This document shows positions 1 to 64,000 of a stretch of DNA of 64,000 nt, in pieces. Made by a program: the position numbers and the translations under genes. This DNA comes from Convivina intestini (GTDB lineage Bacteria > Bacillota > Bacilli > Lactobacillales > Lactobacillaceae). Positions within the stretch are counted from its first letter, which is position 1; each line of letters opens with the position of its first letter. The stretch is from the NCBI RefSeq assembly GCF_003096575.1, contig NZ_QEKT01000002.1:62001-126000 (forward strand), in the 5' to 3' direction. The notes beneath the pieces were generated by a model, which did not search any database, had not been told where the DNA came from, and saw only the letters and a list, made by a program, of their open reading frames with translations.

Positions 1-211
1 TTAAAGGCCGTTTGGCACCAGCGGCAACGGGAATGTCTTTGTTGAAAAATTCTAATAATTTCAAAGCATTATTAGTCGTCTTATCAACACTAACATTACC
101 GGCTACTGTGGTAATTAAGCGAACATCCAAAGCTGCATTATTGACGGCAACTGCCAGAGCAGCGGCATCATCAACACCAGGATCCATATCTAAAATAATT
201 TTCTTTACCAT
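1..211 (-). CDS. Ribonucleoside hydrolase, N-terminal part (cut by window edge)
   Basis: This is the first ~70 codons of an inosine-uridine-preferring nucleoside hydrolase, which cleaves the N-glycosidic bond of ribonucleosides for purine/pyrimidine salvage. The ATG at 211 follows a GGAG-type ribosome binding site. The N-terminus has the family's calcium-binding signature as DMDPGVDD near residues 8-15, followed by [18 protein letters not shown], which matches the conserved second strand and helix. The rest lies beyond position 1, so the RihA/RihC-type specificity cannot be told. The family call is firm from the signature; the substrate is inference. Confidence 0.85.
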
Positions 212-288
212 TTTTCACTCCACTTTTTAATCATTAAGTAGTCGCCTACATTGTAGCTGATTTAACTGTGGATTGCTGAACTTTTCTA

Positions 289-318
289 TTAAAAAAGCAC
301 TGGATGATTTCCAGTGCT
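289..318 (-). terminator. Rho-independent terminator of the serine-rich adhesin gene
   Basis: On the minus strand GCACTGG and CCAGTGC form a 7-bp stem with a short loop, followed by a run of T. It lies 9 bases past the adhesin stop codon. Confidence 0.85.
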
Positions 319-326
319 TCTTAATA

Positions 327-3300
327 TTAATGCTTGCGCTTACGACGAGCACTGATACCAAATACTGAAGCTGCCGTAAGGGCCAAAGCCCCGACAATAC
401 TGGTATTTTTTACAGCGTGTCGACTAGCTCTTGTAGCAGTGGCTGGCAAAGTGCCCGCTTGCTGAGAACCGTCGTTAGTGGAAAATAACGAACTAGAATT
501 ATAGTTTAATCCAGTAGCAGCCGTACTCATTGGCATTACAGTCCGATTGGAATTAGAACTAGGAATTAATTGTGAATCACTAGTGGAATCCGATGTAGCG
601 CCATTGTGAGAGCCACTTGTTGGTTGAGTAGCCGATGTTGAATCTGAACTAGATTTCGACGTAGACCCACTGGCCGACTTTGATTCTGAACTAGAAGTTG
701 AAGTAGAACCACTGATCGACTTAGAGTCTGAACTTGAGGTTGACGTGGACCCACTTGCTGATTTAGATTCTGAACTTGAAGTGGACTTAGAGTCACTGGC
801 CGACTTTGATTCTGAACTTGAAGTGGACGTAGAATCACTGGCTGATTTAGATTCTGAACTTGAAGTGGACGTAGAACCACTAGCTGACTTAGATTCTGAG
901 CTAGAAGTTGAAGTAGATTCACTTGACGACTTTGATTCTGAACTGGAAGTGGACTTAGAGTCACTACCTGATTTAGATTCTGAACTTGAAGTGGACGTGG
1001 ACTCACTTGCTGACTTTGATTCTGAACTTGAAGTGGACGTGGACTCACTTGCTGACTTTGATTCTGAACTAGATTTTGACGTAGAGCCACTGGCAGACTT
1101 AGAGTCTGAGCTAGAAGTTGAAGTTGATGCACTAGCTGCAGATTCAGAAGCAGAAATAGAACTCGAAGTCGACGTGCTGGCTGCCGATTCGGAACCAGAA
1201 ATAGAACTTGAAGTTGACGCACTAGCTGCTGATTCAGAACCAGAAATAGAACTCGAAGTTGACGCGCTGGCTGCCGATTCAGAACCAGAGATGGAATTCG
1301 AAGTCGACGCACTAGCTGCTGATTCAGAACCAGAGATGGAACTTGAAGTTGAAGCGCTGGCTGCCGATTCGGAACCAGAAATAGAACTCGAAGTTGATGC
1401 GCTGGTTGCCGATTCGGAACCAGAAATAGAACTCGAAGTTGATGCGCTGGCTGCTGATTCAGAACCAGAGATGGAACTTGAAGTTGACGCACTAGCTGCT
1501 GATTCAGAACCAGAAATAGAATTCGAAGTTGACGCACTAGCTGCCGATTCAGAACCAGAAATAGAACTCGAAGTTGATGCGCTGGCTGCCGATTCAGAGC
1601 CAGAAATAGAACTCGAAGTTGATGCGCTGGCTGCCGATTCAGAGCCAGAGATAGAAGATGATGTTGAAGTTGACTGACTGTTTTGATCGATATGATAAAC
1701 AACCGTAATATGCGTATCACCCGTTGTTGCAGTAGTCATTTCTGATGGAATATTGGTTTTATCAGCAATATAGCCATTAATCACCGGCGAAGTCACCGCC
1801 TCATAAATTGCTTGATTAGTCACCCAGGGCGTGTAAGCAACTGCCTTGTCAACATCAACCAAATCAAAAGTGCCATTACGACTATATTCAACACTTTGAT
1901 CAACAGTTGGCGCAGCTATCCGACCATCATCATAAACATAGTTAATTACCCGATGAATCTGTTTGACTAAGCTATGAATATCCGTTCCCTGTGGATATTT
2001 AGGCCCATTAGGATTACTAGGATCAACCGGCTGGCCCGGCGTACCAGGAGTTTGTGGTGTTACCGTCTTAGTGCCATGCTTAAATTCAACAACAAATGTT
2101 GGTGTATCAGCCCCAAAAACGTGTCCTTTTGGATATTCATCCTTTACTAAGACAAAGCCCCGCTTTCCAAAAGCGGCAATTCGATCAGCTGTGTTGTATT
2201 CAGCCGTTTCGTTGTATGCACCAGTCACTTGATCTGAAAGGACAACGACATTATGATCATCAATATCAATATAATTAACTGTCATATGCTCCTCGTTGCC
2301 TCGATACCCATATAGTAAATAGCCTTGGTTGGAATCATTAGCAGACTGACTATCATTAATACTAATGGGCATCATAAAATTAACACCGTTACTACCGGTT
2401 GTGCTAACCAAATGGTAATTAGCAAATGCCTTGGCCGATGCGTTTAACGGTTGACCAGTTTTACCCACTTTTAATTCTGCAGGAGCCAAATCAGCAATGT
2501 CATTTCCATCGGCATCGACTGCTACGTAATAGACCCTTGTATAGGCAGTATTGTCATATAGGTACACTAAGGTTTGTTTATAATTAGTAACAATGGCATT
2601 TACATCAACTACCGAATCAAAGCGGGAAATTGCTTGATAATCATACGGTTCCTGATCGGATTCATTGCCATAGCGCACCACCATTGCCGTACGGTAATAA
2701 CCTAATTTGGATAAGTCTTTTTGGTTAATCGTCACTTTATCCTGTAATTTATCGTCATAACCTTGTACTGAGGGAGTAACAATTTGCTGGCCAGTATTCT
2801 CATCAACGTAGTAGGTTTTAACAAGTTGAGGATAAGTCGTCCCAAAATGAGCGACCCCGTCCAAATCTAGTTCAGTTCGATGATTAATCTTGTCACTTAC
2901 ATCAAAATCAACTAGATATTTAACTGGTTCAGTATTAGCATTCAAGCCCTGATTCGCATCAGCATCATCACCGATACCACCTTGAAAAGTTGAAGGTTGC
3001 AAATTATCATGCAATGGTACTAAGAAACCGGTTGCCTGGGTAAAGTTATCAACTGATTTACCCGTCCGGTCAATTAAATAAACTGTCTTGGGATGATAAA
3101 CCTTACCGTTAGGATAGGTAACGGTCACATTGGATAAATCAGCCGTACTAGTAAAACCTAAATCAGACAAGTGAATTTTGTCTAAATTAATTGTTTGAAT
3201 ACCAAAACCATACAGATTTTCAACTGCCTGAGTATCACCAGCGGTGTATTTACCTGGGGTTATATTGAGTTGATAGTGATTCCCACTGGTGACAGTATTA

Positions 3301-3974
3301 ATCGTCGGATGGGCGTAACCGCCATCCTTTTGCCAATTATCGGTACTAATATCGGCAAGAATCTGATCAATACTGGGTGTTGCCGTGACGCCAGACTGAC
3401 CAGCTTGCTGGCTTGATTCAGCAGGAATAGCGGCTGCTACCTGCGGACTTTTCTGTTGGTCAACTAGACTTCCGGTCTGACTGGTCGTGGATGAATCAGC
3501 TGTTGATGCCACTGTCCGGTTTGTTGTAGATGAGTCGCTTGTTGATTCCACGGGCTGACTGGCCATCGATGAATCAGCTGTTGAGCCGACTGGCTCTTTT
3601 ACAGTCATGTCAGCTGGCAGGTCGGTGTTAATAGTGGCCGGTAATGATTGCGTGGAACTAGCAGTAGTATCAGCATCGCTAGTCGCAGCAGCAGTCAACT
3701 GGCTAACGTTAGTTGTACTCTTGGTATGAATTTGCTGGGTTGTTGACTGGCTATCTGGCTGTAAGAAAACTGCCTTCCCCATCAAGGCATTGCTACCAGG
3801 CTCCACAGCATTAGCATCGACTGTATCAGCCATCGCTTCGGTCTTGTCAACAAATAGACCTGCAGTGCCCAATACCGCAAAAGTTGACAATGACATCAAA
3901 GCCCAGTGCTTTTTTACCTTGTGCAAAATTTTTTTGTCATTAATCTTTTTATAATCATATTTGTTATATAACAT
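327..3974 (-). CDS. Serine-rich repeat, sortase-anchored surface adhesin (KxYKxGKxW-like signal)
   Basis: A cell-wall adhesin of about 1215 residues. I chose the ATG at 3974, with GGTGAGG 9 bases upstream, over the in-frame GTG at 3989, which lies inside that ribosome binding site. The N-terminus is a long basic leader ending HKVKKHW before a hydrophobic segment, a degenerate KxYKxGKxW signal; proteins with this signal are usually exported by SecA2/SecY2. Next come an S/T-rich linker (~85-205), a non-repetitive adhesin region (~205-385), MucBP/Mub-B2-like modules (~390-765) and two blocks of serine-rich repeats (~767-1115). The end is LPATA, a hydrophobic helix and RRKRKH. LPATA departs from LPxTG at position 5. 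Such proteins are usually O-glycosylated and bind host glycans or mucus; the ligand cannot be read here. No accessory Sec genes are in the window. Confidence 0.9.
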   Translation of the reverse strand: MLYNKYDYKKINDKKILHKVKKHWALMSLSTFAVLGTAGLFVDKTEAMADTVDANAVEPGSNALMGKAVFLQPDSQSTTQQIHTKSTTNVSQLTAAATSDADTTASSTQSLPATINTDLPADMTVKEPVGSTADSSMASQPVESTSDSSTTNRTVASTADSSTTSQTGSLVDQQKSPQVAAAIPAESSQQAGQSGVTATPSIDQILADISTDNWQKDGGYAHPTINTVTSGNHYQLNITPGKYTAGDTQAVENLYGFGIQTINLDKIHLSDLGFTSTADLSNVTVTYPNGKVYHPKTVYLIDRTGKSVDNFTQATGFLVPLHDNLQPSTFQGGIGDDADANQGLNANTEPVKYLVDFDVSDKINHRTELDLDGVAHFGTTYPQLVKTYYVDENTGQQIVTPSVQGYDDKLQDKVTINQKDLSKLGYYRTAMVVRYGNESDQEPYDYQAISRFDSVVDVNAIVTNYKQTLVYLYDNTAYTRVYYVAVDADGNDIADLAPAELKVGKTGQPLNASAKAFANYHLVSTTGSNGVNFMMPISINDSQSANDSNQGYLLYGYRGNEEHMTVNYIDIDDHNVVVLSDQVTGAYNETAEYNTADRIAAFGKRGFVLVKDEYPKGHVFGADTPTFVVEFKHGTKTVTPQTPGTPGQPVDPSNPNGPKYPQGTDIHSLVKQIHRVINYVYDDGRIAAPTVDQSVEYSRNGTFDLVDVDKAVAYTPWVTNQAIYEAVTSPVINGYIADKTNIPSEMTTATTGDTHITVVYHIDQNSQSTSTSSSISGSESAASASTSSSISGSESAASASTSSSISGSESAASASTSNSISGSESAASASTSSSISGSESAASASTSSSISGSESATSASTSSSISGSESAASASTSSSISGSESAASASTSNSISGSESAASASTSSSISGSESAASASTSSSISGSESAASTSTSSSISASESAASASTSTSSSDSKSASGSTSKSSSESKSASESTSTSSSESKSASESTSTSSSESKSGSDSKSTSSSESKSSSESTSTSSSESKSASGSTSTSSSESKSASDSTSTSSSESKSASDSKSTSSSESKSASGSTSTSSSDSKSISGSTSTSSSESKSASGSTSKSSSDSTSATQPTSGSHNGATSDSTSDSQLIPSSNSNRTVMPMSTAATGLNYNSSSLFSTNDGSQQAGTLPATATRASRHAVKNTSIVGALALTAASVFGISARRKRKH
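616..1119 (-). repeat. Tandem 42-bp repeats encoding a 14-residue Ser-rich unit (about 12 copies)
   Basis: About 12 copies of a unit reading STSTSSSESKSASE with K/T, D/E and G/A/S substitutions. They form the wall-proximal stalk of the adhesin. Copies differ mostly at third positions and a few residues, as expected for repeats shuffled by recombination. The copy number is likely to vary between strains and is a possible assembly collapse point. Confidence 0.9.
1120..1665 (-). repeat. Tandem 45-bp repeats encoding a 15-residue Ser-rich unit (12 copies)
   Basis: Twelve copies of the unit STSSSISGSESAASA, with N for S in two copies and T for A in one. The period switches from 15 to 14 residues at about 1120, so the two blocks expanded separately. 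The opposite strand of this block is open and encodes an acidic artefact protein. Confidence 0.9.
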
Positions 3975-4139
3975 TTTAAAGTCCCTCACCTATGGAGTGA
4001 AAAAGCAATACATGAAAACATTCTCAAAATTGTCCTTTTCAACACCATATCCCCAATAGAATCACTAATGAAATTAAAAAAGCATTCCTCTTTCAGAAAA
4101 ATAATTAGCTTGATCGTCTTTTAACATAGTGATCTCTTT

Positions 4140-4156
4140 ATGTACAAATTGTACAT
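4140..4156. promoter_or_regulatory. 17-bp inverted repeat, candidate operator upstream of the adhesin gene
   Basis: ATGTACA-AAT-TGTACAT is a perfect 7-3-7 inverted repeat in the 245-bp gap before the adhesin gene, about 165 bp upstream of its ATG and just past the terminator of the upstream gene. It overlaps a TTGTAC that could act as a -35 box on the minus strand. The regulator is unknown. Confidence 0.4.
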
Positions 4157-4180
4157 GTTAAGGCAGTTTTTTTCCACTAA

Positions 4181-4214
4181 AAAAAGCACTAAACTCAATT
4201 GGTCTAGTGCTTTT
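4181..4214 (-). terminator. Terminator of the SEC10/PgrA-like gene
   Basis: AAAAGCACTA and TAGTGCTTTT pair across a 13-base loop, with a T run at the minus-strand 3' end. It is 20 bases past the stop codon and separates the gene from the downstream adhesin gene. Confidence 0.8.
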
Positions 4215-4234
4215 CTGTTATTTTAATAAATTAA

Positions 4235-6619
4235 TTAATCTTTGTACTTTTTATAACCAAAGAACGCTGAGCTAACTAGCACTACTGACAAACCGATCAA
4301 GGTTAATGCCTGACTATTAGTACGAGTTTGACTAGCAGTTTGTGGTAGCTTGGCCGAATTAGCAGTGGCTGTAGTGTTACCAGCAACTGATTTAACAACT
4401 CCACCAGCTGAATTAAAGGCAACTGTGGAACCACCATTATTAGTGGCTTGCTTGTCAGTTGCAGCATTAGCTGTCGGCGTTACCTCTCCCTGGGCTTGGT
4501 TAGCGGCCTTTTGAGCTTTTTGTTGCTCATATTGATAAGCCATTACTACATCGTGATAACGACTAGCAGCGGCCTGATACTTACCCTGGGCCTGGCTAAC
4601 TTCTTGTTGCGCAGCTTGGCTCTTTTCTTCCAATTGCTTTAACAAAGTTTGCGCATCAGCCAAGGCTTGCGTAGCTTCAGCAACCTTTTTGGTTGCTGCT
4701 TGTTGAGTAGCTGCGGCATTTTGATCCTTAGCTAACTTATCTTGATCCTGCTTCAAGTTGTTAGCTAGTTCACTAGCATGTTTTTGAGCGGCATTCAAAA
4801 CCGTAATTTGCTTAACCAAATTAGCTTGTCCATCTGAAACGGCTTGCTTAGCAGTAGCTAAGTTCTGTTGCGCAGTGGCTTGAATTTCCTTGGCATCCTT
4901 AGCTTGTTCAACTAACTTTGGTAAATTAGTTTCCAACTCTTGGACTTGCTTTTGCCCATGGGCAATTGCGTCCTTTAACTGAGCAATTTCAGCTTGGAGG
5001 GCCTTAGTGTCGGCCTTTCCCTGACCAGCCGCCTTGGCGACTTGGTCTTGAGCAGTTTGAAGAGCAACCTGACTGTTGGCTAAGTCTTTTTTAGCATTAG
5101 CCAAAATTGTCTGGGCATCAATCAAGCTCTGTGATGGGTTAGTTGTACCGGCTGGCACCGTTGCGCCAGCTGCGTTAAAGGCTGAATTAGTATCAGCTAC
5201 TAAACCGCTGAAGAAATGGGAAGCCCCCATTTTATCAAAGGCAACCGCTGAATACCCCTTAGCGGATTTACCGTGAACATCTTGCCCCTTAGCCATTAAG
5301 AAGTTTTTAGTATGTCCCCAATGACTATCCCCATCATTGTTTATCATAGCCAAAACGGTTTCGTAAATTTGTTCCTGGGCAGCATCTAAGGTAGTATGAC
5401 CATCAAAACCAGCCTTGTTTCCTTGATCAAATGATGACCCCCAGTTTTCCGACACCGAATTTAGATGGCTATTACTATAAGCCTGCTGCAAAACCTTTTG
5501 ATTATGATCCGCATGTGTCCAGATATCCCAATTATCATTGGAATACCCATCCGCAACCTGCTTGACACCGGCTAACATACCGGCGGCATTAACACTAATC
5601 GGTTGTTGGCCAGCCTGCTTAAGCAGCTGATTTAGTAAACCACCGTAATAATTCTGGAGCGCTTGATTTTGCTCCGCCGTTAAGTTGTTCAAATCAATAT
5701 TTTGCGCCTGAGCGGCTGGATCGTGAACATACCCAGCTGCTTTAATTTGTTGGGCCCATTGCGCCCACTGACTATCGGACCAATTAATCATATCAGTCGC
5801 TTTAGTGCCAGCTGGCAAGGTAATCGCATAACTGGTTTGTTTATCTAAACTATCGACTTGTTTCTGAGCGGCATCAACTTTAGCTTGTGCTTGATCGACT
5901 GCAACTTGCGCTTTTTGTTGATTAGCTAGGGCCTCTTGATAGGCTTTAGGATCTGCTTGGCCCCCTTGACCAGCTTGGGCGGCCTTTAATTCAGCTTCTT
6001 TAGCAGTTAGGTCAGTCTGCTTATCAGCTAAATCTTTTTTCGTAGTGTTTAAGGTGGCTTGGTCCTGGTCTAATGCTGTTTGAGCCTTATCGCCAGCGGT
6101 TTTTGCCAAGTCTAAATCAGCTTGGACTTTATCAACTTGTTTTTGTTGCTCATCATGTTGAGCTTGAGCCTGCTGTACAACTCCCTGAGCAGCTTGAACG
6201 GCCTTTTGAGCCTGGTCGTTGTCGGCTTGGGCTTTGGTCACAGCTTGCTGATCTTTATCTTTGTTTTCACTGGCAGTCTGCGTATTAGCTGTCGCTGTTT
6301 TCAAATCAGCTTGGGCTTGCGTTTGATTATCTTGGGCTACCTGAACTTGTTTTGTCTGATCAGTAACCGCTGTCTTAGCTAAATCGGCTGCCTGCTGAGC
6401 CTTTTGAGCCTCTTGCTGAGCTGCTTCTTTATCATTTTGAGCAGTTTGCACATCCGCTGCAGTAGTGGCGCTATTAGCTGTGGTCTGAGCTGCTTGACCT
6501 AAATCAGCTTGATTACTGGCGGTAATATCATCGGCTTGAGCTGCATTAAGTCCCAAAGTCACTGCTGCTGTCGTGGCGGCAGTAACGACCAAAGTTTGTT
6601 TAATTAGTTTTTCAGTCAT
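4235..6619 (-). CDS. SEC10/PgrA-like coiled-coil surface protein with CAP-like domain, LPQTA anchor
   Basis: A 794-residue wall protein. Residues 1-30 are a signal peptide ending near AQA. Residues ~45-245 are an Ala/Gln/Lys-rich coiled coil. Residues ~250-475 form a globular region with SENWG and HWGHTKNFL, as in the CAP-like part of SEC10/PgrA surface exclusion proteins. A second coiled coil (~480-700) leads to LPQTA, a hydrophobic helix and a KKYKD tail. Proteins of this family sit on the wall and affect aggregation or conjugation surface exclusion; no conjugation genes are nearby, so a mating role is not supported here. The fifth residue of the sorting motif is Ala, as in the neighbouring adhesin. 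It has its own terminator. Confidence 0.85.
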   Translation of the reverse strand: MTEKLIKQTLVVTAATTAAVTLGLNAAQADDITASNQADLGQAAQTTANSATTAADVQTAQNDKEAAQQEAQKAQQAADLAKTAVTDQTKQVQVAQDNQTQAQADLKTATANTQTASENKDKDQQAVTKAQADNDQAQKAVQAAQGVVQQAQAQHDEQQKQVDKVQADLDLAKTAGDKAQTALDQDQATLNTTKKDLADKQTDLTAKEAELKAAQAGQGGQADPKAYQEALANQQKAQVAVDQAQAKVDAAQKQVDSLDKQTSYAITLPAGTKATDMINWSDSQWAQWAQQIKAAGYVHDPAAQAQNIDLNNLTAEQNQALQNYYGGLLNQLLKQAGQQPISVNAAGMLAGVKQVADGYSNDNWDIWTHADHNQKVLQQAYSNSHLNSVSENWGSSFDQGNKAGFDGHTTLDAAQEQIYETVLAMINNDGDSHWGHTKNFLMAKGQDVHGKSAKGYSAVAFDKMGASHFFSGLVADTNSAFNAAGATVPAGTTNPSQSLIDAQTILANAKKDLANSQVALQTAQDQVAKAAGQGKADTKALQAEIAQLKDAIAHGQKQVQELETNLPKLVEQAKDAKEIQATAQQNLATAKQAVSDGQANLVKQITVLNAAQKHASELANNLKQDQDKLAKDQNAAATQQAATKKVAEATQALADAQTLLKQLEEKSQAAQQEVSQAQGKYQAAASRYHDVVMAYQYEQQKAQKAANQAQGEVTPTANAATDKQATNNGGSTVAFNSAGGVVKSVAGNTTATANSAKLPQTASQTRTNSQALTLIGLSVVLVSSAFFGYKKYKD

Positions 6620-6756
6620 ACTATTCCCATTTCTCTACTTCAAATTTATGAACTACTGTAATAGTAGCAAAAACGAGCTATTACAGCAATGTACGAATAA
6701 GGAAGGCTAGTTTATTAAAAAATAAACTATAATAAAATTAAAAAAAGAGGACTATT

Positions 6757-7203
6757 ATGACAACAATTCTCATTAGACCGGCTGAAAAACACGACAGCCA
6801 AGCACTTTGGCAATTAAATCGTCACGAAATGGGCTACCAATACTCCTTGGATAAAAGTCAAAATCGTTTAGCTGAACTATTAGAAGATGCTAAACATCAT
6901 CTAATTTTAGTAGCAATTGATCCCAAAACTCAGCAATTATTAGGCTATATCCATGCTGAATACTATGCAACCTTATATGCCGAACTAAAATTTAATCTCT
7001 TGGGGCTAGCTGTTGATCAAAATTATCAAAGGCAAGGCATTGGTACCGCCCTCATCAATGACCTTATTAAGATTGGAAAAACTCAAGGTATTGATGCCAT
7101 TCGTCTTAATTCTGGGAGTGAGCGGACCAGTGCCCACCAATTTTATCAAGCACTGGGTTTTAGATTGGTTAAAACCCAAAAGAGCTTTTTAAAGAAAATA
7201 TAA
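6757..7203 (+). CDS. GNAT family N-acetyltransferase
   Basis: A 148-residue acetyl-CoA-dependent acyltransferase of the GNAT superfamily. LGLAVDQNYQRQGIGTAL (~residues 89-106) is motif A with the Q/RxxGxG/A pyrophosphate loop. The C-terminal HQFYQALGF is the usual motif B element. The ATG at 6757 has AGAGGA 8 bases upstream, and a TATAAT lies at 6728-6733 without a good -35. It is a single-gene unit ending in a terminator shared with the converging MFS gene. The substrate (amine, peptide N-terminus or small molecule) cannot be inferred. Confidence 0.85.
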   Translation: MTTILIRPAEKHDSQALWQLNRHEMGYQYSLDKSQNRLAELLEDAKHHLILVAIDPKTQQLLGYIHAEYYATLYAELKFNLLGLAVDQNYQRQGIGTALINDLIKIGKTQGIDAIRLNSGSERTSAHQFYQALGFRLVKTQKSFLKKI

Positions 7204-7210
7204 GCAATCA

Positions 7211-7242
7211 AAAAGGGCTCGCTCATTTAGCGAGTCCCGATT
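7211..7242. terminator. Bidirectional terminator between GNAT and MFS genes
   Basis: CTCGCT/AGCGAG plus GGG/CCC with one bulged T, flanked by an A run on the left and a T run on the right, so it can end transcription from both sides. Confidence 0.8.
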
Positions 7243-7248
7243 TTTATC

Positions 7249-8436
7249 TTAATCAAAAATTGTCTTTTCTCGTTCAAAGAGATAAATCAAGACAATCATG
7301 ACGACCAACATCAAAATAAAAATAATATTTTGTACATACCAATTTTGCGTCATACCAAACATTAATCCGTATAACCAAGGAATCAAGCAAGCGATTAGGT
7401 ACCCACCAGACTGAGCCATCCCGGACAAAGCCGCGCTTTCCTGGGGTTTTTTTGTCCGAGTAGCATAAGAAGTGATGACATAGATAAACATAATCGAACC
7501 TACGGCACCCAAAACACTACTAATGACTAACCACAAAACAAAAGAAATATGATGATTATTCATTAGAGCTAAACCAAGAATCCACAAGAAGCAAGCAGAA
7601 ATCATAGCATTTCGGCGAGTTTTAAAGGAAGAATTTGAAATAAAGTTTGGAATAATCATCCCAAAAGGAATCCCAACCATTGACAGCAAGCCAACCAAGA
7701 GACCTGACTGCGAGCCAGATACGCCGGTCCGTTGGGCAATCACACTCATCCAGGCAATTAAGGAGTAGAAAATGGCTGATTGAAGACCAGCAATAATCAA
7801 TAGCATCCAAGCATATTTATTGGTCCAAGGGTTAATCGTTGCTGCCTTATGCTCATGTGCTTGGGGTTGGGCTTGGCTAGGCGCAACAGTGGCATTAATT
7901 TTAATATTTAACGACCAAGTAACTAGGGACATCAAGACCACGACAGTCAAAAGTAATACTAAGCCCTGCCAATTCACTTTATCGGCCACAGGGACAGCAA
8001 TGATTTGAAAGGCTGAGGTCATAATCATCAACAGGGTACTGTAAATCCCCGTGTAAGGGCCAATTTTATCGGGTGCATACTCAAAAATTGCTGCGGGAAG
8101 TAGGACGTTAATAAAGGCAATTCCCACCCCAATTAAGGCAGTCCCCAGCATTAACAAAGGGGCATTGAAGATTCGAATAAAAGAACCGATTAAAACCGTT
8201 ACCAAAGCAAAGGCCAAAGTTTTTTCAATTGAAAACTTATCAGTAATTTTACTAACAAAGGGTGATACTAGGGCAAAGGCCACCAAGGGAATCGAAGTCA
8301 AAAGACCAAGTTGGTCCAGGGGAATATGTAGGCTATTAGCAATATCGTTGGCCACGACCGGCAAGGTCGTGAAGGTTGATCGCATAATCGTGCCAAAGAA
8401 GATAATGCTAATAATGAAGATCCATTTATTTTTCAT
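7249..8436 (-). CDS. MFS transporter, CynX/NimT-like
   Basis: A major facilitator protein of 395 residues with about 12 membrane helices. The N-terminal pattern RSTFTTLPVVANDI..LGLLTSIPLVAFAL resembles the CynX/NimT (cyanate/2-nitroimidazole) branch. I placed the start at the ATG at 8436. An upstream in-frame ATG at 8475 falls just downstream of a TATAAT (minus strand, 8481-8486), so it lies in the promoter or leader. Helices 6 and 7 are joined by a hydrophilic loop rich in Gln, Ala and His (~190-205). Substrate unknown; the gene stands alone. Confidence 0.8.
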   Translation of the reverse strand: MKNKWIFIISIIFFGTIMRSTFTTLPVVANDIANSLHIPLDQLGLLTSIPLVAFALVSPFVSKITDKFSIEKTLAFALVTVLIGSFIRIFNAPLLMLGTALIGVGIAFINVLLPAAIFEYAPDKIGPYTGIYSTLLMIMTSAFQIIAVPVADKVNWQGLVLLLTVVVLMSLVTWSLNIKINATVAPSQAQPQAHEHKAATINPWTNKYAWMLLIIAGLQSAIFYSLIAWMSVIAQRTGVSGSQSGLLVGLLSMVGIPFGMIIPNFISNSSFKTRRNAMISACFLWILGLALMNNHHISFVLWLVISSVLGAVGSIMFIYVITSYATRTKKPQESAALSGMAQSGGYLIACLIPWLYGLMFGMTQNWYVQNIIFILMLVVMIVLIYLFEREKTIFD

Positions 8437-8617
8437 TGATTCATCTCTTTCTCTTTTCACTAAAAAATCAAGCATTTTTTATTATAGAGGAAATTTTAAA
8501 TTAAGTACACGTAGATATTTAACTAGCCTACCAAAGATTCACTACGTCCACCAGCTGAAATTGGTATCATATCATTAATACGTAATAAACGCTAAAAATT
8601 CTCACTGGAGGTCGACC

Positions 8618-9463
8618 ATTAACTCTTTAAATAAGACACTATCTCATTATCTTGTGTTTCTCGGCGCCTTATTTTTAATTGCGATGAGCATCAATTTCTT
8701 CTTTTCGCCCCACAATATTGCAGCTGGAGGGGCGACTGGGCTAGCCATCTTAGCTCAGGAACTCTTTGGCTGGCCGCTTTTTTTAACAACTTTAGGGGTT
8801 AACATCATTATGTTAATCTTGGCGGCTATTTTTCTAGCACGAGAAACGGTCCTGCGGATTCTCTTTGGTAGCTTCATGCTGCCCGTCATGCTGGCCATTA
8901 TTCCCCAAACAAAAGTTGTCAACGACACTTTATTTGCAGTCATTGTCGGCAGTGCTATCTTTGCTGCTGGAATCGCCTTGCTTTACAATATTGATGCTTC
9001 CAGTGGTGGTACTACCGTTCCCCCATTAATTTTCAAAAAATACTTCAATTTAAAGGCCCCGGTCGGTTTACTGATTATTGATATCTGCGTGTCTTTTGGA
9101 AATATTTTCACAGCTGGTCTTGAAGCCTTTGTCTACGCGGTTTTTTCGATTGTGATTACTAGTTTAATTATGAATTACATTGAAAGTGGCTTTAACCGTA
9201 AAAAGACCCTCTTCATTAGTAGCAATATCAGCACTACTGAGTTAAAAGATGCCCTGGGTCATGATTTATCCTATGGTCTAACCGTCATCCCCTCTCGTGG
9301 CGGCTTTCAGGATTCTGAGCAAGAACTTTTAATGATTGTCGTAGATACTCAGGAATATCCCCGCTTTGTCCGTAAAGTCTTAGCGGCTGACCCCGATGTT
9401 TTCATTACAGTCTCCGATACAGCTAGTGTGCACGGCGGTTTCTTCAATCGTCAGCAAATTTAA
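8618..9463 (+). CDS. YitT family membrane protein with DUF2179 domain, probable ATT start
   Basis: An integral membrane protein of the YitT family: about five helices, an IAAGGATGLA motif after the first helix, and a soluble C-terminal DUF2179 domain (~175-280). The only standard start in this frame downstream of the TAA at 8576 is GTG at 8654; it has no ribosome binding site and would cut into the first helix. In contrast ATT at 8618 sits six bases after a perfect GGAGG (8607-8611) and gives the N-terminus MNSLNKTLSHYLVFLG, the usual length for the family. I therefore start at 8618. Function of YitT proteins is not established. A second family member is at 13648-14643. Confidence 0.8.
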   Translation: MNSLNKTLSHYLVFLGALFLIAMSINFFFSPHNIAAGGATGLAILAQELFGWPLFLTTLGVNIIMLILAAIFLARETVLRILFGSFMLPVMLAIIPQTKVVNDTLFAVIVGSAIFAAGIALLYNIDASSGGTTVPPLIFKKYFNLKAPVGLLIIDICVSFGNIFTAGLEAFVYAVFSIVITSLIMNYIESGFNRKKTLFISSNISTTELKDALGHDLSYGLTVIPSRGGFQDSEQELLMIVVDTQEYPRFVRKVLAADPDVFITVSDTASVHGGFFNRQQI

Positions 9464-9497
9464 AAGCATATCAGAAAAATTATCTGACATGCTTTTT
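9462..9497. terminator. Bidirectional terminator between yitT and guaA
   Basis: AAAAGCATaTCAGA and TCTGAcATGCTTTT pair with one mismatch. The flanks give a T run in each direction, so it ends both the yitT gene and the gua operon. Confidence 0.8.
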
Positions 9498-9509
9498 TAG
9501 TTTAATAAA

Positions 9510-11057
9510 CTATTCCCACTCAACTGTTGCTGGTGGCTTAGCCGTAATGTCATAGACAATCCGGTTAACATGATCAACTTCATTGACAATTCGAGAAGAA
9601 ATCTTTTGCAAGAGTTCCCATGGCAAACGAGCAAAGTCGGCCGTCATGCCATCAACTGAGGTAATTGCGCGAATGGCAACCGTGTGATCATAGGTCCGGT
9701 AATCACCCATGACACCCACCGAACGCACGTTAGTTAGGATAGTGAAGTACTGCCAGACATCCCCTTCCAAACCAGCTTTAGCGATTTCGTCTCGCAAAAT
9801 CCAATCGGAATCACGAACAATCTTGAGCTTATCTTCGGTAATGTCACCCATGATTCGGATACCCAAACCAGGACCTGGGAAAGGCTGACGCCAAACCATT
9901 TCATGTGGCATCCCCAACTTTTCACCGAGTTCACGGACTTCATCTTTGAAAAGTGTATTCAGCGGTTCAATCAATTGGAACTGCATGTCTTCTGGCAGAC
10001 CACCCACATTGTGATGGGACTTAATTGTTTGGGCTGTATCCGTTCCGGACTCAATGACATCAGTATACAAAGTTCCTTGCGCTAAGAAATCAATGCCATT
10101 AAGCTTCGTCGCTTCGTCGTTGAAGACCTGGATAAATTCATTACCAATAATCTTACGTTTTTGCTCTGGATCAGTCACCCCGGCTAACTTGCCAAGGAAA
10201 CGTTCTTGCGCATCAACCTTGACAATATTTAGGCCAAACTTACCACCCAGCATTTCCATGACTTGTTGAGCTTCGTTTTTACGAAGCAAACCATGATCAA
10301 CAAAAATCGAAGTCAACTGATCACCAATGGCGCGGTGCAACAAAACACCGACCACGGAAGAGTCAACCCCACCAGACAAGCCCAATAAGACCTTGCGGTC
10401 GCCGACTTGGGCACGGATTTTAGCGATTTGTTCATCAATAAAGCCATCCATGGTCCAGTTAGCCTGAGCCCCAGCAATATTAATCACAAAATTCTTTAAA
10501 ATTTGCTTACCATATTCAGACAAAGTTGTCTCAGAGTGGAACTGGACCCCGTACAAACGGTCAGCATCGTTAGCAATGGCGGCAATTGGTGTCTTTTGTG
10601 AACCAGCAGCTACCACAAAATTATCGGGTAACTTAGTTACATTATCAGAATGGCTCATCAAGACGATTTGCTGCTGTGGTGTATCGGCAAACAAAGCGCT
10701 ACTATTTTCACTTTGAGTAATTTCAGTTTGACCAAATTCACCGTTACCAGGATTGGCTTCAACTTTTCCACCCAAATCCTGGGCCATTAACTGCATTCCA
10801 TAGCAGACACCCAAAACTGGAATACCCAACTTAAAAATTTCAGGATTAATGGTGAAGGCATCCTCATCATAAACCGACTTAGGTCCGCCTGATAAAATAA
10901 TGGCCTTAGGTTGATAGGCCTTGATTTCATCCAAAGTCATTTTACTGGACTTTAATTCAGAAAAAACACCCATTTCACGAATTCGGCGGGTAATTAACTG
11001 GTTATATTGACTACCATAGTCAAGTACTAAAACCTTATCAAGTGTCTCTTGAACCAT
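9510..11057 (-). CDS. guaA: GMP synthase (glutamine-hydrolysing)
   Basis: Converts XMP to GMP using glutamine and ATP, the last step of guanine nucleotide synthesis. It is full length at 515 residues. The class I amidotransferase domain has Cys85 in GVCYGMQ, with His174 and Glu176 in QFHSE. The ATP-pyrophosphatase loop SGGVDSS is at 228-234. The C-terminal dimerisation domain ends in KPPATVEWE, as in other GuaA proteins. The ATG follows the stop of the upstream IMPDH-like gene by two bases, so translation is likely coupled. It is the last gene of the operon behind the guanine riboswitch at 13227-13360. Confidence 0.98.
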
Positions 11058-11059
11058 GT

Positions 11060-12010
11060 TTACTCACTTTCTTCTTTTAAATAGTTAGGGGCTTGCTTGG
11101 TGATTTCAACATCGTGGGGATGGGATTCACGCAAACCATTATCAGTAATTTGAACAAACTGAGCGGCCTGCTTTAGGGCTGGTACATCCTTGGAACCAGT
11201 GTAACCCATGCCGGCCCGCAAACCACCATCAATTTGGAAGATGGCATCAGCTGGGGCTTCATCACCAGCCAAATAGTCAGTAATTAACACGGCATCAGCA
11301 CCAGCAGCTAAGGCTTTGACAACATCACCGGAGTAATGCACGCCACTACCAGCCACCACAGCCTTATCCAAGTCAGCAGCTACTTCAGCAATGCCCATTG
11401 TAACGGTTAAGAAAGGATAATGACTGTTGTTAGGCAACTGAGAATCAACCGAACGACCGACAATTACGCCGTCCATACCAGCTTCATATAGCTGACGGGC
11501 CGCTTTAGGGTCTTCAATGACACCTACCAGCCACAAAAGCTCTGGTGCTTGGGCATGTAAGGACTTTATTTCAGTCAACATTTCAGTCGTTAGGGCTTGA
11601 TGTAGATACAAAACTACAGCATCTACTCCCACAGCAACTAGCGCTTGTAACCGTTGACTAGCATCACTGGCCAACCACAATTCTGCCGCTACTTGTAATT
11701 TACCGTCCAAACCGACCAAGGCCTCGTCAGCTTGGTCAGCAGCAACGGCATATTCCTTAACAGTTTGAAGGGCAGTCACCTGCTGGTTTACATCATCGGT
11801 AGCGGTAATTACACTCAAACCACCGGCCAAAGCCATTGGTAATACGTAATCATCAACGCCAGCTGCTTGGCCATTTGCCATCAAAGGTGTTTTTAATCCA
11901 AACTGATTTAGTTTAGTAGCCAATGAAACCGTATGGGGCAAAACATTGGAAGCGGCTGGTACCAAAAGGACTTCATCATAGCCCAATCCTGGCTGATTTT
12001 CCTGTGTCAT
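11060..12010 (-). CDS. IMPDH-like pseudoenzyme lacking catalytic residues
   Basis: A 316-residue paralogue of IMP dehydrogenase between guaB and guaA. It opens with [18 protein letters not shown], the family N-terminus, and closes with [13 protein letters not shown] and ESHPHD (295-300), the canonical C-terminus. Between them the active-site parts are gone: the SAxMDTVTE segment is [10 protein letters not shown], the DSAHGHS strand is YLHQALT, the GxGSxCTTR cysteine loop reads VGRSVDSQL (184-192), the phosphate-binding DGG is GSG, and the flap with its Arg-Tyr pair is missing. It cannot be a working dehydrogenase. It has a good AGGAGA site and no disabling stops, so it is kept as a protein. 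Its tail is what the neighbouring guaB product lacks, which suggests a partner subunit. Confidence 0.85.
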
Positions 12011-12061
12011 ATTCTCTCCTAATTAATGTGATTGTTGTGTTTCAAACTAAAAATCTAGGAT

Positions 12062-13171
12062 TTACAGACTAGCCTGATAGTCATGTTCCGTGGTTGTTCG
12101 CTTAATGTCATTATCTTGACGAACTTCAGCTAAGTTCTGAGTGCCCATGGCCGCCATGCTTTGACGAACATGATCAACAATTGGCGTCAAAATTTCAGCC
12201 AGCGTCCCCTTATAATTCACGCGGGCTTCGATTCCTTCGGGCACCATCTTTTTGGCCTCATTAACTTCGCCTTGGAAATAACGATCCTTGGAACCATTTT
12301 CCATAGCAGCAATTGAGCCCATGCCACGATAGAACTTATATTGCTGATTTCCATCGGTAAAGACTTCGCCGGGTGTTTCCGCCGTACCAGAAAACATTGA
12401 GCCCAACATAACGGCATTACCGCCCATTGCCATTGCCTTCATAACGTCATCAGCAGTCTTAGCACCACCATCAGCAATAATCGCCTTCCCGCGCTTTTTA
12501 GCTTCTTTAGCGGCATCACGAATGGCCGATAATTGAGGTACCCCAATACCAGCCACAATACGGGTCGTGCAGATTGAACCAGGTCCAATACCGACCTTGA
12601 CTACATCAGCCCCCGCATCATACAAAGCAGCAGCACCGGCTTGAGTGGCAATGTTACCAGCAATAATATTTAACTCCGGAAAGGCCTGACGAACTTCTTG
12701 AACCTTTCGTAAGACCCCCTCTGAATGACCATGGGCAGAGTCTAAAACAATCGCATCAGCACCAGCTTCAGCCATGGCTGCCACCCGTTTAACCGTGTCG
12801 TTGGTTACACCAACTGCTCCAGCAACTAGTAAATGTCCCTGCGCATCAACAGCTGCTTGAGGATAAGTATTAGCATCAAAATTAGCCTGTTTCACCTGAC
12901 GGATTTGGTCAGCTTGTTGATCAATGGTCATATTCTTATGAATTACACCCAAACCACCAAATTGCGCCAAAGCCTGGGCAAAAGGCGCTTCAGTAACAGT
13001 GTCCATCGCCGCTGATAAAAGCGGAATGTTTAATTTCAAGGTTGGCGTCAAACTAGTTGTAATATCAACTGTCTGGGGATCAATCGCCCCGCTTGGCTGG
13101 GGTACAATCGCCATATCCTCAAAGGTCAAACCCATTGGAATAAACTTATTTTTGATGCGAAACGTTGCCAT
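12062..13171 (-). CDS. guaB: IMP dehydrogenase, CBS-less and with altered C-terminus
   Basis: Oxidises IMP to XMP with NAD+, the rate-limiting step towards GMP. At 369 residues it lacks the ~110-residue CBS pair normally inserted after [10 protein letters not shown] (72-81). Catalytic parts are intact: MDTVTE (56-61), DSAHGHS (144-150), [11 protein letters not shown] with Cys201, DGG (234-236), MGSIAAM and the flap Arg317/Tyr320 in ARVNYKG. The C-terminus is abnormal: after residue 335 the usual GMGYxG segment and ESHPHDV tail are replaced by a divergent stretch ending HDYQASL. That tail contributes to the K+ site of the adjacent subunit in other IMPDHs. The ATG has GAGGAG upstream and the gene is first behind the guanine riboswitch. 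Confidence 0.92.
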
Positions 13172-13226
13172 AAATTCTCCTCTTCTGATGGACTATCTTA
13201 GTAACTAGCAACAGACGCTATCAAAC

Positions 13227-13267
13227 AAAAAAAGCACTCGTAGGAACACAGATCCGACAAATGCTTT
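13227..13267 (-). terminator. Riboswitch-controlled terminator before guaB
   Basis: On the minus strand AAAGCATTTGTCGGA pairs with the downstream arm ending GTGCTTT, with one mismatch and wobbles, followed by seven T. The 5' arm GCATTT..CGG can also pair with CCG.AAATGC at the 3' edge of the purine aptamer, giving an antiterminator. Binding of ligand would favour termination. Confidence 0.85.
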
Positions 13268-13360
13268 CACCAAAAAAACGATTTACAGCATTTACGGATA
13301 GTCACGGCTTTTGGTGCGTGGTAGAGACTGCTGGCCATTTCCCAGCGATATATCTGCAAA
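13268..13360 (-). promoter_or_regulatory. Guanine (purine) riboswitch controlling the gua operon
   Basis: The minus-strand leader has the purine aptamer core at 13291-13360. P1 is GATA/TATC extended by TTTGC/GTAAA across one mismatch, and P2 is GCTGG/CCAGC. L2 is GAAATGG, whose GG can kiss the CC of L3. J2/3 is GTCTCTACC (13320-13328), P3 is CACG/CGTG, and J3/1 is GACTAT. The specificity base in GACTAT is C (complement of 13301), which pairs with guanine; adenine aptamers have U there. The terminator at 13227-13267 and a CCG/CGG plus AAATGC/GCATTT antiterminator explain an OFF switch on guanine. It precedes guaB, the pseudoenzyme gene and guaA. Confidence 0.9.
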
Positions 13361-13400
13361 TAATAATTAAGTTATTGGTAATACTTTACCGACTTTTATT

Positions 13401-13458
13401 AAAAAAATCAAGTTGCAGTAATCGATTAAACAAACTCGATTACTGCAACTTGATTTTT
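13401..13458. terminator. Long-stem terminator after the tautomerase gene
   Basis: A near-perfect 22-bp stem (arms at 13403-13425 and 13436-13457) with T runs on both sides, just past the tautomerase stop codon. It insulates the gua promoter from the upstream unit. Confidence 0.9.
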
Positions 13459-13462
13459 AAGA

Positions 13463-13648
13463 TTAACGGTCGCTGGCTAGGACACCACCAACCGCATAGT
13501 GATCCTTGGGCATTTCCCGTAGAATAATGTGAACTGCCTCACGCTGGGCACCGGTATTTTTAACAATTGCCGCCGTGACATCCTCGACCATCTTGGCTAA
13601 TTGTTCCTTGCTACGACCCTCTAATAATTCAACTTGTACAACTGGCAT
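13463..13648 (-). CDS. 4-oxalocrotonate tautomerase family protein
   Basis: A 61-residue tautomerase. The residue after the initiator Met is Pro (MPVVQVELLEGRSKEQ), which becomes the catalytic N-terminal Pro-1 after processing. The arginine in LEGRS fits the conserved substrate-binding Arg-11. Family members form hexamers and act on enol/keto acids, but in lactic acid bacteria the natural substrate is unknown. The ATG shares its A with the TAA of the upstream yitT gene (TAATG), with GGAG ahead of it, so the two are translationally coupled. A strong terminator follows. Confidence 0.9.
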   Translation of the reverse strand: MPVVQVELLEGRSKEQLAKMVEDVTAAIVKNTGAQREAVHIILREMPKDHYAVGGVLASDR

Positions 13649-14643
13649 TATTTTTCTCCTTTTTCAATTCGTTCGTTTTCTAACTGTTGCAATTGCTCTT
13701 CTAAACTCTTTTCAGCTTGCAGCTGCGCATCAATGGTTGTTGGTTTAGGCGACAATGATTTACGCATTTGCAACTGGCGATCAGCGTCTAAGAACTCCCC
13801 GGCCACGTTTACTGTACTCAAGAAAGTAATGAAGGCCTTCGGATCAACCTGACGGACTGCCTCTTGCATTTCAAACAATTCATATCGTGATAACACCATC
13901 ATTAAAGTGGTCGAATCACGTTTAGTGTAAGCTCCCTGAGAAGGCAAGATGGTAATCCCACGAATCAGATCGCGGTGTAAGACGTCCACCACCTCACTCC
14001 CCTTACTGGTCACAATCAGGGCAGTTAGCTTCTGATAACCAGTATACATGGTATCAACCACCCGTCCAGTGGCATAAATACCAATCAAGGTGTACAACGC
14101 ATTTTGCCAACCAATGAAAGAACCCGCAATCAAGACAATCACAAAGTTAACGGCATTCATGAAGACGCCAATTGATTTACCAGTTCGCTTTTGAATAACC
14201 ATGGCGATAATATCCAAACCGCCAGTAGAAAATCCGTAACGCAGAGCCACCCCCACGGAAGCTCCAACTAGTAAGCCCCCAAATAATGAAGCTAGTAGCG
14301 GCTGCGTGGTAAAGGGCTGAGCTGGTACAAAAATCATAGCCAATGATACCGTCACCGAGTTTAGGAAACTTAAAATGGTAAACTTCCCACCAATTAACTT
14401 CCAACCAATAACACCAATCGGAATGTTAAATAGTAACAGGAACAAACCCGTATCAATGTGTAAGTGGAAGAAAGTACGGGCAAAAATAGACATCAACTGG
14501 GAAACCCCGTTAATTCCAACTGAGAAAATATCATTTGGGATTAAAAAGTAGTTCAATCCAATAACTTGCAAAATAACACTTATCACAAAAAAGAAAATTG
14601 TCAGCGCAATCTTACGCCAACTCGTTTTAATTAGATCCACCAA
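13648..14643 (-). CDS. YitT family membrane protein (second copy), TTG start
   Basis: A 331-residue YitT family protein with about five membrane helices: LNYFLIPNDIFSVGINGVSQL after helix one and GFSTGGLDIIA in the core. A soluble DUF2179 domain follows (~210-290), and then a charged, Gln/Glu-rich C-terminal extension of ~40 residues. The start is TTG at 14643 with AGG 8 bases upstream; a GTG follows immediately as an alternative. It overlaps the downstream tautomerase gene by one base. Function of the family is not established; the coupling with a tautomerase is the only context clue. Confidence 0.85.
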   Translation of the reverse strand: MVDLIKTSWRKIALTIFFFVISVILQVIGLNYFLIPNDIFSVGINGVSQLMSIFARTFFHLHIDTGLFLLLFNIPIGVIGWKLIGGKFTILSFLNSVTVSLAMIFVPAQPFTTQPLLASLFGGLLVGASVGVALRYGFSTGGLDIIAMVIQKRTGKSIGVFMNAVNFVIVLIAGSFIGWQNALYTLIGIYATGRVVDTMYTGYQKLTALIVTSKGSEVVDVLHRDLIRGITILPSQGAYTKRDSTTLMMVLSRYELFEMQEAVRQVDPKAFITFLSTVNVAGEFLDADRQLQMRKSLSPKPTTIDAQLQAEKSLEEQLQQLENERIEKGEK

Positions 14644-14700
14644 TGCCCGAACCTACCCTTATAAATTTCTAGATAAACTGCTAGGTCTATCGTATCATAA

Positions 14701-16656
14701 TCAATCTTTAATTTTTACTTTTGCTTTTTTGACCGGAATAAATTTTGCAAAACGGGAACCCAAGAGGTTATCGGCCAAACCATAATGGGCATACAAGAGG
14801 ACTAGTACCACAGCCCCGACGATGACACCCACCCCAGTTTCCAGGGCAACATGTAGCTTAGTATCGACTACAAAAATGTAGGTTTGCATTACCCAAATTG
14901 ATAGGTAGGCAACCACCGCCATAACAACTGAAGACCAAAAACTGTGGCCCAAATCTGCACTAATGTTGGTTAAGCCAACCTGATAGTGTTTTTGGAGATA
15001 AATTAACATCCAGGCTACTGAAATACCCATCCCGATGGTGCTAGCTAACAAGGCCCCCAAGCCTTGGAAAGCATATACCAAAGGTAATTGTAGGATAATT
15101 TTAATCACTAAACCAAGGCCAAAGGCATACATAACAATTTTGGTCTCAGATAAGGCTTGCAATACCAATGACAACAGCATAAAGAAACTAAAGACAATCG
15201 TCATAATGGTTGAAAACTGCAAAAGATAGATACCAGCCTGGCTAGTTTCATCAATCGTATAAAAAAGCTTATACAAAGGATCGGCCACGGCAAACATCCC
15301 CAAAGCACTTGGTAGTAGCACCAAGGTTGATAAACGCAACACCTGATCCAATTGACGTTGAATCACCCCCGGTTCTTGCCCCTCCTTACTACCAGACAAA
15401 AGTGGCAGGGCAGTGGTCGCAATACTAATGGCAAAGGAAATGACAATCATAATTAACTTATTGGGATTGGCACTAAACAAGGCAAAATCAATTTGTAATT
15501 GATCACTTGAGTAATTAAAAAAGGTCCGCATAATGTTAAAGAAAGTATACTGATCAACAAACAAGAACAGATTAGTTGCCGAACCAATTACGACAAAGGG
15601 CCATGATTCTCTCAAAATATGGCCAACCATCGATAAAATCTTATTTTCACTCCCCTTACTTTTAGGAGCAGGAGGCATAATAGTGGCACGATATTTAATC
15701 CAGCCCCACAAGAGCACGACCATGCTAAAGAGCGCCCCAATAAAGGCAGCAAAGGTGGCTTGAACAACGGCTCCAACCCAATTATTAGGATTCAAATTCA
15801 AAACTACAATGGTCATTACTAGCAAATACACAATTCGAGCAATTTGTTCCACAATGTCAGAGATCGCTGAGATATGCATCAATTGATGTCCTTGAAAGAC
15901 GCCACGCATCATTGACATTAAAGGGAAAATTAAAACTGCTGGGGCCAGTGAATGCAGCACCGGAATCACATTGGGATTGCCATTTGATAAAAAGGGCGCA
16001 CCCACATAAAGCAATAGACCAAACACCAGACCCAAAATAACACCAACCCACAAAGATTGCCGGGTTAACCGTCGAGTTTCAATCCAATCTTTTTTGGCCA
16101 TTAACTGAGCTAGGACCTTAGAAATCGCTGATGGGAAACCAAAAGTTGCAACTGCTAATAAAATGCCATAAATGGTATATCCCTGCGAAAATAAGGCGTT
16201 GGAACGATTAGCATTGACCCCCAACATTGCTAACCAGGGCAAGATAAAGGCAGCCCCTAAGAGACGGGAAATAATATTTCCAGCTGATAACCAAATTGAC
16301 CCTTTAACTAAGGTTTGATTATCAGTTTGCGCCTGGTTTAATTTTTGTTCATCAGTCGCTGCATCACTAGCAGCCTGAACTGCCCCTTCTAATAGTTCAT
16401 GATCGCTTACCTTAGCGGAAGCTGGTTGTGGCTGACGGCGTTTTCCTTTTGAAAACAAATTTTTAGATTTCATTTTTTTAATAGGTTGCTCGGCTTTCTG
16501 ATCTAACATCGCTGGTTGTGGCTTGCCAATTTGCTTTAAATCAGCATCTAATTGTTCAATTAGCTCTGATTCCGTCAGAATCGCTCCATTGACTTTCACA
16601 CCCTTTTTCCATGAACTTCGATGGGCCTTTTTTGTTGATGAATCCTTGCGAGTCAT
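14701..16656 (-). CDS. MATE/MOP-type lipid flippase (MurJ/YtgP/SpoVB family)
   Basis: A 651-residue polytopic protein. Residues ~1-112 are a charged cytoplasmic extension. The family core then starts at TLVKGSIWLSAGNIISRLLGA and runs through about 14 helices to a Lys-rich tail. The core matches the SpoVB/YtgP branch of the MOP superfamily, whose best-studied members flip lipid II during peptidoglycan synthesis; polysaccharide export is the alternative. The long N-terminal extension with its SELIEQLDADLKQ helix is unusual. The ATG follows AAGGAAGAG. It stands between leuS and the yitT/tautomerase pair, with 44 bp to leuS. Confidence 0.85.
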   Translation of the reverse strand: MTRKDSSTKKAHRSSWKKGVKVNGAILTESELIEQLDADLKQIGKPQPAMLDQKAEQPIKKMKSKNLFSKGKRRQPQPASAKVSDHELLEGAVQAASDAATDEQKLNQAQTDNQTLVKGSIWLSAGNIISRLLGAAFILPWLAMLGVNANRSNALFSQGYTIYGILLAVATFGFPSAISKVLAQLMAKKDWIETRRLTRQSLWVGVILGLVFGLLLYVGAPFLSNGNPNVIPVLHSLAPAVLIFPLMSMMRGVFQGHQLMHISAISDIVEQIARIVYLLVMTIVVLNLNPNNWVGAVVQATFAAFIGALFSMVVLLWGWIKYRATIMPPAPKSKGSENKILSMVGHILRESWPFVVIGSATNLFLFVDQYTFFNIMRTFFNYSSDQLQIDFALFSANPNKLIMIVISFAISIATTALPLLSGSKEGQEPGVIQRQLDQVLRLSTLVLLPSALGMFAVADPLYKLFYTIDETSQAGIYLLQFSTIMTIVFSFFMLLSLVLQALSETKIVMYAFGLGLVIKIILQLPLVYAFQGLGALLASTIGMGISVAWMLIYLQKHYQVGLTNISADLGHSFWSSVVMAVVAYLSIWVMQTYIFVVDTKLHVALETGVGVIVGAVVLVLLYAHYGLADNLLGSRFAKFIPVKKAKVKIKD

Positions 16657-16707
16657 GCCACTCTTCCTTTGTGATATGTACCCCGTAAAACTACGGGTTA
16701 AAAATTT

Positions 16708-19140
16708 TTACTTAACAACCATATTAACAAAACGACCTGGAACGGCAATAACCTTAACCATTTCTTTACCAGCAATAAAGTTTTGCACATTATCATCGGT
16801 TTGAGCCACAGCAATCATGGCATCCCGGTCAGCATTGCGATCCATGCTTGCCTTACCACGAACCTTTCCGTTGACTTGGAAAATGATTTCGATTGTATCA
16901 TCCACCAAAGCCTCTGGATCGTATTGTGGCCAAGCAACATATGAAATTGACTGATCTTCATGACCCAAACGTTGCCAAAGTTCTTCGGCCAAATGAGGCG
17001 CAAATGGTGCCAACAGTTGAACAAAACCGTTCATGTATTGAATTGGCAAACCATCAACCTTATATGCTTCGTTAATAAAGACCATTAATTGGGAAATGGC
17101 TGTATTGAAGCGCAAGTTTTCCAAATCCTCTGTGACTTTTTTAACAGTCATATTGTAGATTTTATCCAACTTACCATCGTTATAAGTCGTTACGTGGTCA
17201 CGTACCCGACCCTCATCATCAATTAACAAACGCCATACCCGATCTAACCAACGACGAGAACCAGTCACTCCTTCATCAGACCAAGGCTTGCTTTGGGTCA
17301 AAGGTCCCATGAACATTTCGTAAATACGCAATGTATCGGCACCGTATTGTGCCACGATTTCATCGGGGTTAACCACGTTGCCTTTAGATTTAGACATCTT
17401 TTCGTGGTTTTCACCCAAAATCATGCCCTGGTTAACTAACTTATGGAAGGGTTCTTTTTCTGGTACAACGCCCAAATCGTACAAAAACTTATTCCAAAAA
17501 CGAGCATATAGCAGGTGCAAAACAGCATGTTCAGCCCCACCAACATACAAATCAACATTACTCCAGTAAGCCAGCTTCTCTGGATCAGCTAGCATCTGAC
17601 GGTTTTTAGGATCAATGTAGCGTAAGTAGTACCATGATGATCCAGCCCACTGTGGCATCGTGTTGGTTTCGCGACGACCCTTTACGCCATCGGCCCGGGT
17701 AACATTTAACCAATCAGTCGCATTGGCCAAAGGAGATTCTCCGGTACCAGAAGGCTTCATTTGCTCTTGTTGCATTTCTGGCAAACGTAGTGGTAATTCG
17801 TCTTCTGGTACCAAAGATTGCGTACCATCTTCCCAGTGAATAACTGGAATTGGCTCACCCCAGTAACGCTGACGGGAGAAAATCCAGTCTCGCAAACGGT
17901 AATTAACGCGCTTGGTACCAGCCTTGTGCTCTGTTAACCAATCAATAATGGTATCAATCGCAGCTTGCTTTTCTTGACCATTCAAGAAATCAGAATTAAT
18001 GTGAAGGCCATCCCCCGTATAGGCTTCTTGAGTCACATCGCCGCCCTCAATTACAGGGACAATGGGTAAGTCAAACTTCGTGGCAAAATCCCAATCACGT
18101 TGATCATGAGCAGGAACACCCATAACTGCTCCGGTTCCGTAAGAAGCCAAAACATAATCAGCAATCCAAATTGGTAGTTTATCGCCATTAACGGGATTAA
18201 TTGCATAAGCACCAGTAAAGGCTCCTGACTTTTCCTTATTTAAATCAGTCCGCTCTAGATCAGACTTAGCCGCAATCTTTTCCCGATAAGCTTCTACGAC
18301 AGCCTTTTGGTCATCGGTTACAATTTGGTCAACCAATTCGTGCTCGGGTGCCAAAACCAAGTAAGATGCCCCAAACAAGGTATCTGGCCGAGTTGAGAAA
18401 ACTTCTACGCTTTGACCGGCGTGATCTTGGACATCAAAGACCACGGCAGCCCCAATCGAGCGGCCAATCCAATTTCGTTGCTGTTCTTTAATGGCATCAG
18501 GCCAGTCCAAGTCATCCAAATCATCTAACAAACGATCGGCATAAGCCGTGATCTTTAATACCCATTGCCGCATTGGCACGCGATAGACTGGATAACCACC
18601 ACGTTCAGTCTTACCATCAATTACTTCTTCATTGGCAACCACGATGCCGCCACCAGGAAAATCCGGGGCCCAGTTAACCATAATCTCATCTTCATAAGCC
18701 AACCCCTTTTCATAAAGCTTTTCAAAGATCCACTGGGTCCACTTGTAGTAATTGGGGTCCGTTGTATTAATTTCACGTGACCAATCGTATGAAAATCCTA
18801 ATGACTTAATTTGTTTTTTAAAAACCTGAATATTTTCATTGGTGAAGGTGGCTGGATTATTACCAGTTTTGATTGCGTACTGTTCTGCTGGCAAACCAAA
18901 CGCATCCCACCCCATTGGATGCAATACGTTGAATCCCTGGGCCCGCTTATAACGGCTCACAATATCGGTTGCCGTATAACCTTCCGGATGTCCAACGTGC
19001 AGTCCCTGACCAGAAGGATAAGGGAACATATCTAAAGCATAGTACTTAGGCTTATCAGACTCGTCCTTTGCTTGAAAAGTTTTATGCTGGTCCCAATATT
19101 CCTGCCACTTTTTTTCGATTTGCTGATGATTAAAATCCAT
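16708..19140 (-). CDS. leuS: Leucyl-tRNA synthetase
   Basis: Charges tRNA-Leu. I place the start at the ATG at 19140 ([16 protein letters not shown]), 810 residues, with a strong AAGGAGG site. The longer reading frame to 19242 only reads back through the T-box terminator. Signatures are HVGH (48-51) in [20 protein letters not shown] and KMSKS near 578. The editing (CP1) domain lies between, with the family's [19 protein letters not shown] motif. The C-terminal region ends in a small strand-rich module. Expression is controlled by the leucine T-box leader upstream. Confidence 0.98.
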
Positions 19141-19173
19141 TTTCTGCCATCCTCCTTGTAATTGTACCTTTAA

Positions 19174-19211
19174 TAAAAAACCTGTGATAAACCCACTGGG
19201 TCTATCACAGG
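19174..19211 (-). terminator. T-box terminator of leuS
   Basis: CCTGTGATA/TATCACAGG with the inner pair CCCA/TGGG, followed on the minus strand by six T. Its 5' arm follows closely after the T-box sequence that would form the competing antiterminator. Confidence 0.9.
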
Positions 19212-19412
19212 GCGAATGAATCGCGGTACCACCTATGTTCACGCATATTACTACGTCTTAATCACCTTAACGCGGTGGAAACGTCATTAGCTACTGACTT
19301 AAGTTCACCAATAATGGCATTCAACCGAGTTCACCAAGCCACTTGATAGGCTTTCATCGCCGCCTATTTGCTGTTGACCATTGCTAAGCTACTAGTGTTG
19401 AAATGTGCTCCC
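19174..19412 (-). promoter_or_regulatory. Leucine T-box leader of leuS
   Basis: This leader fills most of the 340-bp gap between leuS and the next gene. The minus strand carries the T-box core GGTGGTACCGCG (plus-strand 19222-19234) before the terminator, and a Stem I region whose specifier loop reads GGTGAACTCGG, with CTC (Leu codon) at 19327-19329. Uncharged tRNA-Leu reading CUC would stabilise the antiterminator and switch leuS on. The rest of the gap towards 19482 holds the leuS promoter and the short leader of the divergent gene. Confidence 0.9.
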
Positions 19413-19421
19413 ATTATAACA
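19413..19421 (-). promoter_or_regulatory. Extended -10 promoter of leuS
   Basis: On the minus strand TGTTATAAT is a TGnTATAAT extended -10 box placed right before the T-box Stem I. The -35 at 17 bp spacing is weak. Confidence 0.65.
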
Positions 19422-19482
19422 TAAAGCGCCTTAAATCCGATATAATCTAAGAAGGAATACTAGCTAAAATAAAGAGGAAATC

Positions 19483-20007
19483 ATGATCTTAAATAGTAAT
19501 ACTTTTTGTCATCAAATGATTGAAGACCAAGTTCAGGTCGGTGATTTAGTCATCGATGCTACGACAGGCAATGGCAATAACACCCGCTTTTTGGCTAGTC
19601 GTGTTGGCTCAGAAGGAGTTGTTTTTAGTTATCATCAATCTCAGCAGGCCGCCAATGACACCGCGGCTTCTCTGCTACTAACTGGCCTTAATGAGCGGGT
19701 TATTGTTTACAACAGTTCGTTTGCTAGTCAAGCCCAGGCCCCCGAGCATTTTAAAAAGCAGCGAGCTAGTTTAGCTATCTTTGATTACTCCAGTGATGCC
19801 GATAATCAAAACCAGCTCGAAATTAATCACCTCAATGGCATTCAAAGAGCTTTAAACTTGCTAAAACATCAAGGGCTCCTATTAGTTAAATTTAATACTG
19901 TTCCCAACGACTGGGAGGCGTTTATAGATAGCCTTTTTGCTGAAGATTATCAACAAGCTCGTTACCAAACCAATGAAATAACGACTTTTTTGATTGAGCG
20001 AATTTAA
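19483..20007 (+). CDS. SAM-dependent methyltransferase, divergent MnmM/YtqB-like
   Basis: A 174-residue Rossmann-fold methyltransferase. Motif I is DLVIDATTGNGNNTRFLA (~21-38), the exact pattern of the YtqB/MnmM family, which methylates modified wobble uridine in tRNA (nm5s2U to mnm5s2U). The ATG follows AGAGGAA. Two family landmarks are missing: the acidic strand-2 motif is FSYHQSQ, and the FNLGYLPGGDK segment is replaced by FDYSSDADNQNQ. The C-terminal part is short. It may be a diverged member with a different target or a weakened enzyme. The gene stands alone between the leuS leader and a small ORF. Confidence 0.7.
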   Translation: MILNSNTFCHQMIEDQVQVGDLVIDATTGNGNNTRFLASRVGSEGVVFSYHQSQQAANDTAASLLLTGLNERVIVYNSSFASQAQAPEHFKKQRASLAIFDYSSDADNQNQLEINHLNGIQRALNLLKHQGLLLVKFNTVPNDWEAFIDSLFAEDYQQARYQTNEITTFLIERI

Positions 20008-20060
20008 GTTGATTTAACCTGTCATGATATAATTAATATCAATAATGAAGGAGGTTTGAC

Positions 20061-20192
20061 ATGGCCAAAATTGTAAACCGTGAAGAACGAATGAGTAGCC
20101 CGATTGATGATTTAATTCAATTACCAGACCAAGCCCCAGCGGATACCAAATCCACCCGGGATGCTGCTTTAGGCAATAAAAAAACTAAATAA
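20061..20192 (+). CDS. Small 43-residue protein of unknown function
   Basis: The ATG at 20061 follows a strong AAGGAGG seven bases upstream and ends in TAA at 20192, just before a clean terminator. The peptide begins MAKIVNREERMSSPIDDL, then has a Pro/Asp/Ala-rich middle and a Lys-rich end. It has no signal peptide or membrane segment. I do not recognise a family with certainty. The ribosome binding site and dedicated terminator argue that it is real. It lies 53 bp after the methyltransferase gene with which it may be co-transcribed. Confidence 0.65.
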   Translation: MAKIVNREERMSSPIDDLIQLPDQAPADTKSTRDAALGNKKTK

Positions 20193-20201
20193 ATCTGCTA
20201 A

Positions 20202-20229
20202 GAGAGCGACCAAATGGTCGCTCTTTTTA
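20202..20229 (+). terminator. Terminator after the 43-residue ORF
   Basis: AGAGCGACC-AAAT-GGTCGCTCT, a perfect 9-bp stem with a tetraloop, followed by a T run. Confidence 0.9.
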
Positions 20230-20242
20230 TTCACAGACAAAG

Positions 20243-20271
20243 AAAAAAGCATTCCGTTGGAATGCTTTTTT
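20243..20271. terminator. Terminator of tuf (bidirectional)
   Basis: A symmetric AAAAAAGCATTCC/GGAATGCTTTTTT stem with a three-base loop, ending 8 bases from the tuf stop codon. Both strands give a T run. Confidence 0.9.
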
Positions 20272-20279
20272 GAAGGATA

Positions 20280-21467
<1,188 letters not shown>

Positions 21468-21589
21468 TTTAGTTTCCTCCAATTTTTATTTTTCCAGTAA
21501 ACTGAAAAAATCGTATAACTATATTTTACAACGCAAGCAGCTTAAACACAAGCTATCTTTACGTTTTTATGGCATCTGAGCCGAGCTTT

Positions 21590-21618
21590 ATTATACTAAG
21601 TTCCCTCTCAATTGTAAA
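21590..21618 (-). promoter_or_regulatory. Strong promoter of tuf
   Basis: On the minus strand TTTACA, 17-bp spacer, TATAAT. A second possible start site (TTGTGT, 17 bp, TAAAAT) lies closer to the gene. The 5' leader from the distal promoter is about 115 bases. Confidence 0.8.
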
Positions 21619-21640
21619 TAAATATATTCTCGACAATTGA

Positions 21641-22561
21641 TTAAGTGAAAAGCTGGTCTAATAATTGATTAACTTTTTGATGAATTTGTGCTTGTGAAGC
21701 GGATTCTAAGCTACTTTGTTGCTGTTGGTAGTGCTGAATGTCAGCTTGAGCCCAGGCCTTTGGATCAGTGATACTGGCTGTTATTTTTGGAAACAACATC
21801 GAGACTTCTAGTCGAACTTGTTCTAATAGCGTCTGGAAGGCAATCGGGTCTTGATTGGCCATTTGTTCATGAAGTACGGCTTTAACTGCTTGATAAGCTT
21901 GACTATCCAGAGGTAAGTTCACTTGCTCTAGATTGACTTCATACTTCTCATCATCGATCCAATAGTAGCTGACTGTCTCCTCCAGGCCTAATTTCTTTAA
22001 ATCAACCAAGAGACTCGCCCGCATGACAGGTGAACAAAAAGGGTCCAAGAGTAGATATCGGGCGCCAGCTTGGAACAGCTTGACCGGTAATTGGTAAGCC
22101 TCCTGGTACCGCTGTTCTTGACTGATTAAATCATAATCACTGAGATGATAAAAATGCCGCGCTACCGTTTGAAAGGTTGTCCCCATGGTTTCTTGCGCAT
22201 CATCTTCGGCTGCTCGAATCTCACTTACTAGCTCTTGTTGCTGCTTTTCATCAGTAACTAACAGGGCTAATTGCTGGGCATAGACAAACTCTTGGTTTTG
22301 TACTGCCAAACTAATTAGTAATTGTTGCAAATCATCATCAACTAAATAATCATCTAAATAGTCAGCAGCAATATCAAAAGCAAGCCGATACTGTTCATTC
22401 ATAAAGAGTGCTACAACTAAGCGATAGTTAACTTCAAAAGTATTTAAACTTTCGTACAATTCGGACCAAATCAAAGCAGCTTTAGCCCAATCGTCCTGAC
22501 GATTAGCTGCTAGTCCTTGATCCCAGAGTGATTTAAGTTGATCAGGTAAATTTTCTGTCAC
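21641..22561 (-). CDS. Helical-repeat (TPR-like) protein of unknown function
   Basis: A 306-residue acidic, soluble, all-helical protein. The first ~130 residues show paired-helix periodicity (LWDQGLAANRQDDWAKAALIWSELYESL, LVVALFMNEQYRLAFDIAADYL) typical of TPR-like repeats; the rest has no motif I recognise. It starts 16 bases after the RNase J2 stop codon, so the two are probably one operon, and the product may be a scaffold. Its function is not known. The tuf promoter begins right after its stop codon. Confidence 0.65.
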   Translation of the reverse strand: MTENLPDQLKSLWDQGLAANRQDDWAKAALIWSELYESLNTFEVNYRLVVALFMNEQYRLAFDIAADYLDDYLVDDDLQQLLISLAVQNQEFVYAQQLALLVTDEKQQQELVSEIRAAEDDAQETMGTTFQTVARHFYHLSDYDLISQEQRYQEAYQLPVKLFQAGARYLLLDPFCSPVMRASLLVDLKKLGLEETVSYYWIDDEKYEVNLEQVNLPLDSQAYQAVKAVLHEQMANQDPIAFQTLLEQVRLEVSMLFPKITASITDPKAWAQADIQHYQQQQSSLESASQAQIHQKVNQLLDQLFT

Positions 22562-22577
22562 GCTATCTCCTTAATAA

Positions 22578-24383
22578 TTACTGTGGAGCAGTTTCTTTGT
22601 TTTCTTGGTGATCCTTTTTAACAGCTACTTTTTTGGGGTTATTATTTTTCTTGTTAGGATGAGTGTTCTTTTTATTATTAGCGCTAGTTTTATGCTTAGG
22701 ACGGCGGTTCTGGTTAACTTCCATTACCACTGGCATAATCATTGGCCGGCGACGGGTTTCGTTGAAAAGATAACGGGATAATCCTTCTCGTACACTTCCC
22801 TTTAATTCGTTCCAGTCAAAGTCCTTAACATTAGCCAAATAATCTTCAATCCGCTCCACGGTAATGTTGGAAGCTTCCTTCATCAGGTCGCGATTAGCCT
22901 TAACAAAGACAAAACCACGGGAAGTTAACTTAGGCTTAGAAACAACCTTGCGCTTTTTACGATCAATTGTAACAACTGAAACAAAAACACCATCTTCTGA
23001 CAGGATACGCCGATCTCGCAACACTAAATTACCAATATCGCTAACACCAGAACCATCAATCATGGTATCGCCAACAGTAAAGGAACCCTCCAGCACAAAT
23101 TGTCCATTATTCCATTGATACTGATCACCCTTTTGAGCCATTAAAATATGATCAGCTGGAATCTTAACCCCTTCGGCCGCTTGTTGTGCAGTAACCATCA
23201 CCCGGTATTCACCTTGAACCGGAATGAAATACTGTGGGCGAATGAAGTTCAACATTAACTGCAAATCATCGTAGGAAGCATGTCCACTCGAACGCAAATC
23301 CGAGCTAATTAACTTAACATCTGCTCCCCGTTGGAACAACATATTACGTGTATGAGCAACATAGGATTCCATGGCAAAGGCCGGGGTCGTGGTGATGAAA
23401 ACAAAATCACCATCACCAATGTTAATATGACGGTCTTCCCCACTGGCCATCCGATTAAGATGCTTAATTGGTTCGCCCATCCGGCCGGTTTCTAAAATAA
23501 CGGTTTGTTCAGCCGGTACCTTACTCATGTTTTTAATATTAGTAAAAAGTTGGTTTTGAGGGATAGGTAGATGTAACTTTCCCAATTCCAATGCCGTTTT
23601 AACGACACTTTCGATATCATTACCAGATAAAATTAAGCGACGCTTTGTAGCCGCTGTAGCATCAATGACCTGCTGAATCCGTTGGATATTAGAAGCTACG
23701 GCTGCAACAATAATCCGTTTTCCCTTGTTTTCCACAAAGGTATCGTGCACGTATTGATGAATTTCACGTTCACTAGCAGTCGGGCCACTATCTTCAGTAC
23801 CAGCTGCATCACCTAGCAAGGCCAAGACCGGCTTAGAGCCAATTTCGACTAGACGGCGATAATCAGTCTGATAGGCTGGTTCAGCCGTCTGATCAAATTT
23901 AAAGTCACCAGTATAAACCACCTGACCATACTCAGTTTCCAAGACAATTCCCATTGATTCAGGAATTGAATGGGTCGTGTTAAAGAAAGAAACCTTAACG
24001 TCGTTAAAGTCAATCTCGGTTTTAGCATTAACGATATGATAATCGTCATAATCAGCTAATTCCTTGGTATCTTGAATAGCTAACTTAGCTAAGGCCATGG
24101 TCATTTTTGAACCAAAAATTGGTACATTAACCTGCTGCAAGAAATATGGTAAAGCACCAATGGCATCGGCATGCCCGTGACTCAAAAAGATTCCGGCGAT
24201 TTGATCCTGGTGGTTTAATAAATACTCAAAATCAGGAATAACAACATCGATTCCTAATTGTTCACTTTCCGGATACTTTAATCCGGCATCTAAAATAAAA
24301 ATCTTATCGTGTACGGTAACTGCATACATATTCTTACCGTTTTCACGCACGCCCCCGAAGGGAATAATACTTAAATTGGTCAT
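22578..24383 (-). CDS. rnjB: Ribonuclease J2-type metallo-beta-lactamase RNase
   Basis: A 601-residue beta-CASP RNase of mRNA decay and rRNA maturation. The metal motif, HxHxDH in RNase J1, reads HGHADA here (69-74), with Ala in place of the last His. Together with GALPYFL, ALLGDAAGTEDSGPT and SSGHASYDDLQL this fits the RNase J2 subfamily. In Bacillus, J2 is a weak nuclease that complexes with J1; the same is inferred here, so a J1 gene should be elsewhere. The beta-CASP region and IDGSGVSDIGNLVLRDRR are present. A ~40-residue Lys/Asn-rich tail could bind RNA. Confidence 0.88.
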   Translation of the reverse strand: MTNLSIIPFGGVRENGKNMYAVTVHDKIFILDAGLKYPESEQLGIDVVIPDFEYLLNHQDQIAGIFLSHGHADAIGALPYFLQQVNVPIFGSKMTMALAKLAIQDTKELADYDDYHIVNAKTEIDFNDVKVSFFNTTHSIPESMGIVLETEYGQVVYTGDFKFDQTAEPAYQTDYRRLVEIGSKPVLALLGDAAGTEDSGPTASEREIHQYVHDTFVENKGKRIIVAAVASNIQRIQQVIDATAATKRRLILSGNDIESVVKTALELGKLHLPIPQNQLFTNIKNMSKVPAEQTVILETGRMGEPIKHLNRMASGEDRHINIGDGDFVFITTTPAFAMESYVAHTRNMLFQRGADVKLISSDLRSSGHASYDDLQLMLNFIRPQYFIPVQGEYRVMVTAQQAAEGVKIPADHILMAQKGDQYQWNNGQFVLEGSFTVGDTMIDGSGVSDIGNLVLRDRRILSEDGVFVSVVTIDRKKRKVVSKPKLTSRGFVFVKANRDLMKEASNITVERIEDYLANVKDFDWNELKGSVREGLSRYLFNETRRRPMIMPVVMEVNQNRRPKHKTSANNKKNTHPNKKNNNPKKVAVKKDHQENKETAPQ

Positions 24384-24540
24384 AATCCATCCTTTACATA
24401 CTGAAATTTAATATTAATAATTTGACTTGGATGGGCTTCGTTAAGTACGCTAACTGGCCCTTAAATCTTGTCTCGAATTACAATTGATACTATTTTATCA
24501 TATTTCAGTAGTTGTTGGCAGGTATACAACCTTTGGACAC

Positions 24541-24563
24541 AAAAAAAGCCCCCGAATGGGGAC
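24541..24563 (-). terminator. Terminator of infC-rpmI-rplT
   Basis: GTCCCC-ATT-CGGGGGC on the minus strand followed by seven T, just past the rplT stop codon. Confidence 0.85.
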
Positions 24564-24572
24564 TTAATCAAA

Positions 24573-24992
24573 TTAACGCTCAACCTTAACAGTTGTTTCT
24601 GTTGTAGCAGCAGTGCGCTCTTGAACCAAAACTTGATCCTTAGCAAGTGCAGCCTTAGCTTGATCAGCAATCTTACCAAAAGTTTCAAAATCAGAAACTG
24701 CTAAATCAGCCAACATTTTACGGTTCAATTCAACACCAGCAAGAGTCAAACCATGCATCAACTTTGAGTATGACAAACCGTTCATCCGAGCGGCTGCGTT
24801 GATACGAGCAATCCATAACTTACGGAAGTTACGCTTGCGGTTCTTACGATCGCGGAAAGCGTATAGGTATGACTTGTATACCTGTTGCTTAGCAACCTTA
24901 TAGTTGATGCGACGTTGTCCACGGTAACCCTTGGCCAACTTAATAAACTTTTTACGACGTGCGCGTGAAACTGTACCACCCTTAACTCGCAT
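24573..24992 (-). CDS. rplT: 50S ribosomal protein L20 with C-terminal extension
   Basis: L20 binds 23S rRNA early in large-subunit assembly. It starts [25 protein letters not shown], the family N-terminus. At 139 residues it is about 20 longer than the usual ~118; the extra part is an Ala/Thr/Glu/Val-rich tail ([11 protein letters not shown]-like, ending KVER) after the last conserved helix. It is the third gene after infC and rpmI and is followed by a terminator. L20 often represses its own operon through the infC leader. Confidence 0.97.
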
Positions 24993-25034
24993 GGGTATTC
25001 CTCCTAGAAATTTTAAATTCGATTAACCCTAAAA

Positions 25035-25232
25035 TTAGAGTGTACTCAACAACTTAGCGTAAGTCTTTACGGTTGTCTTATTCATCATCCGCGTACCACG
25101 CAATTGGCGACGTTGCTTCTTTGTCTTACCATGGAAACGGTGAGATGTGTAGGCTGAAGCGGACTTAAATCCACCATTAACAGTCTTCTTAAAGCGCTTT
25201 GCAGAAGCGCGGTGTGTCTTCATCTTTGGCAT
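25035..25232 (-). CDS. rpmI: 50S ribosomal protein L35
   Basis: A 65-residue large-subunit protein beginning [18 protein letters not shown] use the ATG at 25232, with GGAG ten bases upstream; the in-frame TTG three codons earlier is too close to that site. It is highly basic, as the family is. It lies 42 bp before rplT in the infC-rpmI-rplT operon. Confidence 0.97.
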
Positions 25233-25292
25233 GTGGACCAATCTCCTATCGTTTTGTGCTAGCTCGAGCAGTGCTCAAATTAGTTACTAGTA

Positions 25293-25814
25293 TCACTTAG
25301 CCTTCCGAGGGGCCAAAACCAAAAACATTTGGCGACCATCCATCTTGGCACGTTGCTCAACCTTGGCAATGTCGTCTAATTCTTCGGCCATTCGTTCAAG
25401 AACTTCCCGTCCAATATCTTGGTGGGTAATCATCCGACCACGAAAACGTAAATTAAGCTTAACTTTGTTACCCTTTTCAAGGAACTTGATTGCAGCTTTT
25501 TTACGTGTCTCAAAATCACCAGAATCAATTACGGGTGACATACGGACTTCTTTGACTTGAACAATCTTTTGATTCTTACGTTGTTCTTTTTGTCGCTTTT
25601 GCGACTCAAACTTGGCCTTACCCCAGTCCATAATCTTAGCAACTGGTGGATTACCATTAGCTTGAACCAAAACCAAATCTTGCCCTTGGTCGTCAGCAAT
25701 CTTTTGAGCATCGCGAGTGGACATTTCCTCTTGCTTACCATCATTGATGAGTAAAACACGGGGTGCCCGAATGTTGTCGTTGACTAAATCAACTTGTCTT
25801 GGTTGACGTGCTAT
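25293..25814 (-). CDS. infC: Translation initiation factor IF-3, ATA start
   Basis: IF-3 binds the 30S subunit, blocks subunit joining and rejects non-standard start codons. The conserved N-terminus [20 protein letters not shown] is preceded in frame by no ATG, GTG or TTG in a sensible place. ATA at 25814 lies nine bases after GGAGG and gives (M)[12 protein letters not shown], 173 residues, the usual IF-3 length. Non-canonical infC starts (ATT in E. coli) are known and let IF-3 limit its own translation. The C-terminal domain [21 protein letters not shown] and [13 protein letters not shown] is typical. It is the first gene of the operon with L35 and L20. Confidence 0.95.
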
Positions 25815-25978
25815 AGCCAGATACCTCCAAAATAATTTTTGTGAACAAAGAAAAAGTAGATGAAACAATTGTTCCACCCACTCCACATTGGCATACCTTC
25901 CGGTATAACTTGTATCTGCCAAGCAACGTATTTATCACTTGGCGAGAAGCGGGTGCTTCTACTTGTTCAACGCCTTCA
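25815..25978 (-). promoter_or_regulatory. Structured leader of infC (candidate L20 leader)
   Basis: A leader of about 160 bases with stacked hairpins on the minus strand: AGAAGC/GCTTCT (25945-25960), GCCAAG/CTTGGC (25918-25943) and ATACC/GGTAT (25893-25906). A TGGAAC-AATT-GTTTCA stem followed by a T-rich stretch comes just before the ribosome binding site. In Firmicutes infC operons are often controlled by an L20-binding attenuator. I infer this from position and structure and cannot assign the L20 site. Confidence 0.5.
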
Positions 25979-26008
25979 ATACTACTACGAATCAGTCTAA
26001 CTTGTCAA
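25979..26008 (-). promoter_or_regulatory. Promoter of infC-rpmI-rplT
   Basis: On the minus strand TTGACA, an 18-bp spacer and TAGTAT. The -35 box lies in the last codons of the upstream DUF1361 gene. Confidence 0.65.
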
Positions 26009-26672
26009 GCGTTAAGTTTGTTAGTAGCTGTCCACCATAATGATAAACAATTAGTAAGGCAAACTGAACCCCGGCAAACAAAACCACAAAGGTTAGCATA
26101 TGGGAACCCAATGAATTCTGTACACTTTGCCAAACAAAGTCAGCTCTAGTAAAGACATCCCAAGAATTAAGTCGTAGAAAACGTCCCAAATAAATACCTA
26201 AGGCAGATATCAGCGACAAGGCCATCATAAATAATAATTTCAAGAAGTCTTTATTAGGATCAAAAAAGCGCCGAATAATAATCTCTAGACTCAAAACCCC
26301 CAGGGTTACGCCAATAAAAATCCCAGCTGCTAATACCGAATAATTAAAATACTGATAACGCACATCAATGGCAGTACTGATGTATTGCAGATGAATAAAG
26401 TCCGTAATCATGTACATGGTGTTGGGGAAAAATAGTAACCACAAGATGCCAGCTAGCATAGCAAAAATTGGCTTTGAATGCGCTGCTATGAGGGCAAAAT
26501 CAAGCGGCAACAGTGCCAAAAAGACATTCCAAATTAAAAATGTAAAATGGGTCGGTGTAAAGAAAACAAATAACATAAATAGAAAAACAACTAGGTGAAT
26601 AATGACAATATTTTTAACGTTATGACCCATACAACACTCTCTCAATCTAATTAGCTTGCTACTGACAAGCAT
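25992..26672 (-). CDS. DUF1361 family membrane protein
   Basis: A 226-residue integral membrane protein with about six helices. The segment WNVFLALLPLDFAL and then WLLFFPNTMYMITDFIHLQY (~90-110) is the DUF1361 hallmark. A polar patch, RFLRLNSWDVFTRAD, lies between late helices. Two starts are possible: the ATG at 26672 or the ATG at 26630 (MGHNVKN), which puts the first helix at the usual distance. Function is unknown for the family. The gene follows fetB by 19 bp and may share its transcript. Confidence 0.8.
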   Translation of the reverse strand: MLVSSKLIRLRECCMGHNVKNIVIIHLVVFLFMLFVFFTPTHFTFLIWNVFLALLPLDFALIAAHSKPIFAMLAGILWLLFFPNTMYMITDFIHLQYISTAIDVRYQYFNYSVLAAGIFIGVTLGVLSLEIIIRRFFDPNKDFLKLLFMMALSLISALGIYLGRFLRLNSWDVFTRADFVWQSVQNSLGSHMLTFVVLFAGVQFALLIVYHYGGQLLTNLTLDKLD

Positions 26673-26691
26673 TCATTCCTAATTTTAACAT

Positions 26692-27471
26692 CTATTTATC
26701 CTTAGGCAACTGTAGTACCCAATTTTCATCAAAGAAACGTTTATAAGCTGCATAACTAGCATACACGCTAGACAAAGCCGTGGAAGATAAAATCATAAAG
26801 GTTACCATAATTTGGTATTTAATGGCCAGAACCGGTTCAACTCCAGCCATGATTAATCCCGACATCATCCCTGGCAAAGAAACTAACCCAAGGGTTTTAA
26901 TTGAGTCAATGGTTGGCTGCATACCAAACTTAATGGCCTGTTTGATGATATCCCCACTGGCTTCTTTAGGGTTAGCTCCTAGGGCCAAACGTTCAAAAAC
27001 CTGATTTTTTTGATCGGTATACATTTGTCCCAAGCTACGGTAAACCAAACCAACGGCAATCATGGCGTTATTCATCACCATTCCTGTAACCGGTACTAAT
27101 TGCCAAGGAACGGGTTTAATAGCGCCCGTTAGCACTAGCAATAACATGGTCGTACCACCACCAAGTAACAGGGCAACAAAAGAAATCCGCAGGGAATGTG
27201 AAATTCCCCGCGCTCTTTTTTCACCATTATATGAGGCATTAAATAAAATAAAGGCCATCATGGTAATCGTCAAAACTAGATTATTGACATGGAAAACAAA
27301 GCGTAGCAGATACCCCACCACAATTAGTTGCACAATGGCTCGAGCGACACTAATTAAGGTTTCTTTTTCCAGTCCTAATTTTTGTTGATATGAGATAACT
27401 AAGGAAATCACCACCATCACAAAGGCTAGTCCCAATGAAAGATTGGAAATTTCAACAGTTTTATTAATCAT
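26692..27471 (-). CDS. fetB: ABC transporter permease, FetB/YbbM-type
   Basis: A 259-residue membrane protein of the UPF0014 family with about seven helices. FNASYNGEKRARGI and the cytoplasmic FERLALGANPKEA match the FetB pattern, followed by SIKTLGLVSLPGMMSGLIMAG. In E. coli FetAB exports iron and helps survival under peroxide stress; the metal here is inferred. Its start overlaps the end of the ATPase gene by eight bases, so the two are translated together. Confidence 0.88.
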   Translation of the reverse strand: MINKTVEISNLSLGLAFVMVVISLVISYQQKLGLEKETLISVARAIVQLIVVGYLLRFVFHVNNLVLTITMMAFILFNASYNGEKRARGISHSLRISFVALLLGGGTTMLLLVLTGAIKPVPWQLVPVTGMVMNNAMIAVGLVYRSLGQMYTDQKNQVFERLALGANPKEASGDIIKQAIKFGMQPTIDSIKTLGLVSLPGMMSGLIMAGVEPVLAIKYQIMVTFMILSSTALSSVYASYAAYKRFFDENWVLQLPKDK

Positions 27472-28090
27472 CTAATTTCCCTCCAATTACCTGCAAAGTT
27501 TTTTTAGCACTTTGAATTTCTTGTTGGTCATGCGTCACACTTAAAATCGCAAAATGATTTTTACCCTGTTCTTCATTAATAAAGCGCCAAACAACCTGTT
27601 TCGTTGTTTCATCTAAACCGGTGGTAATTTCATCTAACAAGAGCACCTTGGGTGGGAAAATTAAATTACGTAAAACCGCTACTCGCTGACGTTGTCCACC
27701 CGACAAATCAGCAACTTGCTTATCTAAAAAAGTTGCATCCAAATCAACCGCTGCTAACATAGTCTTTTGTAAGTCCTCATCAATGGCCTTTTGTCGGACA
27801 TTAAAAGGTAAATCTAAATTATCTCGCACAGTTTGGCCAAATAAATTGGCACTTTGAACCGCATAAGAAACCAACTGTCGATACCGATCAATTGGATAGC
27901 TGATGGCTGGTTTACCTAATAAATCGATTTGACCACTAGCATGATCTTCTAAACGAGCTAGGGCTTTAAGAAGTGTGCTTTTCCCACTTCCCGATGGTCC
28001 AAAAATTGTGACCGTCTCATCTTGATCAACAGTCAAATTAATATTGCTTAAAATATTGCTGACCGATAAATTTTGGACAGTTAATAACAT
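27464..28090 (-). CDS. fetA: ABC transporter ATP-binding protein, FetA/YbbL-type
   Basis: The ATPase partner of fetB, about 208 residues. I use the ATG at 28090 (MLLTVQNLSVSN) with GGAGGAAG directly upstream, not the longer frame to 28153. Walker A is GPSGSGKST, the signature is LSGGQRQRVA, Walker B is VLLLDEITTGLD, and the switch histidine is in SVTHDQQE. The short, single-domain form fits FetA. An 18-bp palindrome (28145-28162) lies between it and the divergent rpmF promoter. Confidence 0.9.
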   Translation of the reverse strand: MLLTVQNLSVSNILSNINLTVDQDETVTIFGPSGSGKSTLLKALARLEDHASGQIDLLGKPAISYPIDRYRQLVSYAVQSANLFGQTVRDNLDLPFNVRQKAIDEDLQKTMLAAVDLDATFLDKQVADLSGGQRQRVAVLRNLIFPPKVLLLDEITTGLDETTKQVVWRFINEEQGKNHFAILSVTHDQQEIQSAKKTLQVIGGKLDD

Positions 28091-28144
28091 ATCTTCCTCC
28101 GTTGTTCTAATTCTCAATAAAACATATTTTATCAAATTAACCTG

Positions 28145-28162
28145 ATTAATCACTTGATTAAT
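28145..28162. promoter_or_regulatory. 18-bp palindrome in the fetA-rpmF divergent region
   Basis: ATTAATCA-CT-TGATTAAT is a perfect 8-2-8 inverted repeat, 55 bp upstream of the fetA ATG and 34 bp upstream of the rpmF -35 box. It is a candidate operator; the regulator is unknown. Confidence 0.45.
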
Positions 28163-28195
28163 TCCGAAAAATGCGGTTAGCTTTATTTTCTTTGG

Positions 28196-28224
28196 TTGAC
28201 AGTGACGGCCTTTTTTTGTAAACT
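28196..28224 (+). promoter_or_regulatory. Promoter of rpmF
   Basis: TTGACA (28196-28201), 17-bp spacer, TAAACT (28219-28224), about 40 bp before the start codon. Confidence 0.75.
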
Positions 28225-28263
28225 AAAAAAGTTGATAATTCTGAAGCGAAAGGAGGTGCCTTC

Positions 28264-28437
28264 ATGGCTACCCCATCAAACAAAAATTCTAAGTCACATA
28301 AGCGTAACCGTCGTGGACACATCGGTTTGAACGTTCCAAACATCGTTTTGGACCAAACAACTGGTGAATACCGCGTCTCTCACCGTGTCTCACCATCAGG
28401 TGCATACAACGGTAAGCAAGTTACTGAAAATAAGTAA
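28264..28437 (+). CDS. rpmF: 50S ribosomal protein L32, cysteine-free form
   Basis: A 57-residue large-subunit protein. The ATG follows AAAGGAGGT. The N-terminus is Ser/Asn/Lys/Arg-rich ([17 protein letters not shown]), followed by [20 protein letters not shown]. In zinc-binding L32 the pairs CPNCGEY and CKNCG lie here; both are replaced (LDQTTGEY and SPSG), so it carries no zinc ribbon. Such C-minus forms are known in Firmicutes and can substitute under zinc limitation. A terminator follows within 15 bases. Confidence 0.95.
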
Positions 28438-28448
28438 TTCATGACAAA

Positions 28449-28474
28449 TCCCCACTGTTTAAGGTGGGTTTTTT
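28449..28474 (+). terminator. Terminator of rpmF
   Basis: CCCAC/GTGGG stem with a T run right after the rpmF stop codon. Some read-through to the next gene is possible. Confidence 0.75.
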
Positions 28475-28500
28475 GTTGTAAGAAAAGGAGTTTATCACGC

Positions 28501-28935
28501 ATGGGTCAAAAAAAATCCAAGAATAGCGGCATCCCCAATGAATATTTCTTTCAAAAACCTTGGTTTTGGATGCTACTCGTTTTAATTGGCTTGATTGTTG
28601 CCAGTGTGTTTGCTTTTAATACCTTCCGTCATCAAAAAGCAACCATTACGGCTAACAATGCTGCGCGCTCCAGCTTAGCCAACAAAGATGAAAAACAACA
28701 ATTAAACGATAATGCCAAGTATTTTGGTAAGTTGTCGGTTCAAGATTTACAAGCTCAACCACAAAAATATTTACAACAGCAAGGTAACGAAAATGCAACC
28801 CTTTATGTTTGGCGGGTTGACAGTGCGACTACCTTAGTTCGGGTCGATACCAATGATGGTCAGGTTACGATTTATCAATATGATTCTGATCCTGAAAAGA
28901 TGATGAAAAATCAGCTCTTCCAAACTTCTAAATAA
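28501..28935 (+). CDS. Single-pass membrane protein of unknown function
   Basis: A 144-residue protein starting MGQKKSKNSG at the ATG at 28501, with AAAGGAG ten bases upstream; the upstream ATG at 28441 lies before the rpmF terminator. Residues ~1-18 are basic, ~20-42 form one membrane helix (FWMLLVLIGLIVASVFAF), and the rest is a Gln/Asn-rich extracellular domain with a small strand-rich end (ENATLYVWRVDSATTLVRV). No known family is recognised. Its own terminator follows. Confidence 0.7.
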   Translation: MGQKKSKNSGIPNEYFFQKPWFWMLLVLIGLIVASVFAFNTFRHQKATITANNAARSSLANKDEKQQLNDNAKYFGKLSVQDLQAQPQKYLQQQGNENATLYVWRVDSATTLVRVDTNDGQVTIYQYDSDPEKMMKNQLFQTSK

Positions 28936-28947
28936 TGAATTGATTAA

Positions 28948-28967
28948 CGGTGCCTCGGCATCGTTTT
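28948..28967 (+). terminator. Terminator after the single-pass membrane protein gene
   Basis: CGGTGCC-TC-GGCATCG (one G-U pair) followed by six T. Confidence 0.75.
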
Positions 28968-29047
28968 TTAATTTAATAAGAAAATACTTCCCTTACCAGC
29001 TTTAGTATATAATTAATAGCGATTGTGATATCTAGAAAGGAATGCCT

Positions 29048-30742
29048 ATGCCCCTTGATGGTCTCTTTACCCACGCCCTCGTGCATGAACTTCAACCTAC
29101 TTTAGTTGGGGGTCGAATTACTAAGGTTCACCAACCCTACCCCAACGAAATTATTTTAGTCATTCGGCAGGGTGGAAAAAATTATCCCCTCTTACTTAGT
29201 GCCCACCCGGCCTTTGCTCGGATGCAAATCACCAAAATTCCTTACGAAAATCCCCAAACTGCACCAGCCTTTGCGATGTTTTTACGACGCAATCTTGAAG
29301 GTGCGCGGTTAACTGGCATTGAACAGGTTAATAATGATCGAATTGTGAATTTGCTAGTTCAGACATTTGATGAACTGGGGGACCGCCAAACCCTTTCGCT
29401 AACCTTAGAAATGATGGGACGACACTCCAATTTATTTTTGATTCGACAAAAAGACCAACGAATTTTGGAATTAATTAAGCATGTACCGGCTGATCAAAAT
29501 CGAGTGCGGTCCCTTTTTCCAGGAGCAACTTATCAATTTCCACCCGCTCAAAATAAAATAAATCCCTTTAAACAAGACTTTGCCCAGTTAGCGCCGATGA
29601 TTTTAGACCAGGAACCAAGCCAATGGCCTAAAATCATCATGTCCACCTATGAAGGGGTCAGTCGGCAGTCAGCCGAATCCTTAGCTTTAGCTATTGAAAA
29701 TGCTGATGATTCTCTGGCCGGTGCTCAAAATTGGCTAGCCCAATTTGATCATTTACAACCCACTTTACTTCGAGCCCCTAATGGTGAATTAAGCTTTGCG
29801 GCTTTTGACTGGCCTAGCCCCATCACAGATCGTCAAACATTTGATTCCCTGGGAGAACTTTTGGATGCCTACTACTTAGGTAAGGCGGAACGGGAACGAG
29901 TTAACCAACAAGCCGGCTCCTTGGTACGTTTGGTAAAAAATGAGCTGAAAAAAAATCATAATAAATTAAAAAAGCTCAACCAAACCTTATTAGATAGTCA
30001 AAATGCCGACCAATACAAGGTGATGGGCGATTTATTAATTACCTATCCTCATTTAGTCCAAAAAGGAATGCAATCAGTTCAAATTGAAAATTATTACGAT
30101 AATAATGCCTTGTTGACAATTCCGCTCGATCCACGTCTAGATGGTTTAAAAAACGCCGAAAAATACTTCCGCAAGTACCGAAAACTGCGAACTGCTAAGG
30201 ACTTTGTTGACCAGCAAATTATCTTAACCCAGGCCGAGGTCGATTATTTTGACCAAATTACCGCTCAACTAGCGGTTGCCTCGCCTAAAGATGTCGCTGA
30301 TATCAAGCTGGAGCTGATCCATGGTGGCTATCTACGGACTAAGGGTAAGAATAAACAAAAGCCTAAAGTTTCACAACCAGATCAATTTACTGCCAGTGAT
30401 GGTACCTTAATCGAAGTGGGTAAGAACAATTTACAAAATGAACGGTTATCCTTGAAAAAAGCCAATCGCTCCTATATTTGGCTCCATGTTCAAAATATCC
30501 CCGGTTCCCACGTTATTATTCATAGTAATGCGCCCAGTGAACAAACCCTACAAGAAGCGGCCGAATTAGCAGCCTATTATAGCAAGGCCCGTGATTCAGC
30601 CAATGTGGCGGTTGACTATCTGCCAGCTGGTAAATTACGAAAGCCCAATGGAGCTAAGCCTGGTTATGTCATTTTTGAGGGACAGCAAACCCTCTATGTC
30701 ACACCAACAAGCCAAGTAATTAATCAATTAAAAACTAAATAA
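29048..30742 (+). CDS. rqcH: Ribosome quality control factor RqcH (NFACT/FbpA family)
   Basis: RqcH binds split 50S subunits with stalled peptidyl-tRNA and directs addition of C-terminal Ala tails that mark the peptide for decay. The protein has ~564 residues. I use the second ATG (29048), seven bases after AAAGG; the ATG at 29042 is too close. The NFACT-N domain begins MPLDGLFTHALVHEL and contains EMMGRHSNLFLI. A helix-hairpin-helix-like part and a long charged coiled coil (~280-400) come next. The NFACT-R domain with YIWLHVQNIPGSHVII follows. It was formerly annotated as a fibronectin-binding protein; surface binding is not needed to explain the sequence. A TATAAT lies at 29008. Confidence 0.93.
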   Translation: MPLDGLFTHALVHELQPTLVGGRITKVHQPYPNEIILVIRQGGKNYPLLLSAHPAFARMQITKIPYENPQTAPAFAMFLRRNLEGARLTGIEQVNNDRIVNLLVQTFDELGDRQTLSLTLEMMGRHSNLFLIRQKDQRILELIKHVPADQNRVRSLFPGATYQFPPAQNKINPFKQDFAQLAPMILDQEPSQWPKIIMSTYEGVSRQSAESLALAIENADDSLAGAQNWLAQFDHLQPTLLRAPNGELSFAAFDWPSPITDRQTFDSLGELLDAYYLGKAERERVNQQAGSLVRLVKNELKKNHNKLKKLNQTLLDSQNADQYKVMGDLLITYPHLVQKGMQSVQIENYYDNNALLTIPLDPRLDGLKNAEKYFRKYRKLRTAKDFVDQQIILTQAEVDYFDQITAQLAVASPKDVADIKLELIHGGYLRTKGKNKQKPKVSQPDQFTASDGTLIEVGKNNLQNERLSLKKANRSYIWLHVQNIPGSHVIIHSNAPSEQTLQEAAELAAYYSKARDSANVAVDYLPAGKLRKPNGAKPGYVIFEGQQTLYVTPTSQVINQLKTK

Positions 30743-30771
30743 ACATCCAGTCATCAAGAAAGGAAGTAACC

Positions 30772-31155
30772 ATGCATAATTTTCTAACAGAATTTAAAGC
30801 CTTTATCAATCGCGGTAATATTATTGATTTGGCGATTGGGGTCATTATTGGTGGTGCCTTCACGGGCTTAGTAAAATCAATCACCAGTAATTTGATTAAT
30901 CCTTTGATTGGTCTGTTCACGGGCAAATCATCGAGTTTAAGTAATCTTAAATTAGTGGTAAATAAAAACCTAGTCTTCACCTATGGTGAATTTTTAAATG
31001 ATTTAATTAACTTCTTAATCACCGCCTTGGTGGTCTTCATCTTAGTGAAATTTATCAGCCGCTTTTTGGTCAAGCCAGAACCTAAAAAAACACAACCAGA
31101 TCCACAATTGGCAGTTTTGCAAGAAATTAAAACCTTACTAGAAAAAAATAACTAA
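30772..31155 (+). CDS. mscL: Large-conductance mechanosensitive channel
   Basis: A 127-residue stretch-activated channel that vents solutes on hypo-osmotic shock. It starts MHNFLTEFKAFINRGNIIDLAIGVIIGGAF, the conserved first helix with the Gly-rich packing face. A periplasmic loop (GKSSSLSNLKLVVNKNLVFTYG) and a second helix FLITALVVFILVKFI follow, then a cytoplasmic helical bundle (QLAVLQEIKTLLEKNN). The ATG is preceded by AAAGGAAG. It lies 29 bp after rqcH and may be co-transcribed. Confidence 0.96.
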   Translation: MHNFLTEFKAFINRGNIIDLAIGVIIGGAFTGLVKSITSNLINPLIGLFTGKSSSLSNLKLVVNKNLVFTYGEFLNDLINFLITALVVFILVKFISRFLVKPEPKKTQPDPQLAVLQEIKTLLEKNN

Positions 31156-31189
31156 AAAGGAATTCCTACTGAGTAGGAATTCCTTTTTA
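31155..31189. terminator. Bidirectional terminator between mscL and the nucleoside kinase gene
   Basis: A 15-bp perfect stem AAAAAGGAATTCCTA/TAGGAATTCCTTTTT around a five-base loop. Confidence 0.9.
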
Positions 31190-31190
31190 G

Positions 31191-31820
31191 TTAACGCTTG
31201 GCCAAAGCAGCATCAATTTGATCTAAAATAATTTTTTGATTTTCAACTTTTTCTAAATCGTATTTTTGCAAATCAACTTTAATTTTAGGTGAGATATCAT
31301 AGTCTTCAAACCATTGCTGATAAGCCTGCCACATCTTGAAATAGTAATCTTTTAAGGCGTCATTATTATCAAATTGCTCATAATCCCGCCCCCGCTTCTT
31401 GATTCGATACAAGATCGTTTCAAAATCAGTCTGCGCATAAACCAGCAAATCGGGGGCTTTTTTTGGTAACTGCTTTAATTCATCCATCATGTGGCCCATA
31501 AGATCATGATAAACGGCCATTTCCATATCTGTAATATTACCGTCTTTGTGGTTTTCTTCGGTAAAAAGCTCATCTTCATAGATTGAACGATCCAAAACAT
31601 TATTGTCATCAACCAAGGCTTTTTTAATCATATCAAAGCGTCGGTTCAAAAAGAAAATTTGGAGTAAAAAGCCATACTGCTTAGGGTCAGAATAATAAAG
31701 TGGCAAAACTGGATTGTCCCCCACCGGCTCGTAGAATGCCTGACTGCCCAGATGGTCGGCAATCAGACCTGTTAATGTGGTTTTACCAACCCCAATCATC
31801 CCTGCTGTAATAATCACCAT
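31191..31820 (-). CDS. Deoxynucleoside kinase (dGK/dAK type)
   Basis: A 209-residue kinase of the dNK superfamily that phosphorylates deoxyribonucleosides, salvaging dA/dG/dC. The P-loop is GMIGVGKT (7-14), the DRS motif is in LDRSIYED (77-84), and the LID arginines are in RIKKRGRDYEQ. Lactobacilli often carry tandem dAK/dGK genes; here there is only one, so the base specificity is open. The ATG follows GGGAGG. It lies downstream of ruvA on the same strand. Confidence 0.9.
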   Translation of the reverse strand: MVIITAGMIGVGKTTLTGLIADHLGSQAFYEPVGDNPVLPLYYSDPKQYGFLLQIFFLNRRFDMIKKALVDDNNVLDRSIYEDELFTEENHKDGNITDMEMAVYHDLMGHMMDELKQLPKKAPDLLVYAQTDFETILYRIKKRGRDYEQFDNNDALKDYYFKMWQAYQQWFEDYDISPKIKVDLQKYDLEKVENQKIILDQIDAALAKR

Positions 31821-31856
31821 GTATTCCTCCCTTTTTCACATTATGCAATTTGTTGC

Positions 31857-32459
31857 TTAAGACTTTACTAATAAGTTTAACGCTAAAGCAATATAATCTT
31901 GCGTACTAGTCAAGTTAGCGGCTAATAACTGCTTTTTAATCCGATTAATATCTCGACTACTATAGCCCAAGGTTAGTAAGGCTTCCAGCGCATCTTCCAA
32001 AGCACCAGTGGCATCTGGTTGACCAGCTGGCTGAATATCTAAGGTTTGATTTTCGGCAATTAAGTCGTCTAATTTACCCTTCAAATCTAAAATAATTTGC
32101 TGAGCAGTTTTTTTACCGATTCCGGGAAACTGCACTAAGTAGTCAACATTATCCTGAGCCACCGCACTGGCTAGACCAGTTACCGCCCCACCAGCAATAA
32201 TGGCCAGTGCACTTTTAGGACCGATACCTGAGACCCCCAAGAGTTTATTAAACAAAATTTTTTCACTCTCTTGGCTAAAGCCATAGAGACTAATTTCGTT
32301 TTCACGAACAATTTGTTGGACATAAACACGACTTTGCTGTCCCTCTTCAAAATGATAGGGATTACCGACAAAGAGATAATAACCGATGCCATCTTTGCTT
32401 TCAAGAACAATATGACTCGGCCGGACCATACTGATTAGGCCCTGGAGATATTCATACAT
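31857..32459 (-). CDS. ruvA: Holliday junction DNA helicase subunit RuvA
   Basis: RuvA forms a tetramer that binds Holliday junctions and loads RuvB. The protein has about 200 residues from the ATG at 32459 (MYEYLQG), with GAGG upstream; two ATGs further up overlap that site. The OB-fold domain is followed by helix-hairpin-helix motifs LLGVSGIGPKSALAI and LVQFPGIGKKTAQQIILDLKGKL (~70-130), then a flexible linker and the RuvB-binding domain III. ruvB is usually adjacent, but no ruvB is in this window. Confidence 0.96.
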   Translation of the reverse strand: MYEYLQGLISMVRPSHIVLESKDGIGYYLFVGNPYHFEEGQQSRVYVQQIVRENEISLYGFSQESEKILFNKLLGVSGIGPKSALAIIAGGAVTGLASAVAQDNVDYLVQFPGIGKKTAQQIILDLKGKLDDLIAENQTLDIQPAGQPDATGALEDALEALLTLGYSSRDINRIKKQLLAANLTSTQDYIALALNLLVKS

Positions 32460-32490
32460 TTTTAACCTCATCACTTAGATTATGTAATAG

Positions 32491-32511
32491 AAAAAGGCAA
32501 CCTGCGTTGCC
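32491..32511 (-). terminator. Terminator of the sortase gene
   Basis: GGCAAC-GCA-GGTTGCC (minus strand) followed by five T, between sortase and ruvA. Confidence 0.8.
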
Positions 32512-32517
32512 ATTCAC

Positions 32518-33285
32518 TTAAGGGGTAATATTAGTTTTATGCTTACTGGTATCAAACTTACTTACTAACTTACTTGGGGCTGATTGCCAACTATCAAAGT
32601 CGGTATACTGGGCGTTAGTAATAATTCGATAATCGGTATTGGGAAAGAGACAGGTGATAATTGTCAACTTAGCCTTATTATTCAAACGAGCATCGACATC
32701 CAAAACGGAAACATCATTTTGATCAACGGTGGTTTGATTTTTAACCGTATAAGTATAAATTCCCTTGGCATTGGCGAGATAAATTTGTTTGCCATTTAAC
32801 CAATCGCTACCACCCATTTTACCATCTACCAGGTAGGGTGCGTCTTGGTTAATATGTTGTTGCATGGCTGAAAAACCAGTATAACCATTATCCCAGTTAT
32901 GGGCCGCCAAGGTGTAATTTCCCTCACCCATAGTTGGTACAGGTGTTCCTTTATTAGCCGTGTTAGCCCCCAAATCAAGGGCCGCCAAACTATAGGCATT
33001 ATCATAAACGGGCATCAGGATGCTTAAATTGGGCATGGCTACAAAACCTTGCTTATTTAAATTAGCACCCTTTTGGTCATCTTTCATGACTGCCTGAGCA
33101 ATTTTATCTCGCTGACTTTTACTAAGGGAATTATTATCGCCAGTCGTTGTCAATTGTTTTGAAAATTGCTTGACTGGACTCATGGCTGGCTGATGTTCAA
33201 CCCAAATACCAGCGCAAACCAAGGCCACAACTAGTAAAAGCAGAGCAATTATCCAGCGTAACCATTTGCTCATAAACTTTTTCAT
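32518..33285 (-). CDS. srtA: Class A sortase
   Basis: A membrane transpeptidase that cleaves LPxT-type sorting signals and attaches surface proteins to peptidoglycan. Residues ~9-28 are an N-terminal membrane anchor. The catalytic His129 lies in YTLAAHNW, Cys212 in TIITC, and Arg220 in TDYRIIT, all in the expected order and spacing. A MGEGNYTLA segment precedes the His, as in lactobacillar SrtA. It follows the HAD phosphatase gene by 13 bp. Two likely substrates at 327-6619 carry LPATA and LPQTA, so this enzyme may accept Ala at position 5; that link is inference. Confidence 0.92.
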   Translation of the reverse strand: MKKFMSKWLRWIIALLLLVVALVCAGIWVEHQPAMSPVKQFSKQLTTTGDNNSLSKSQRDKIAQAVMKDDQKGANLNKQGFVAMPNLSILMPVYDNAYSLAALDLGANTANKGTPVPTMGEGNYTLAAHNWDNGYTGFSAMQQHINQDAPYLVDGKMGGSDWLNGKQIYLANAKGIYTYTVKNQTTVDQNDVSVLDVDARLNNKAKLTIITCLFPNTDYRIITNAQYTDFDSWQSAPSKLVSKFDTSKHKTNITP

Positions 33286-33298
33286 TCATCTACTCTTT

Positions 33299-34117
33299 TC
33301 AATTAGATTCAGACAATTGGGCCACAATCGTCTTTAAGACCCCGTCATGATTATTATCAGCCAGAGCTTGCGGATAACCCTTTTCTAGTAATAAAGGATC
33401 ACTATTAGGCATGGCAATTGGTTGACCGACATAATTTAACATTTCAGCATCATTTAAACCATCACCAAAGGCCATCATTTCTTGGGAATTAATTTGCCAA
33501 ATTTCAGCCAATTTTGCCAAGGCCGCTCCCTTGTTAACTTCACTATTAACAATATCAACTGAGCCATAGCCTGACGTGGTTACGTGGACTTGCTTGCCTA
33601 ATAAATGCCGGACATCGGCCATGAAAACATGTTCTTTAACCGGAATTTCAATCGTTATTTTAGCAATCGGTTGCTTAATTTCGGCCACATCATCAATGAC
33701 TTTTAAATTTTGAAAATAGCCCCGGGCGGTAGTTAAACTATTACCAATCTGGGCCTGATCGGCTAGCATGTATGATTCACTTTGTCCGGTGAAAACCATC
33801 CCCATCCGAATGTCATGCCGGTAAGTATGGGCCAATTGACCTAGGGGCGCAAATACCTGAGCTGGGATGGCGGCCACTGCTTGTAACTGTCCATCCACAA
33901 TAATCTGGGCACCATTATTAGCAATTAATTGGTACTGTCCTAAAAAATTTTTAAAGTAGCGCGCGACCTTGTCGGGATGATTGCCCGTTGCAATCACAAA
34001 CTGAATGCCCTGCTCTTTTAATGTTTTTAAAACTTGGGTAAAGAGTGCTTCATCAAAATGCTTATCATCATGTAAAAAAGTTGCATCTAAATCAGTTGCA
34101 ATTAATTTTATTGCCAT
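33299..34117 (-). CDS. HAD-superfamily Cof-type phosphatase
   Basis: A 272-residue class IIB HAD hydrolase. Motif I is ATDLDATFLHDD (~6-17) with the nucleophile and acid Asp residues; the third position is Ala where DLDGT is usual. Motif II is in FVIATGN, motif III is Lys in EVNKGAALAKL, and motif IV is AFGDGLNDAEMLN. The substrate is likely a sugar phosphate, nucleotide or FMN-type compound and cannot be fixed. It lies between ffh and the sortase gene and probably shares the transcript. Confidence 0.88.
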   Translation of the reverse strand: MAIKLIATDLDATFLHDDKHFDEALFTQVLKTLKEQGIQFVIATGNHPDKVARYFKNFLGQYQLIANNGAQIIVDGQLQAVAAIPAQVFAPLGQLAHTYRHDIRMGMVFTGQSESYMLADQAQIGNSLTTARGYFQNLKVIDDVAEIKQPIAKITIEIPVKEHVFMADVRHLLGKQVHVTTSGYGSVDIVNSEVNKGAALAKLAEIWQINSQEMMAFGDGLNDAEMLNYVGQPIAMPNSDPLLLEKGYPQALADNNHDGVLKTIVAQLSESN

Positions 34118-34161
34118 TTATATCCACCATTATTATCAATCCAATAACTAGCTAATATGAA

Positions 34162-35628
34162 TTAACGCTTACCACGCTTTTTCTTCAACTTTTTCATACG
34201 ACGGGCTGCTTGTTTCATGGCAAAACCTTGAACCTTTTGACCAAAGTTACCACTTGGCATACCGCCCCCCATCATGGCGCCCATATCCATGCCAGTGCCG
34301 CCCATCATTTTCTCCAAACCACCAAAATTACCATTGGTAGCTTGGTTCATCATCTTACGCATCTGATCAAATTGCTTAATCATCCGGTTAACTTCAACAA
34401 TTGGCCGTCCTGCTCCAGCAGCTAGGCGTCGCCGGCGGGAAGGATTAATCAACTCTGGATCTTCACGTTCGGCAGGCGTCATTGATTGAACGATGGCTTC
34501 TAGATGCTTGAACTGCTTTTCGTCCAAATTCAAATTAGCCAAAGCCGGATTATTAGCCATACCGGGAATCATTTTTAACAAATCTTCCATCGGTCCCATG
34601 TTTTGAACCTGTTGCAACTGAGCCACAAAATCGTTGAAGTCAAAGGTATTTTGCCGCATCTTTTCTAGTTGAGAAGCTTGTTGCTTTTCATCGACTTCAC
34701 GTTGCGTTTTTTCAATCAGGGTTAGGATATCACCCATTCCCAAAATTCGAGAAGCCATCCGGTCGGGATAAAAGACATCTAAGTCAGTTGGCTTTTCACC
34801 TTGACCGACAAATTTAATTGGCTTACCAGTCACATCTCGAATTGAGAGGGCCGCTCCACCACGGGTATCGCCATCAAGCTTGGTCAAAACGACTCCGGTA
34901 ATATCCAAGGCATCCGCAAAACCTTGAGCCGTTTCAGTGGCGTTTTGACCAGTCATGGCATCAACCGTTAGCAAGATTTCATCTGGATGCGCAATGACTT
35001 CAATATCCTTTAATTCTTGCATCAAAGTTTGGTCAATTTGCAAACGTCCGGCCGTATCAATGAAGACGTAATCATTTTTATCTTGAGCTGCTTTAGCCAA
35101 ACCAGCTTTAACAATTTCACGTGGATCAACATCGGTTCCCATTGAAAAAACTGGAATTTCCAAATCGCGACCTAAAATTTCCAACTGATCAATGGCCGCT
35201 GGCCGGTAAACATCGGCAGCAATTAGCAATGGCCGAGCGTGGTCTTCCCGCTTTAATTTATAAGCTAGTTTAGCAACCGTAGTCGTTTTACCGGCTCCTT
35301 GTAATCCAGCCATCATGATGACAGTTGGAATTTTATCAGATTTATTAAGCGGCACCGCCTCTTCGCCCATTGTTGCTGTTAATTCATCATTAACAATCTT
35401 AACGATTTGCTGAGCGGCATTTAAGCCAGACATTATGTCGGCTCCTTTGGCCTTTTGACGCACGTTGTTAACAAACTTCTTTACGGTTGTGTAGTTAACA
35501 TCGGCTTCCAACAGGGCCAATCGAATTTCACGCATGGTCGCCTGAAGATCTTCATCGTTAATCCGACCACGACCGGTCAAATTTTTCATCGCCTTGGAAA
35601 GGCGTTCAGTTAAATTTTCAAAAGCCAT
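34162..35628 (-). CDS. ffh: Signal recognition particle protein
   Basis: The SRP54 GTPase that binds nascent signal sequences and SRP RNA. It has 488 residues: an N helical domain, a G domain with GLQGAGKT (108-115), DTAGRLQID, TKLDGDTRGG and KFVGQGEKP, and an M domain from ~300. The M domain carries SRRRRLAAGAGRP-type RNA-binding residues and Met-rich stretches (QMRKMMNQ, MMGGTGMDMGAMMGG). The C-terminus is basic (RRMKKLKKKRGKR). It is downstream of ylxM, as in most Firmicutes. Confidence 0.98.
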   Translation of the reverse strand: MAFENLTERLSKAMKNLTGRGRINDEDLQATMREIRLALLEADVNYTTVKKFVNNVRQKAKGADIMSGLNAAQQIVKIVNDELTATMGEEAVPLNKSDKIPTVIMMAGLQGAGKTTTVAKLAYKLKREDHARPLLIAADVYRPAAIDQLEILGRDLEIPVFSMGTDVDPREIVKAGLAKAAQDKNDYVFIDTAGRLQIDQTLMQELKDIEVIAHPDEILLTVDAMTGQNATETAQGFADALDITGVVLTKLDGDTRGGAALSIRDVTGKPIKFVGQGEKPTDLDVFYPDRMASRILGMGDILTLIEKTQREVDEKQQASQLEKMRQNTFDFNDFVAQLQQVQNMGPMEDLLKMIPGMANNPALANLNLDEKQFKHLEAIVQSMTPAEREDPELINPSRRRRLAAGAGRPIVEVNRMIKQFDQMRKMMNQATNGNFGGLEKMMGGTGMDMGAMMGGGMPSGNFGQKVQGFAMKQAARRMKKLKKKRGKR

Positions 35629-35665
35629 AAACTGTTTATAATTGGGCGAACCAATTATTTCCTTT

Positions 35666-36010
35666 CTAATTAATCTCTTGATTACGTAAGCGTTCTACTA
35701 AAAGTCTTAACTGCTGGTCTTGTTGATAGTGCTGCTGTACATATTCCGCTAAATCAGCTTCTAGTCGCTGCCGGGATTGAAAATCACAGTACAGGTGTAA
35801 GGCCTGTTCGTAATGTTCCAACTGCTCTACTGTTCGTTTTAAATTATCAGAAATTGCCTGACGGCTGACATTTTCAGCCTTAGCAATTTCGATAATCGAA
35901 TAGTCATCTTCAAAATAATCTCGGAGGTACTCCGCCTGTTTGGTTGTCAGCAAGGCGCCATAACAATCAAAGAGCGCATTGACTTTCGTCTTTTTGGCTA
36001 AATCCATCAT
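35666..36010 (-). CDS. ylxM: YlxM/p13-like DNA-binding protein
   Basis: A 114-residue helix-turn-helix protein of the UPF0122 family. YSIIEIAKAENVSRQAISDNLKRTVEQL (~38-65) is the sigma-70 region-4-like HTH. It is encoded between ftsY and ffh, the position conserved in Firmicutes. It stimulates SRP pathway function in Streptococcus; its DNA targets are not known. Its start overlaps the ftsY stop by one base, so translation is coupled. Confidence 0.93.
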   Translation of the reverse strand: MMDLAKKTKVNALFDCYGALLTTKQAEYLRDYFEDDYSIIEIAKAENVSRQAISDNLKRTVEQLEHYEQALHLYCDFQSRQRLEADLAEYVQQHYQQDQQLRLLVERLRNQEIN

Positions 36011-37506
36011 TACTCCGTTATCAGATCTTTGAACAGACCATAAATAAATTCTTCTGAGTTAAAGACCCGCAAATCGCTGGCTTTTTCACCAAAGCCAATC
36101 CACTTAACTGGTAAATGCATCTGGCTTCGAATTGCAAAAACGATCCCACCCTTAGCGGTACCATCAACCTTAGTTAAGACAATGCCAGTTACATCGGAAG
36201 AATCTTTGAACAGCTTCGCCTGTTGCAAGGCATTTTGTCCCGTTGTAGCGTCTAGGACTAGCAAAACTTCTTGCGGCGCTGCTGGTAATTCACGTTGAAT
36301 AATTCGCTTCATCTTTGCTAATTCTTGCATTAAATTAACATTGTTTTGCAAACGCCCCGCCGTATCAACCAATAATATATCATAATTTTCATGCTTGGCG
36401 CGCTGTAAGCCTTCATAGACCACCGAAGCTGGATCAGCCTTTTCTTTACCGGCTACGACCGGCACTTGGCTGCGTTGCCCCCATTCCTGGAGCTGCTTAG
36501 TGGCACCAGCACGGAAAGTATCTGCAGCAGCTAGTAGGACTGAGCGCCCTTCTTGACGAAAACGGTCGGCCATTTTACCAATCGTGGTTGTCTTTCCGAC
36601 ACCGTTAACTCCAACCATCAAAATCACAGTCGGCTCGCCAGCGGGGGCAAAGTGCATCTGACTGTCTTCATTCAGACCATCAGCTTCATATAATTCGACC
36701 ATCTTTTGAATGATAACGGCCTGAACATCTTCCTTACGCTTAGCATTTTGGAGCTTAACTTCTTCCCGTAATTCATCGCTAATTCGCAAAGCTAGGTCAA
36801 AACCAACATCAGCGCCAATTAAAGTTTCTTCTAAATCTTCAAAGAAGTTTTCATCTACTGAACGGAAATTAGACAAAAAGCGGTTAAATCGGTCAGCAAA
36901 GCCGGAACGACTTTTCTTCAAACCACGATCATAAACGACTTGATCAGCATCTTCTGCGGCTAATTCTGAGTTAGGCTGGCTGATTGCTGCAGTCGAACTA
37001 GAGTCTGACTGACTCTGCTCTGCCATTAATTGATATTCAGATTGGCTGTCCTCAACTGCTACCTTCGATGCCAATTCCGACTGGCTGTGAGCTAGGACTG
37101 AATTAGATTCAGATTGGCTAACGAATAGCGTTGACTGAGATTCAGACTGACTAGCCTCATCAACAGTTGAATGCTGACTTACTAAGGTCTCTGCTTGATC
37201 ACTTTGACTGTCCTCATTGACCATTGGCCGTTCAGTCACAATCGGTGTAACCGAACTAGGTTGGCTAGCAGGCGTCTGATTATCCAAGGCTGCCTGCCAG
37301 ATGGCCGCCTCACTATCAGTAACCAACTCAACTTTTTCATTCAATGGGCGTTGTAAAGTACTCTGAGAGGCTGGTTCAGTAGTTGAAGTTGACTGACTTG
37401 TACTTACAGGGACAACTGACTCCGAACTACTTGCACTAGCCGTTTGTGACTGTCCTTGCTCATTTTCAATTTTTTTCTTCTTACGGAAAATATCAAATAG
37501 TCCCAT
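36010..37506 (-). CDS. ftsY: Signal recognition particle receptor FtsY with SQS-rich acidic extension
   Basis: The SRP receptor GTPase at the membrane. It has 498 residues. The first ~190 form a low-complexity acidic N-terminus with many Ser-Gln-Ser/SQSES-type repeats, far richer in Ser and Gln than usual. The conserved NG part then starts near KKSRSGFADRFNRF. GTPase motifs are GVNGVGKT (near residue 300), DTAGRLQNN, TKVDGTAKGG and IGFGEKASDL. The gene lies between smc and ylxM in the rnc-smc-ftsY operon. Confidence 0.97.
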   Translation of the reverse strand: MGLFDIFRKKKKIENEQGQSQTASASSSESVVPVSTSQSTSTTEPASQSTLQRPLNEKVELVTDSEAAIWQAALDNQTPASQPSSVTPIVTERPMVNEDSQSDQAETLVSQHSTVDEASQSESQSTLFVSQSESNSVLAHSQSELASKVAVEDSQSEYQLMAEQSQSDSSSTAAISQPNSELAAEDADQVVYDRGLKKSRSGFADRFNRFLSNFRSVDENFFEDLEETLIGADVGFDLALRISDELREEVKLQNAKRKEDVQAVIIQKMVELYEADGLNEDSQMHFAPAGEPTVILMVGVNGVGKTTTIGKMADRFRQEGRSVLLAAADTFRAGATKQLQEWGQRSQVPVVAGKEKADPASVVYEGLQRAKHENYDILLVDTAGRLQNNVNLMQELAKMKRIIQRELPAAPQEVLLVLDATTGQNALQQAKLFKDSSDVTGIVLTKVDGTAKGGIVFAIRSQMHLPVKWIGFGEKASDLRVFNSEEFIYGLFKDLITE

Positions 37507-37530
37507 AAATTAACCTCTTCTAGACTTATT

Positions 37531-40500
37531 TTATTGGTGAATCTGGTCCAAATCAACGGCCACCATTTTGGAAACACCGGCTTCTTGCATGGTCACACCG
37601 TACAAAATATTGGCGTTAGCCATGGTACCCTTTCGGTGGGTAATCGTTATAAACTGGGTACTTCCGCCAAAGCTCTTGAGATAATGGGCAAAACGATCAA
37701 CGTTAGCTTCATCTAAAGCCGCCTCAGCTTCGTCTAGCACCACAAACGGAACCGGTCGAACTTGTAAAATGGCAAACAGTAAAGAAATCGCTGTGAGGGC
37801 TTTTTCGCCACCGGAAAGTAGACTCATATGCTGGAACTTTTTCCCTGGTGGCTGAGCGGTAATATCAATCCCAGTTGTCAATAACTCCTTTGGGTCGGTT
37901 AGGCTAATTTTGGCCTGACCCCCGCCAAAAATCTGTTTAAAGACCACTTCAAAATGCTGGGCAACCGTTTCAAAGGTAGCTTTAAAGCGGCTTTCAACCT
38001 CATGATCCATCTCACTAATTGTCGCTTTTAATGTTGCCTGGGCACTTTGTAAATCATCACGTTGCTGGGTCAAAAAATCATATCGTTCTTGGATGCTTTG
38101 ATATTCGTCAATTGCCCCAATGTTGACTGATCCTAATTGATTTAGGGCACTTTTTAACCTGTGTAACTGCTCCTTGAGCTGCCCCAACGATTGCTTGGTT
38201 TGGTAGACAGTTAAATCTTGGTTAGCTTGAATACCATATTGACTAAGTAAATCACTGGTTAAACCATCCTGATACCGTTGGGTTTGTTTTAAGGCTAGAT
38301 CCATTTGACTAAGCTGACTCATTTTTTGATTAAGTTGGTCTTGTTGCTGGCTTAATTGCTCTTCTACATGCTTAAGCTGCTTTAAAAGTTGTGTCCAATC
38401 GTCTTGCTTAATTTGGATTGCTGCTTGAACCTGTTCGAGTTCTTGTTGAATTGCTGCTAATTCAGCCTCAACTTGAAGGGCATTTTGACTGTGATTAACA
38501 GCCGTTTCAAGTTGCGCCTGCCGTTGTTGTAACGCCGTTTGATCTTCCTGAAGCTGACTTAGTTCAGCTTGCAAGCGCTGACTGTCACTTTGAGCGCTTT
38601 CTAAACGCGTTTGCACGGCCACCAATTCATTTTGATACTGGTTACGCTGTTGATTAACCCCTTCTAAATCTTGATTTAATTGGGCTAACTGTTGGTTGAG
38701 CTTTTCAGTAGCTACTTCCTGCTCAGCTTGCTGGGCCTGAGCATTCTGCCAATCGGTTTGACTAACTTGAATTTGCTCTGCTAACTGACTTTGTTGCTCT
38801 TTTAAATTAGCTAGTTCTTGTTCTAGCCCGTGCACCAGGCGCTGATGTTGTTGGCAGGCGTCTTCTTTGCGGCTTAATTCATAGTCAGTCTGATTGACCT
38901 GATTTTCTTGCTCTTGTTGTTCTTGTTTAGCATCAGCTAAGGTCTGTTGGGCCTGGATGCCGGCTTGTTGACAGGCATCTCGTTGAGCAGTTAATTGTTC
39001 AAATTTATCCTGCTCATTTTCTAAAGATTGGGTTAATTCCTGAAGTTGAGCCTGACGGCTTAAAAGCGTATGTCCCTGCCGTTGATTCGCTCCTCCAGTA
39101 ATAGAACCACCAGCATTGACTAGCTGTCCATCCAAGGATACGACCCGAAAACGATGCTGTCCCTTTTGCGCAATCTTAGTCGCTGCATCCAAATTTTCAG
39201 CTACAACCGTCGTCCCTAGCAAGGATGATTTAATATTATCCATCCCGCTTGGCATAGTCACCAAATCAGCGGCCAAACCCACAAAACCATCTAACTGACT
39301 AACTACTTGTAAATCACGAATTTGACGACTCCGAATTGTGTCTAAGGGTAAAATCGTAACCCGCCCCAGTCGTTTTTGGGTCAAATAACGAACGATTTGT
39401 TTGGCTGTTCCCGTTGAATCAACCACAATTTGCTGTAGGGCGCCGCCTAATACCGTTTCAACCGCTAAGGTATAAGGGCTAGGAACCGTCATTAATTCGG
39501 CCACAACACCCTTAATTCCGGTAAATTGTTGGCGAACTTTAGGGGCCATTAAGTTTCGAACCCCTTGATAAAAACCAGCATAATCATCCAAGGCTTTCAT
39601 CGCTTCATAACGACTCTGCTTGGTTTCTAATTGACGCTGAGCCCATCGCCATTGATCAGTTAGCGTTTGATATTTTTTTTGCAGGTCTTGTAAAGTTTGG
39701 GTTAATTGCTGAATTTTTTCATCCCAATTTTGCCGAGGTCCTTCTGGCTGGTTAGGATGGTTGGCCTGATATTGTGCCAAGGCTGTTTGGGCCTGATTTA
39801 ACTGGTCTTGGGCAACTTTAATATCTTTGCTCTGCTGATTAATTTGATGATCAAGTTGGGTTTGATTTTTAACCTGATAATTATAGGTATTATGTAAATT
39901 AGCTACATTTTGTAGCGTTTGAATATAAGTATGCCGATGATTTTCAAGTTGTCTTTCTAAATCTTTAAGACGATTAGCGCCATAAGCTTGATCAATTTCG
40001 GTAATTTTAGCACTAAGGGTCGTTTTTTGTTCCTGCCAAACTGAGATTTGCTGCTGTAAAGCCTTTAAATCAGCTTGTTTGCTTTGCAGCGTTTGGCTAA
40101 GGTGCTGAGCTTGACTGCTTAGTTGCTGATTTTCCCGCTCCAAGCTGCCTAACTTCTGTTCCGCTAACTGCTGGCTAGCAATTAGGCGCTCTTTTTGTTG
40201 CGTACCAGCCACCAGCTTGGTTTGGAGACTATCTCGCTCTTGTTGTAGATTTACTTGCTCCTGGCGACTATTTTCCAACTCAGCTTGACGCTTCGCTAAC
40301 TGACCTTTGGCCTTTTCAAGGTCTTGGTTTTGCTGACTTAAGTCGGCTTGCCGTTGTTGCAATTGCTCATTAACCTGACTTAATTCCAGGCACAATCGTT
40401 GCTGATCTAGTTGTTCATACTCTTCGCGCTGCTTTAAGTACTGATGGGCGACCGTGGCTTGTTTTTCCAACGGTTCCAACTGGTTTTGTACCTCGGTAAT

Positions 40501-41082
40501 AATATCGTAGAGCCGATCTAAATTCAGTTGCGTTTGGGCTAAATCCTGCTGCGCTTTATGTTTATTTTGCTTATATTTATAAACGCCGGCCACTTCTTCG
40601 ATGATACCGCGGCGATCTTCGGGCTTAGCATTAAAAATACTTTCAACCCGGCCCTGGGAAATGATTGAAAAACCTTCCCGACCTAGACCAGTATCCATAA
40701 ATAATTCATGAATATCACGTAGGCGACAATCACTACCATTGAGCTGGTAAACACTTTCCCCCGTCCGATATAGACGCCGGGTAATCCGAATTTCAGTGTA
40801 ATCGGACTTAACGTAGTGATCACTGTTATCAAAGGTAATTGCTACTTCAGCGCGATTAAGTCCCCGGCGTTTTTTAGTCCCCGCAAAAATGACATCACTC
40901 ATTTTATTACCACGCAGGTCCTTGGCACTTTGTTCCCCCATGACCCAGCGAATGGCTTCAATGATATTAGACTTACCAGATCCGTTGGGGCCAACAATAC
41001 CGGTCATCCCCGGCATAAAATCAATTACAGTTTTATCGGCAAAAGATTTAAATCCACTAATTTCTAGCGTTTTTAACTTCAT
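37531..41082 (-). CDS. smc: Chromosome segregation ATPase SMC
   Basis: A 1183-residue SMC protein that organises and segregates the chromosome with ScpAB. The N-terminal Walker A is GPNGSGKSN (32-40). Two long coiled coils (about 165-500 and 670-1010) flank a hinge (~510-640) containing IKGVVAELM and LGRVTILPLD. The C-terminal signature is LLSGGEKALTA with Walker B FVVLDEAEAALDE. The coils are very Gln-rich. It begins three bases after rnc and ends 24 bp before ftsY, so the three are one unit. Confidence 0.97.
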   Translation of the reverse strand: MKLKTLEISGFKSFADKTVIDFMPGMTGIVGPNGSGKSNIIEAIRWVMGEQSAKDLRGNKMSDVIFAGTKKRRGLNRAEVAITFDNSDHYVKSDYTEIRITRRLYRTGESVYQLNGSDCRLRDIHELFMDTGLGREGFSIISQGRVESIFNAKPEDRRGIIEEVAGVYKYKQNKHKAQQDLAQTQLNLDRLYDIITEVQNQLEPLEKQATVAHQYLKQREEYEQLDQQRLCLELSQVNEQLQQRQADLSQQNQDLEKAKGQLAKRQAELENSRQEQVNLQQERDSLQTKLVAGTQQKERLIASQQLAEQKLGSLERENQQLSSQAQHLSQTLQSKQADLKALQQQISVWQEQKTTLSAKITEIDQAYGANRLKDLERQLENHRHTYIQTLQNVANLHNTYNYQVKNQTQLDHQINQQSKDIKVAQDQLNQAQTALAQYQANHPNQPEGPRQNWDEKIQQLTQTLQDLQKKYQTLTDQWRWAQRQLETKQSRYEAMKALDDYAGFYQGVRNLMAPKVRQQFTGIKGVVAELMTVPSPYTLAVETVLGGALQQIVVDSTGTAKQIVRYLTQKRLGRVTILPLDTIRSRQIRDLQVVSQLDGFVGLAADLVTMPSGMDNIKSSLLGTTVVAENLDAATKIAQKGQHRFRVVSLDGQLVNAGGSITGGANQRQGHTLLSRQAQLQELTQSLENEQDKFEQLTAQRDACQQAGIQAQQTLADAKQEQQEQENQVNQTDYELSRKEDACQQHQRLVHGLEQELANLKEQQSQLAEQIQVSQTDWQNAQAQQAEQEVATEKLNQQLAQLNQDLEGVNQQRNQYQNELVAVQTRLESAQSDSQRLQAELSQLQEDQTALQQRQAQLETAVNHSQNALQVEAELAAIQQELEQVQAAIQIKQDDWTQLLKQLKHVEEQLSQQQDQLNQKMSQLSQMDLALKQTQRYQDGLTSDLLSQYGIQANQDLTVYQTKQSLGQLKEQLHRLKSALNQLGSVNIGAIDEYQSIQERYDFLTQQRDDLQSAQATLKATISEMDHEVESRFKATFETVAQHFEVVFKQIFGGGQAKISLTDPKELLTTGIDITAQPPGKKFQHMSLLSGGEKALTAISLLFAILQVRPVPFVVLDEAEAALDEANVDRFAHYLKSFGGSTQFITITHRKGTMANANILYGVTMQEAGVSKMVAVDLDQIHQ

Positions 41083-41085
41083 AGA

Positions 41086-41790
41086 CTACTTCTTATTATC
41101 TAATTCCTGAAGGGCCAAACGAGCAGCCGCTTTTTCAGCGTCTTTAATCGACCGACCACTTCCTTGGGCTAACTCCTGACCATCCACGGAAACACTGACT
41201 TCAAAGCGTTGGATATGATCTGGTAGTACTTCTTCCTTAAGGGTTACATACTCAATTGCAACAGCACCTTTAACTTGAAGCCGTTCTTGTAAACGACTTT
41301 TAAAATCAATAAATTGATCAAAGAAGTTATCATCAATCGCAGCAAATAAAGTCTTTTCTAATAATTGACGTAATACTTGACTGCCTTGATCCAAATACAA
41401 GGCCCCGATAAAGGCCTCCCAAATATCTTCCAAGAGGCTATCACGGTTACGGGCGCCATTCATCTCTTCACCTTTACCCAGACGAATGCCTTCATCAAGG
41501 TGAATCACGCGGGCAAAATGAGCAAACGAGCGCGTTTGAACCATTGTAATTCGCATTTCAGTCAGCTGACCTTCATGCCAATTAGGATAGCGCTTAAATA
41601 GGTATTCAGTCACGGCCTCTTGCATCACCGCATCCCCCAAAAACTCCAAGCGTTGGTAATCACGACCATGCTCTTGCGGATGTTCGTTAAGATAATTCCG
41701 TTGGGTAAGGGCCTCTTGCAATAAGTCTTGATTCTTAAAGGCAATCTGATAGTTCTTCCACAAAAATTCTTTGAAACTAGCCTGTGACAC
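41086..41790 (-). CDS. rnc: Ribonuclease III
   Basis: A double-strand-specific endonuclease for rRNA and mRNA maturation, 234 residues. The signature YQRLEFLGDAVMQEAV holds the metal-binding Glu and Asp (~45-60), with the second site DIWEAFIGALYLD (~120). The C-terminal dsRNA-binding domain ends GSGRSIKDAEKAAARLALQEL. The start is GTG at 41790 with AAAGGA upstream. An extended -10 promoter lies 30 bp further up, making rnc the first gene of the rnc-smc-ftsY-ylxM-ffh run. Confidence 0.97.
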   Translation of the reverse strand: MSQASFKEFLWKNYQIAFKNQDLLQEALTQRNYLNEHPQEHGRDYQRLEFLGDAVMQEAVTEYLFKRYPNWHEGQLTEMRITMVQTRSFAHFARVIHLDEGIRLGKGEEMNGARNRDSLLEDIWEAFIGALYLDQGSQVLRQLLEKTLFAAIDDNFFDQFIDFKSRLQERLQVKGAVAIEYVTLKEEVLPDHIQRFEVSVSVDGQELAQGSGRSIKDAEKAAARLALQELDNKK

Positions 41791-41821
41791 GTTAAATTCC
41801 TTTCAAAACTGATTTACGACT

Positions 41822-41830
41822 ATTATACCA
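41822..41830 (-). promoter_or_regulatory. Extended -10 promoter of rnc operon
   Basis: On the minus strand TGGTATAAT, a TGnTATAAT box, downstream of the glmM terminator. No clear -35. Confidence 0.6.
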
Positions 41831-41858
41831 AATATTAAAAGTAGCTTAACCATTATAA

Positions 41859-41884
41859 AAAAGGACTGATTCTTATCAGTCCTC
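41859..41884 (-). terminator. Terminator of the cdaA-cdaR-glmM unit
   Basis: AGGACTGAT/ATCAGTCCT stem with a short loop and T run. The upstream arm includes the glmM stop codon. Confidence 0.85.
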
Positions 41885-43252
41885 ATTTGGCTGGGCTTGT
41901 TCTTCCACAACCTTAACAATATCTTCGACATAGCGGTCAACTAATTCAACCGTTGGTGCTTCAGCCATGACCCGTAATAGTGATTCCGTTCCCGAAGGTC
42001 GAACCAAAACTCGGCCATCACCGGCCATCGTTTCTTCCACAGCCTTAATCTCAGCTTGAATAGCAGGATTATCTAACATTTCAGCCTTGTTTTCAACCGG
42101 TACGTTAACCAGTTTTTGGGGATAAAGGGTCACTTCAGCGGCCAATTCAGACAACTTCTTACCACTTTCCTTCATCACAAAGAGCAGCTGTAAGGCCGTT
42201 AAGAGGCCATCCCCAGTCTTGGCCCAATCTCTAAAAATAATGTGACCAGACTGTTCCCCACCGAGGTTGTAATCATCAGCAATCATTTTTTCCATGACGT
42301 AACGATCACCAACGGCAGTTTGGACGCTTTCAATCCCATTTTGAGCCAAGGCCTTATAAAAACCAATGTTACTCATCACAGTCGAAACGACCGTACTATG
42401 CTTGAGCAATCCCTGTTCATTCAAGAACTTAGCAGTGATAAACATTATTTTATCACCATCAACAATCTGACCAGTCTCATCGACAGCAATCAAACGATCA
42501 CCATCACCATCAAAGGCCAAACCAGCATCATAGTCACCTTCAGCGACCATTTCAGCCAGCGCTTGTGGATGAGTAGAGCCCACCTGATCATTGATATTTA
42601 ACCCATCCGGCTTGGTCCCCATCGTATTAAAATCAAGATCCAAATCGGCACACAAGCGCGGAATCAAGAAACTGGTGGCGCCATTGGCACCATCCAAAGC
42701 TACATGTAAACCACTTAGATTAGTAGGAATGGTTTTTTCCAAAAAGGCTAAGTACTTCTGTGCTCCTTCAGGATAATTATTCACTACGCCTAACCCAGTA
42801 GCGGTTGGCCGAGGCAACTGGTCTTGGTCGGCGTCCAGCAACTTTTCGATTTCGTATTCCAACTCATCGGATAACTTGAAACCATCATTACCAAAGAACT
42901 TGATGCCATTATCACGGGCTGGATTATGGGAAGCGGTAATTTGAATCCCAGCATCGGCCTGCAGACTTTCCACCAAGTAAGCTACGGCTGGCGTCGTAAT
43001 AACGCCTAATCGTAAAACATCCACACCAACGGATAGTAAACCAGAAATAATGGATTCTTCCAACATTTCCCCCGAAATTCGAGTGTCGCGACCAACAATC
43101 ACGACTGGCTTTTTAGTAACGTCATCGTTGTGACGAGTTAAAACCGCGCCACCCGTACGACCCAAACGAAAGGCTAATTCAGGACTCAGGGTCTGATTAG
43201 CAACGCCACGGACACCATCCGTACCAAAATACTTCAACTTAAAATCTGTCAT
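41876..43252 (-). CDS. glmM: Phosphoglucosamine mutase
   Basis: Interconverts glucosamine-6-P and glucosamine-1-P for UDP-GlcNAc synthesis. It has 458 residues from the ATG at 43252 ([13 protein letters not shown]). The active serine is Ser108 in ITASHNP. The metal loop is DGDGDR, and the C-terminal phosphate loop is VRPSGTE. It is the third gene after cdaA and cdaR, the usual Firmicutes order; GlmM can bind and inhibit CdaA. The hairpin of its terminator includes the stop codon. Confidence 0.98.
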
Positions 43253-43297
43253 GAAATTTCTACTCCCAACTGGCAAATTTAAAATTACCAGTTCTCC

Positions 43298-44245
43298 TTA
43301 TTTAGGTGTAACTGTCACCTCAACTGTTGATTCACTGTAACGATTAATCCCTTGTTGCTTGGGTAAATCGACATGTAACGTTGTTTTTTCAGTAATCTGG
43401 CTTAAATCAACTGGCACCTTAATTTGATCAACATTAGACAAAGTATCGCTAGCACCATAAATTGTGACCGTCTTTGCGCCTAAAGTAATACTAAAATTAT
43501 TGGCATCGCCATCGCTAGGATCAGCTACCAAATCAACCTTCTTGCTGGCATCGCTATTATTAACTGTTAGATTAATTTCAGCCGTTCGATTACTCAATTG
43601 AACTTCTACCAGCGTGCCATTCCGATCATAGGCCACTAATTTCACGGTTTGGTTCACGTTCGTCTTGGTATCTTTGGCTAGTTCAACCTCAGCCGTGACA
43701 TGGTCAACGGCATCCACGTTTGATTTTGGTCCCGATACGGTAACCGTTTTAGGATTAATGACACTATTAACAACCGAATAGCCCTGGGCCAACTTACTGT
43801 CGTCATAGTTGATCTTTATTTTACGTTTTTCAGAGGTTTTCTTAGCAATCGTAACATTAACCGTCTGCGGGCTAACTGTTGATGTTAGCGCCGAATTAAC
43901 TCCTTTAACGGCCAATTTTACTGTGTGCTGCCCCACACCCAAATCGCGTAAATCAGCAACGGCCTGAATGTCATTATGACTTTGCGTCGTAGTCACTAAG
44001 GCCGCTGGTCCATGGACTGCCAAACTTACCGAGGTCGGTGCGCCCACCACAACGTATTCGTCATTATTATATTGCAGATTAAGCGGAACTGTTAGATTTA
44101 TTTTTTTCTCGGGCAAAATTGAAGTAAATTCATTATTACCATTACGACTAGCTGATTGGGTACTCAATACATAGGCTGAGAGTAAAACAGCTAGAAACAA
44201 CGAAAAAATCAGGTTTAAAATCTTTGAATTCGTCCATTTATTCAT
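43298..44245 (-). CDS. cdaR: CdaA regulator CdaR (YbbR-domain protein)
   Basis: A membrane-anchored regulator of the diadenylate cyclase, 315 residues. One N-terminal helix (~9-27) is followed by YbbR repeats of about 85 residues outside the membrane, as seen in VPLNLQYNNDEYVVVGAPTSV, IKINYDDSKLAQGYSV and the later VDLVADPSDGDANNFSI. Its start overlaps the end of cdaA by four bases (ATGA), so it is translated with it. In related species it modulates c-di-AMP synthesis. Confidence 0.93.
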   Translation of the reverse strand: MNKWTNSKILNLIFSLFLAVLLSAYVLSTQSASRNGNNEFTSILPEKKINLTVPLNLQYNNDEYVVVGAPTSVSLAVHGPAALVTTTQSHNDIQAVADLRDLGVGQHTVKLAVKGVNSALTSTVSPQTVNVTIAKKTSEKRKIKINYDDSKLAQGYSVVNSVINPKTVTVSGPKSNVDAVDHVTAEVELAKDTKTNVNQTVKLVAYDRNGTLVEVQLSNRTAEINLTVNNSDASKKVDLVADPSDGDANNFSITLGAKTVTIYGASDTLSNVDQIKVPVDLSQITEKTTLHVDLPKQQGINRYSESTVEVTVTPK

Positions 44246-45063
44246 TGACCAAACCTCCCCAAAAATTTACGATGCCAAGGCTGTTTAGCCGCTGCCTCCG
44301 TAGTAATAAACTGCTTTTCAAAGAAGTTCGTATATGTTTCTGAATTCATATTACGTAACATCTCGCCATTTTGCGTAATTGTAATCTCACCAGTCTCTTC
44401 AGAAACCACAATTGTCAAGGCGTCGGTGGCCTCAGAAATTCCCACTGCTGCCCGGTGACGAGTGCCCAATTCTTTAGGAATACGGGTACTCTCTGATAGT
44501 GGTAAGTAGGCTGCAGCAACGGCGATTCGACCATTATTAATAATCACGGCCCCATCATGCAAGGGTGTATTTGGAATAAAAATATTAACCAGTAATTGTC
44601 CACTGACATCGGCATCTAAAGCGATCCCAGTTTTAATATATTCTTCCAGACTTTCCTTACGATTAATGGTAATTAAAGCCCCAATCCGCCGTTTAGACAT
44701 ATACTGCAAGGCCATATCCAAAGATTGAATTAATTCATGAGCTTGCGCATTATCTAAGTGCCGTCGCCGAACGGTCATCCGCCGCCCCAAGCTTTCCAAT
44801 CCCCGCCGAATTTCTTGTTGGAAAATAACCACCAGCGCAATTGGTGCCCAGGTGATTAATTGATCCATCAACCAAGAAACCGTGGTCAAACCGGTATACC
44901 AACTGATGACCTTGATTAAAATGATGGCCCCGATGCCTAACAAAATTTGCAGGGCCCGCGTTCCCTCGACAAAGGTAATTACCTTATAAAGTAAGAACCA
45001 AATAATGAGAATATCTAGCAAATGAACTAGATTATTACCAGTTACATATGACAAAAAATCCAT
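44242..45063 (-). CDS. cdaA: Diadenylate cyclase CdaA
   Basis: Makes c-di-AMP, which controls potassium and osmolyte transport and wall homeostasis. It has 273 residues with about three N-terminal helices (~12-85). The DAC domain has the active DGA motif (170-172, PLHDGAVII) and RHR (202-204, GTRHRAAVGIS). Gene order cdaA-cdaR-glmM is conserved. Unusually, a cation/proton antiporter gene ends only three bases upstream. Confidence 0.97.
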   Translation of the reverse strand: MDFLSYVTGNNLVHLLDILIIWFLLYKVITFVEGTRALQILLGIGAIILIKVISWYTGLTTVSWLMDQLITWAPIALVVIFQQEIRRGLESLGRRMTVRRRHLDNAQAHELIQSLDMALQYMSKRRIGALITINRKESLEEYIKTGIALDADVSGQLLVNIFIPNTPLHDGAVIINNGRIAVAAAYLPLSESTRIPKELGTRHRAAVGISEATDALTIVVSEETGEITITQNGEMLRNMNSETYTNFFEKQFITTEAAAKQPWHRKFLGRFGQ

Positions 45064-45066
45064 CTT

Positions 45067-47172
45067 CTACTCCTCATTGCGACCGACCAAGGCCTTTGTT
45101 TCTGCATAGTTAATGAATTGGCGCAAGTTAATACTGGTTTGTCGGTTAATCCGACCCTGTTCGTACAACTGCTGGGTCATATCACGTTCAGCATTTAAAG
45201 CCTTCAATTCCAATTCCAAACGCCAACGATCGTCTAAATCTCGTTGAGAAATCGAATCGCTGTGCTTAGCCTGCTCAATTTGATAACGATAAACAACAAT
45301 CAAATTATAGGCTGACTGACGGTAAATTCGCTGACTAACCGTATCTCCCACTTGTTCACTAGCTAAATTAGATAAACATTTAATAGCGGCCTTAGACATT
45401 TCCCGCACTACTAAATCACTTTCTTCTCTAACTTTATCACTTGATTGGCCGGACAACCAAACATGAATAGCTACTCGGGCTTTATGTAATAGTGGCTTAA
45501 GTCCACGTTGGGCACGATAACGGTGGTGGCTTTCCAAGCTATCAGCTACCTGATCCAAATGACGGGCTTGAATGGAATAGGTCATTGGTGAGATTTGTTC
45601 ACTAACTAATAACTGTTGTAAGGCATCCCGCTCAGCCTGGACAGCACTGTCTAGTAATTCTTGCTCCTGTTCGGAAATTAAATCATACTGGTTGGAATCA
45701 TCGCCAATTTCTTGACGTAATTGGCGAATTGTTTTTTGGCGTCGAGTGACCAGTTCAAAGATAATCCGCCGGTTTTCATCATTTTGTAAATCACGTAACT
45801 GTTGAATACCAATCCGTACAATCCAAATTCGCGCCTGAACTTCATCTAATTGTTCGCTTTTCTTATCCGTTGAATCATCGTCGCTATCAATTTCTACGTC
45901 CATTTCCGGCTGCGTGAAATCGTGGCGGGTTTTTTGCTTGGTCACAATTGGCAACATGATTGAAGCCACTAACAAACTCAAAATAACCACCATTGCTGCT
46001 AAGAAAATCACCAAATCCCGACCTGGAAAAACCTGGCCACTAGCGGTCACAGTTGGAATGGTTAGCACCGCGGCCATGGTAACCGCTCCACGAACGCCGG
46101 TTAAACCAGAAATAATGGCAGTACGAAACGAAGGAATCGCACTATGATGGCGCCAATAATGTCCCCATTGAATACCATAGGCCCAGAGGGAACGAAGGCT
46201 AAAGATAATCAACCACACCATGAAACCATAATAAATCGCCGTAAAGTTGTGAATTTGATTACTTTCAAAAATATTATGGGTCGCAGACGGTAGGATAATC
46301 CCCAATAAAACAAAAATCAACCCGTTTAGTAAGTAGACCCACACTTCCCAAATATGAACCGACATAATTGAAGCTTCCGAGGATTGGAGGCCTTGATGCC
46401 GATCGTTAAGCAATTTAGCTACAATACCAGCAGTCACCACAGCAATTAAGCCCGATGAATGGATCGGCACTTCGGCATCCCAATATACAATAAAGGGAAT
46501 TAACAAGGTGATCACCGTGTAAAAAACAATATCATTGAGACCAAAACGGGCAATCGAATCACGCACCCACACGATTAGGGCGCCGACTAAGCCACCGACG
46601 ATGACGCCGGCAATTGTCATCCAGGCAAAATTAATCAAGGCATCGCCAATCATAAAACTACCAACAACTGTCGCTTTAACCGCCGTATTAAAGCTAACCA
46701 GGCCAGTCGCATCGTTAACTAAACTCTCACCGGTCACCACGTGCATGACGTTTTCGGGTAATTTTACTCGTTTGGCAATGGCCTGGACGGCCACTGGATC
46801 AGTCGGAGAAATCACCGCCGCCAAGGCCAAGGCGACTGGAATTGGCAACTGCGGTACCACAATATGTATTAAAAAGCCACCAACCAGTGTAGTAATCAAC
46901 ACCAGCAAAATGGCATTTCCTAAAATCGGTCCCCGGAGCTCCCAAAGTTCTCTTTTGGGAAAGCGCCAAGCATCATTAAATAGCAAGGGCGCCACGAAAA
47001 GTAGCATAAACCAATGACTATCAACTTTAATATCAACCCCTGCCACCAGCGCTAAGGCTAAACCAATTAAAATTTGAAATAGACTGATTGGTATGAAAGG
47101 AATGAAGTGCGAAATAATATTTGAAACAGTAACGCCAATCACTAATACAATGATCAGTTCAATAATTCCCAT
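45067..47172 (-). CDS. CPA1-family Na+(K+)/H+ antiporter
   Basis: A 701-residue exchanger. The first ~415 residues make 12-13 helices. SPTDPVAVQAIAKR and VTGESLVNDATGLV hold the ion-binding ND pair and the TDP motif of the NhaP/NhaG/NHE type. GVRGAVTMA is in a late helix. The remaining ~285 residues are a charged cytoplasmic domain with helical Gln/Glu/Arg-rich stretches and no recognised RCK or CNMP domain. The gene starts three bases after murB and ends three bases before cdaA. Ion homeostasis is a main target of c-di-AMP, so the linkage may be functional. Confidence 0.9.
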   Translation of the reverse strand: MGIIELIIVLVIGVTVSNIISHFIPFIPISLFQILIGLALALVAGVDIKVDSHWFMLLFVAPLLFNDAWRFPKRELWELRGPILGNAILLVLITTLVGGFLIHIVVPQLPIPVALALAAVISPTDPVAVQAIAKRVKLPENVMHVVTGESLVNDATGLVSFNTAVKATVVGSFMIGDALINFAWMTIAGVIVGGLVGALIVWVRDSIARFGLNDIVFYTVITLLIPFIVYWDAEVPIHSSGLIAVVTAGIVAKLLNDRHQGLQSSEASIMSVHIWEVWVYLLNGLIFVLLGIILPSATHNIFESNQIHNFTAIYYGFMVWLIIFSLRSLWAYGIQWGHYWRHHSAIPSFRTAIISGLTGVRGAVTMAAVLTIPTVTASGQVFPGRDLVIFLAAMVVILSLLVASIMLPIVTKQKTRHDFTQPEMDVEIDSDDDSTDKKSEQLDEVQARIWIVRIGIQQLRDLQNDENRRIIFELVTRRQKTIRQLRQEIGDDSNQYDLISEQEQELLDSAVQAERDALQQLLVSEQISPMTYSIQARHLDQVADSLESHHRYRAQRGLKPLLHKARVAIHVWLSGQSSDKVREESDLVVREMSKAAIKCLSNLASEQVGDTVSQRIYRQSAYNLIVVYRYQIEQAKHSDSISQRDLDDRWRLELELKALNAERDMTQQLYEQGRINRQTSINLRQFINYAETKALVGRNEE

Positions 47173-47175
47173 AGT

Positions 47176-48057
47176 TTAACGTTCCCCCATAATACGGACT
47201 TCAGTTTCTAAGTCCAATCCATCTTGGGCTTTAATGGTTGCTTGAACATGATGAATTAAATCTTCATAATCATTTCCATTGCCTCGGTCAACGTTGACCA
47301 TAAAGCCCGCATGTTTTTTAGAGACTTCTACACCACCCCGTCGACTACCTTGCAAACCGGCATCCATAATTAATTTACCGGCAAAATGACCCACTGGCCG
47401 CTTAAAGACTGAGCCGTTGGAAGGATAGTTAAGGGGTTGTTTACTTGCTCTTCGATAATTATTTTCATCCATCTGGGCTTGAATTAAAGCTGGATCAGCT
47501 GGTTTAAGCGCAAAATCTGCACTAACAATCACGCCCCCGTTATCTTGAAATACCGATTGCCGGTAACCAAAGGCTAATTGATCTTTGGTAAAGGTTACTA
47601 ACTGCCCATCGGGCATTAGGGCACTTACTTGTTGGACTACCATATCAGCCTGTCCGCCGTAAGCACCAGCGTTCATAAAGACTGCCCCACCAACACTACC
47701 GGGAATACCAGCGCCCCATTCCAAACCACTTAAGTGCCAGGCTAAAGCTTGATTAGCGGCCCAGATTAGGTCGCACCCAGCTTGAGCGCGAATCGTGGTG
47801 GCATCAATTTGCTCAATAGTCTTTAAATTGGACAGTAAAATTACCAAGCCTTTAAGACCACCATTACGCACCACAATATTTGAAAGACGACCAAAGGCAA
47901 AAATTGGCAATTCTCGCTCCTGCGCCCAATTTAAAAGACTGCGTAGTTCTTCAATCGTTTCTGGCTGAGCTAAAAAATCCGCCGGGCCACCAGCTTGGGT
48001 ATAAGCATAGGGTGCGAGGGGTTCATTTTCTAAGATTTCCATTTTTCCTAAGTACAT
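47176..48057 (-). CDS. murB: UDP-N-acetylenolpyruvoylglucosamine reductase
   Basis: Reduces UDP-GlcNAc-enolpyruvate to UDP-MurNAc for peptidoglycan. It has 293 residues from the ATG at 48057 (MYLGK), with AGGAG upstream. FAD-binding parts are GGPADFLAQPE, FGRLSNIVVRNGG and GIPGSVGGAVFMNAGAYGG. The C-terminal half, NGSVFKRPVGHFAGKLIMDAGLQG, carries the catalytic Ser, and VSKKHAGFMVN follows. It is type II (no Tyr-loop insertion). A TGGTACTAT extended -10 lies 36 bp upstream. Confidence 0.96.
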   Translation of the reverse strand: MYLGKMEILENEPLAPYAYTQAGGPADFLAQPETIEELRSLLNWAQERELPIFAFGRLSNIVVRNGGLKGLVILLSNLKTIEQIDATTIRAQAGCDLIWAANQALAWHLSGLEWGAGIPGSVGGAVFMNAGAYGGQADMVVQQVSALMPDGQLVTFTKDQLAFGYRQSVFQDNGGVIVSADFALKPADPALIQAQMDENNYRRASKQPLNYPSNGSVFKRPVGHFAGKLIMDAGLQGSRRGGVEVSKKHAGFMVNVDRGNGNDYEDLIHHVQATIKAQDGLDLETEVRIMGER

Positions 48058-48126
48058 CGCTTTCAACTCCTGTTGAATATCTCACTACTTCTATAGTACC
48101 AAATCAAAAATTTTTAACGATTAAAA

Positions 48127-48618
48127 TCAATTTGACCGATATTTAAGGGCCATCCCCTTTAAAATTTTACGGAGATAACGATCACCGGCTGGTCGATAGT
48201 TACGATGATCGGGGCTCCGCAAGACCGCACTTAATTCACCCTTTGAAATCTGATCACCAGCCAGTTCCATCAATTCTTGTAGATCTTCACTGGTATAGTG
48301 CAGGGCAATCTTAATCTTTTTAATTACCACGTTATTAATCATGGCTGGTTCAGTAATGTCAAAACTAGGTTTGACCTCCTGTCCCTGAGCATCCTTTTTA
48401 ACGCCACGTTTATAAACCACTAAACCATTTAAAAAGGCTTCTAAGTCATGGGTACTGAGGTGTTGATCAAAGGGTGTTTCGGCATCTTGTTTAGTCATTA
48501 CTTTATCTAAAGTCGCCCCTGAAATTTCCAGGTCCCCTAGACTAAAAATGTGGCGCAAGTCCGCACTGGTTAAATTCAGAGCGTAACGCAAGCGAATCAC
48601 AATATCATTATTATTCAT
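48127..48618 (-). CDS. DUF1456 family protein (YehS-like)
   Basis: A 163-residue soluble protein with two copies of the DUF1456 repeat: NDIVIRLRYALNLTSADLRHIFSLG (~3-28) and NNVVIKKIKIALHYTSEDLQELMELAG (~94-120). The second is followed by YRPAGDRYLRKILKGMALKYR. Function is unknown for the family. It ends 69 bp before murB and begins 18 bp after mutL, so it may be at the end of the mutS-mutL unit. Confidence 0.85.
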   Translation of the reverse strand: MNNNDIVIRLRYALNLTSADLRHIFSLGDLEISGATLDKVMTKQDAETPFDQHLSTHDLEAFLNGLVVYKRGVKKDAQGQEVKPSFDITEPAMINNVVIKKIKIALHYTSEDLQELMELAGDQISKGELSAVLRSPDHRNYRPAGDRYLRKILKGMALKYRSN

Positions 48619-48636
48619 TATTTACCTTTCAATTAA

Positions 48637-50595
48637 TTAGAAGGGATGCGTGTCATAAGTTTGCCAGGCTTGGTGGGCATCTTGAATCCGTTTAAACATC
48701 TTTTCCATGTCAGCCAAACTAAAGGAAATCAGAACTGGCCGACCATGCGGACAGTTATAAGGATTTTCACACTGGGCTAAATGAACTAGGAGTTGTCGGG
48801 CCTGGACATCGTCTAAGGCCATATTGGCCTTAATAGCCCGCTTACAACTCATCATGATGGCTGTTTTTTCACGGAACTGGGCCACGGTTAGGCTACCTTC
48901 CCGCAAAATCCAGTCAATCATTTCCCGAATCGTTGCTTCTTCCTGGCCTTTGATAAACCAAGTTGGATGCTCACGTAAAATCAAGCTGGTCGGTCCAAAA
49001 CTTTCTAACTGTAATCCCACTTCTTGAAGTTGTTGCTGATGATCCATAATTTTTAAGATATCCGCCGTTGAATAATGCAAAACCAAGGGAGTCAACAACT
49101 GCTGTTGATCACGACTAACTTGGCCAATTGCCTGACGGAAATACTCATAGTTAACCCGTTCTTGAGCTGCATGTTGGTCAATTAAGTACAGACCCTGAAC
49201 CGATTGAGCAAATAAGAAAGTACCATGCATTTGGCCGATATAATCCAAGACTGGAAAACCCGTTTCCTTACTGGTATTAAAGTCCAAATCTAACTGTTCA
49301 TTGGCTGAACTGCTACTTTGATAAGCTTTGGGCTCTTGGGCTAATTGATTAGTAGTTGACTCTGGCTGCTCATCAAAAATCGGCAGCCAAGCCTCGGCTT
49401 GATATTTTTGCGTAAAGGCTTGAACAGCTGGTTGGGCCAACTGACTAGCGTGTTCAATCAGAATAGGCGCATCCGTGATCGTCATTTGTGGCTTAATTTC
49501 AGTAGTTGCTACTGGTTGGGCCTCTTGGGATAACGGCTCACTAGTAATTGGACGGACTGCTTGATTCTTAGGACCATACAAATTTTCCAAGGCATCTGGG
49601 ATTAAATTCTCCTCCCCCAAAATGTCTCGAACTGCTTGAGTTACTAGTTGGGTCAATTCGCCCTCTTCGGCCAAACGAATTTCAGATTTTTGCGGATGCA
49701 CATTAACATCTACCAAAAGCGGATCTAATTCAACGTTAATCACACCGACTGGAAAACGGCCGACCATTAGCTTAGAGCCGTAGCCCTGCACGACAGCATT
49801 GGTAATCGAAAAATTTTTAACAAAACGATGATTCACCAAAACCGTTAAATAATCGCGAGAACTACGGGTTAAATCGGGTCGAGAAATCCAACCATCGATT
49901 TTAAAATGCTCACTTTGACCAGTAATTGAACGCATCTTTTGCGCCACATCTCGGCCATAAATATTGGCAATTACCTGCTGTAAATTACCTTTACCTGCGG
50001 ATTGGAAAAGCACCTGACCGTTATGAGCCAAATGAAAGGCAATTTCTGGATAGGCCAAGGCTAAATGGTTAATATTTTCAACAATTTTTGCCAGTTCGGT
50101 ACTCTTACTCTTGAGGTATTTCAAACGAGCGGGCGTGTTATAAAACAAATCCCGGACTGAAACCGAGGTTCCTAACCGCCCATTGGCTGCTTGGCTCCCA
50201 ATTACTTCGCCCCCCTTAACCTGGTAGGTTAAGCCCTGATCTTCATCTTGAGCTCGGGAAGCTAAGGTAACATCAGCTACGGCAGCAATCGAAGGCAGTG
50301 CTTCACCCCGAAATCCCAAAGATAAAATTTGAAACAAGTCATGCCGGTTGGAAATTTTACTAGTAGCATGACGCACAAAAGCCAAGGGAATATCTTCTTG
50401 CTCGATTCCCTGCCCATTGTCAACCACGCGAATTAACTTTTTACCACCATCTTCGACTAAAACATGAATTTGACTGGCTTTAGCATCAATGGCATTTTCG
50501 ACCAGCTCCTTGACTACACTGGCTGGCCGTTCAATTACTTCTCCGGCCGCAATTTGGTTGGCAAGTAAATTGGATAACTCATGAATTTTGGCCAT
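48637..50595 (-). CDS. mutL: DNA mismatch repair protein MutL
   Basis: An ATP-dependent matchmaker and nicking endonuclease of mismatch repair, 652 residues. The GHKL ATPase parts are IAAGEVIERPASVVKELVENAIDA, DNGQGIEQED and HATSKI/GFRGEALPSI. The C-terminal domain has the endonuclease motif DQHAAQERVNYE and the CPHGRP zinc-site element. A long Pro/Gln-rich linker separates the two. Its ATG lies inside the last codons of mutS (17-base overlap). Confidence 0.97.
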   Translation of the reverse strand: MAKIHELSNLLANQIAAGEVIERPASVVKELVENAIDAKASQIHVLVEDGGKKLIRVVDNGQGIEQEDIPLAFVRHATSKISNRHDLFQILSLGFRGEALPSIAAVADVTLASRAQDEDQGLTYQVKGGEVIGSQAANGRLGTSVSVRDLFYNTPARLKYLKSKSTELAKIVENINHLALAYPEIAFHLAHNGQVLFQSAGKGNLQQVIANIYGRDVAQKMRSITGQSEHFKIDGWISRPDLTRSSRDYLTVLVNHRFVKNFSITNAVVQGYGSKLMVGRFPVGVINVELDPLLVDVNVHPQKSEIRLAEEGELTQLVTQAVRDILGEENLIPDALENLYGPKNQAVRPITSEPLSQEAQPVATTEIKPQMTITDAPILIEHASQLAQPAVQAFTQKYQAEAWLPIFDEQPESTTNQLAQEPKAYQSSSSANEQLDLDFNTSKETGFPVLDYIGQMHGTFLFAQSVQGLYLIDQHAAQERVNYEYFRQAIGQVSRDQQQLLTPLVLHYSTADILKIMDHQQQLQEVGLQLESFGPTSLILREHPTWFIKGQEEATIREMIDWILREGSLTVAQFREKTAIMMSCKRAIKANMALDDVQARQLLVHLAQCENPYNCPHGRPVLISFSLADMEKMFKRIQDAHQAWQTYDTHPF

Positions 50596-53188
50596 TGTCT
50601 AACCTCATTTTCTGCAATTGATTCAAAGTATTGAGGGCTTCCAAAGGTGTTAATTCGTTAATTTTCAGCTCATCGAGTTGCTTTAAGACCTGCTGGCTGG
50701 CATCTTGCTCTTCCTGGAAGGTAAAGAGTGGAATTTCTTCGGCCAGATTATCAGCAGTTGGCATAACTGGTTTAGAAACTGGCACAGTTTGACTACCACC
50801 AGCCTCTAAATCACTTAAAATAGTCGTTGCATTTTGAATCAGTGGCTGTGGCAAACCGGCTAGGGCCGCCACATGGATTCCATAAGAACGGTCGGCCGGT
50901 CCCTTTTGGACTTGATGTAGGAAATGTAGCTTGCCTTGGTCATCAACTTCAGCCCCCACATGAACATTTTCAATATCAGCATAACGGTCAGCTAAAACCG
51001 TTAATTCATGATAGTGCGTTGAAAACAGAGTTTTAGCATGGATATGTTGATCCAAATATTCGATGATGGCCTGAGCTAAGGCCATGCCGTCATAGGTTGC
51101 CGTACCACGGCCCAATTCATCAAATAAAATTAACGAATGGGCACTGGCTTCTTGCAAGGCTAAATTAGCTTCAGCCATTTCCACCATGAAGGTTGACTGG
51201 CCGTTGACCAAATCATCATTGGCCCCGATGCGAGTGAAAATCTGGTCAAAAACTGGTAATTGGGCCTGATCAGCCGGGACAAAACTACCAATTTGAGCCA
51301 TGACCACAATCAACGCCAGTTCCCGCATATAGGTTGATTTACCAGCCATGTTGGGTCCAGTAATTAATTGAATGTTGGTTTTTTCATCAAAAATAACATC
51401 ATTAGCGACAAATTCGCCCGGTCCCAAGAGCGATTCAATGACCGGATGACGGCCTTGGCGAATATTGATTTGGGCATGGTTTTGATAAAATGTCGGCCGG
51501 ACATAATTTCGTTGTTCGGCCACGTCAGCCAAAGCGGCTAAGACATCTAAACGCGCCACCTGCTGAGCTAACTGCTGGAGCCGTTTGATTTCGGCCTTAA
51601 CTTGATCTCGAACCGTTGTAAAGACTTGGTATTCACGTTCTGTCCGCTTAGCTTGGGCTTCGACAATCAAACTTTCATGCTCTTTTAATTCGGGCGTCAC
51701 AAACCGCTCGGCATTCGTTAAAGTCTGCCGGCGTTCATAGCGATCTGGTGCTAATTTAGGAATATTGGCCTTGGTTACTTCCAAGAAGTAGCCAAAATTC
51801 TTATTGTAGCCGACCTTTAAAGAGGAAATACCAGTGGCTTGTCGTTCACTTTTTTCAAAACTAGCCAGCCAATCCTGATTATCCTTAAGGACCGAACGGT
51901 ACTGATCAATGGCTGGTTCATAGCCATCCTTAATCAAATCCCCTTCTCGCACACTGATTGGTGGATCGTCAACAATCGCTGCCTCAATTAAATCGGCTAA
52001 ATCAACTAAACCATCCAGACTAGTACCAGCTTGCTTTAATAGAGGACTATCAGCAGCTTCCAAGGCAGTCTTCATCGCTGGAATTGACCGCAATGAACGC
52101 TTTAACTGGACTAATTCGCGGGCATTCATACTACCCATAGCCGCTCGAGCGGCTAATCGCTCTAAGTCATAAACCGACTTCAACTGATCTTGAATCGTGC
52201 CCCGTACAAAAAATTCTTCGGTAAAAGCCGTTAACAAGTCCAGGCGTTCGTTAATCTTATCCACAGTGCGCAAGGGCCGTAACAGCCACTGCTTAAGTAA
52301 TCGCCCCCCCATCGCCGTTTTACTTTGGTCAATTAGGCCTAATAAAGAACCGGATTTTTTCTTGGTCCGAGCATTCTCAACTAAGTCCAAATTTAAGCGC
52401 GTCGCCTGATTAAAACGCAAATAGGCCAGACGCTCATAAGCTTGCGCTGGCACAATATGATCTAGATTTCTTCTTTGGGTTTCAAACAAATACTGGAGTA
52501 ATAAGGTTGTCACTAAGCGTTGTTCACTAGCATCCAAGGGATTGATGAGATAGCTAATGGTGGCACTGGCTTCGCCTAATTCTTCATGGGAAACTACCAT
52601 CCCCCGTTGACCCAATTGATCAGCTAAGTGTAACTGCGTGGTTTGCTCATCATTACGTAAAAGGACCACTTCTTTAGCTTCGATTGAGCTTAATTCATCC
52701 AGTGCATCCGCCAAATGAGTCATACTGGTAACTTTTAATTCTCCAGTTGATAAATCAAGATAACTCAAAGAAAAGCCAGTTGGACAAGGATACAGCGCTG
52801 CCAGATAATTATTTTCCTTACCATCTTGGCCCTGGCCGTTTAATTTGGTTCCAGGTGTGACCAATTGGACAACATCCCGTTTCACCATTCCCTTAGCAGC
52901 GGCTGGGTCTTCCATTTGTTCGACAATGGCGACTTTATAGCCCTGATCAACTAAAATATCAATATAATTTTGAGCCGCATGATGAGGTATACCAGCCATT
53001 GGTACTGGATTTTTAGAATTTTTATTACGGGAAGTTAGGGTTAATTCCAGTAACTTAGCGCCTAAAATAGCATCATCTTCAAACAACTCAAAAAAGTCCC
53101 CAAGCCGATAGAAAACAAAGGCATCGGGGTACTGTTTTTTTATTTGATGGTATTGTTCCATCATTGGTGTATCAGCGTTTTTTGGCAT
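50579..53188 (-). CDS. mutS: DNA mismatch repair protein MutS
   Basis: Recognises mismatches and loads MutL; 869 residues. The N-terminal wedge is FYRLGDFFELFEDDA, keeping the F-x-E pair. The ATPase domain has Walker A GPNMAGKST (near 605), then NGQSTFMVEM, DELGRGTATYDG, and the His switch STHYHEL. The C-terminus has the helical QEEQDASQQVLKQLDELKIN tail. Both mutS and mutL are complete, so this is not a natural hypermutator for loss of these genes. Confidence 0.98.
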   Translation of the reverse strand: MPKNADTPMMEQYHQIKKQYPDAFVFYRLGDFFELFEDDAILGAKLLELTLTSRNKNSKNPVPMAGIPHHAAQNYIDILVDQGYKVAIVEQMEDPAAAKGMVKRDVVQLVTPGTKLNGQGQDGKENNYLAALYPCPTGFSLSYLDLSTGELKVTSMTHLADALDELSSIEAKEVVLLRNDEQTTQLHLADQLGQRGMVVSHEELGEASATISYLINPLDASEQRLVTTLLLQYLFETQRRNLDHIVPAQAYERLAYLRFNQATRLNLDLVENARTKKKSGSLLGLIDQSKTAMGGRLLKQWLLRPLRTVDKINERLDLLTAFTEEFFVRGTIQDQLKSVYDLERLAARAAMGSMNARELVQLKRSLRSIPAMKTALEAADSPLLKQAGTSLDGLVDLADLIEAAIVDDPPISVREGDLIKDGYEPAIDQYRSVLKDNQDWLASFEKSERQATGISSLKVGYNKNFGYFLEVTKANIPKLAPDRYERRQTLTNAERFVTPELKEHESLIVEAQAKRTEREYQVFTTVRDQVKAEIKRLQQLAQQVARLDVLAALADVAEQRNYVRPTFYQNHAQINIRQGRHPVIESLLGPGEFVANDVIFDEKTNIQLITGPNMAGKSTYMRELALIVVMAQIGSFVPADQAQLPVFDQIFTRIGANDDLVNGQSTFMVEMAEANLALQEASAHSLILFDELGRGTATYDGMALAQAIIEYLDQHIHAKTLFSTHYHELTVLADRYADIENVHVGAEVDDQGKLHFLHQVQKGPADRSYGIHVAALAGLPQPLIQNATTILSDLEAGGSQTVPVSKPVMPTADNLAEEIPLFTFQEEQDASQQVLKQLDELKINELTPLEALNTLNQLQKMRLDNGQNS

Positions 53189-53207
53189 CGTAATCCTCTC
53201 TTATCTG

Positions 53208-54596
53208 TTAGGATTTTACAAAAGTAACCACGCATTCAACATGTAAGGTCTGTGGGAATTGATCCACTGGCTGAACTGGGTTGACAATTTGATAGCCTTG
53301 TTCAGCCAGCTGAGCCGCATCCCGAGCCAAAGTGGCTGGATTACAGCTTACATAAACAATTTTTTCCGGCTGCATGCTGACCGAAGCATCAATCAATTCC
53401 GGCGTCAAACCCTTACGTGGTGGGTCAACAAAAATCACATCCGGTTGCAAACCAGCTTGCGACCAGGCCAACATTTGTTCGGGCGCATCAGCTGTCACAA
53501 AATCAACATTTTGCACATGATTTAACTGGGCATTATGTTGTGCATCTTTAATCGCTTCGGGCACAACTTCAACACCGTAAACCTGCTTGACCTGATCGGC
53601 AACCGTTAAAGCAATTGTCCCAATCCCACAATAGGCATCAATAACCGTATCACTGGTCTTTAACTGGGCCGCCTGAACGGCTAATTGATAAACGGTGGCT
53701 GTCGTTTGGGGATTAACTTGATAAAAAGAGTTAGGGCCAATTACATAGCGCTTACCCAAAAGTTCATCTTCAATGGCCGGCTGGCCCCACAAAACATGGT
53801 TTTTAGCCCCCATGATGACATTGGTTGGTGCGCCATTGATATTTTGAATGACACTGGTTAACTGTGGTAATTGAGCCTGTAATTCTTCGACTAGTCGATC
53901 AGCTTGAGGTAACTTAGCACTTCTAGTAACCACCACGACCATCAATTGGTGGGAATGATAACCCCAGCGCGCCATAATATGACGGACAACGCCCTTTTTA
54001 TTGTCTTCGTCATAAGCACTAATGCCCAGTGAACGCAAAATATCACGGGTCACTCGGACCGCCTGGTCGACGTGCTCATCTTGAATGTAAAAACTATCCG
54101 TGGTAATTAAGCGGTGGGAACCGCGCCGATAAAAACCAGTGCTCAACTGACCATTAATCATCTGCACCGGCACCTGCGCCTTATTTCGATAATGGGTCGG
54201 ATCTTCCATCCCAATCGTTGGGGCCACAGTAACGGATAAATGTTGCTTTTTAAAGACTTCTTCTACTTGACGTGTTTTAAAGTCTAATTGAGCCGGATAG
54301 GCCAAATTAGCTAAAGGGGCAATTCCTGAGCTCAAAGCTACCTGATCAGTCAACTCGACTCGTTGAGCAGAAGCCTTTAAACGTTGCAACACACGGCCAA
54401 AAGCGTAGTTTTTTAAGACCTTAGTAATCTGAATTTTAACTAACTCATCGGGCAAGGCATCTAACACAAAAATTGGGAAATGGTCGACTTTGACCACTCC
54501 CATCCCCTGATAACTCAAATCAACGACTTGAGCCTCGATCTCATCATTTTTTTGGACTGGCGCTTTTAACTGAACCAAACGATTTTTTTTTGCCAT
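53208..54596 (-). CDS. 23S rRNA (uracil-C5)-methyltransferase, RlmCD/RumA type without Fe-S cysteines
   Basis: A 462-residue SAM-dependent enzyme that makes m5U in 23S rRNA. An N-terminal TRAM domain (~1-65) is followed by the central and catalytic domains: VIDAYCGIGTIAL, VFVDPPRKG and VYVSCNPATLARD, the last with the nucleophilic Cys. RumA-like enzymes usually have four cysteines for a [4Fe-4S] cluster; here the CGGC region reads SSGIAPLANLAYPAQL, with no Cys. This type in lactobacilli is often annotated rlmD or rlmCD. It ends 20 bp before mutS. Confidence 0.9.
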   Translation of the reverse strand: MAKKNRLVQLKAPVQKNDEIEAQVVDLSYQGMGVVKVDHFPIFVLDALPDELVKIQITKVLKNYAFGRVLQRLKASAQRVELTDQVALSSGIAPLANLAYPAQLDFKTRQVEEVFKKQHLSVTVAPTIGMEDPTHYRNKAQVPVQMINGQLSTGFYRRGSHRLITTDSFYIQDEHVDQAVRVTRDILRSLGISAYDEDNKKGVVRHIMARWGYHSHQLMVVVVTRSAKLPQADRLVEELQAQLPQLTSVIQNINGAPTNVIMGAKNHVLWGQPAIEDELLGKRYVIGPNSFYQVNPQTTATVYQLAVQAAQLKTSDTVIDAYCGIGTIALTVADQVKQVYGVEVVPEAIKDAQHNAQLNHVQNVDFVTADAPEQMLAWSQAGLQPDVIFVDPPRKGLTPELIDASVSMQPEKIVYVSCNPATLARDAAQLAEQGYQIVNPVQPVDQFPQTLHVECVVTFVKS

Positions 54597-54603
54597 TATT
54601 TTC

Positions 54604-55608
54604 CTAGTCTTCTTTTTGTTCTTGGGCTTCTAATTTTTCAACTTCTTCGACAAACTGCTGCTTGGCATTTTCTTCGATTGCACGGACAGACATGGCCGAT
54701 CGGTTGGCTACAAAACGAATATGCTGCCTCAAATTTTTAAAACTCATTGGCGCATCGCCACCATATTCGCCATCCAAGTTAACTTTTAATTGTTCATCAC
54801 TTAGTGGTGTAATCTCAACTTTATTGGTCTTTTTATAAATCAAATTCTCATTATCAATGTGGCGACCACCATTAAGCGTTTGCGCCACTAACTCCATAAT
54901 TTGGAAAATATTAGCCGTTTTCACAATCAACAGGGTAAATTTACCATCATCCAGCTTGGCATCGGGCACAATCGACTCAAAGCCACCGACTGAATTCGTC
55001 AAAGCTAGGAAAATCATTGAAATACTACCCGAATATTCACCACCATCATAACTAACGCGGGCATTAACATTTTTAACCCGGGCGATTAATTCGGTTCCCT
55101 TAATTAGGTAGGCTAAGTAACCATAAAGGGACTTCATAATTGAGGGTACCGAATAGGTTACTTCACTAATCGTGCCCAGGGCCGCGATATTCATAAAGTA
55201 CTTAGTGCCCGTTTGATTATTGACTTTACCAATATCCATTTTTATATTTTCATTTTTAAAAATGACTTTGGCAGCTTCCAAGGGCTCATCTCGGGGAATT
55301 TTTAAGGCCCGAGCATAGTCATTGGTCGTCCCCGCTGGGATAATGGCAATCATCGGCCGCTTGCGTAAAGGAGCCACCCCGTTGACCACTTCATTAATGG
55401 TCCCATCACCACCAGCAGCCACGATTAAATCAAATCCCTCCTTAGCAGCCCGTTCCGCCTCCTTAGCGGCACTGAGCGGATCGGGTGTGGTAGCAAAAGC
55501 AGAGGTTTCATAGCCGGCCTGTTCATAGACTGCTAAAATATCGAGCATCTCACGTTTAATAACTTCACGACCAGAGGTTGGATTATAAATAATTCGAGCT
55601 CTTTTCAT
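54604..55608 (-). CDS. dagK: Diacylglycerol kinase (DgkB/DagK type)
   Basis: Returns diacylglycerol released by lipoteichoic acid synthesis to phosphatidic acid; 334 residues. Lipid kinase motifs: YNPTSGRE (~8-15), AAGGDGTINEVVNG (~65-78), PAGTTNDYARAL (~90-101), and the late NLDGEYGG. The C-terminus is an acidic coiled stretch (EEVEKLEAQEQKED). Gene order gatC-gatA-gatB-dagK-rlmD matches other lactobacilli. Confidence 0.94.
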   Translation of the reverse strand: MKRARIIYNPTSGREVIKREMLDILAVYEQAGYETSAFATTPDPLSAAKEAERAAKEGFDLIVAAGGDGTINEVVNGVAPLRKRPMIAIIPAGTTNDYARALKIPRDEPLEAAKVIFKNENIKMDIGKVNNQTGTKYFMNIAALGTISEVTYSVPSIMKSLYGYLAYLIKGTELIARVKNVNARVSYDGGEYSGSISMIFLALTNSVGGFESIVPDAKLDDGKFTLLIVKTANIFQIMELVAQTLNGGRHIDNENLIYKKTNKVEITPLSDEQLKVNLDGEYGGDAPMSFKNLRQHIRFVANRSAMSVRAIEENAKQQFVEEVEKLEAQEQKED

Positions 55609-55696
55609 CTTTACCTTGCCATCACAGCCCTTGGCTGGACCTTTCTTTCATTCTTACTAATATGTACGCGAACCAGCACGGTTCACTTAAATAAAT

Positions 55697-57136
55697 TTAA
55701 CGTTGCTTTAATTCTTGCATCAAAATTTGGTTCAAGACACTCGGATTAGCTTGTCCCTTAGACTTCTTCATCAATTGTCCGATTAAGAAACCAACGGCAC
55801 GATCTTTACCACCCTTAAAGTCTTCAATTGATTGTGGGTTTGCGTCCAAAACTTCGGTTACCCATGGCAACAAGACCGCTGGATCACTGATCTGCACCAA
55901 ACCATTCTTCTTAGCGAAGGCTTCCGGTTCTTCTCCATCCATGATGGCCTCAAAGACCTTCTTGGCTTGCTTAGTTGAAATCGTACCATCTTCAATCAAC
56001 TTCACCATTCCAGCCAAATTAGCTGGCGTTAGCTTAGTTTCTTGTAATTCTAGCTGGGTCTTATTCAAGTAAGCATTCACATCCCCAATCAGGTAGTTAG
56101 CAGCTCGCTTAGGCTCGGCGCCCGCCTGAACGGTTTGGTCATAGAAATCAGCCATAGCCAAGGTCTGTGTCAACACTTCGGCATCATAAGGTTCAATTCC
56201 CAAATCATCCACGTAGTACTGACGCCGTTGCGCTGCTGACTTAGGTAAGTTAGCGGCCACTTCATCAATCCAGTCCTGGCTAATTTCAATTGGTGACAAA
56301 TCTGGTTCAGGGAAGTAACGATAATCATCGGCAACTTCCTTGACTCGCATGGAAATCGTTGACTTAGTTGGTTCATCGTAACGACGAGTTTCTTGAACTA
56401 ACTTTTCACCAGCGCGCAAAGCCGCCGCTTGACGCTTTTCTTCATAAATCAAAGCGTTACGCACATAGTTAAAGGAGTTAACGTTCTTCATTTCCACTCG
56501 GGTACCGTATTCCTTGGCCCCGTAAGGACGAATTGAGATGTTGACATCAGCTCGCATCTGCCCTTCTTGCATCTTGGCTTCGGAAACGCCAGTAAACAAG
56601 ATGACTTGACGCAACTGTTCCAAATAAGCATAGGCTTCATCTGGTGAGTGCAAATCTGGTTCAGAAACAATTTCCACCAAAGGCGTTCCCTGACGGTTCA
56701 AATCGACATAGGAATGACCATCGGTTCCGTGGGTATTTTTACCCGCATCTTCTTCGACGTGCAATTCGTGAATGCGCACCCGCTTAGTTTCGCCATTTTC
56801 TAGCTTAACGTCTAAATAACCATTCGTTCCCAATGGCGTTTGGGACTGAGTGGTCTGATAAGACTTCGGATTATCAGGGTAGAAATAGTTCTTCCGATCC
56901 CAGCGAATAAAGGGTGAAATCTTTGCATTTAGGGCCAAAGCCACCCGCATCCCGTATTCCAAAGCACCCTTGTTAGCGACTGGCAAAACTCCTGGATAGG
57001 CCCAGTCAATCACATTGGTATTAGCATTGGGTGAATCCCCATAATGTACCGGTGAGGGTGATAATAGTTTGGAATTGGTTTGCATTTCAACGTGAACTTC
57101 AAGTCCAATCGTTGTTTCAAAATTTCCGTTTGCCAT
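55697..57136 (-). CDS. gatB: Asp-tRNA(Asn)/Glu-tRNA(Gln) amidotransferase subunit B
   Basis: The kinase/tRNA-binding subunit of GatCAB, which amidates mischarged tRNAs. It has 479 residues from the ATG at 57136 (MANGNFETTIGLEVHVEM), with GAGGAGG upstream; the longer frame to 57250 overlaps gatA. It has the GatB fold signatures DWAYPGVLPVANKGA, DRKNYFYPDNPKSYQ and MKNVNSFNYVRNAL, and the C-terminal YqeY-like helical domain. It follows gatA by 10 bases. Confidence 0.97.
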   Translation of the reverse strand: MANGNFETTIGLEVHVEMQTNSKLLSPSPVHYGDSPNANTNVIDWAYPGVLPVANKGALEYGMRVALALNAKISPFIRWDRKNYFYPDNPKSYQTTQSQTPLGTNGYLDVKLENGETKRVRIHELHVEEDAGKNTHGTDGHSYVDLNRQGTPLVEIVSEPDLHSPDEAYAYLEQLRQVILFTGVSEAKMQEGQMRADVNISIRPYGAKEYGTRVEMKNVNSFNYVRNALIYEEKRQAAALRAGEKLVQETRRYDEPTKSTISMRVKEVADDYRYFPEPDLSPIEISQDWIDEVAANLPKSAAQRRQYYVDDLGIEPYDAEVLTQTLAMADFYDQTVQAGAEPKRAANYLIGDVNAYLNKTQLELQETKLTPANLAGMVKLIEDGTISTKQAKKVFEAIMDGEEPEAFAKKNGLVQISDPAVLLPWVTEVLDANPQSIEDFKGGKDRAVGFLIGQLMKKSKGQANPSVLNQILMQELKQR

Positions 57137-57146
57137 TTTTTCCTCC

Positions 57147-58613
57147 TCAGTACTTTTCTGCGACAGCAGGTCGCTTTTCAAACCAACGGGTTGCATCTTC
57201 AAAGGCCTGGGCGGCTTGATAGATTGTAGCTTCATCAAATGGCTTACCAATTAATTGCAAACCGACGGGCAATCCATCGACAAAACCAGCATTGATTGAC
57301 AAACCTGGCAAACCAGCTAAGTTAACTGGGATTGTCAAGGCATCAGCCAAATACATCGCCTTAGGATCATTGATTTCTTCACCTAAGCCATAGGCTGTCG
57401 TTGGTGCGGTTGGCCCAACAATCAAATCGTAATCATTAAAGACCTTGTTAAAGTCTTCGACAATCAAAGTCCGGACCTGTGCTGCCTTTTTAAAGAAGGC
57501 ATCATAAGCACCGGCCGACAATGAGAAGGTTCCTAACATAATCCGACGCTTAACTTCATCACCAAAGCCTTGCGAACGTGTTTGAACGTAGACCTCTTCC
57601 AAACTCTTAGCCTCAGGAGCCCGGAAACCATACCGAATACCGTCATAACGTTGCAAGTTTGAGGAAGCTTCAGACGACATAATAATGTAATAAGCCGCTA
57701 CTCCATAACGAGTATGAGGCAAAGAAACTTCATCAACGGTCGCCCCCAACTCACGGAGTTGCTCAATGGCACTTTTAACTTGCTGAGCCACCTTAGGATC
57801 AATTCCTTCTTCAAAGTATTCCTTGGGAACCGCAATCCGCATGCCCTTGATTCCTTGGTTCAATTGAGCCGTGAAATCAGGTACTTCGCTTTTAACTGAA
57901 GTTGAATCCATCTTATCAAACCCAGCAATGGCATTTAGTACCAAGGCGTTATCTTTAACCGTCCGAGTTAGCGGTCCAATTTGGTCTAGTGATGAAGCCA
58001 TCGCAAACAAACCAAATCGTGACACCCGGCCATAGGTTGGCTTAAGTCCAACAATCCCGTTAAAGGCTGCTGGCTGACGAATAGAGCCACCGGTATCAGA
58101 ACCAAGGGCGTAAGGAATTTGACCAGCAGCTACAGCAGCAGCCGATCCACCAGAAGAACCACCCGGAACCTTGGTATGATCCCAAGCATTAGTTGTCTTT
58201 TGGTAAGCTGAGTTTTCAGTAGAACCACCCATGGCAAATTCATCCATGTTGAGTTTTCCAACGGAAATAGCCCCAGCTGCTTGCAACTTTTGAACGACTG
58301 TGGCGTCATAAACTGGTTTGAAACCAGCCAAAATTTTGGAAGCCCCCCGAGTTTCTAGACCCTTAGTCGATAAGTTGTCTTTTAGCCCCATGGGAATTCC
58401 AGCTAATGGATTTGAAAAGTCACCCTTTTGATCCAATTCCTGAGCTTGCTGCAAGGCTTCAGGACCATTTGTACCAAGAAAGGCCTGAACATCACCATCA
58501 CTAGCTGTGATGTTATCAAGCGTTGCCTGCGTTAATTCCTGGGCTGTTAGCTCATGATTAAGGAGCTTTTGATGAAGATCACTCAAATCATGGTCAAAGT
58601 AATTAAATGTCAT
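57147..58613 (-). CDS. gatA: Asp-tRNA(Asn)/Glu-tRNA(Gln) amidotransferase subunit A
   Basis: The glutaminase subunit, 488 residues. The amidase signature has the catalytic Lys in [10 protein letters not shown] and serines in [14 protein letters not shown] and [14 protein letters not shown]. It releases ammonia from Gln for GatB. Its ATG overlaps the gatC stop by one base (TAATG), so the two are coupled. GatCAB implies that tRNA-Gln and/or tRNA-Asn are charged indirectly in this organism. Confidence 0.98.
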
Positions 58614-58918
58614 TAATCATCTTCCCCCTTAATGATGGCTGGAACCTTGATTAGGTCCGCTGCTTCTTCAGGCGCATTTGCCAATAGTTCTTGTTTTTGA
58701 TGCCAATTATCAGCGACATCTTCACGCAAATGATTCACATTTGGTGTAACCGAATAGGTTGGTTCAACCGCACTGGTATCGACTTCTGATAGGGTTTCAA
58801 AAAGGGTTAAGATATCAGTTAATTGATCAGTGAACTGGTCTAATTTAGCCTCATCAAAAGCCAACTTTGCCAAGCTGGCAACGTGGGCAACATCGTTTCT
58901 GGAAATCGTTTCCGCCAT
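58613..58918 (-). CDS. gatC: Asp-tRNA(Asn)/Glu-tRNA(Gln) amidotransferase subunit C
   Basis: A 101-residue protein that clamps GatA to GatB. I start at the ATG at 58918 ([21 protein letters not shown]); the upstream frame to 59068 reads through the promoter. The conserved HVASLAKL helix and the [18 protein letters not shown] linker are seen, then LREDV. The ribosome binding site is weak (GTGG). An extended -10 (TGTTAAAAT, at 58992-59000) lies upstream. It is divergent from rpsO. Confidence 0.95.
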
Positions 58919-59020
58919 ATTTACCACTTTCATTTGAACTTGCTTGAAAACAAGTCGAACTACTATCCTTTCTAAATTGTTATACTCGTCTATTTTAACA
59001 TAGATTAGATTGCGCCTAAT

Positions 59021-59048
59021 TTGCTTTTTAAAGAAAAGTAGGTATAAT
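59021..59048 (+). promoter_or_regulatory. Promoter of rpsO
   Basis: TTGCTT, 16-bp spacer, TATAAT (59043-59048). The leader to the start codon is about 95 bases. Confidence 0.7.
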
Positions 59049-59054
59049 TGAGAG

Positions 59055-59148
59055 CGTTGTGATAACACAACCGTCCGTTACCTTAGTTTAGCGTCTCACC
59101 GTCGTTTCACTCAGCTAGCGGAGACAAATTAGAAAGGTGGATATGATT
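59055..59148 (+). promoter_or_regulatory. rpsO leader with hairpins, candidate S15 autoregulation site
   Basis: The leader holds GTTGTG-ATAA-CACAAC (59056-59071) and a longer stem closed by GTCTC/GAGAC (59093-59125) just before the ribosome binding site. S15 represses its own mRNA in many bacteria through leader structures, but these differ between phyla. This is inference. Confidence 0.35.
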
Positions 59149-59418
59149 ATGGCCCTTACACAAGAACGTAAGAACGAAATCATTAAGGAATATGCCCGTC
59201 AAGAAGGCGATACAGGTTCAGTTGAAGTTCAAGTTGCAGTTTTAACTGCTGACATTAACGAATTAAACGGACACATGGCAGCTCACAAGCATGATTTCCA
59301 CTCACAACGTGGTTTGATGAAGAAGATCGGTCGCCGTCGTAACTTGTTGCGTTACCTACGTAACAACGATATTGCCCGTTACCGTGAGTTGATTCAACGC
59401 CTAGGTTTGCGTCGTTAA
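59149..59418 (+). CDS. rpsO: 30S ribosomal protein S15
   Basis: A primary 16S rRNA-binding protein of 89 residues. I use the ATG at 59149 ([20 protein letters not shown]), with AAGGTGG upstream; the GTG and ATG a few codons earlier overlap that site. [24 protein letters not shown] and the [19 protein letters not shown] core match the family along the whole length. Confidence 0.98.
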
Positions 59419-59466
59419 TCACTGGATTAACTCAAAACCTCGTATCAAATTTAAGGAGAAAGACAT

Positions 59467-59718
59467 ATGCCTATTATTGAATCTTCAATTCAACGTGTGC
59501 GCTTAACTCAAAAGCAACACGATCGTAATGAGCCACTACGTAGTGCTTACCGGACGACTATCAAGCGTTTAGAAAAGGCCGCTGCTGCTGGCGAAGGTGA
59601 TTTGGAAAAGCTTTACCGCGAAGCTTCTGCGGCTATTGACCACGCCTACTCAAAGGGCTTGATCAAGAAGAACAAGGCTTCTCGTCAAAAGTCACGTTTA
59701 TCAAAGTACGTTAAGTAA
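59467..59718 (+). CDS. rpsT: 30S ribosomal protein S20
   Basis: A basic, helical 83-residue 16S rRNA-binding protein. It begins MPIIESSIQRVRLTQKQHDRN and ends with HAYSKGLIKKNKASRQKSRLSKYV, the family's conserved end. The ATG follows AAGGAGAA. It lies 48 bp after rpsO, perhaps co-transcribed; a strong terminator follows. Confidence 0.97.
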   Translation: MPIIESSIQRVRLTQKQHDRNEPLRSAYRTTIKRLEKAAAAGEGDLEKLYREASAAIDHAYSKGLIKKNKASRQKSRLSKYVK

Positions 59719-59721
59719 GAT

Positions 59722-59760
59722 TTAAAAAACCTGGTAATCAATGATTACCAGGTTTTTTTA
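59722..59760. terminator. Terminator of rpsT, shared with the GtrA gene
   Basis: AAAACCTGGTAATCA/TGATTACCAGGTTTT stem with T runs on both sides. Confidence 0.9.
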
Positions 59761-60174
59761 TTTGTCTTTAAAGATGTAAAGCTTACTTAAAGCATAATTA
59801 GAAACAATTACAAAGATATTTTGGATTCCGTTCCATAATAAACCGTTTTGATGTAGTAATTCGACTCCAAAAACTAAAATTAACCACCCTAAAATTCCAG
59901 TTAAAATTCGAGCTAAATAAAATTGCCAAACCTCTTGTGCAATTCCTTGCCAATGTTTTACCTGAGACTGAAACACCCATATTCTGTTGGTTAAATAAGC
60001 AAATAAAACCGCCACAAACCACGATATGAGATAGGAAATGGTCACATCCAAATTTAATAAATCTGCCAGTACATAGTAGCAAATCATATTTGCCACAAAA
60101 GTAGCACCACCAAAAAATAGATATAAAATTGTTTCTCGATGTTTTTGATATAAATTTTTTACCGTATCAATCAT
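59758..60174 (-). CDS. GtrA family membrane protein
   Basis: A 138-residue protein with four membrane helices, starting at the ATG at 60174 with GGAG upstream. LYLFFGGATFVANMICYYVL, SYLISWFVAVLFAYLTNRIWVF, FYLARILTGILGWLILV and the last helix to YIFKDK match GtrA. GtrA proteins are thought to flip polyprenyl-linked sugars for surface glycosylation. It is last in a run with a family 2 glycosyltransferase and two polytopic membrane proteins, so a surface-glycan role is likely. Confidence 0.88.
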   Translation of the reverse strand: MIDTVKNLYQKHRETILYLFFGGATFVANMICYYVLADLLNLDVTISYLISWFVAVLFAYLTNRIWVFQSQVKHWQGIAQEVWQFYLARILTGILGWLILVFGVELLHQNGLLWNGIQNIFVIVSNYALSKLYIFKDK

Positions 60175-60222
60175 GTTTAACTCCACTATCTAGCCTTATT
60201 TTATGATAAGTAAACTATATCG

Positions 60223-60261
60223 AAGTAAGATTAAACTTTAATAAAGTCTCTAATCTTACTT
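60223..60261. other. Stem-loop between the glycosyltransferase and GtrA genes
   Basis: AAGTAAGATTA/TAATCTTACTT form an 11-bp perfect stem, with a smaller ACTTT/AAAGT hairpin inside. It overlaps the glycosyltransferase stop codon. There is no T run on the minus strand, so it may stabilise the mRNA 3' end rather than terminate. Confidence 0.45.
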
Positions 60262-61174
60262 ATTTATTTGTAGAGTCTGAAGCATATTCTACAGTAGGTT
60301 TAAAAGAACACCCGGCCTTAATACCCTTTTTAAAGACTGCTAAACGCTCTTTACGCTGAGGCACTTTTGAAAAGTACAATTGCAAATATTCGTACAACAT
60401 TCTCGCCCGAGCTCGATTTTTACGATAAAAGTCTCGTTGATTAGCATAGTACATTTTATTACGGTAAGAATAAAAATAGCGTGGGATCCGTGCTGGCACA
60501 TCATTTAAAATACTGCTACCAACATTAGTAGTCATTTTATGAACCACTTTTGCACTAGGTACGAAATATCCTGGCGCTATTCGTCCTGCCCTTTCCGTAT
60601 ACTCAATGTCATCACCCCAGATGAAAAATTCAGTGATAGGTAACCCTATTTGTTTAACTACTGACCGTTTTAACAGTAAAGACACGAAAGTAGCATTTTG
60701 AAGTTGCACTGGCTCTATCTGATCTTCTGGAATGACTTGTAGGCGGTTCATCGGTGCTGGACGATTCATCTTGGCGCGATGTCCATCAGTCCAACGCACG
60801 TCACTGGCCAAAAATCCAAAATTTTGTTGTTGCTGGGCAAAATTTAACAAAGCTGTTAAAGTGTCGGGATAAGGTACTGTGTCATCGTCCATGAGCCAGA
60901 CATAATCATCGCCAGTATGCTCCATAAAATGACGTACACCTCGATTAAAGCCACCAGCCCCACCAATATTTTCAGGAAGACGTAGATAATCAATTTGATT
61001 CCCTAATGATTCCAGATAATCCTGCGTATCCTGCTTACTAGCATTATCCACCACAATGATGTGACTTAATAAGATTTGTTGATTTTTTAGACTATTAATT
61101 ACTTCTTTTAACAAGGACAAACGATTATAGGTGACGATTACTGCACTAATTTTATTTCCCACCTTTAAATCCAC
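60260..61174 (-). CDS. Family 2 glycosyltransferase
   Basis: A 304-residue GT-A fold enzyme. ISAVIVTYNRLSLLKEVINSL is the N-terminal strand-helix, IIVVDNAS the sugar-nucleotide site, and WLMDDDTVP the DxD metal site (~93-100). GGAGGFNRGVRHF after the second strand resembles GlfT2/rhamnosyl-type GT2 enzymes. There is no membrane segment. The start is GTG at 61174 or another GTG four codons on; neither has a strong ribosome binding site. It follows the DUF2142-like gene by 7 bp. The sugar and acceptor cannot be told. Confidence 0.88.
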   Translation of the reverse strand: MDLKVGNKISAVIVTYNRLSLLKEVINSLKNQQILLSHIIVVDNASKQDTQDYLESLGNQIDYLRLPENIGGAGGFNRGVRHFMEHTGDDYVWLMDDDTVPYPDTLTALLNFAQQQQNFGFLASDVRWTDGHRAKMNRPAPMNRLQVIPEDQIEPVQLQNATFVSLLLKRSVVKQIGLPITEFFIWGDDIEYTERAGRIAPGYFVPSAKVVHKMTTNVGSSILNDVPARIPRYFYSYRNKMYYANQRDFYRKNRARARMLYEYLQLYFSKVPQRKERLAVFKKGIKAGCSFKPTVEYASDSTNK

Positions 61175-61181
61175 CCAACTT

Positions 61182-62549
61182 TTAATTTTCTGAAATACTA
61201 TTTTTAGCTGTAACTATAAAATCTTTTGAAACACCATATATCAATGCAATTAAGGGCATTAAAGGAACTAAATATCTTGCCTGTAAACCTTGTATATCGG
61301 TCATTCCAAATGTCTTTCCCACACCACCTGGATAAACTTTGGTCCAGGTCGTTAAAAGTGCAAAACTAGTTAACATCATAACTCCTAGAAACGCCAACAA
61401 TCCTAGCATAATAGGAAGATACAACATAATACGTTCGGATAGCTTTGAAACATTAATATTAATACTCTGATAATTAACGCTAATTGTTTGAATAATTAAT
61501 AGAATAGCAAATATAATTGTGATAAATCCTAAAACACCTACAGCTCCACCAGTACTCAATCCAGCTATAAAATAGAATGGTATGTTTAACGTAAATATAA
61601 TTACCGAGAATAGTGCTGTTATCAAATGTTCTTTTACAAAAAGTATATTTTGAGGTAAATCTGCGAAACCTAATAAAACAGTCCCAAATTTAGAAGACCA
61701 TAACCAATACATCAAAAGTCCTAATAAGCTAGCAATTCCAACAGAAATTATTTTTTTCTTTAAACTATAAAATTTATTTGGAATCAAAAAGATAATCACC
61801 AGCATAGGTACATAGGCTACTTTTAAATTAAAAATAATCAAAACTAGCCCCATCAATTTTATAATTTGACTCAATTTAATAATTTGATATTGTTGAGACG
61901 AAAAACGAAGGTGCATTATATAGGCAACCAACAAGGCTGAAATAGAAATATTGATTGCATCTCCACTCATTGAGGAAGCAAGAAAAACAGAAATAGGAAA
62001 AATGCCAACAGCTGTCAATACCCATTTCCCTCGTGGAATAATAACAATGGCTAATATCATAATGGTTATAAAACCACAAAAATTAGCAACACGAGCCATT
62101 TGCCAGGCATGAAATGGTGATTGATGTAGTAACATACCAATTTTTAATCCTATTGCCTGAAAAATCCAATTTAACGGTGGATACTGAGTCCGTACCAAAT
62201 GACGAGTTGATCCATTTGATATATTATAAGAATCTAGCTGTTCTTGCCAATTAGGGTCCTTTTCCAATGGAGATAGAATTTTACCTTCATAACCATAATC
62301 AGCGCCATTTAAGTTTAAAAAATTTTCTGGCCCGACAAATACCATTTTTTTCATATTATGATTTTCTAAGTCAGATTTAAAATTATCGTTAAATTGCCCT
62401 GTCGCTAAAATATAAGTATTATAAAAATGCATGTCGTAGTCTCCTACAGACTTAGGGCCAATATTTTTAATATATAAACTTCCTAGTGACAAGGAAAATA
62501 GGAAAAATATTATTAATGGAAAAAAGCTTTTCGACAATCTATTCCGCAT
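61182..62549 (-). CDS. DUF2142-like polytopic membrane protein (putative GT-C)
   Basis: A 455-residue protein with about ten membrane helices. After helix one a large extracytoplasmic loop follows (~35-130), with DYDMHFYNTY near the place where GT-C enzymes carry the catalytic acid, and TQYPPLNWIF before the next helix. This matches DUF2142, often found in teichoic acid or polysaccharide clusters. The DNA is clearly AT-richer than the housekeeping genes to the left. It probably transfers lipid-linked sugars outside the membrane; this is inferred from topology and neighbours. Confidence 0.72.
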   Translation of the reverse strand: MRNRLSKSFFPLIIFFLFSLSLGSLYIKNIGPKSVGDYDMHFYNTYILATGQFNDNFKSDLENHNMKKMVFVGPENFLNLNGADYGYEGKILSPLEKDPNWQEQLDSYNISNGSTRHLVRTQYPPLNWIFQAIGLKIGMLLHQSPFHAWQMARVANFCGFITIMILAIVIIPRGKWVLTAVGIFPISVFLASSMSGDAINISISALLVAYIMHLRFSSQQYQIIKLSQIIKLMGLVLIIFNLKVAYVPMLVIIFLIPNKFYSLKKKIISVGIASLLGLLMYWLWSSKFGTVLLGFADLPQNILFVKEHLITALFSVIIFTLNIPFYFIAGLSTGGAVGVLGFITIIFAILLIIQTISVNYQSININVSKLSERIMLYLPIMLGLLAFLGVMMLTSFALLTTWTKVYPGGVGKTFGMTDIQGLQARYLVPLMPLIALIYGVSKDFIVTAKNSISEN

Positions 62550-62621
62550 GTTTTTTCTCTCTAAAATTTAAACTTCAATATCCTGATTACTCAGTAATTA
62601 TTTGACATGGCAAAACATCTA

Positions 62622-64000
62622 CTATTTAAGCAAAAAGTTCTGCTTTTTTGTACCAAGCATCATCATTAACAAAATTACACCAACCATAATTCCCAATGCA
62701 TATCTTTGTGAATTTTCCACTGGTGATAAAATTACGATACCCGTTTGCAATAGAATCGGCAACTCAATTAAAAATGATTTCCAATTAGTTAGGAAAATAG
62801 GAAGCAATAATAAACCTAGAACAATCCAAAAGTTCCCATGCATCAATAAACCTTTCCATCGTTGATTGAAAGTTTTATAAAAAAGATTACTAGCATGTTC
62901 CCTAAACTGATTATTATATAGACGATGGACACCCGTTTGGAGTGACCCATATCCATTACCAACCACATCAGCATACATGGTTGTACTAATATCATTAAAA
63001 GGAATATCACGGATATTGAAATACCCTGCCATTTTAGCCATAAAGGCATCTAAAAAGACGACTGGATGTTTAGCGAATAAAGACAACCAAATCTTATGAA
63101 AATGAACCCAATCTTTTGGTTTAGCAGTCCAATAGCGATATCCCATTGCAAATTTATCATTAAATTTAGCATAGCCAGATGACTTAATTGGGTCAGAAAT
63201 GTTGGGATTATATATTTTTCCTAAATTATCTACAACAAAAATTTCATTTAATTCGGATCGTTGTTGATCGGTAATATCGTGTGGATATTCTTTCATGTAT
63301 CGTGCTACTTGCTGAATTTGAATCCCCTTTGCCTCAATTGGATCATCAGCAATAACAACTCCGGTAGTCATCAATCCCCATACAATAATTTTCATTAGTA
63401 TTAAAGGAAAGGCTATACCAATTAATAATTGTTTCCATGCTACCTTACGGTAAACAATTAAATAACCAATTAATACAACAAGATACATTTGTGCAGCCCA
63501 TTTAACGGCAATGATACCAATTAAAACAGTTAAAAACATTGAGAGAATCCATGTTCGATTAACTTTACCATTTTGATCGAACAATTTGACCATTAACGCC
63601 ATAAACAGCACAAAGGATGATACAAATAACGGATTTTTACTTAAAGAAATTGTGTTCAAAAATATAATCGGATTAAAAACAATCAGAACAAAAGTAAATA
63701 ATTTCCAGTAAACATTGCTTATTCTTCGTAAAAAAGTACTTAAAGCATAAGAGTAAGCGGCAATAGCAAAACCAAAGTGAGTTATTCCCAAGAATAGATA
63801 TGCCGGTAAGAAACTATGAGCTAACTGCCAACTCCATTTAGCGCTTAATCCATAAAAAGCAGTCAGGATAGCACCATGTTGATTACTCCACATTGAACTC
63901 GTCTTACTGGTTAAATAATGGCCGATTGGATAAATATTATAAATATCGTTTACTGGATCAGCCGAACGTAAAGTAGTCATCTCGCGGACTTGAGCTACAA
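62622..64000 (-). CDS. DUF6020-like polytopic membrane protein, 5' end outside the window
   Basis: At least 459 residues, continuing beyond 64000. The frame is open from the ATG at 63980 to the window edge (REMTTLRSADPVND), so that ATG is probably internal. About ten helices are seen, with SNQHGAILTAFYG and a large extracytoplasmic region (~205-330) containing GYRYWTAKPKDWVHFHKIWLSLFAKHP. The pattern fits DUF6020, a GT-C-like family. AT-rich like its neighbour and 72 bp upstream of it. Likely a partner in the same surface-glycan pathway. Confidence 0.65.
   Translation of the reverse strand, partial: VAQVREMTTLRSADPVNDIYNIYPIGHYLTSKTSSMWSNQHGAILTAFYGLSAKWSWQLAHSFLPAYLFLGITHFGFAIAAYSYALSTFLRRISNVYWKLFTFVLIVFNPIIFLNTISLSKNPLFVSSFVLFMALMVKLFDQNGKVNRTWILSMFLTVLIGIIAVKWAAQMYLVVLIGYLIVYRKVAWKQLLIGIAFPLILMKIIVWGLMTTGVVIADDPIEAKGIQIQQVARYMKEYPHDITDQQRSELNEIFVVDNLGKIYNPNISDPIKSSGYAKFNDKFAMGYRYWTAKPKDWVHFHKIWLSLFAKHPVVFLDAFMAKMAGYFNIRDIPFNDISTTMYADVVGNGYGSLQTGVHRLYNNQFREHASNLFYKTFNQRWKGLLMHGNFWIVLGLLLLPIFLTNWKSFLIELPILLQTGIVILSPVENSQRYALGIMVGVILLMMMLGTKKQNFLLK

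Follow-up and report, generated by a model that had tools for sequence, protein, structure and literature searches.

A single guanine riboswitch controls the xpt-pbuX-guaB-guaA genes of S. aureus (PMC2858708; this paper and the three cited next are used from parts of their text). Guanine-I aptamers contact their ligand through U22, U51 and C74 (PMC9295807). As to the enzymes concerned, three carbonyls from the cysteine loop bind the K+ of M. tuberculosis IMP dehydrogenase (IMPDH) together with three from the Glu-Ser-His at the C-terminus of the neighboring subunit (PMC4594927), and the trypanosomatid deoxyhypusine synthase was shown by assay to be a heterotetramer of an impaired subunit and a dead paralogue (PMC3663545).

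In this study, a purine riboswitch and its operon were analyzed in a stretch of 64,000 bases of Convivina intestini (the window). Similar to S. aureus, one guanine riboswitch stands over guaB and guaA, the IMP-to-GMP branch; however, xpt and pbuX lead the S. aureus operon, whereas here guaB comes first, xpt and pbuX are absent from the operon, and guaB and guaA are separated by a pseudo-IMPDH gene (hereafter the partner), unlike in the operon given in the cited part of PMC2858708. The riboswitch is very probably a guanine-I type transcriptional OFF switch for the conversion of IMP to XMP by GuaB and of XMP to GMP by GuaA. Computation shows the aptamer, the competing pairings, the terminator, the gene order and their conservation.

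RF00167 matches were found in 75 of 121 Lactobacillaceae genomes. The next gene after 98 matches (97 over the cut-off and one below; class names other than guaB are a reading of clusters) was an NCS2-type permease in 41 cases, an xpt-like phosphoribosyltransferase in 25 and guaB in 22, and the others were followed by a second permease type (4), an adenine-deaminase-like gene (3), singletons (2) or no gene found (1). The window genome has a second purine riboswitch as well, located ahead of a permease-type gene (L094 2886-2983; G000:C7:42885-42982). An earlier note on this DNA, made from the sequence alone, had taken the gene context as unusual. Given the guaB-guaA precedent in the cited part of PMC2858708 and the 22 of 98 matches preceding guaB, the switch is of an already known type in a mildly unusual place, and that claim holds only in part.

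Querying named genomes with the partner gene in a protein-profile search returned 43 loci. The 27 with a near-full query match and at least 50% identity (L110-L136) were kept, representing Leuconostoc, Fructobacillus, one Convivina and two unclassified Lactobacillaceae, while 16 loci with 30–33% over most of the length, or with a short C-terminal match, were left out of the counts. The window and these 27 named relatives make up the 28 leaders and aptamers referred to below, which include 27 distinct aptamer sequences. Each named relative has one RF00167 match, which scores 45–55 bits and starts 1.3–1.5 kb ahead of the partner gene. Consistent with the earlier reading of the window, the order riboswitch-guaB-partner-guaA recurs in 27/27 named relatives, with guaB and the partner fused in one frame in seven. 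The partner gene is 95% identical in G001, the only further Convivina genome searched; among named records, a 95% identical gene is that of Convivina praedatoris.

The aptamer and its ligand class

In a cmscan of all 64,000 bases, RF00167 (Purine) was the sole family above its gathering threshold in the window. The match at 13375-13279 on the minus strand scored 49 bits against a gathering score of 37 (E 3.2e-5), with an alignment spanning the full model (positions 1-102 of 102), so the guanine riboswitch suggested earlier passed the covariance-model check. Its proposed interval of 13227-13360 covers the aptamer core, linker, terminator and U-run, but leaves the first 15 nt of the match uncovered. 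When an E-value threshold was used instead, the only second RNA family in the leader was RF02638, at the chance level (15.9 bits vs. a gathering score of 219, E 0.96).

The aptamer (13279-13375, minus strand) contains the P1/P2/P3 three-way junction, with P1 formed by 13361-13351 and a 3′ strand at 13300-13290; kissing loops with GG at 13336-13335 and CC at 13314-13313; the J2/3 sequence GUCUCUACC; and a J3/1 with C at 13301 (minus strand). In the Rfam alignment this C is the specificity base of the guanine rather than the adenine type, is invariant in the 28-row alignment, and is presumably the equivalent of C74 in xpt numbering. Junction, kissing loops and specificity C, all named in the earlier note, are thus seen in the Rfam alignment. 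Together with the J2/3 and J3/1 cores and the terminator platform, they are shared with guanine-I aptamers of the xpt type.

The window aptamer differs from the xpt type in several places. Its P3 comprises four standard pairs and a mismatch closed by a 6 nt loop (CCAAAA), while the Rfam consensus has 7 bp and a 7 nt loop, in line with the short P3 and altered loop noticed before. P1 carries an A-C mismatch, U replaces A in J1/2, and C replaces U at position 48 of J2/3, three departures absent from the earlier note. The P1 A-C mismatch and the mismatched fifth layer of P3 occur in every one of the 28 aptamer rows; the sixth P3 layer is paired in 19 of the 28, the window not being among them. 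Such a tolerated P1 mismatch and minimal P3 could be useful for testing how little scaffold suffices.

The departures at position 48, in J1/2, in P3 and in P1 could also point to a rare variant of the guanine scaffold recognizing 2′-deoxyguanosine, xanthine, 8-oxoguanine or adenine, and C occupies position 48 in 16 of the 28 guaB leaders, including the window (U in the other 12). We regard such a variant as highly improbable. Across the family, position 48 is variable (U in 63, C in 22, A in 8 and G in 1, among the 94 of 98 matches in which the J2/3 pattern was recognized), so a C there is no sign of a new ligand, and the contact bases U22, U51 and C74 are retained in the window aptamer without junction insertions. 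Neither the J2/3 insertion nor the U51G change reported for xanthine-II (the contacts and both changes as given in the part of PMC9295807 used) is present, and the target genes are purine genes, as is typical for guanine switches. A text search of PMC9295807 found no mention of position 48, guaB or guaA. Variant ligand classes were therefore set aside, on the family-wide variation at position 48 and the kept contact bases, and the aptamer would be predicted to prefer guanine.

Conservation was then assayed in the alignment of the 28 aptamers. The pocket bases T26, T49, T53 and C75 (numbering of the first sequence) are invariant, and the cells of the kissing pairs are 100% paired. Over 24 named pairs, 88.3% of the cells were standard-paired, vs. 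26–40% when the partner strand was slid by 1–3 positions. Cells changed on both sides numbered 15 compared with 5.9 in shuffles, while further pair types were at the chance level (12 vs. 12.3). Folding stability by itself was weak: the aptamer alone was not unusually stable (z −0.71; 47 of 200 shuffles equally good), and the leader was so only slightly (z −1.38; 16 of 200 as good). In addition, a simple consensus terminator scan returned three sites, all on the plus strand and not including the riboswitch terminator. It is the covariance model and the conservation that carry the case. A well-conserved guanine riboswitch is added for the Leuconostoc-Fructobacillus-Convivina group.

Terminator, antiterminator and promoter candidates

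The intrinsic terminator (13227-13267, minus strand) consists of a hairpin at 13267-13231 and seven U at 13233-13227, with a stability of −15.5 kcal/mol, in agreement with the terminator pointed out in the earlier note. Its 5′ arm contains the antiterminator partner strand (13252-13265, minus strand), which can form 13 bp with 13299-13287, bases that double as the P1 3′ strand (13290-13300, minus strand). This duplex has a one-base bulge and −15.9 kcal/mol, and 0/200 base shuffles of the terminator arm reached the same stability. The antiterminator first described by its CCG/CGG and AAATGC/GCATTT pairings is accordingly present, and longer than claimed. The C of the P1 A-C mismatch pairs with a G in the window antiterminator, which may be why it is retained.

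Both elements are kept although the sequences differ among genera. In 28/28 leaders, a finder that seeks a hairpin ahead of a U-run, itself without a background control, located a terminator hairpin (−11.5 to −25.8 kcal/mol) with 4–7 U behind it. An antiterminator helix of 11–15 bp, in some cases with a bulge or an internal loop, was likewise found in all 28, and the two helices are mutually exclusive via the P1 3′ strand. The antiterminator duplex was more stable than all 200 shuffles in 21 leaders, while in the other seven 1–18 of 200 shuffles were as stable, the worst being L115 (18/200).

Folding was then computed for leaders of different lengths. In those ending after the terminator 5′ arm, the P1 probability without ligand was 0.00 in 28/28 and the antiterminator dominated in 25, the exceptions being L114, L127 and L133. 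With the ligand modelled as an assumed bonus of −8 kcal/mol, P1 exceeded 0.5 at this stage in only four leaders, the window included (0.75). In full leaders, the terminator exceeded 0.5 in 25/28 with the bonus, supporting the exchange of helices in these, vs. 13/28 without, and stayed below 0.5 even with it in L113, L116 and L123. Even ligand-free, the terminator prevails in the full window leader (0.98) and in 12 further ones, where switching would then have to depend on kinetics, as it does in other transcriptional riboswitches.

A promoter-like pair lies at 13383-13411 on the minus strand (TTGATT at 13411-13406, 17 nt spacing, TAAAGT at 13388-13383); it agrees with the consensus at 8 of 12 bases, one fewer than the 9 demanded by the consensus scan. 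A TTG-N3 hexamer with a 16–17 nt spacing, 25–28 nt ahead of the aptamer core, was the top-scoring pair in 21 of the 28 leaders in a comparison without background control, and the transcript start is expected near 13376. Another promoter-like site (TTGATA, 18 nt, TAAGAT, 9/12; 13195-13224, minus strand) is located between the terminator and guaB and could bypass the riboswitch; by chance alone, the 701 bases scanned should contain about 1.7 such 9-of-12 sites. Between a tautomerase gene (13466-13648) and the riboswitch, a perfect 23 nt inverted repeat (13403-13458) is likely the terminator of that upstream gene and would insulate the operon; one of its arms overlaps the proposed −35 hexamer. 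Two genes of YitT-family membrane proteins with DUF2179 flank the operon, at 8654-9463 (plus strand) and 13648-14643 (minus strand).

The following mechanism is proposed. RNA polymerase would initiate just upstream and then transcribe the aptamer. When guanine is scarce, the terminator 5′ arm would capture the P1 3′ strand in the 13 bp antiterminator, resulting in read-through, so that guaB, the IMPDH-like partner and guaA would be expressed and IMP be converted to GMP. When guanine is sufficient, the ligand would pair with the C74 equivalent and hold P1 together with the three-way junction, leaving the terminator 5′ arm free to fold into the hairpin, so that transcription would end ahead of guaB. 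The second gene would encode a non-catalytic IMPDH subunit, produced in step with GuaB by the one switch. The ligand identity, the direction and size of the effect, and cotranscription of the genes are what we infer here from the sequence.

A decayed riboswitch, which still scores but no longer switches and leaves the operon constitutive or internally promoted, would account for a score of 49 bits that is low for the family (maximum 79.9 bits), for the mismatches in P1 and P3, for the promoter-like site at 13224-13195, and for a full window leader that favors the terminator with or without the ligand bonus. However, scores of 45–55 bits and both mismatches are common to the clade (27/27), the pocket bases are invariant, and the antiterminator helix and terminator are kept despite the divergence between genera, hence only a very slight chance is given to decay, and a working OFF switch is preferred.

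Additionally, 13 Leuconostoc leaders (L112-L114, L116-L118, L120-L124, L131 and L135) share an extra stretch, GGCGGATC, between the terminator and guaB. It lies approximately 150–200 nt past the aptamer start, with a GTTAACA-like repeat next to it where the printout extends that far, was not seen in the Convivina leaders, and is possibly a second control element.

GuaB and its IMPDH-like partner

The first gene of the operon, guaB (12062-13171, minus strand), encodes an IMP dehydrogenase of 369 aa without CBS domains (PF00478, 437.3 bits); against TIGR01302 it scored 415.2 bits, under the cut-off of 481.5. The catalytic Cys and the flap are present, while the C-terminal ESHPHD segment is absent, and the alignment to 7oj2 stops short of that segment. 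The last gene, guaA (9510-11057, minus strand), encodes a glutamine-hydrolysing GMP synthase of 515 aa (NF000848, 802.6 bits, cut-off 400). In the window genome (98.9% complete) only three IMPDH-like matches were found, namely GuaB, the partner and a GMP reductase, so that the truncated GuaB is the sole IMPDH candidate found in it. In L121 (Leuconostoc inhae KCTC 3774, an unverified record), the guaB frame at 2898-3968 is 5′-shortened (356 aa) compared with neighboring species, and this gene copy or the assembly may be damaged.

The partner (11060-12010, minus strand; 316 aa) matches PF00478 with 169.8 bits and gives an IMPDH-fold AF2 model with a mean pLDDT of 78.8, for which each of the 50 best PDB hits listed is an IMPDH (probability 1.00). 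It has lost the catalytic-Cys loop and the flap but retains the C-terminal ESHPHD segment. The catalytic-cysteine motif is missing in alignments to 5upx and 7oj2, and relative to 5upx approximately 45 residues around the flap are missing, the alignment resuming at the C-terminal segment to ESHPHD. Because the catalytic Cys loop (GxGSICTTR) and the flap are absent from the window partner and from the partner part of 32/32 loci, it is classed as an IMPDH-fold pseudoenzyme rather than an IMPDH. The Asp of the canonical DGG motif, which has a role in ribose binding in IMPDH, is gone as well. Residues 288-316 of the model have a pLDDT below 50, which fits a tail that may become ordered only on a neighboring subunit. 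The model of a fused Fructobacillus protein, built from an alignment of 7 sequences only, reached a mean pLDDT of 56.5 and a pTM of 0.42, too low to place the tail of the partner.

The losses are reciprocal. The ESH segment is absent from the window GuaB and from 29 separate GuaBs, and in the three fused proteins of the 32-locus set it is the partner half that ends with this segment. Reciprocal loss was seen in 34/34 partner genomes read, of the 38 found; this sample consists of the 32 loci (29 split, 3 fused) and two more, and overlaps in species with the 27 named loci, where 20 are split and seven, all of Fructobacillus, fused (L127-L130, L133, L134 and L136). Conversely, all 26 GuaBs without a detected partner retain ESHPH with D, E or N as the next residue (E or N in three); these comparison GuaBs have the cysteine motif, 25 being from Lactobacillaceae and one from another family of the order. 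Since the K+ site of IMPDH is built by two subunits, each paralogue has lost one half of the site.

Purifying selection acts on the partner, a conserved paralogue of IMPDH. In seven hand-chosen pairs its dN/dS was 0.012–0.147, compared with 0.019–0.090 for GuaB in the same pairs, and its residues 285-310 are the most conserved (22 of these 26 positions do not vary among 19 sequences).

These losses suggest, somewhat in preference to other readings, that the riboswitch governs an IMPDH working as an alternating heterotetramer, in which GuaB would bring the Cys and the flap, the partner would bring the K+ clamp, and neither would be active alone. If so, each paralogue would have lost what the other kept because a tail on GuaB itself could reach nothing but a dead site, and a two-subunit IMPDH would be co-regulated by guanine. 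Alternatively, the second protein might moonlight as a regulator or be a duplicate in degeneration, with no part in catalysis and simply carried along by the operon; this view draws on the loss of the catalytic Cys loop, the flap and the DGG Asp and on tree path lengths exceeding those of GuaB. We consider this alternative rather unlikely, because the dN/dS values of the chosen pairs speak against degeneration, the most conserved part of the partner is the very C-terminal segment that GuaB has lost, and the partner is fused to GuaB in the seven Fructobacillus loci.

The two-subunit IMPDH proposed here would resemble deoxyhypusine synthase in being a duplicated metabolic enzyme with a dead paralogue needed for full activity, but that case was assayed, while this one concerns a bacterial IMPDH with a reciprocal loss of ion-site halves, as read from sequence (PMC3663545, cited part). 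No two-subunit IMPDH was among the literature matches listed (titles and starts of abstracts), and no paper combining IMP dehydrogenase, pseudoenzyme and Lactobacillus was found, in a search that mostly left subscription papers outside.

The known forms of IMPDH, an intensively studied drug target, are assemblies of identical subunits. The operon, as an apparent natural IMPDH heteromer, therefore outweighs the switch in importance. If the heteromer prediction is true, two inactive proteins would give an active mixture with the K+ site made in trans, and one guanine riboswitch would keep both subunits in step. The complementary loss after gene duplication is readable from sequence and has more than one occurrence.

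The rli38 family, a Listeria sRNA family, was found above threshold at or just after the guaA end in two Fructobacillus loci, L119 (6491-6654) and L126 (6491-6655).

Distribution and origins of the split

The partner gene was found in 38 of 397 genomes of the family, in 5 of 40 genera. In a 66-row tree, the GuaBs with a partner formed one clade (100/99), whose neighbors are four partner-less GuaBs (L012, L028, L099 and L100) that also have the riboswitch, suggesting that the pairing of the switch with guaB probably predates the split.

In a further genus, g19, two IMPDH parts share one frame of 687–698 aa (L090 and L091). The first part has the cysteine and flap motifs; the second has neither, keeps part of the flap-length stretch and ends with ESHPHD. 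The catalytic half of g19 is placed elsewhere in the tree than the other partner-GuaBs, and common descent of both catalytic lineages was rejected (AU p 0.00028, the groups having been named after the tree was seen). Given separate catalytic lineages, the tail was lost on the catalytic side at least two times, with a partner present each time. Fused one-chain forms occur in some genomes of both tail-loss lineages. The partner halves of the two lineages, however, group together (100/99.7), which may reflect a single origin or long-branch attraction.

A riboswitch ahead of the fused gene was found in one of three g19 genomes (G152, for which the sequence used covered only the first 602 aa of the frame), and none in L090 and L091. 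In the split genomes of g18 (L092 and L093), the riboswitch lies ahead of guaB in both.
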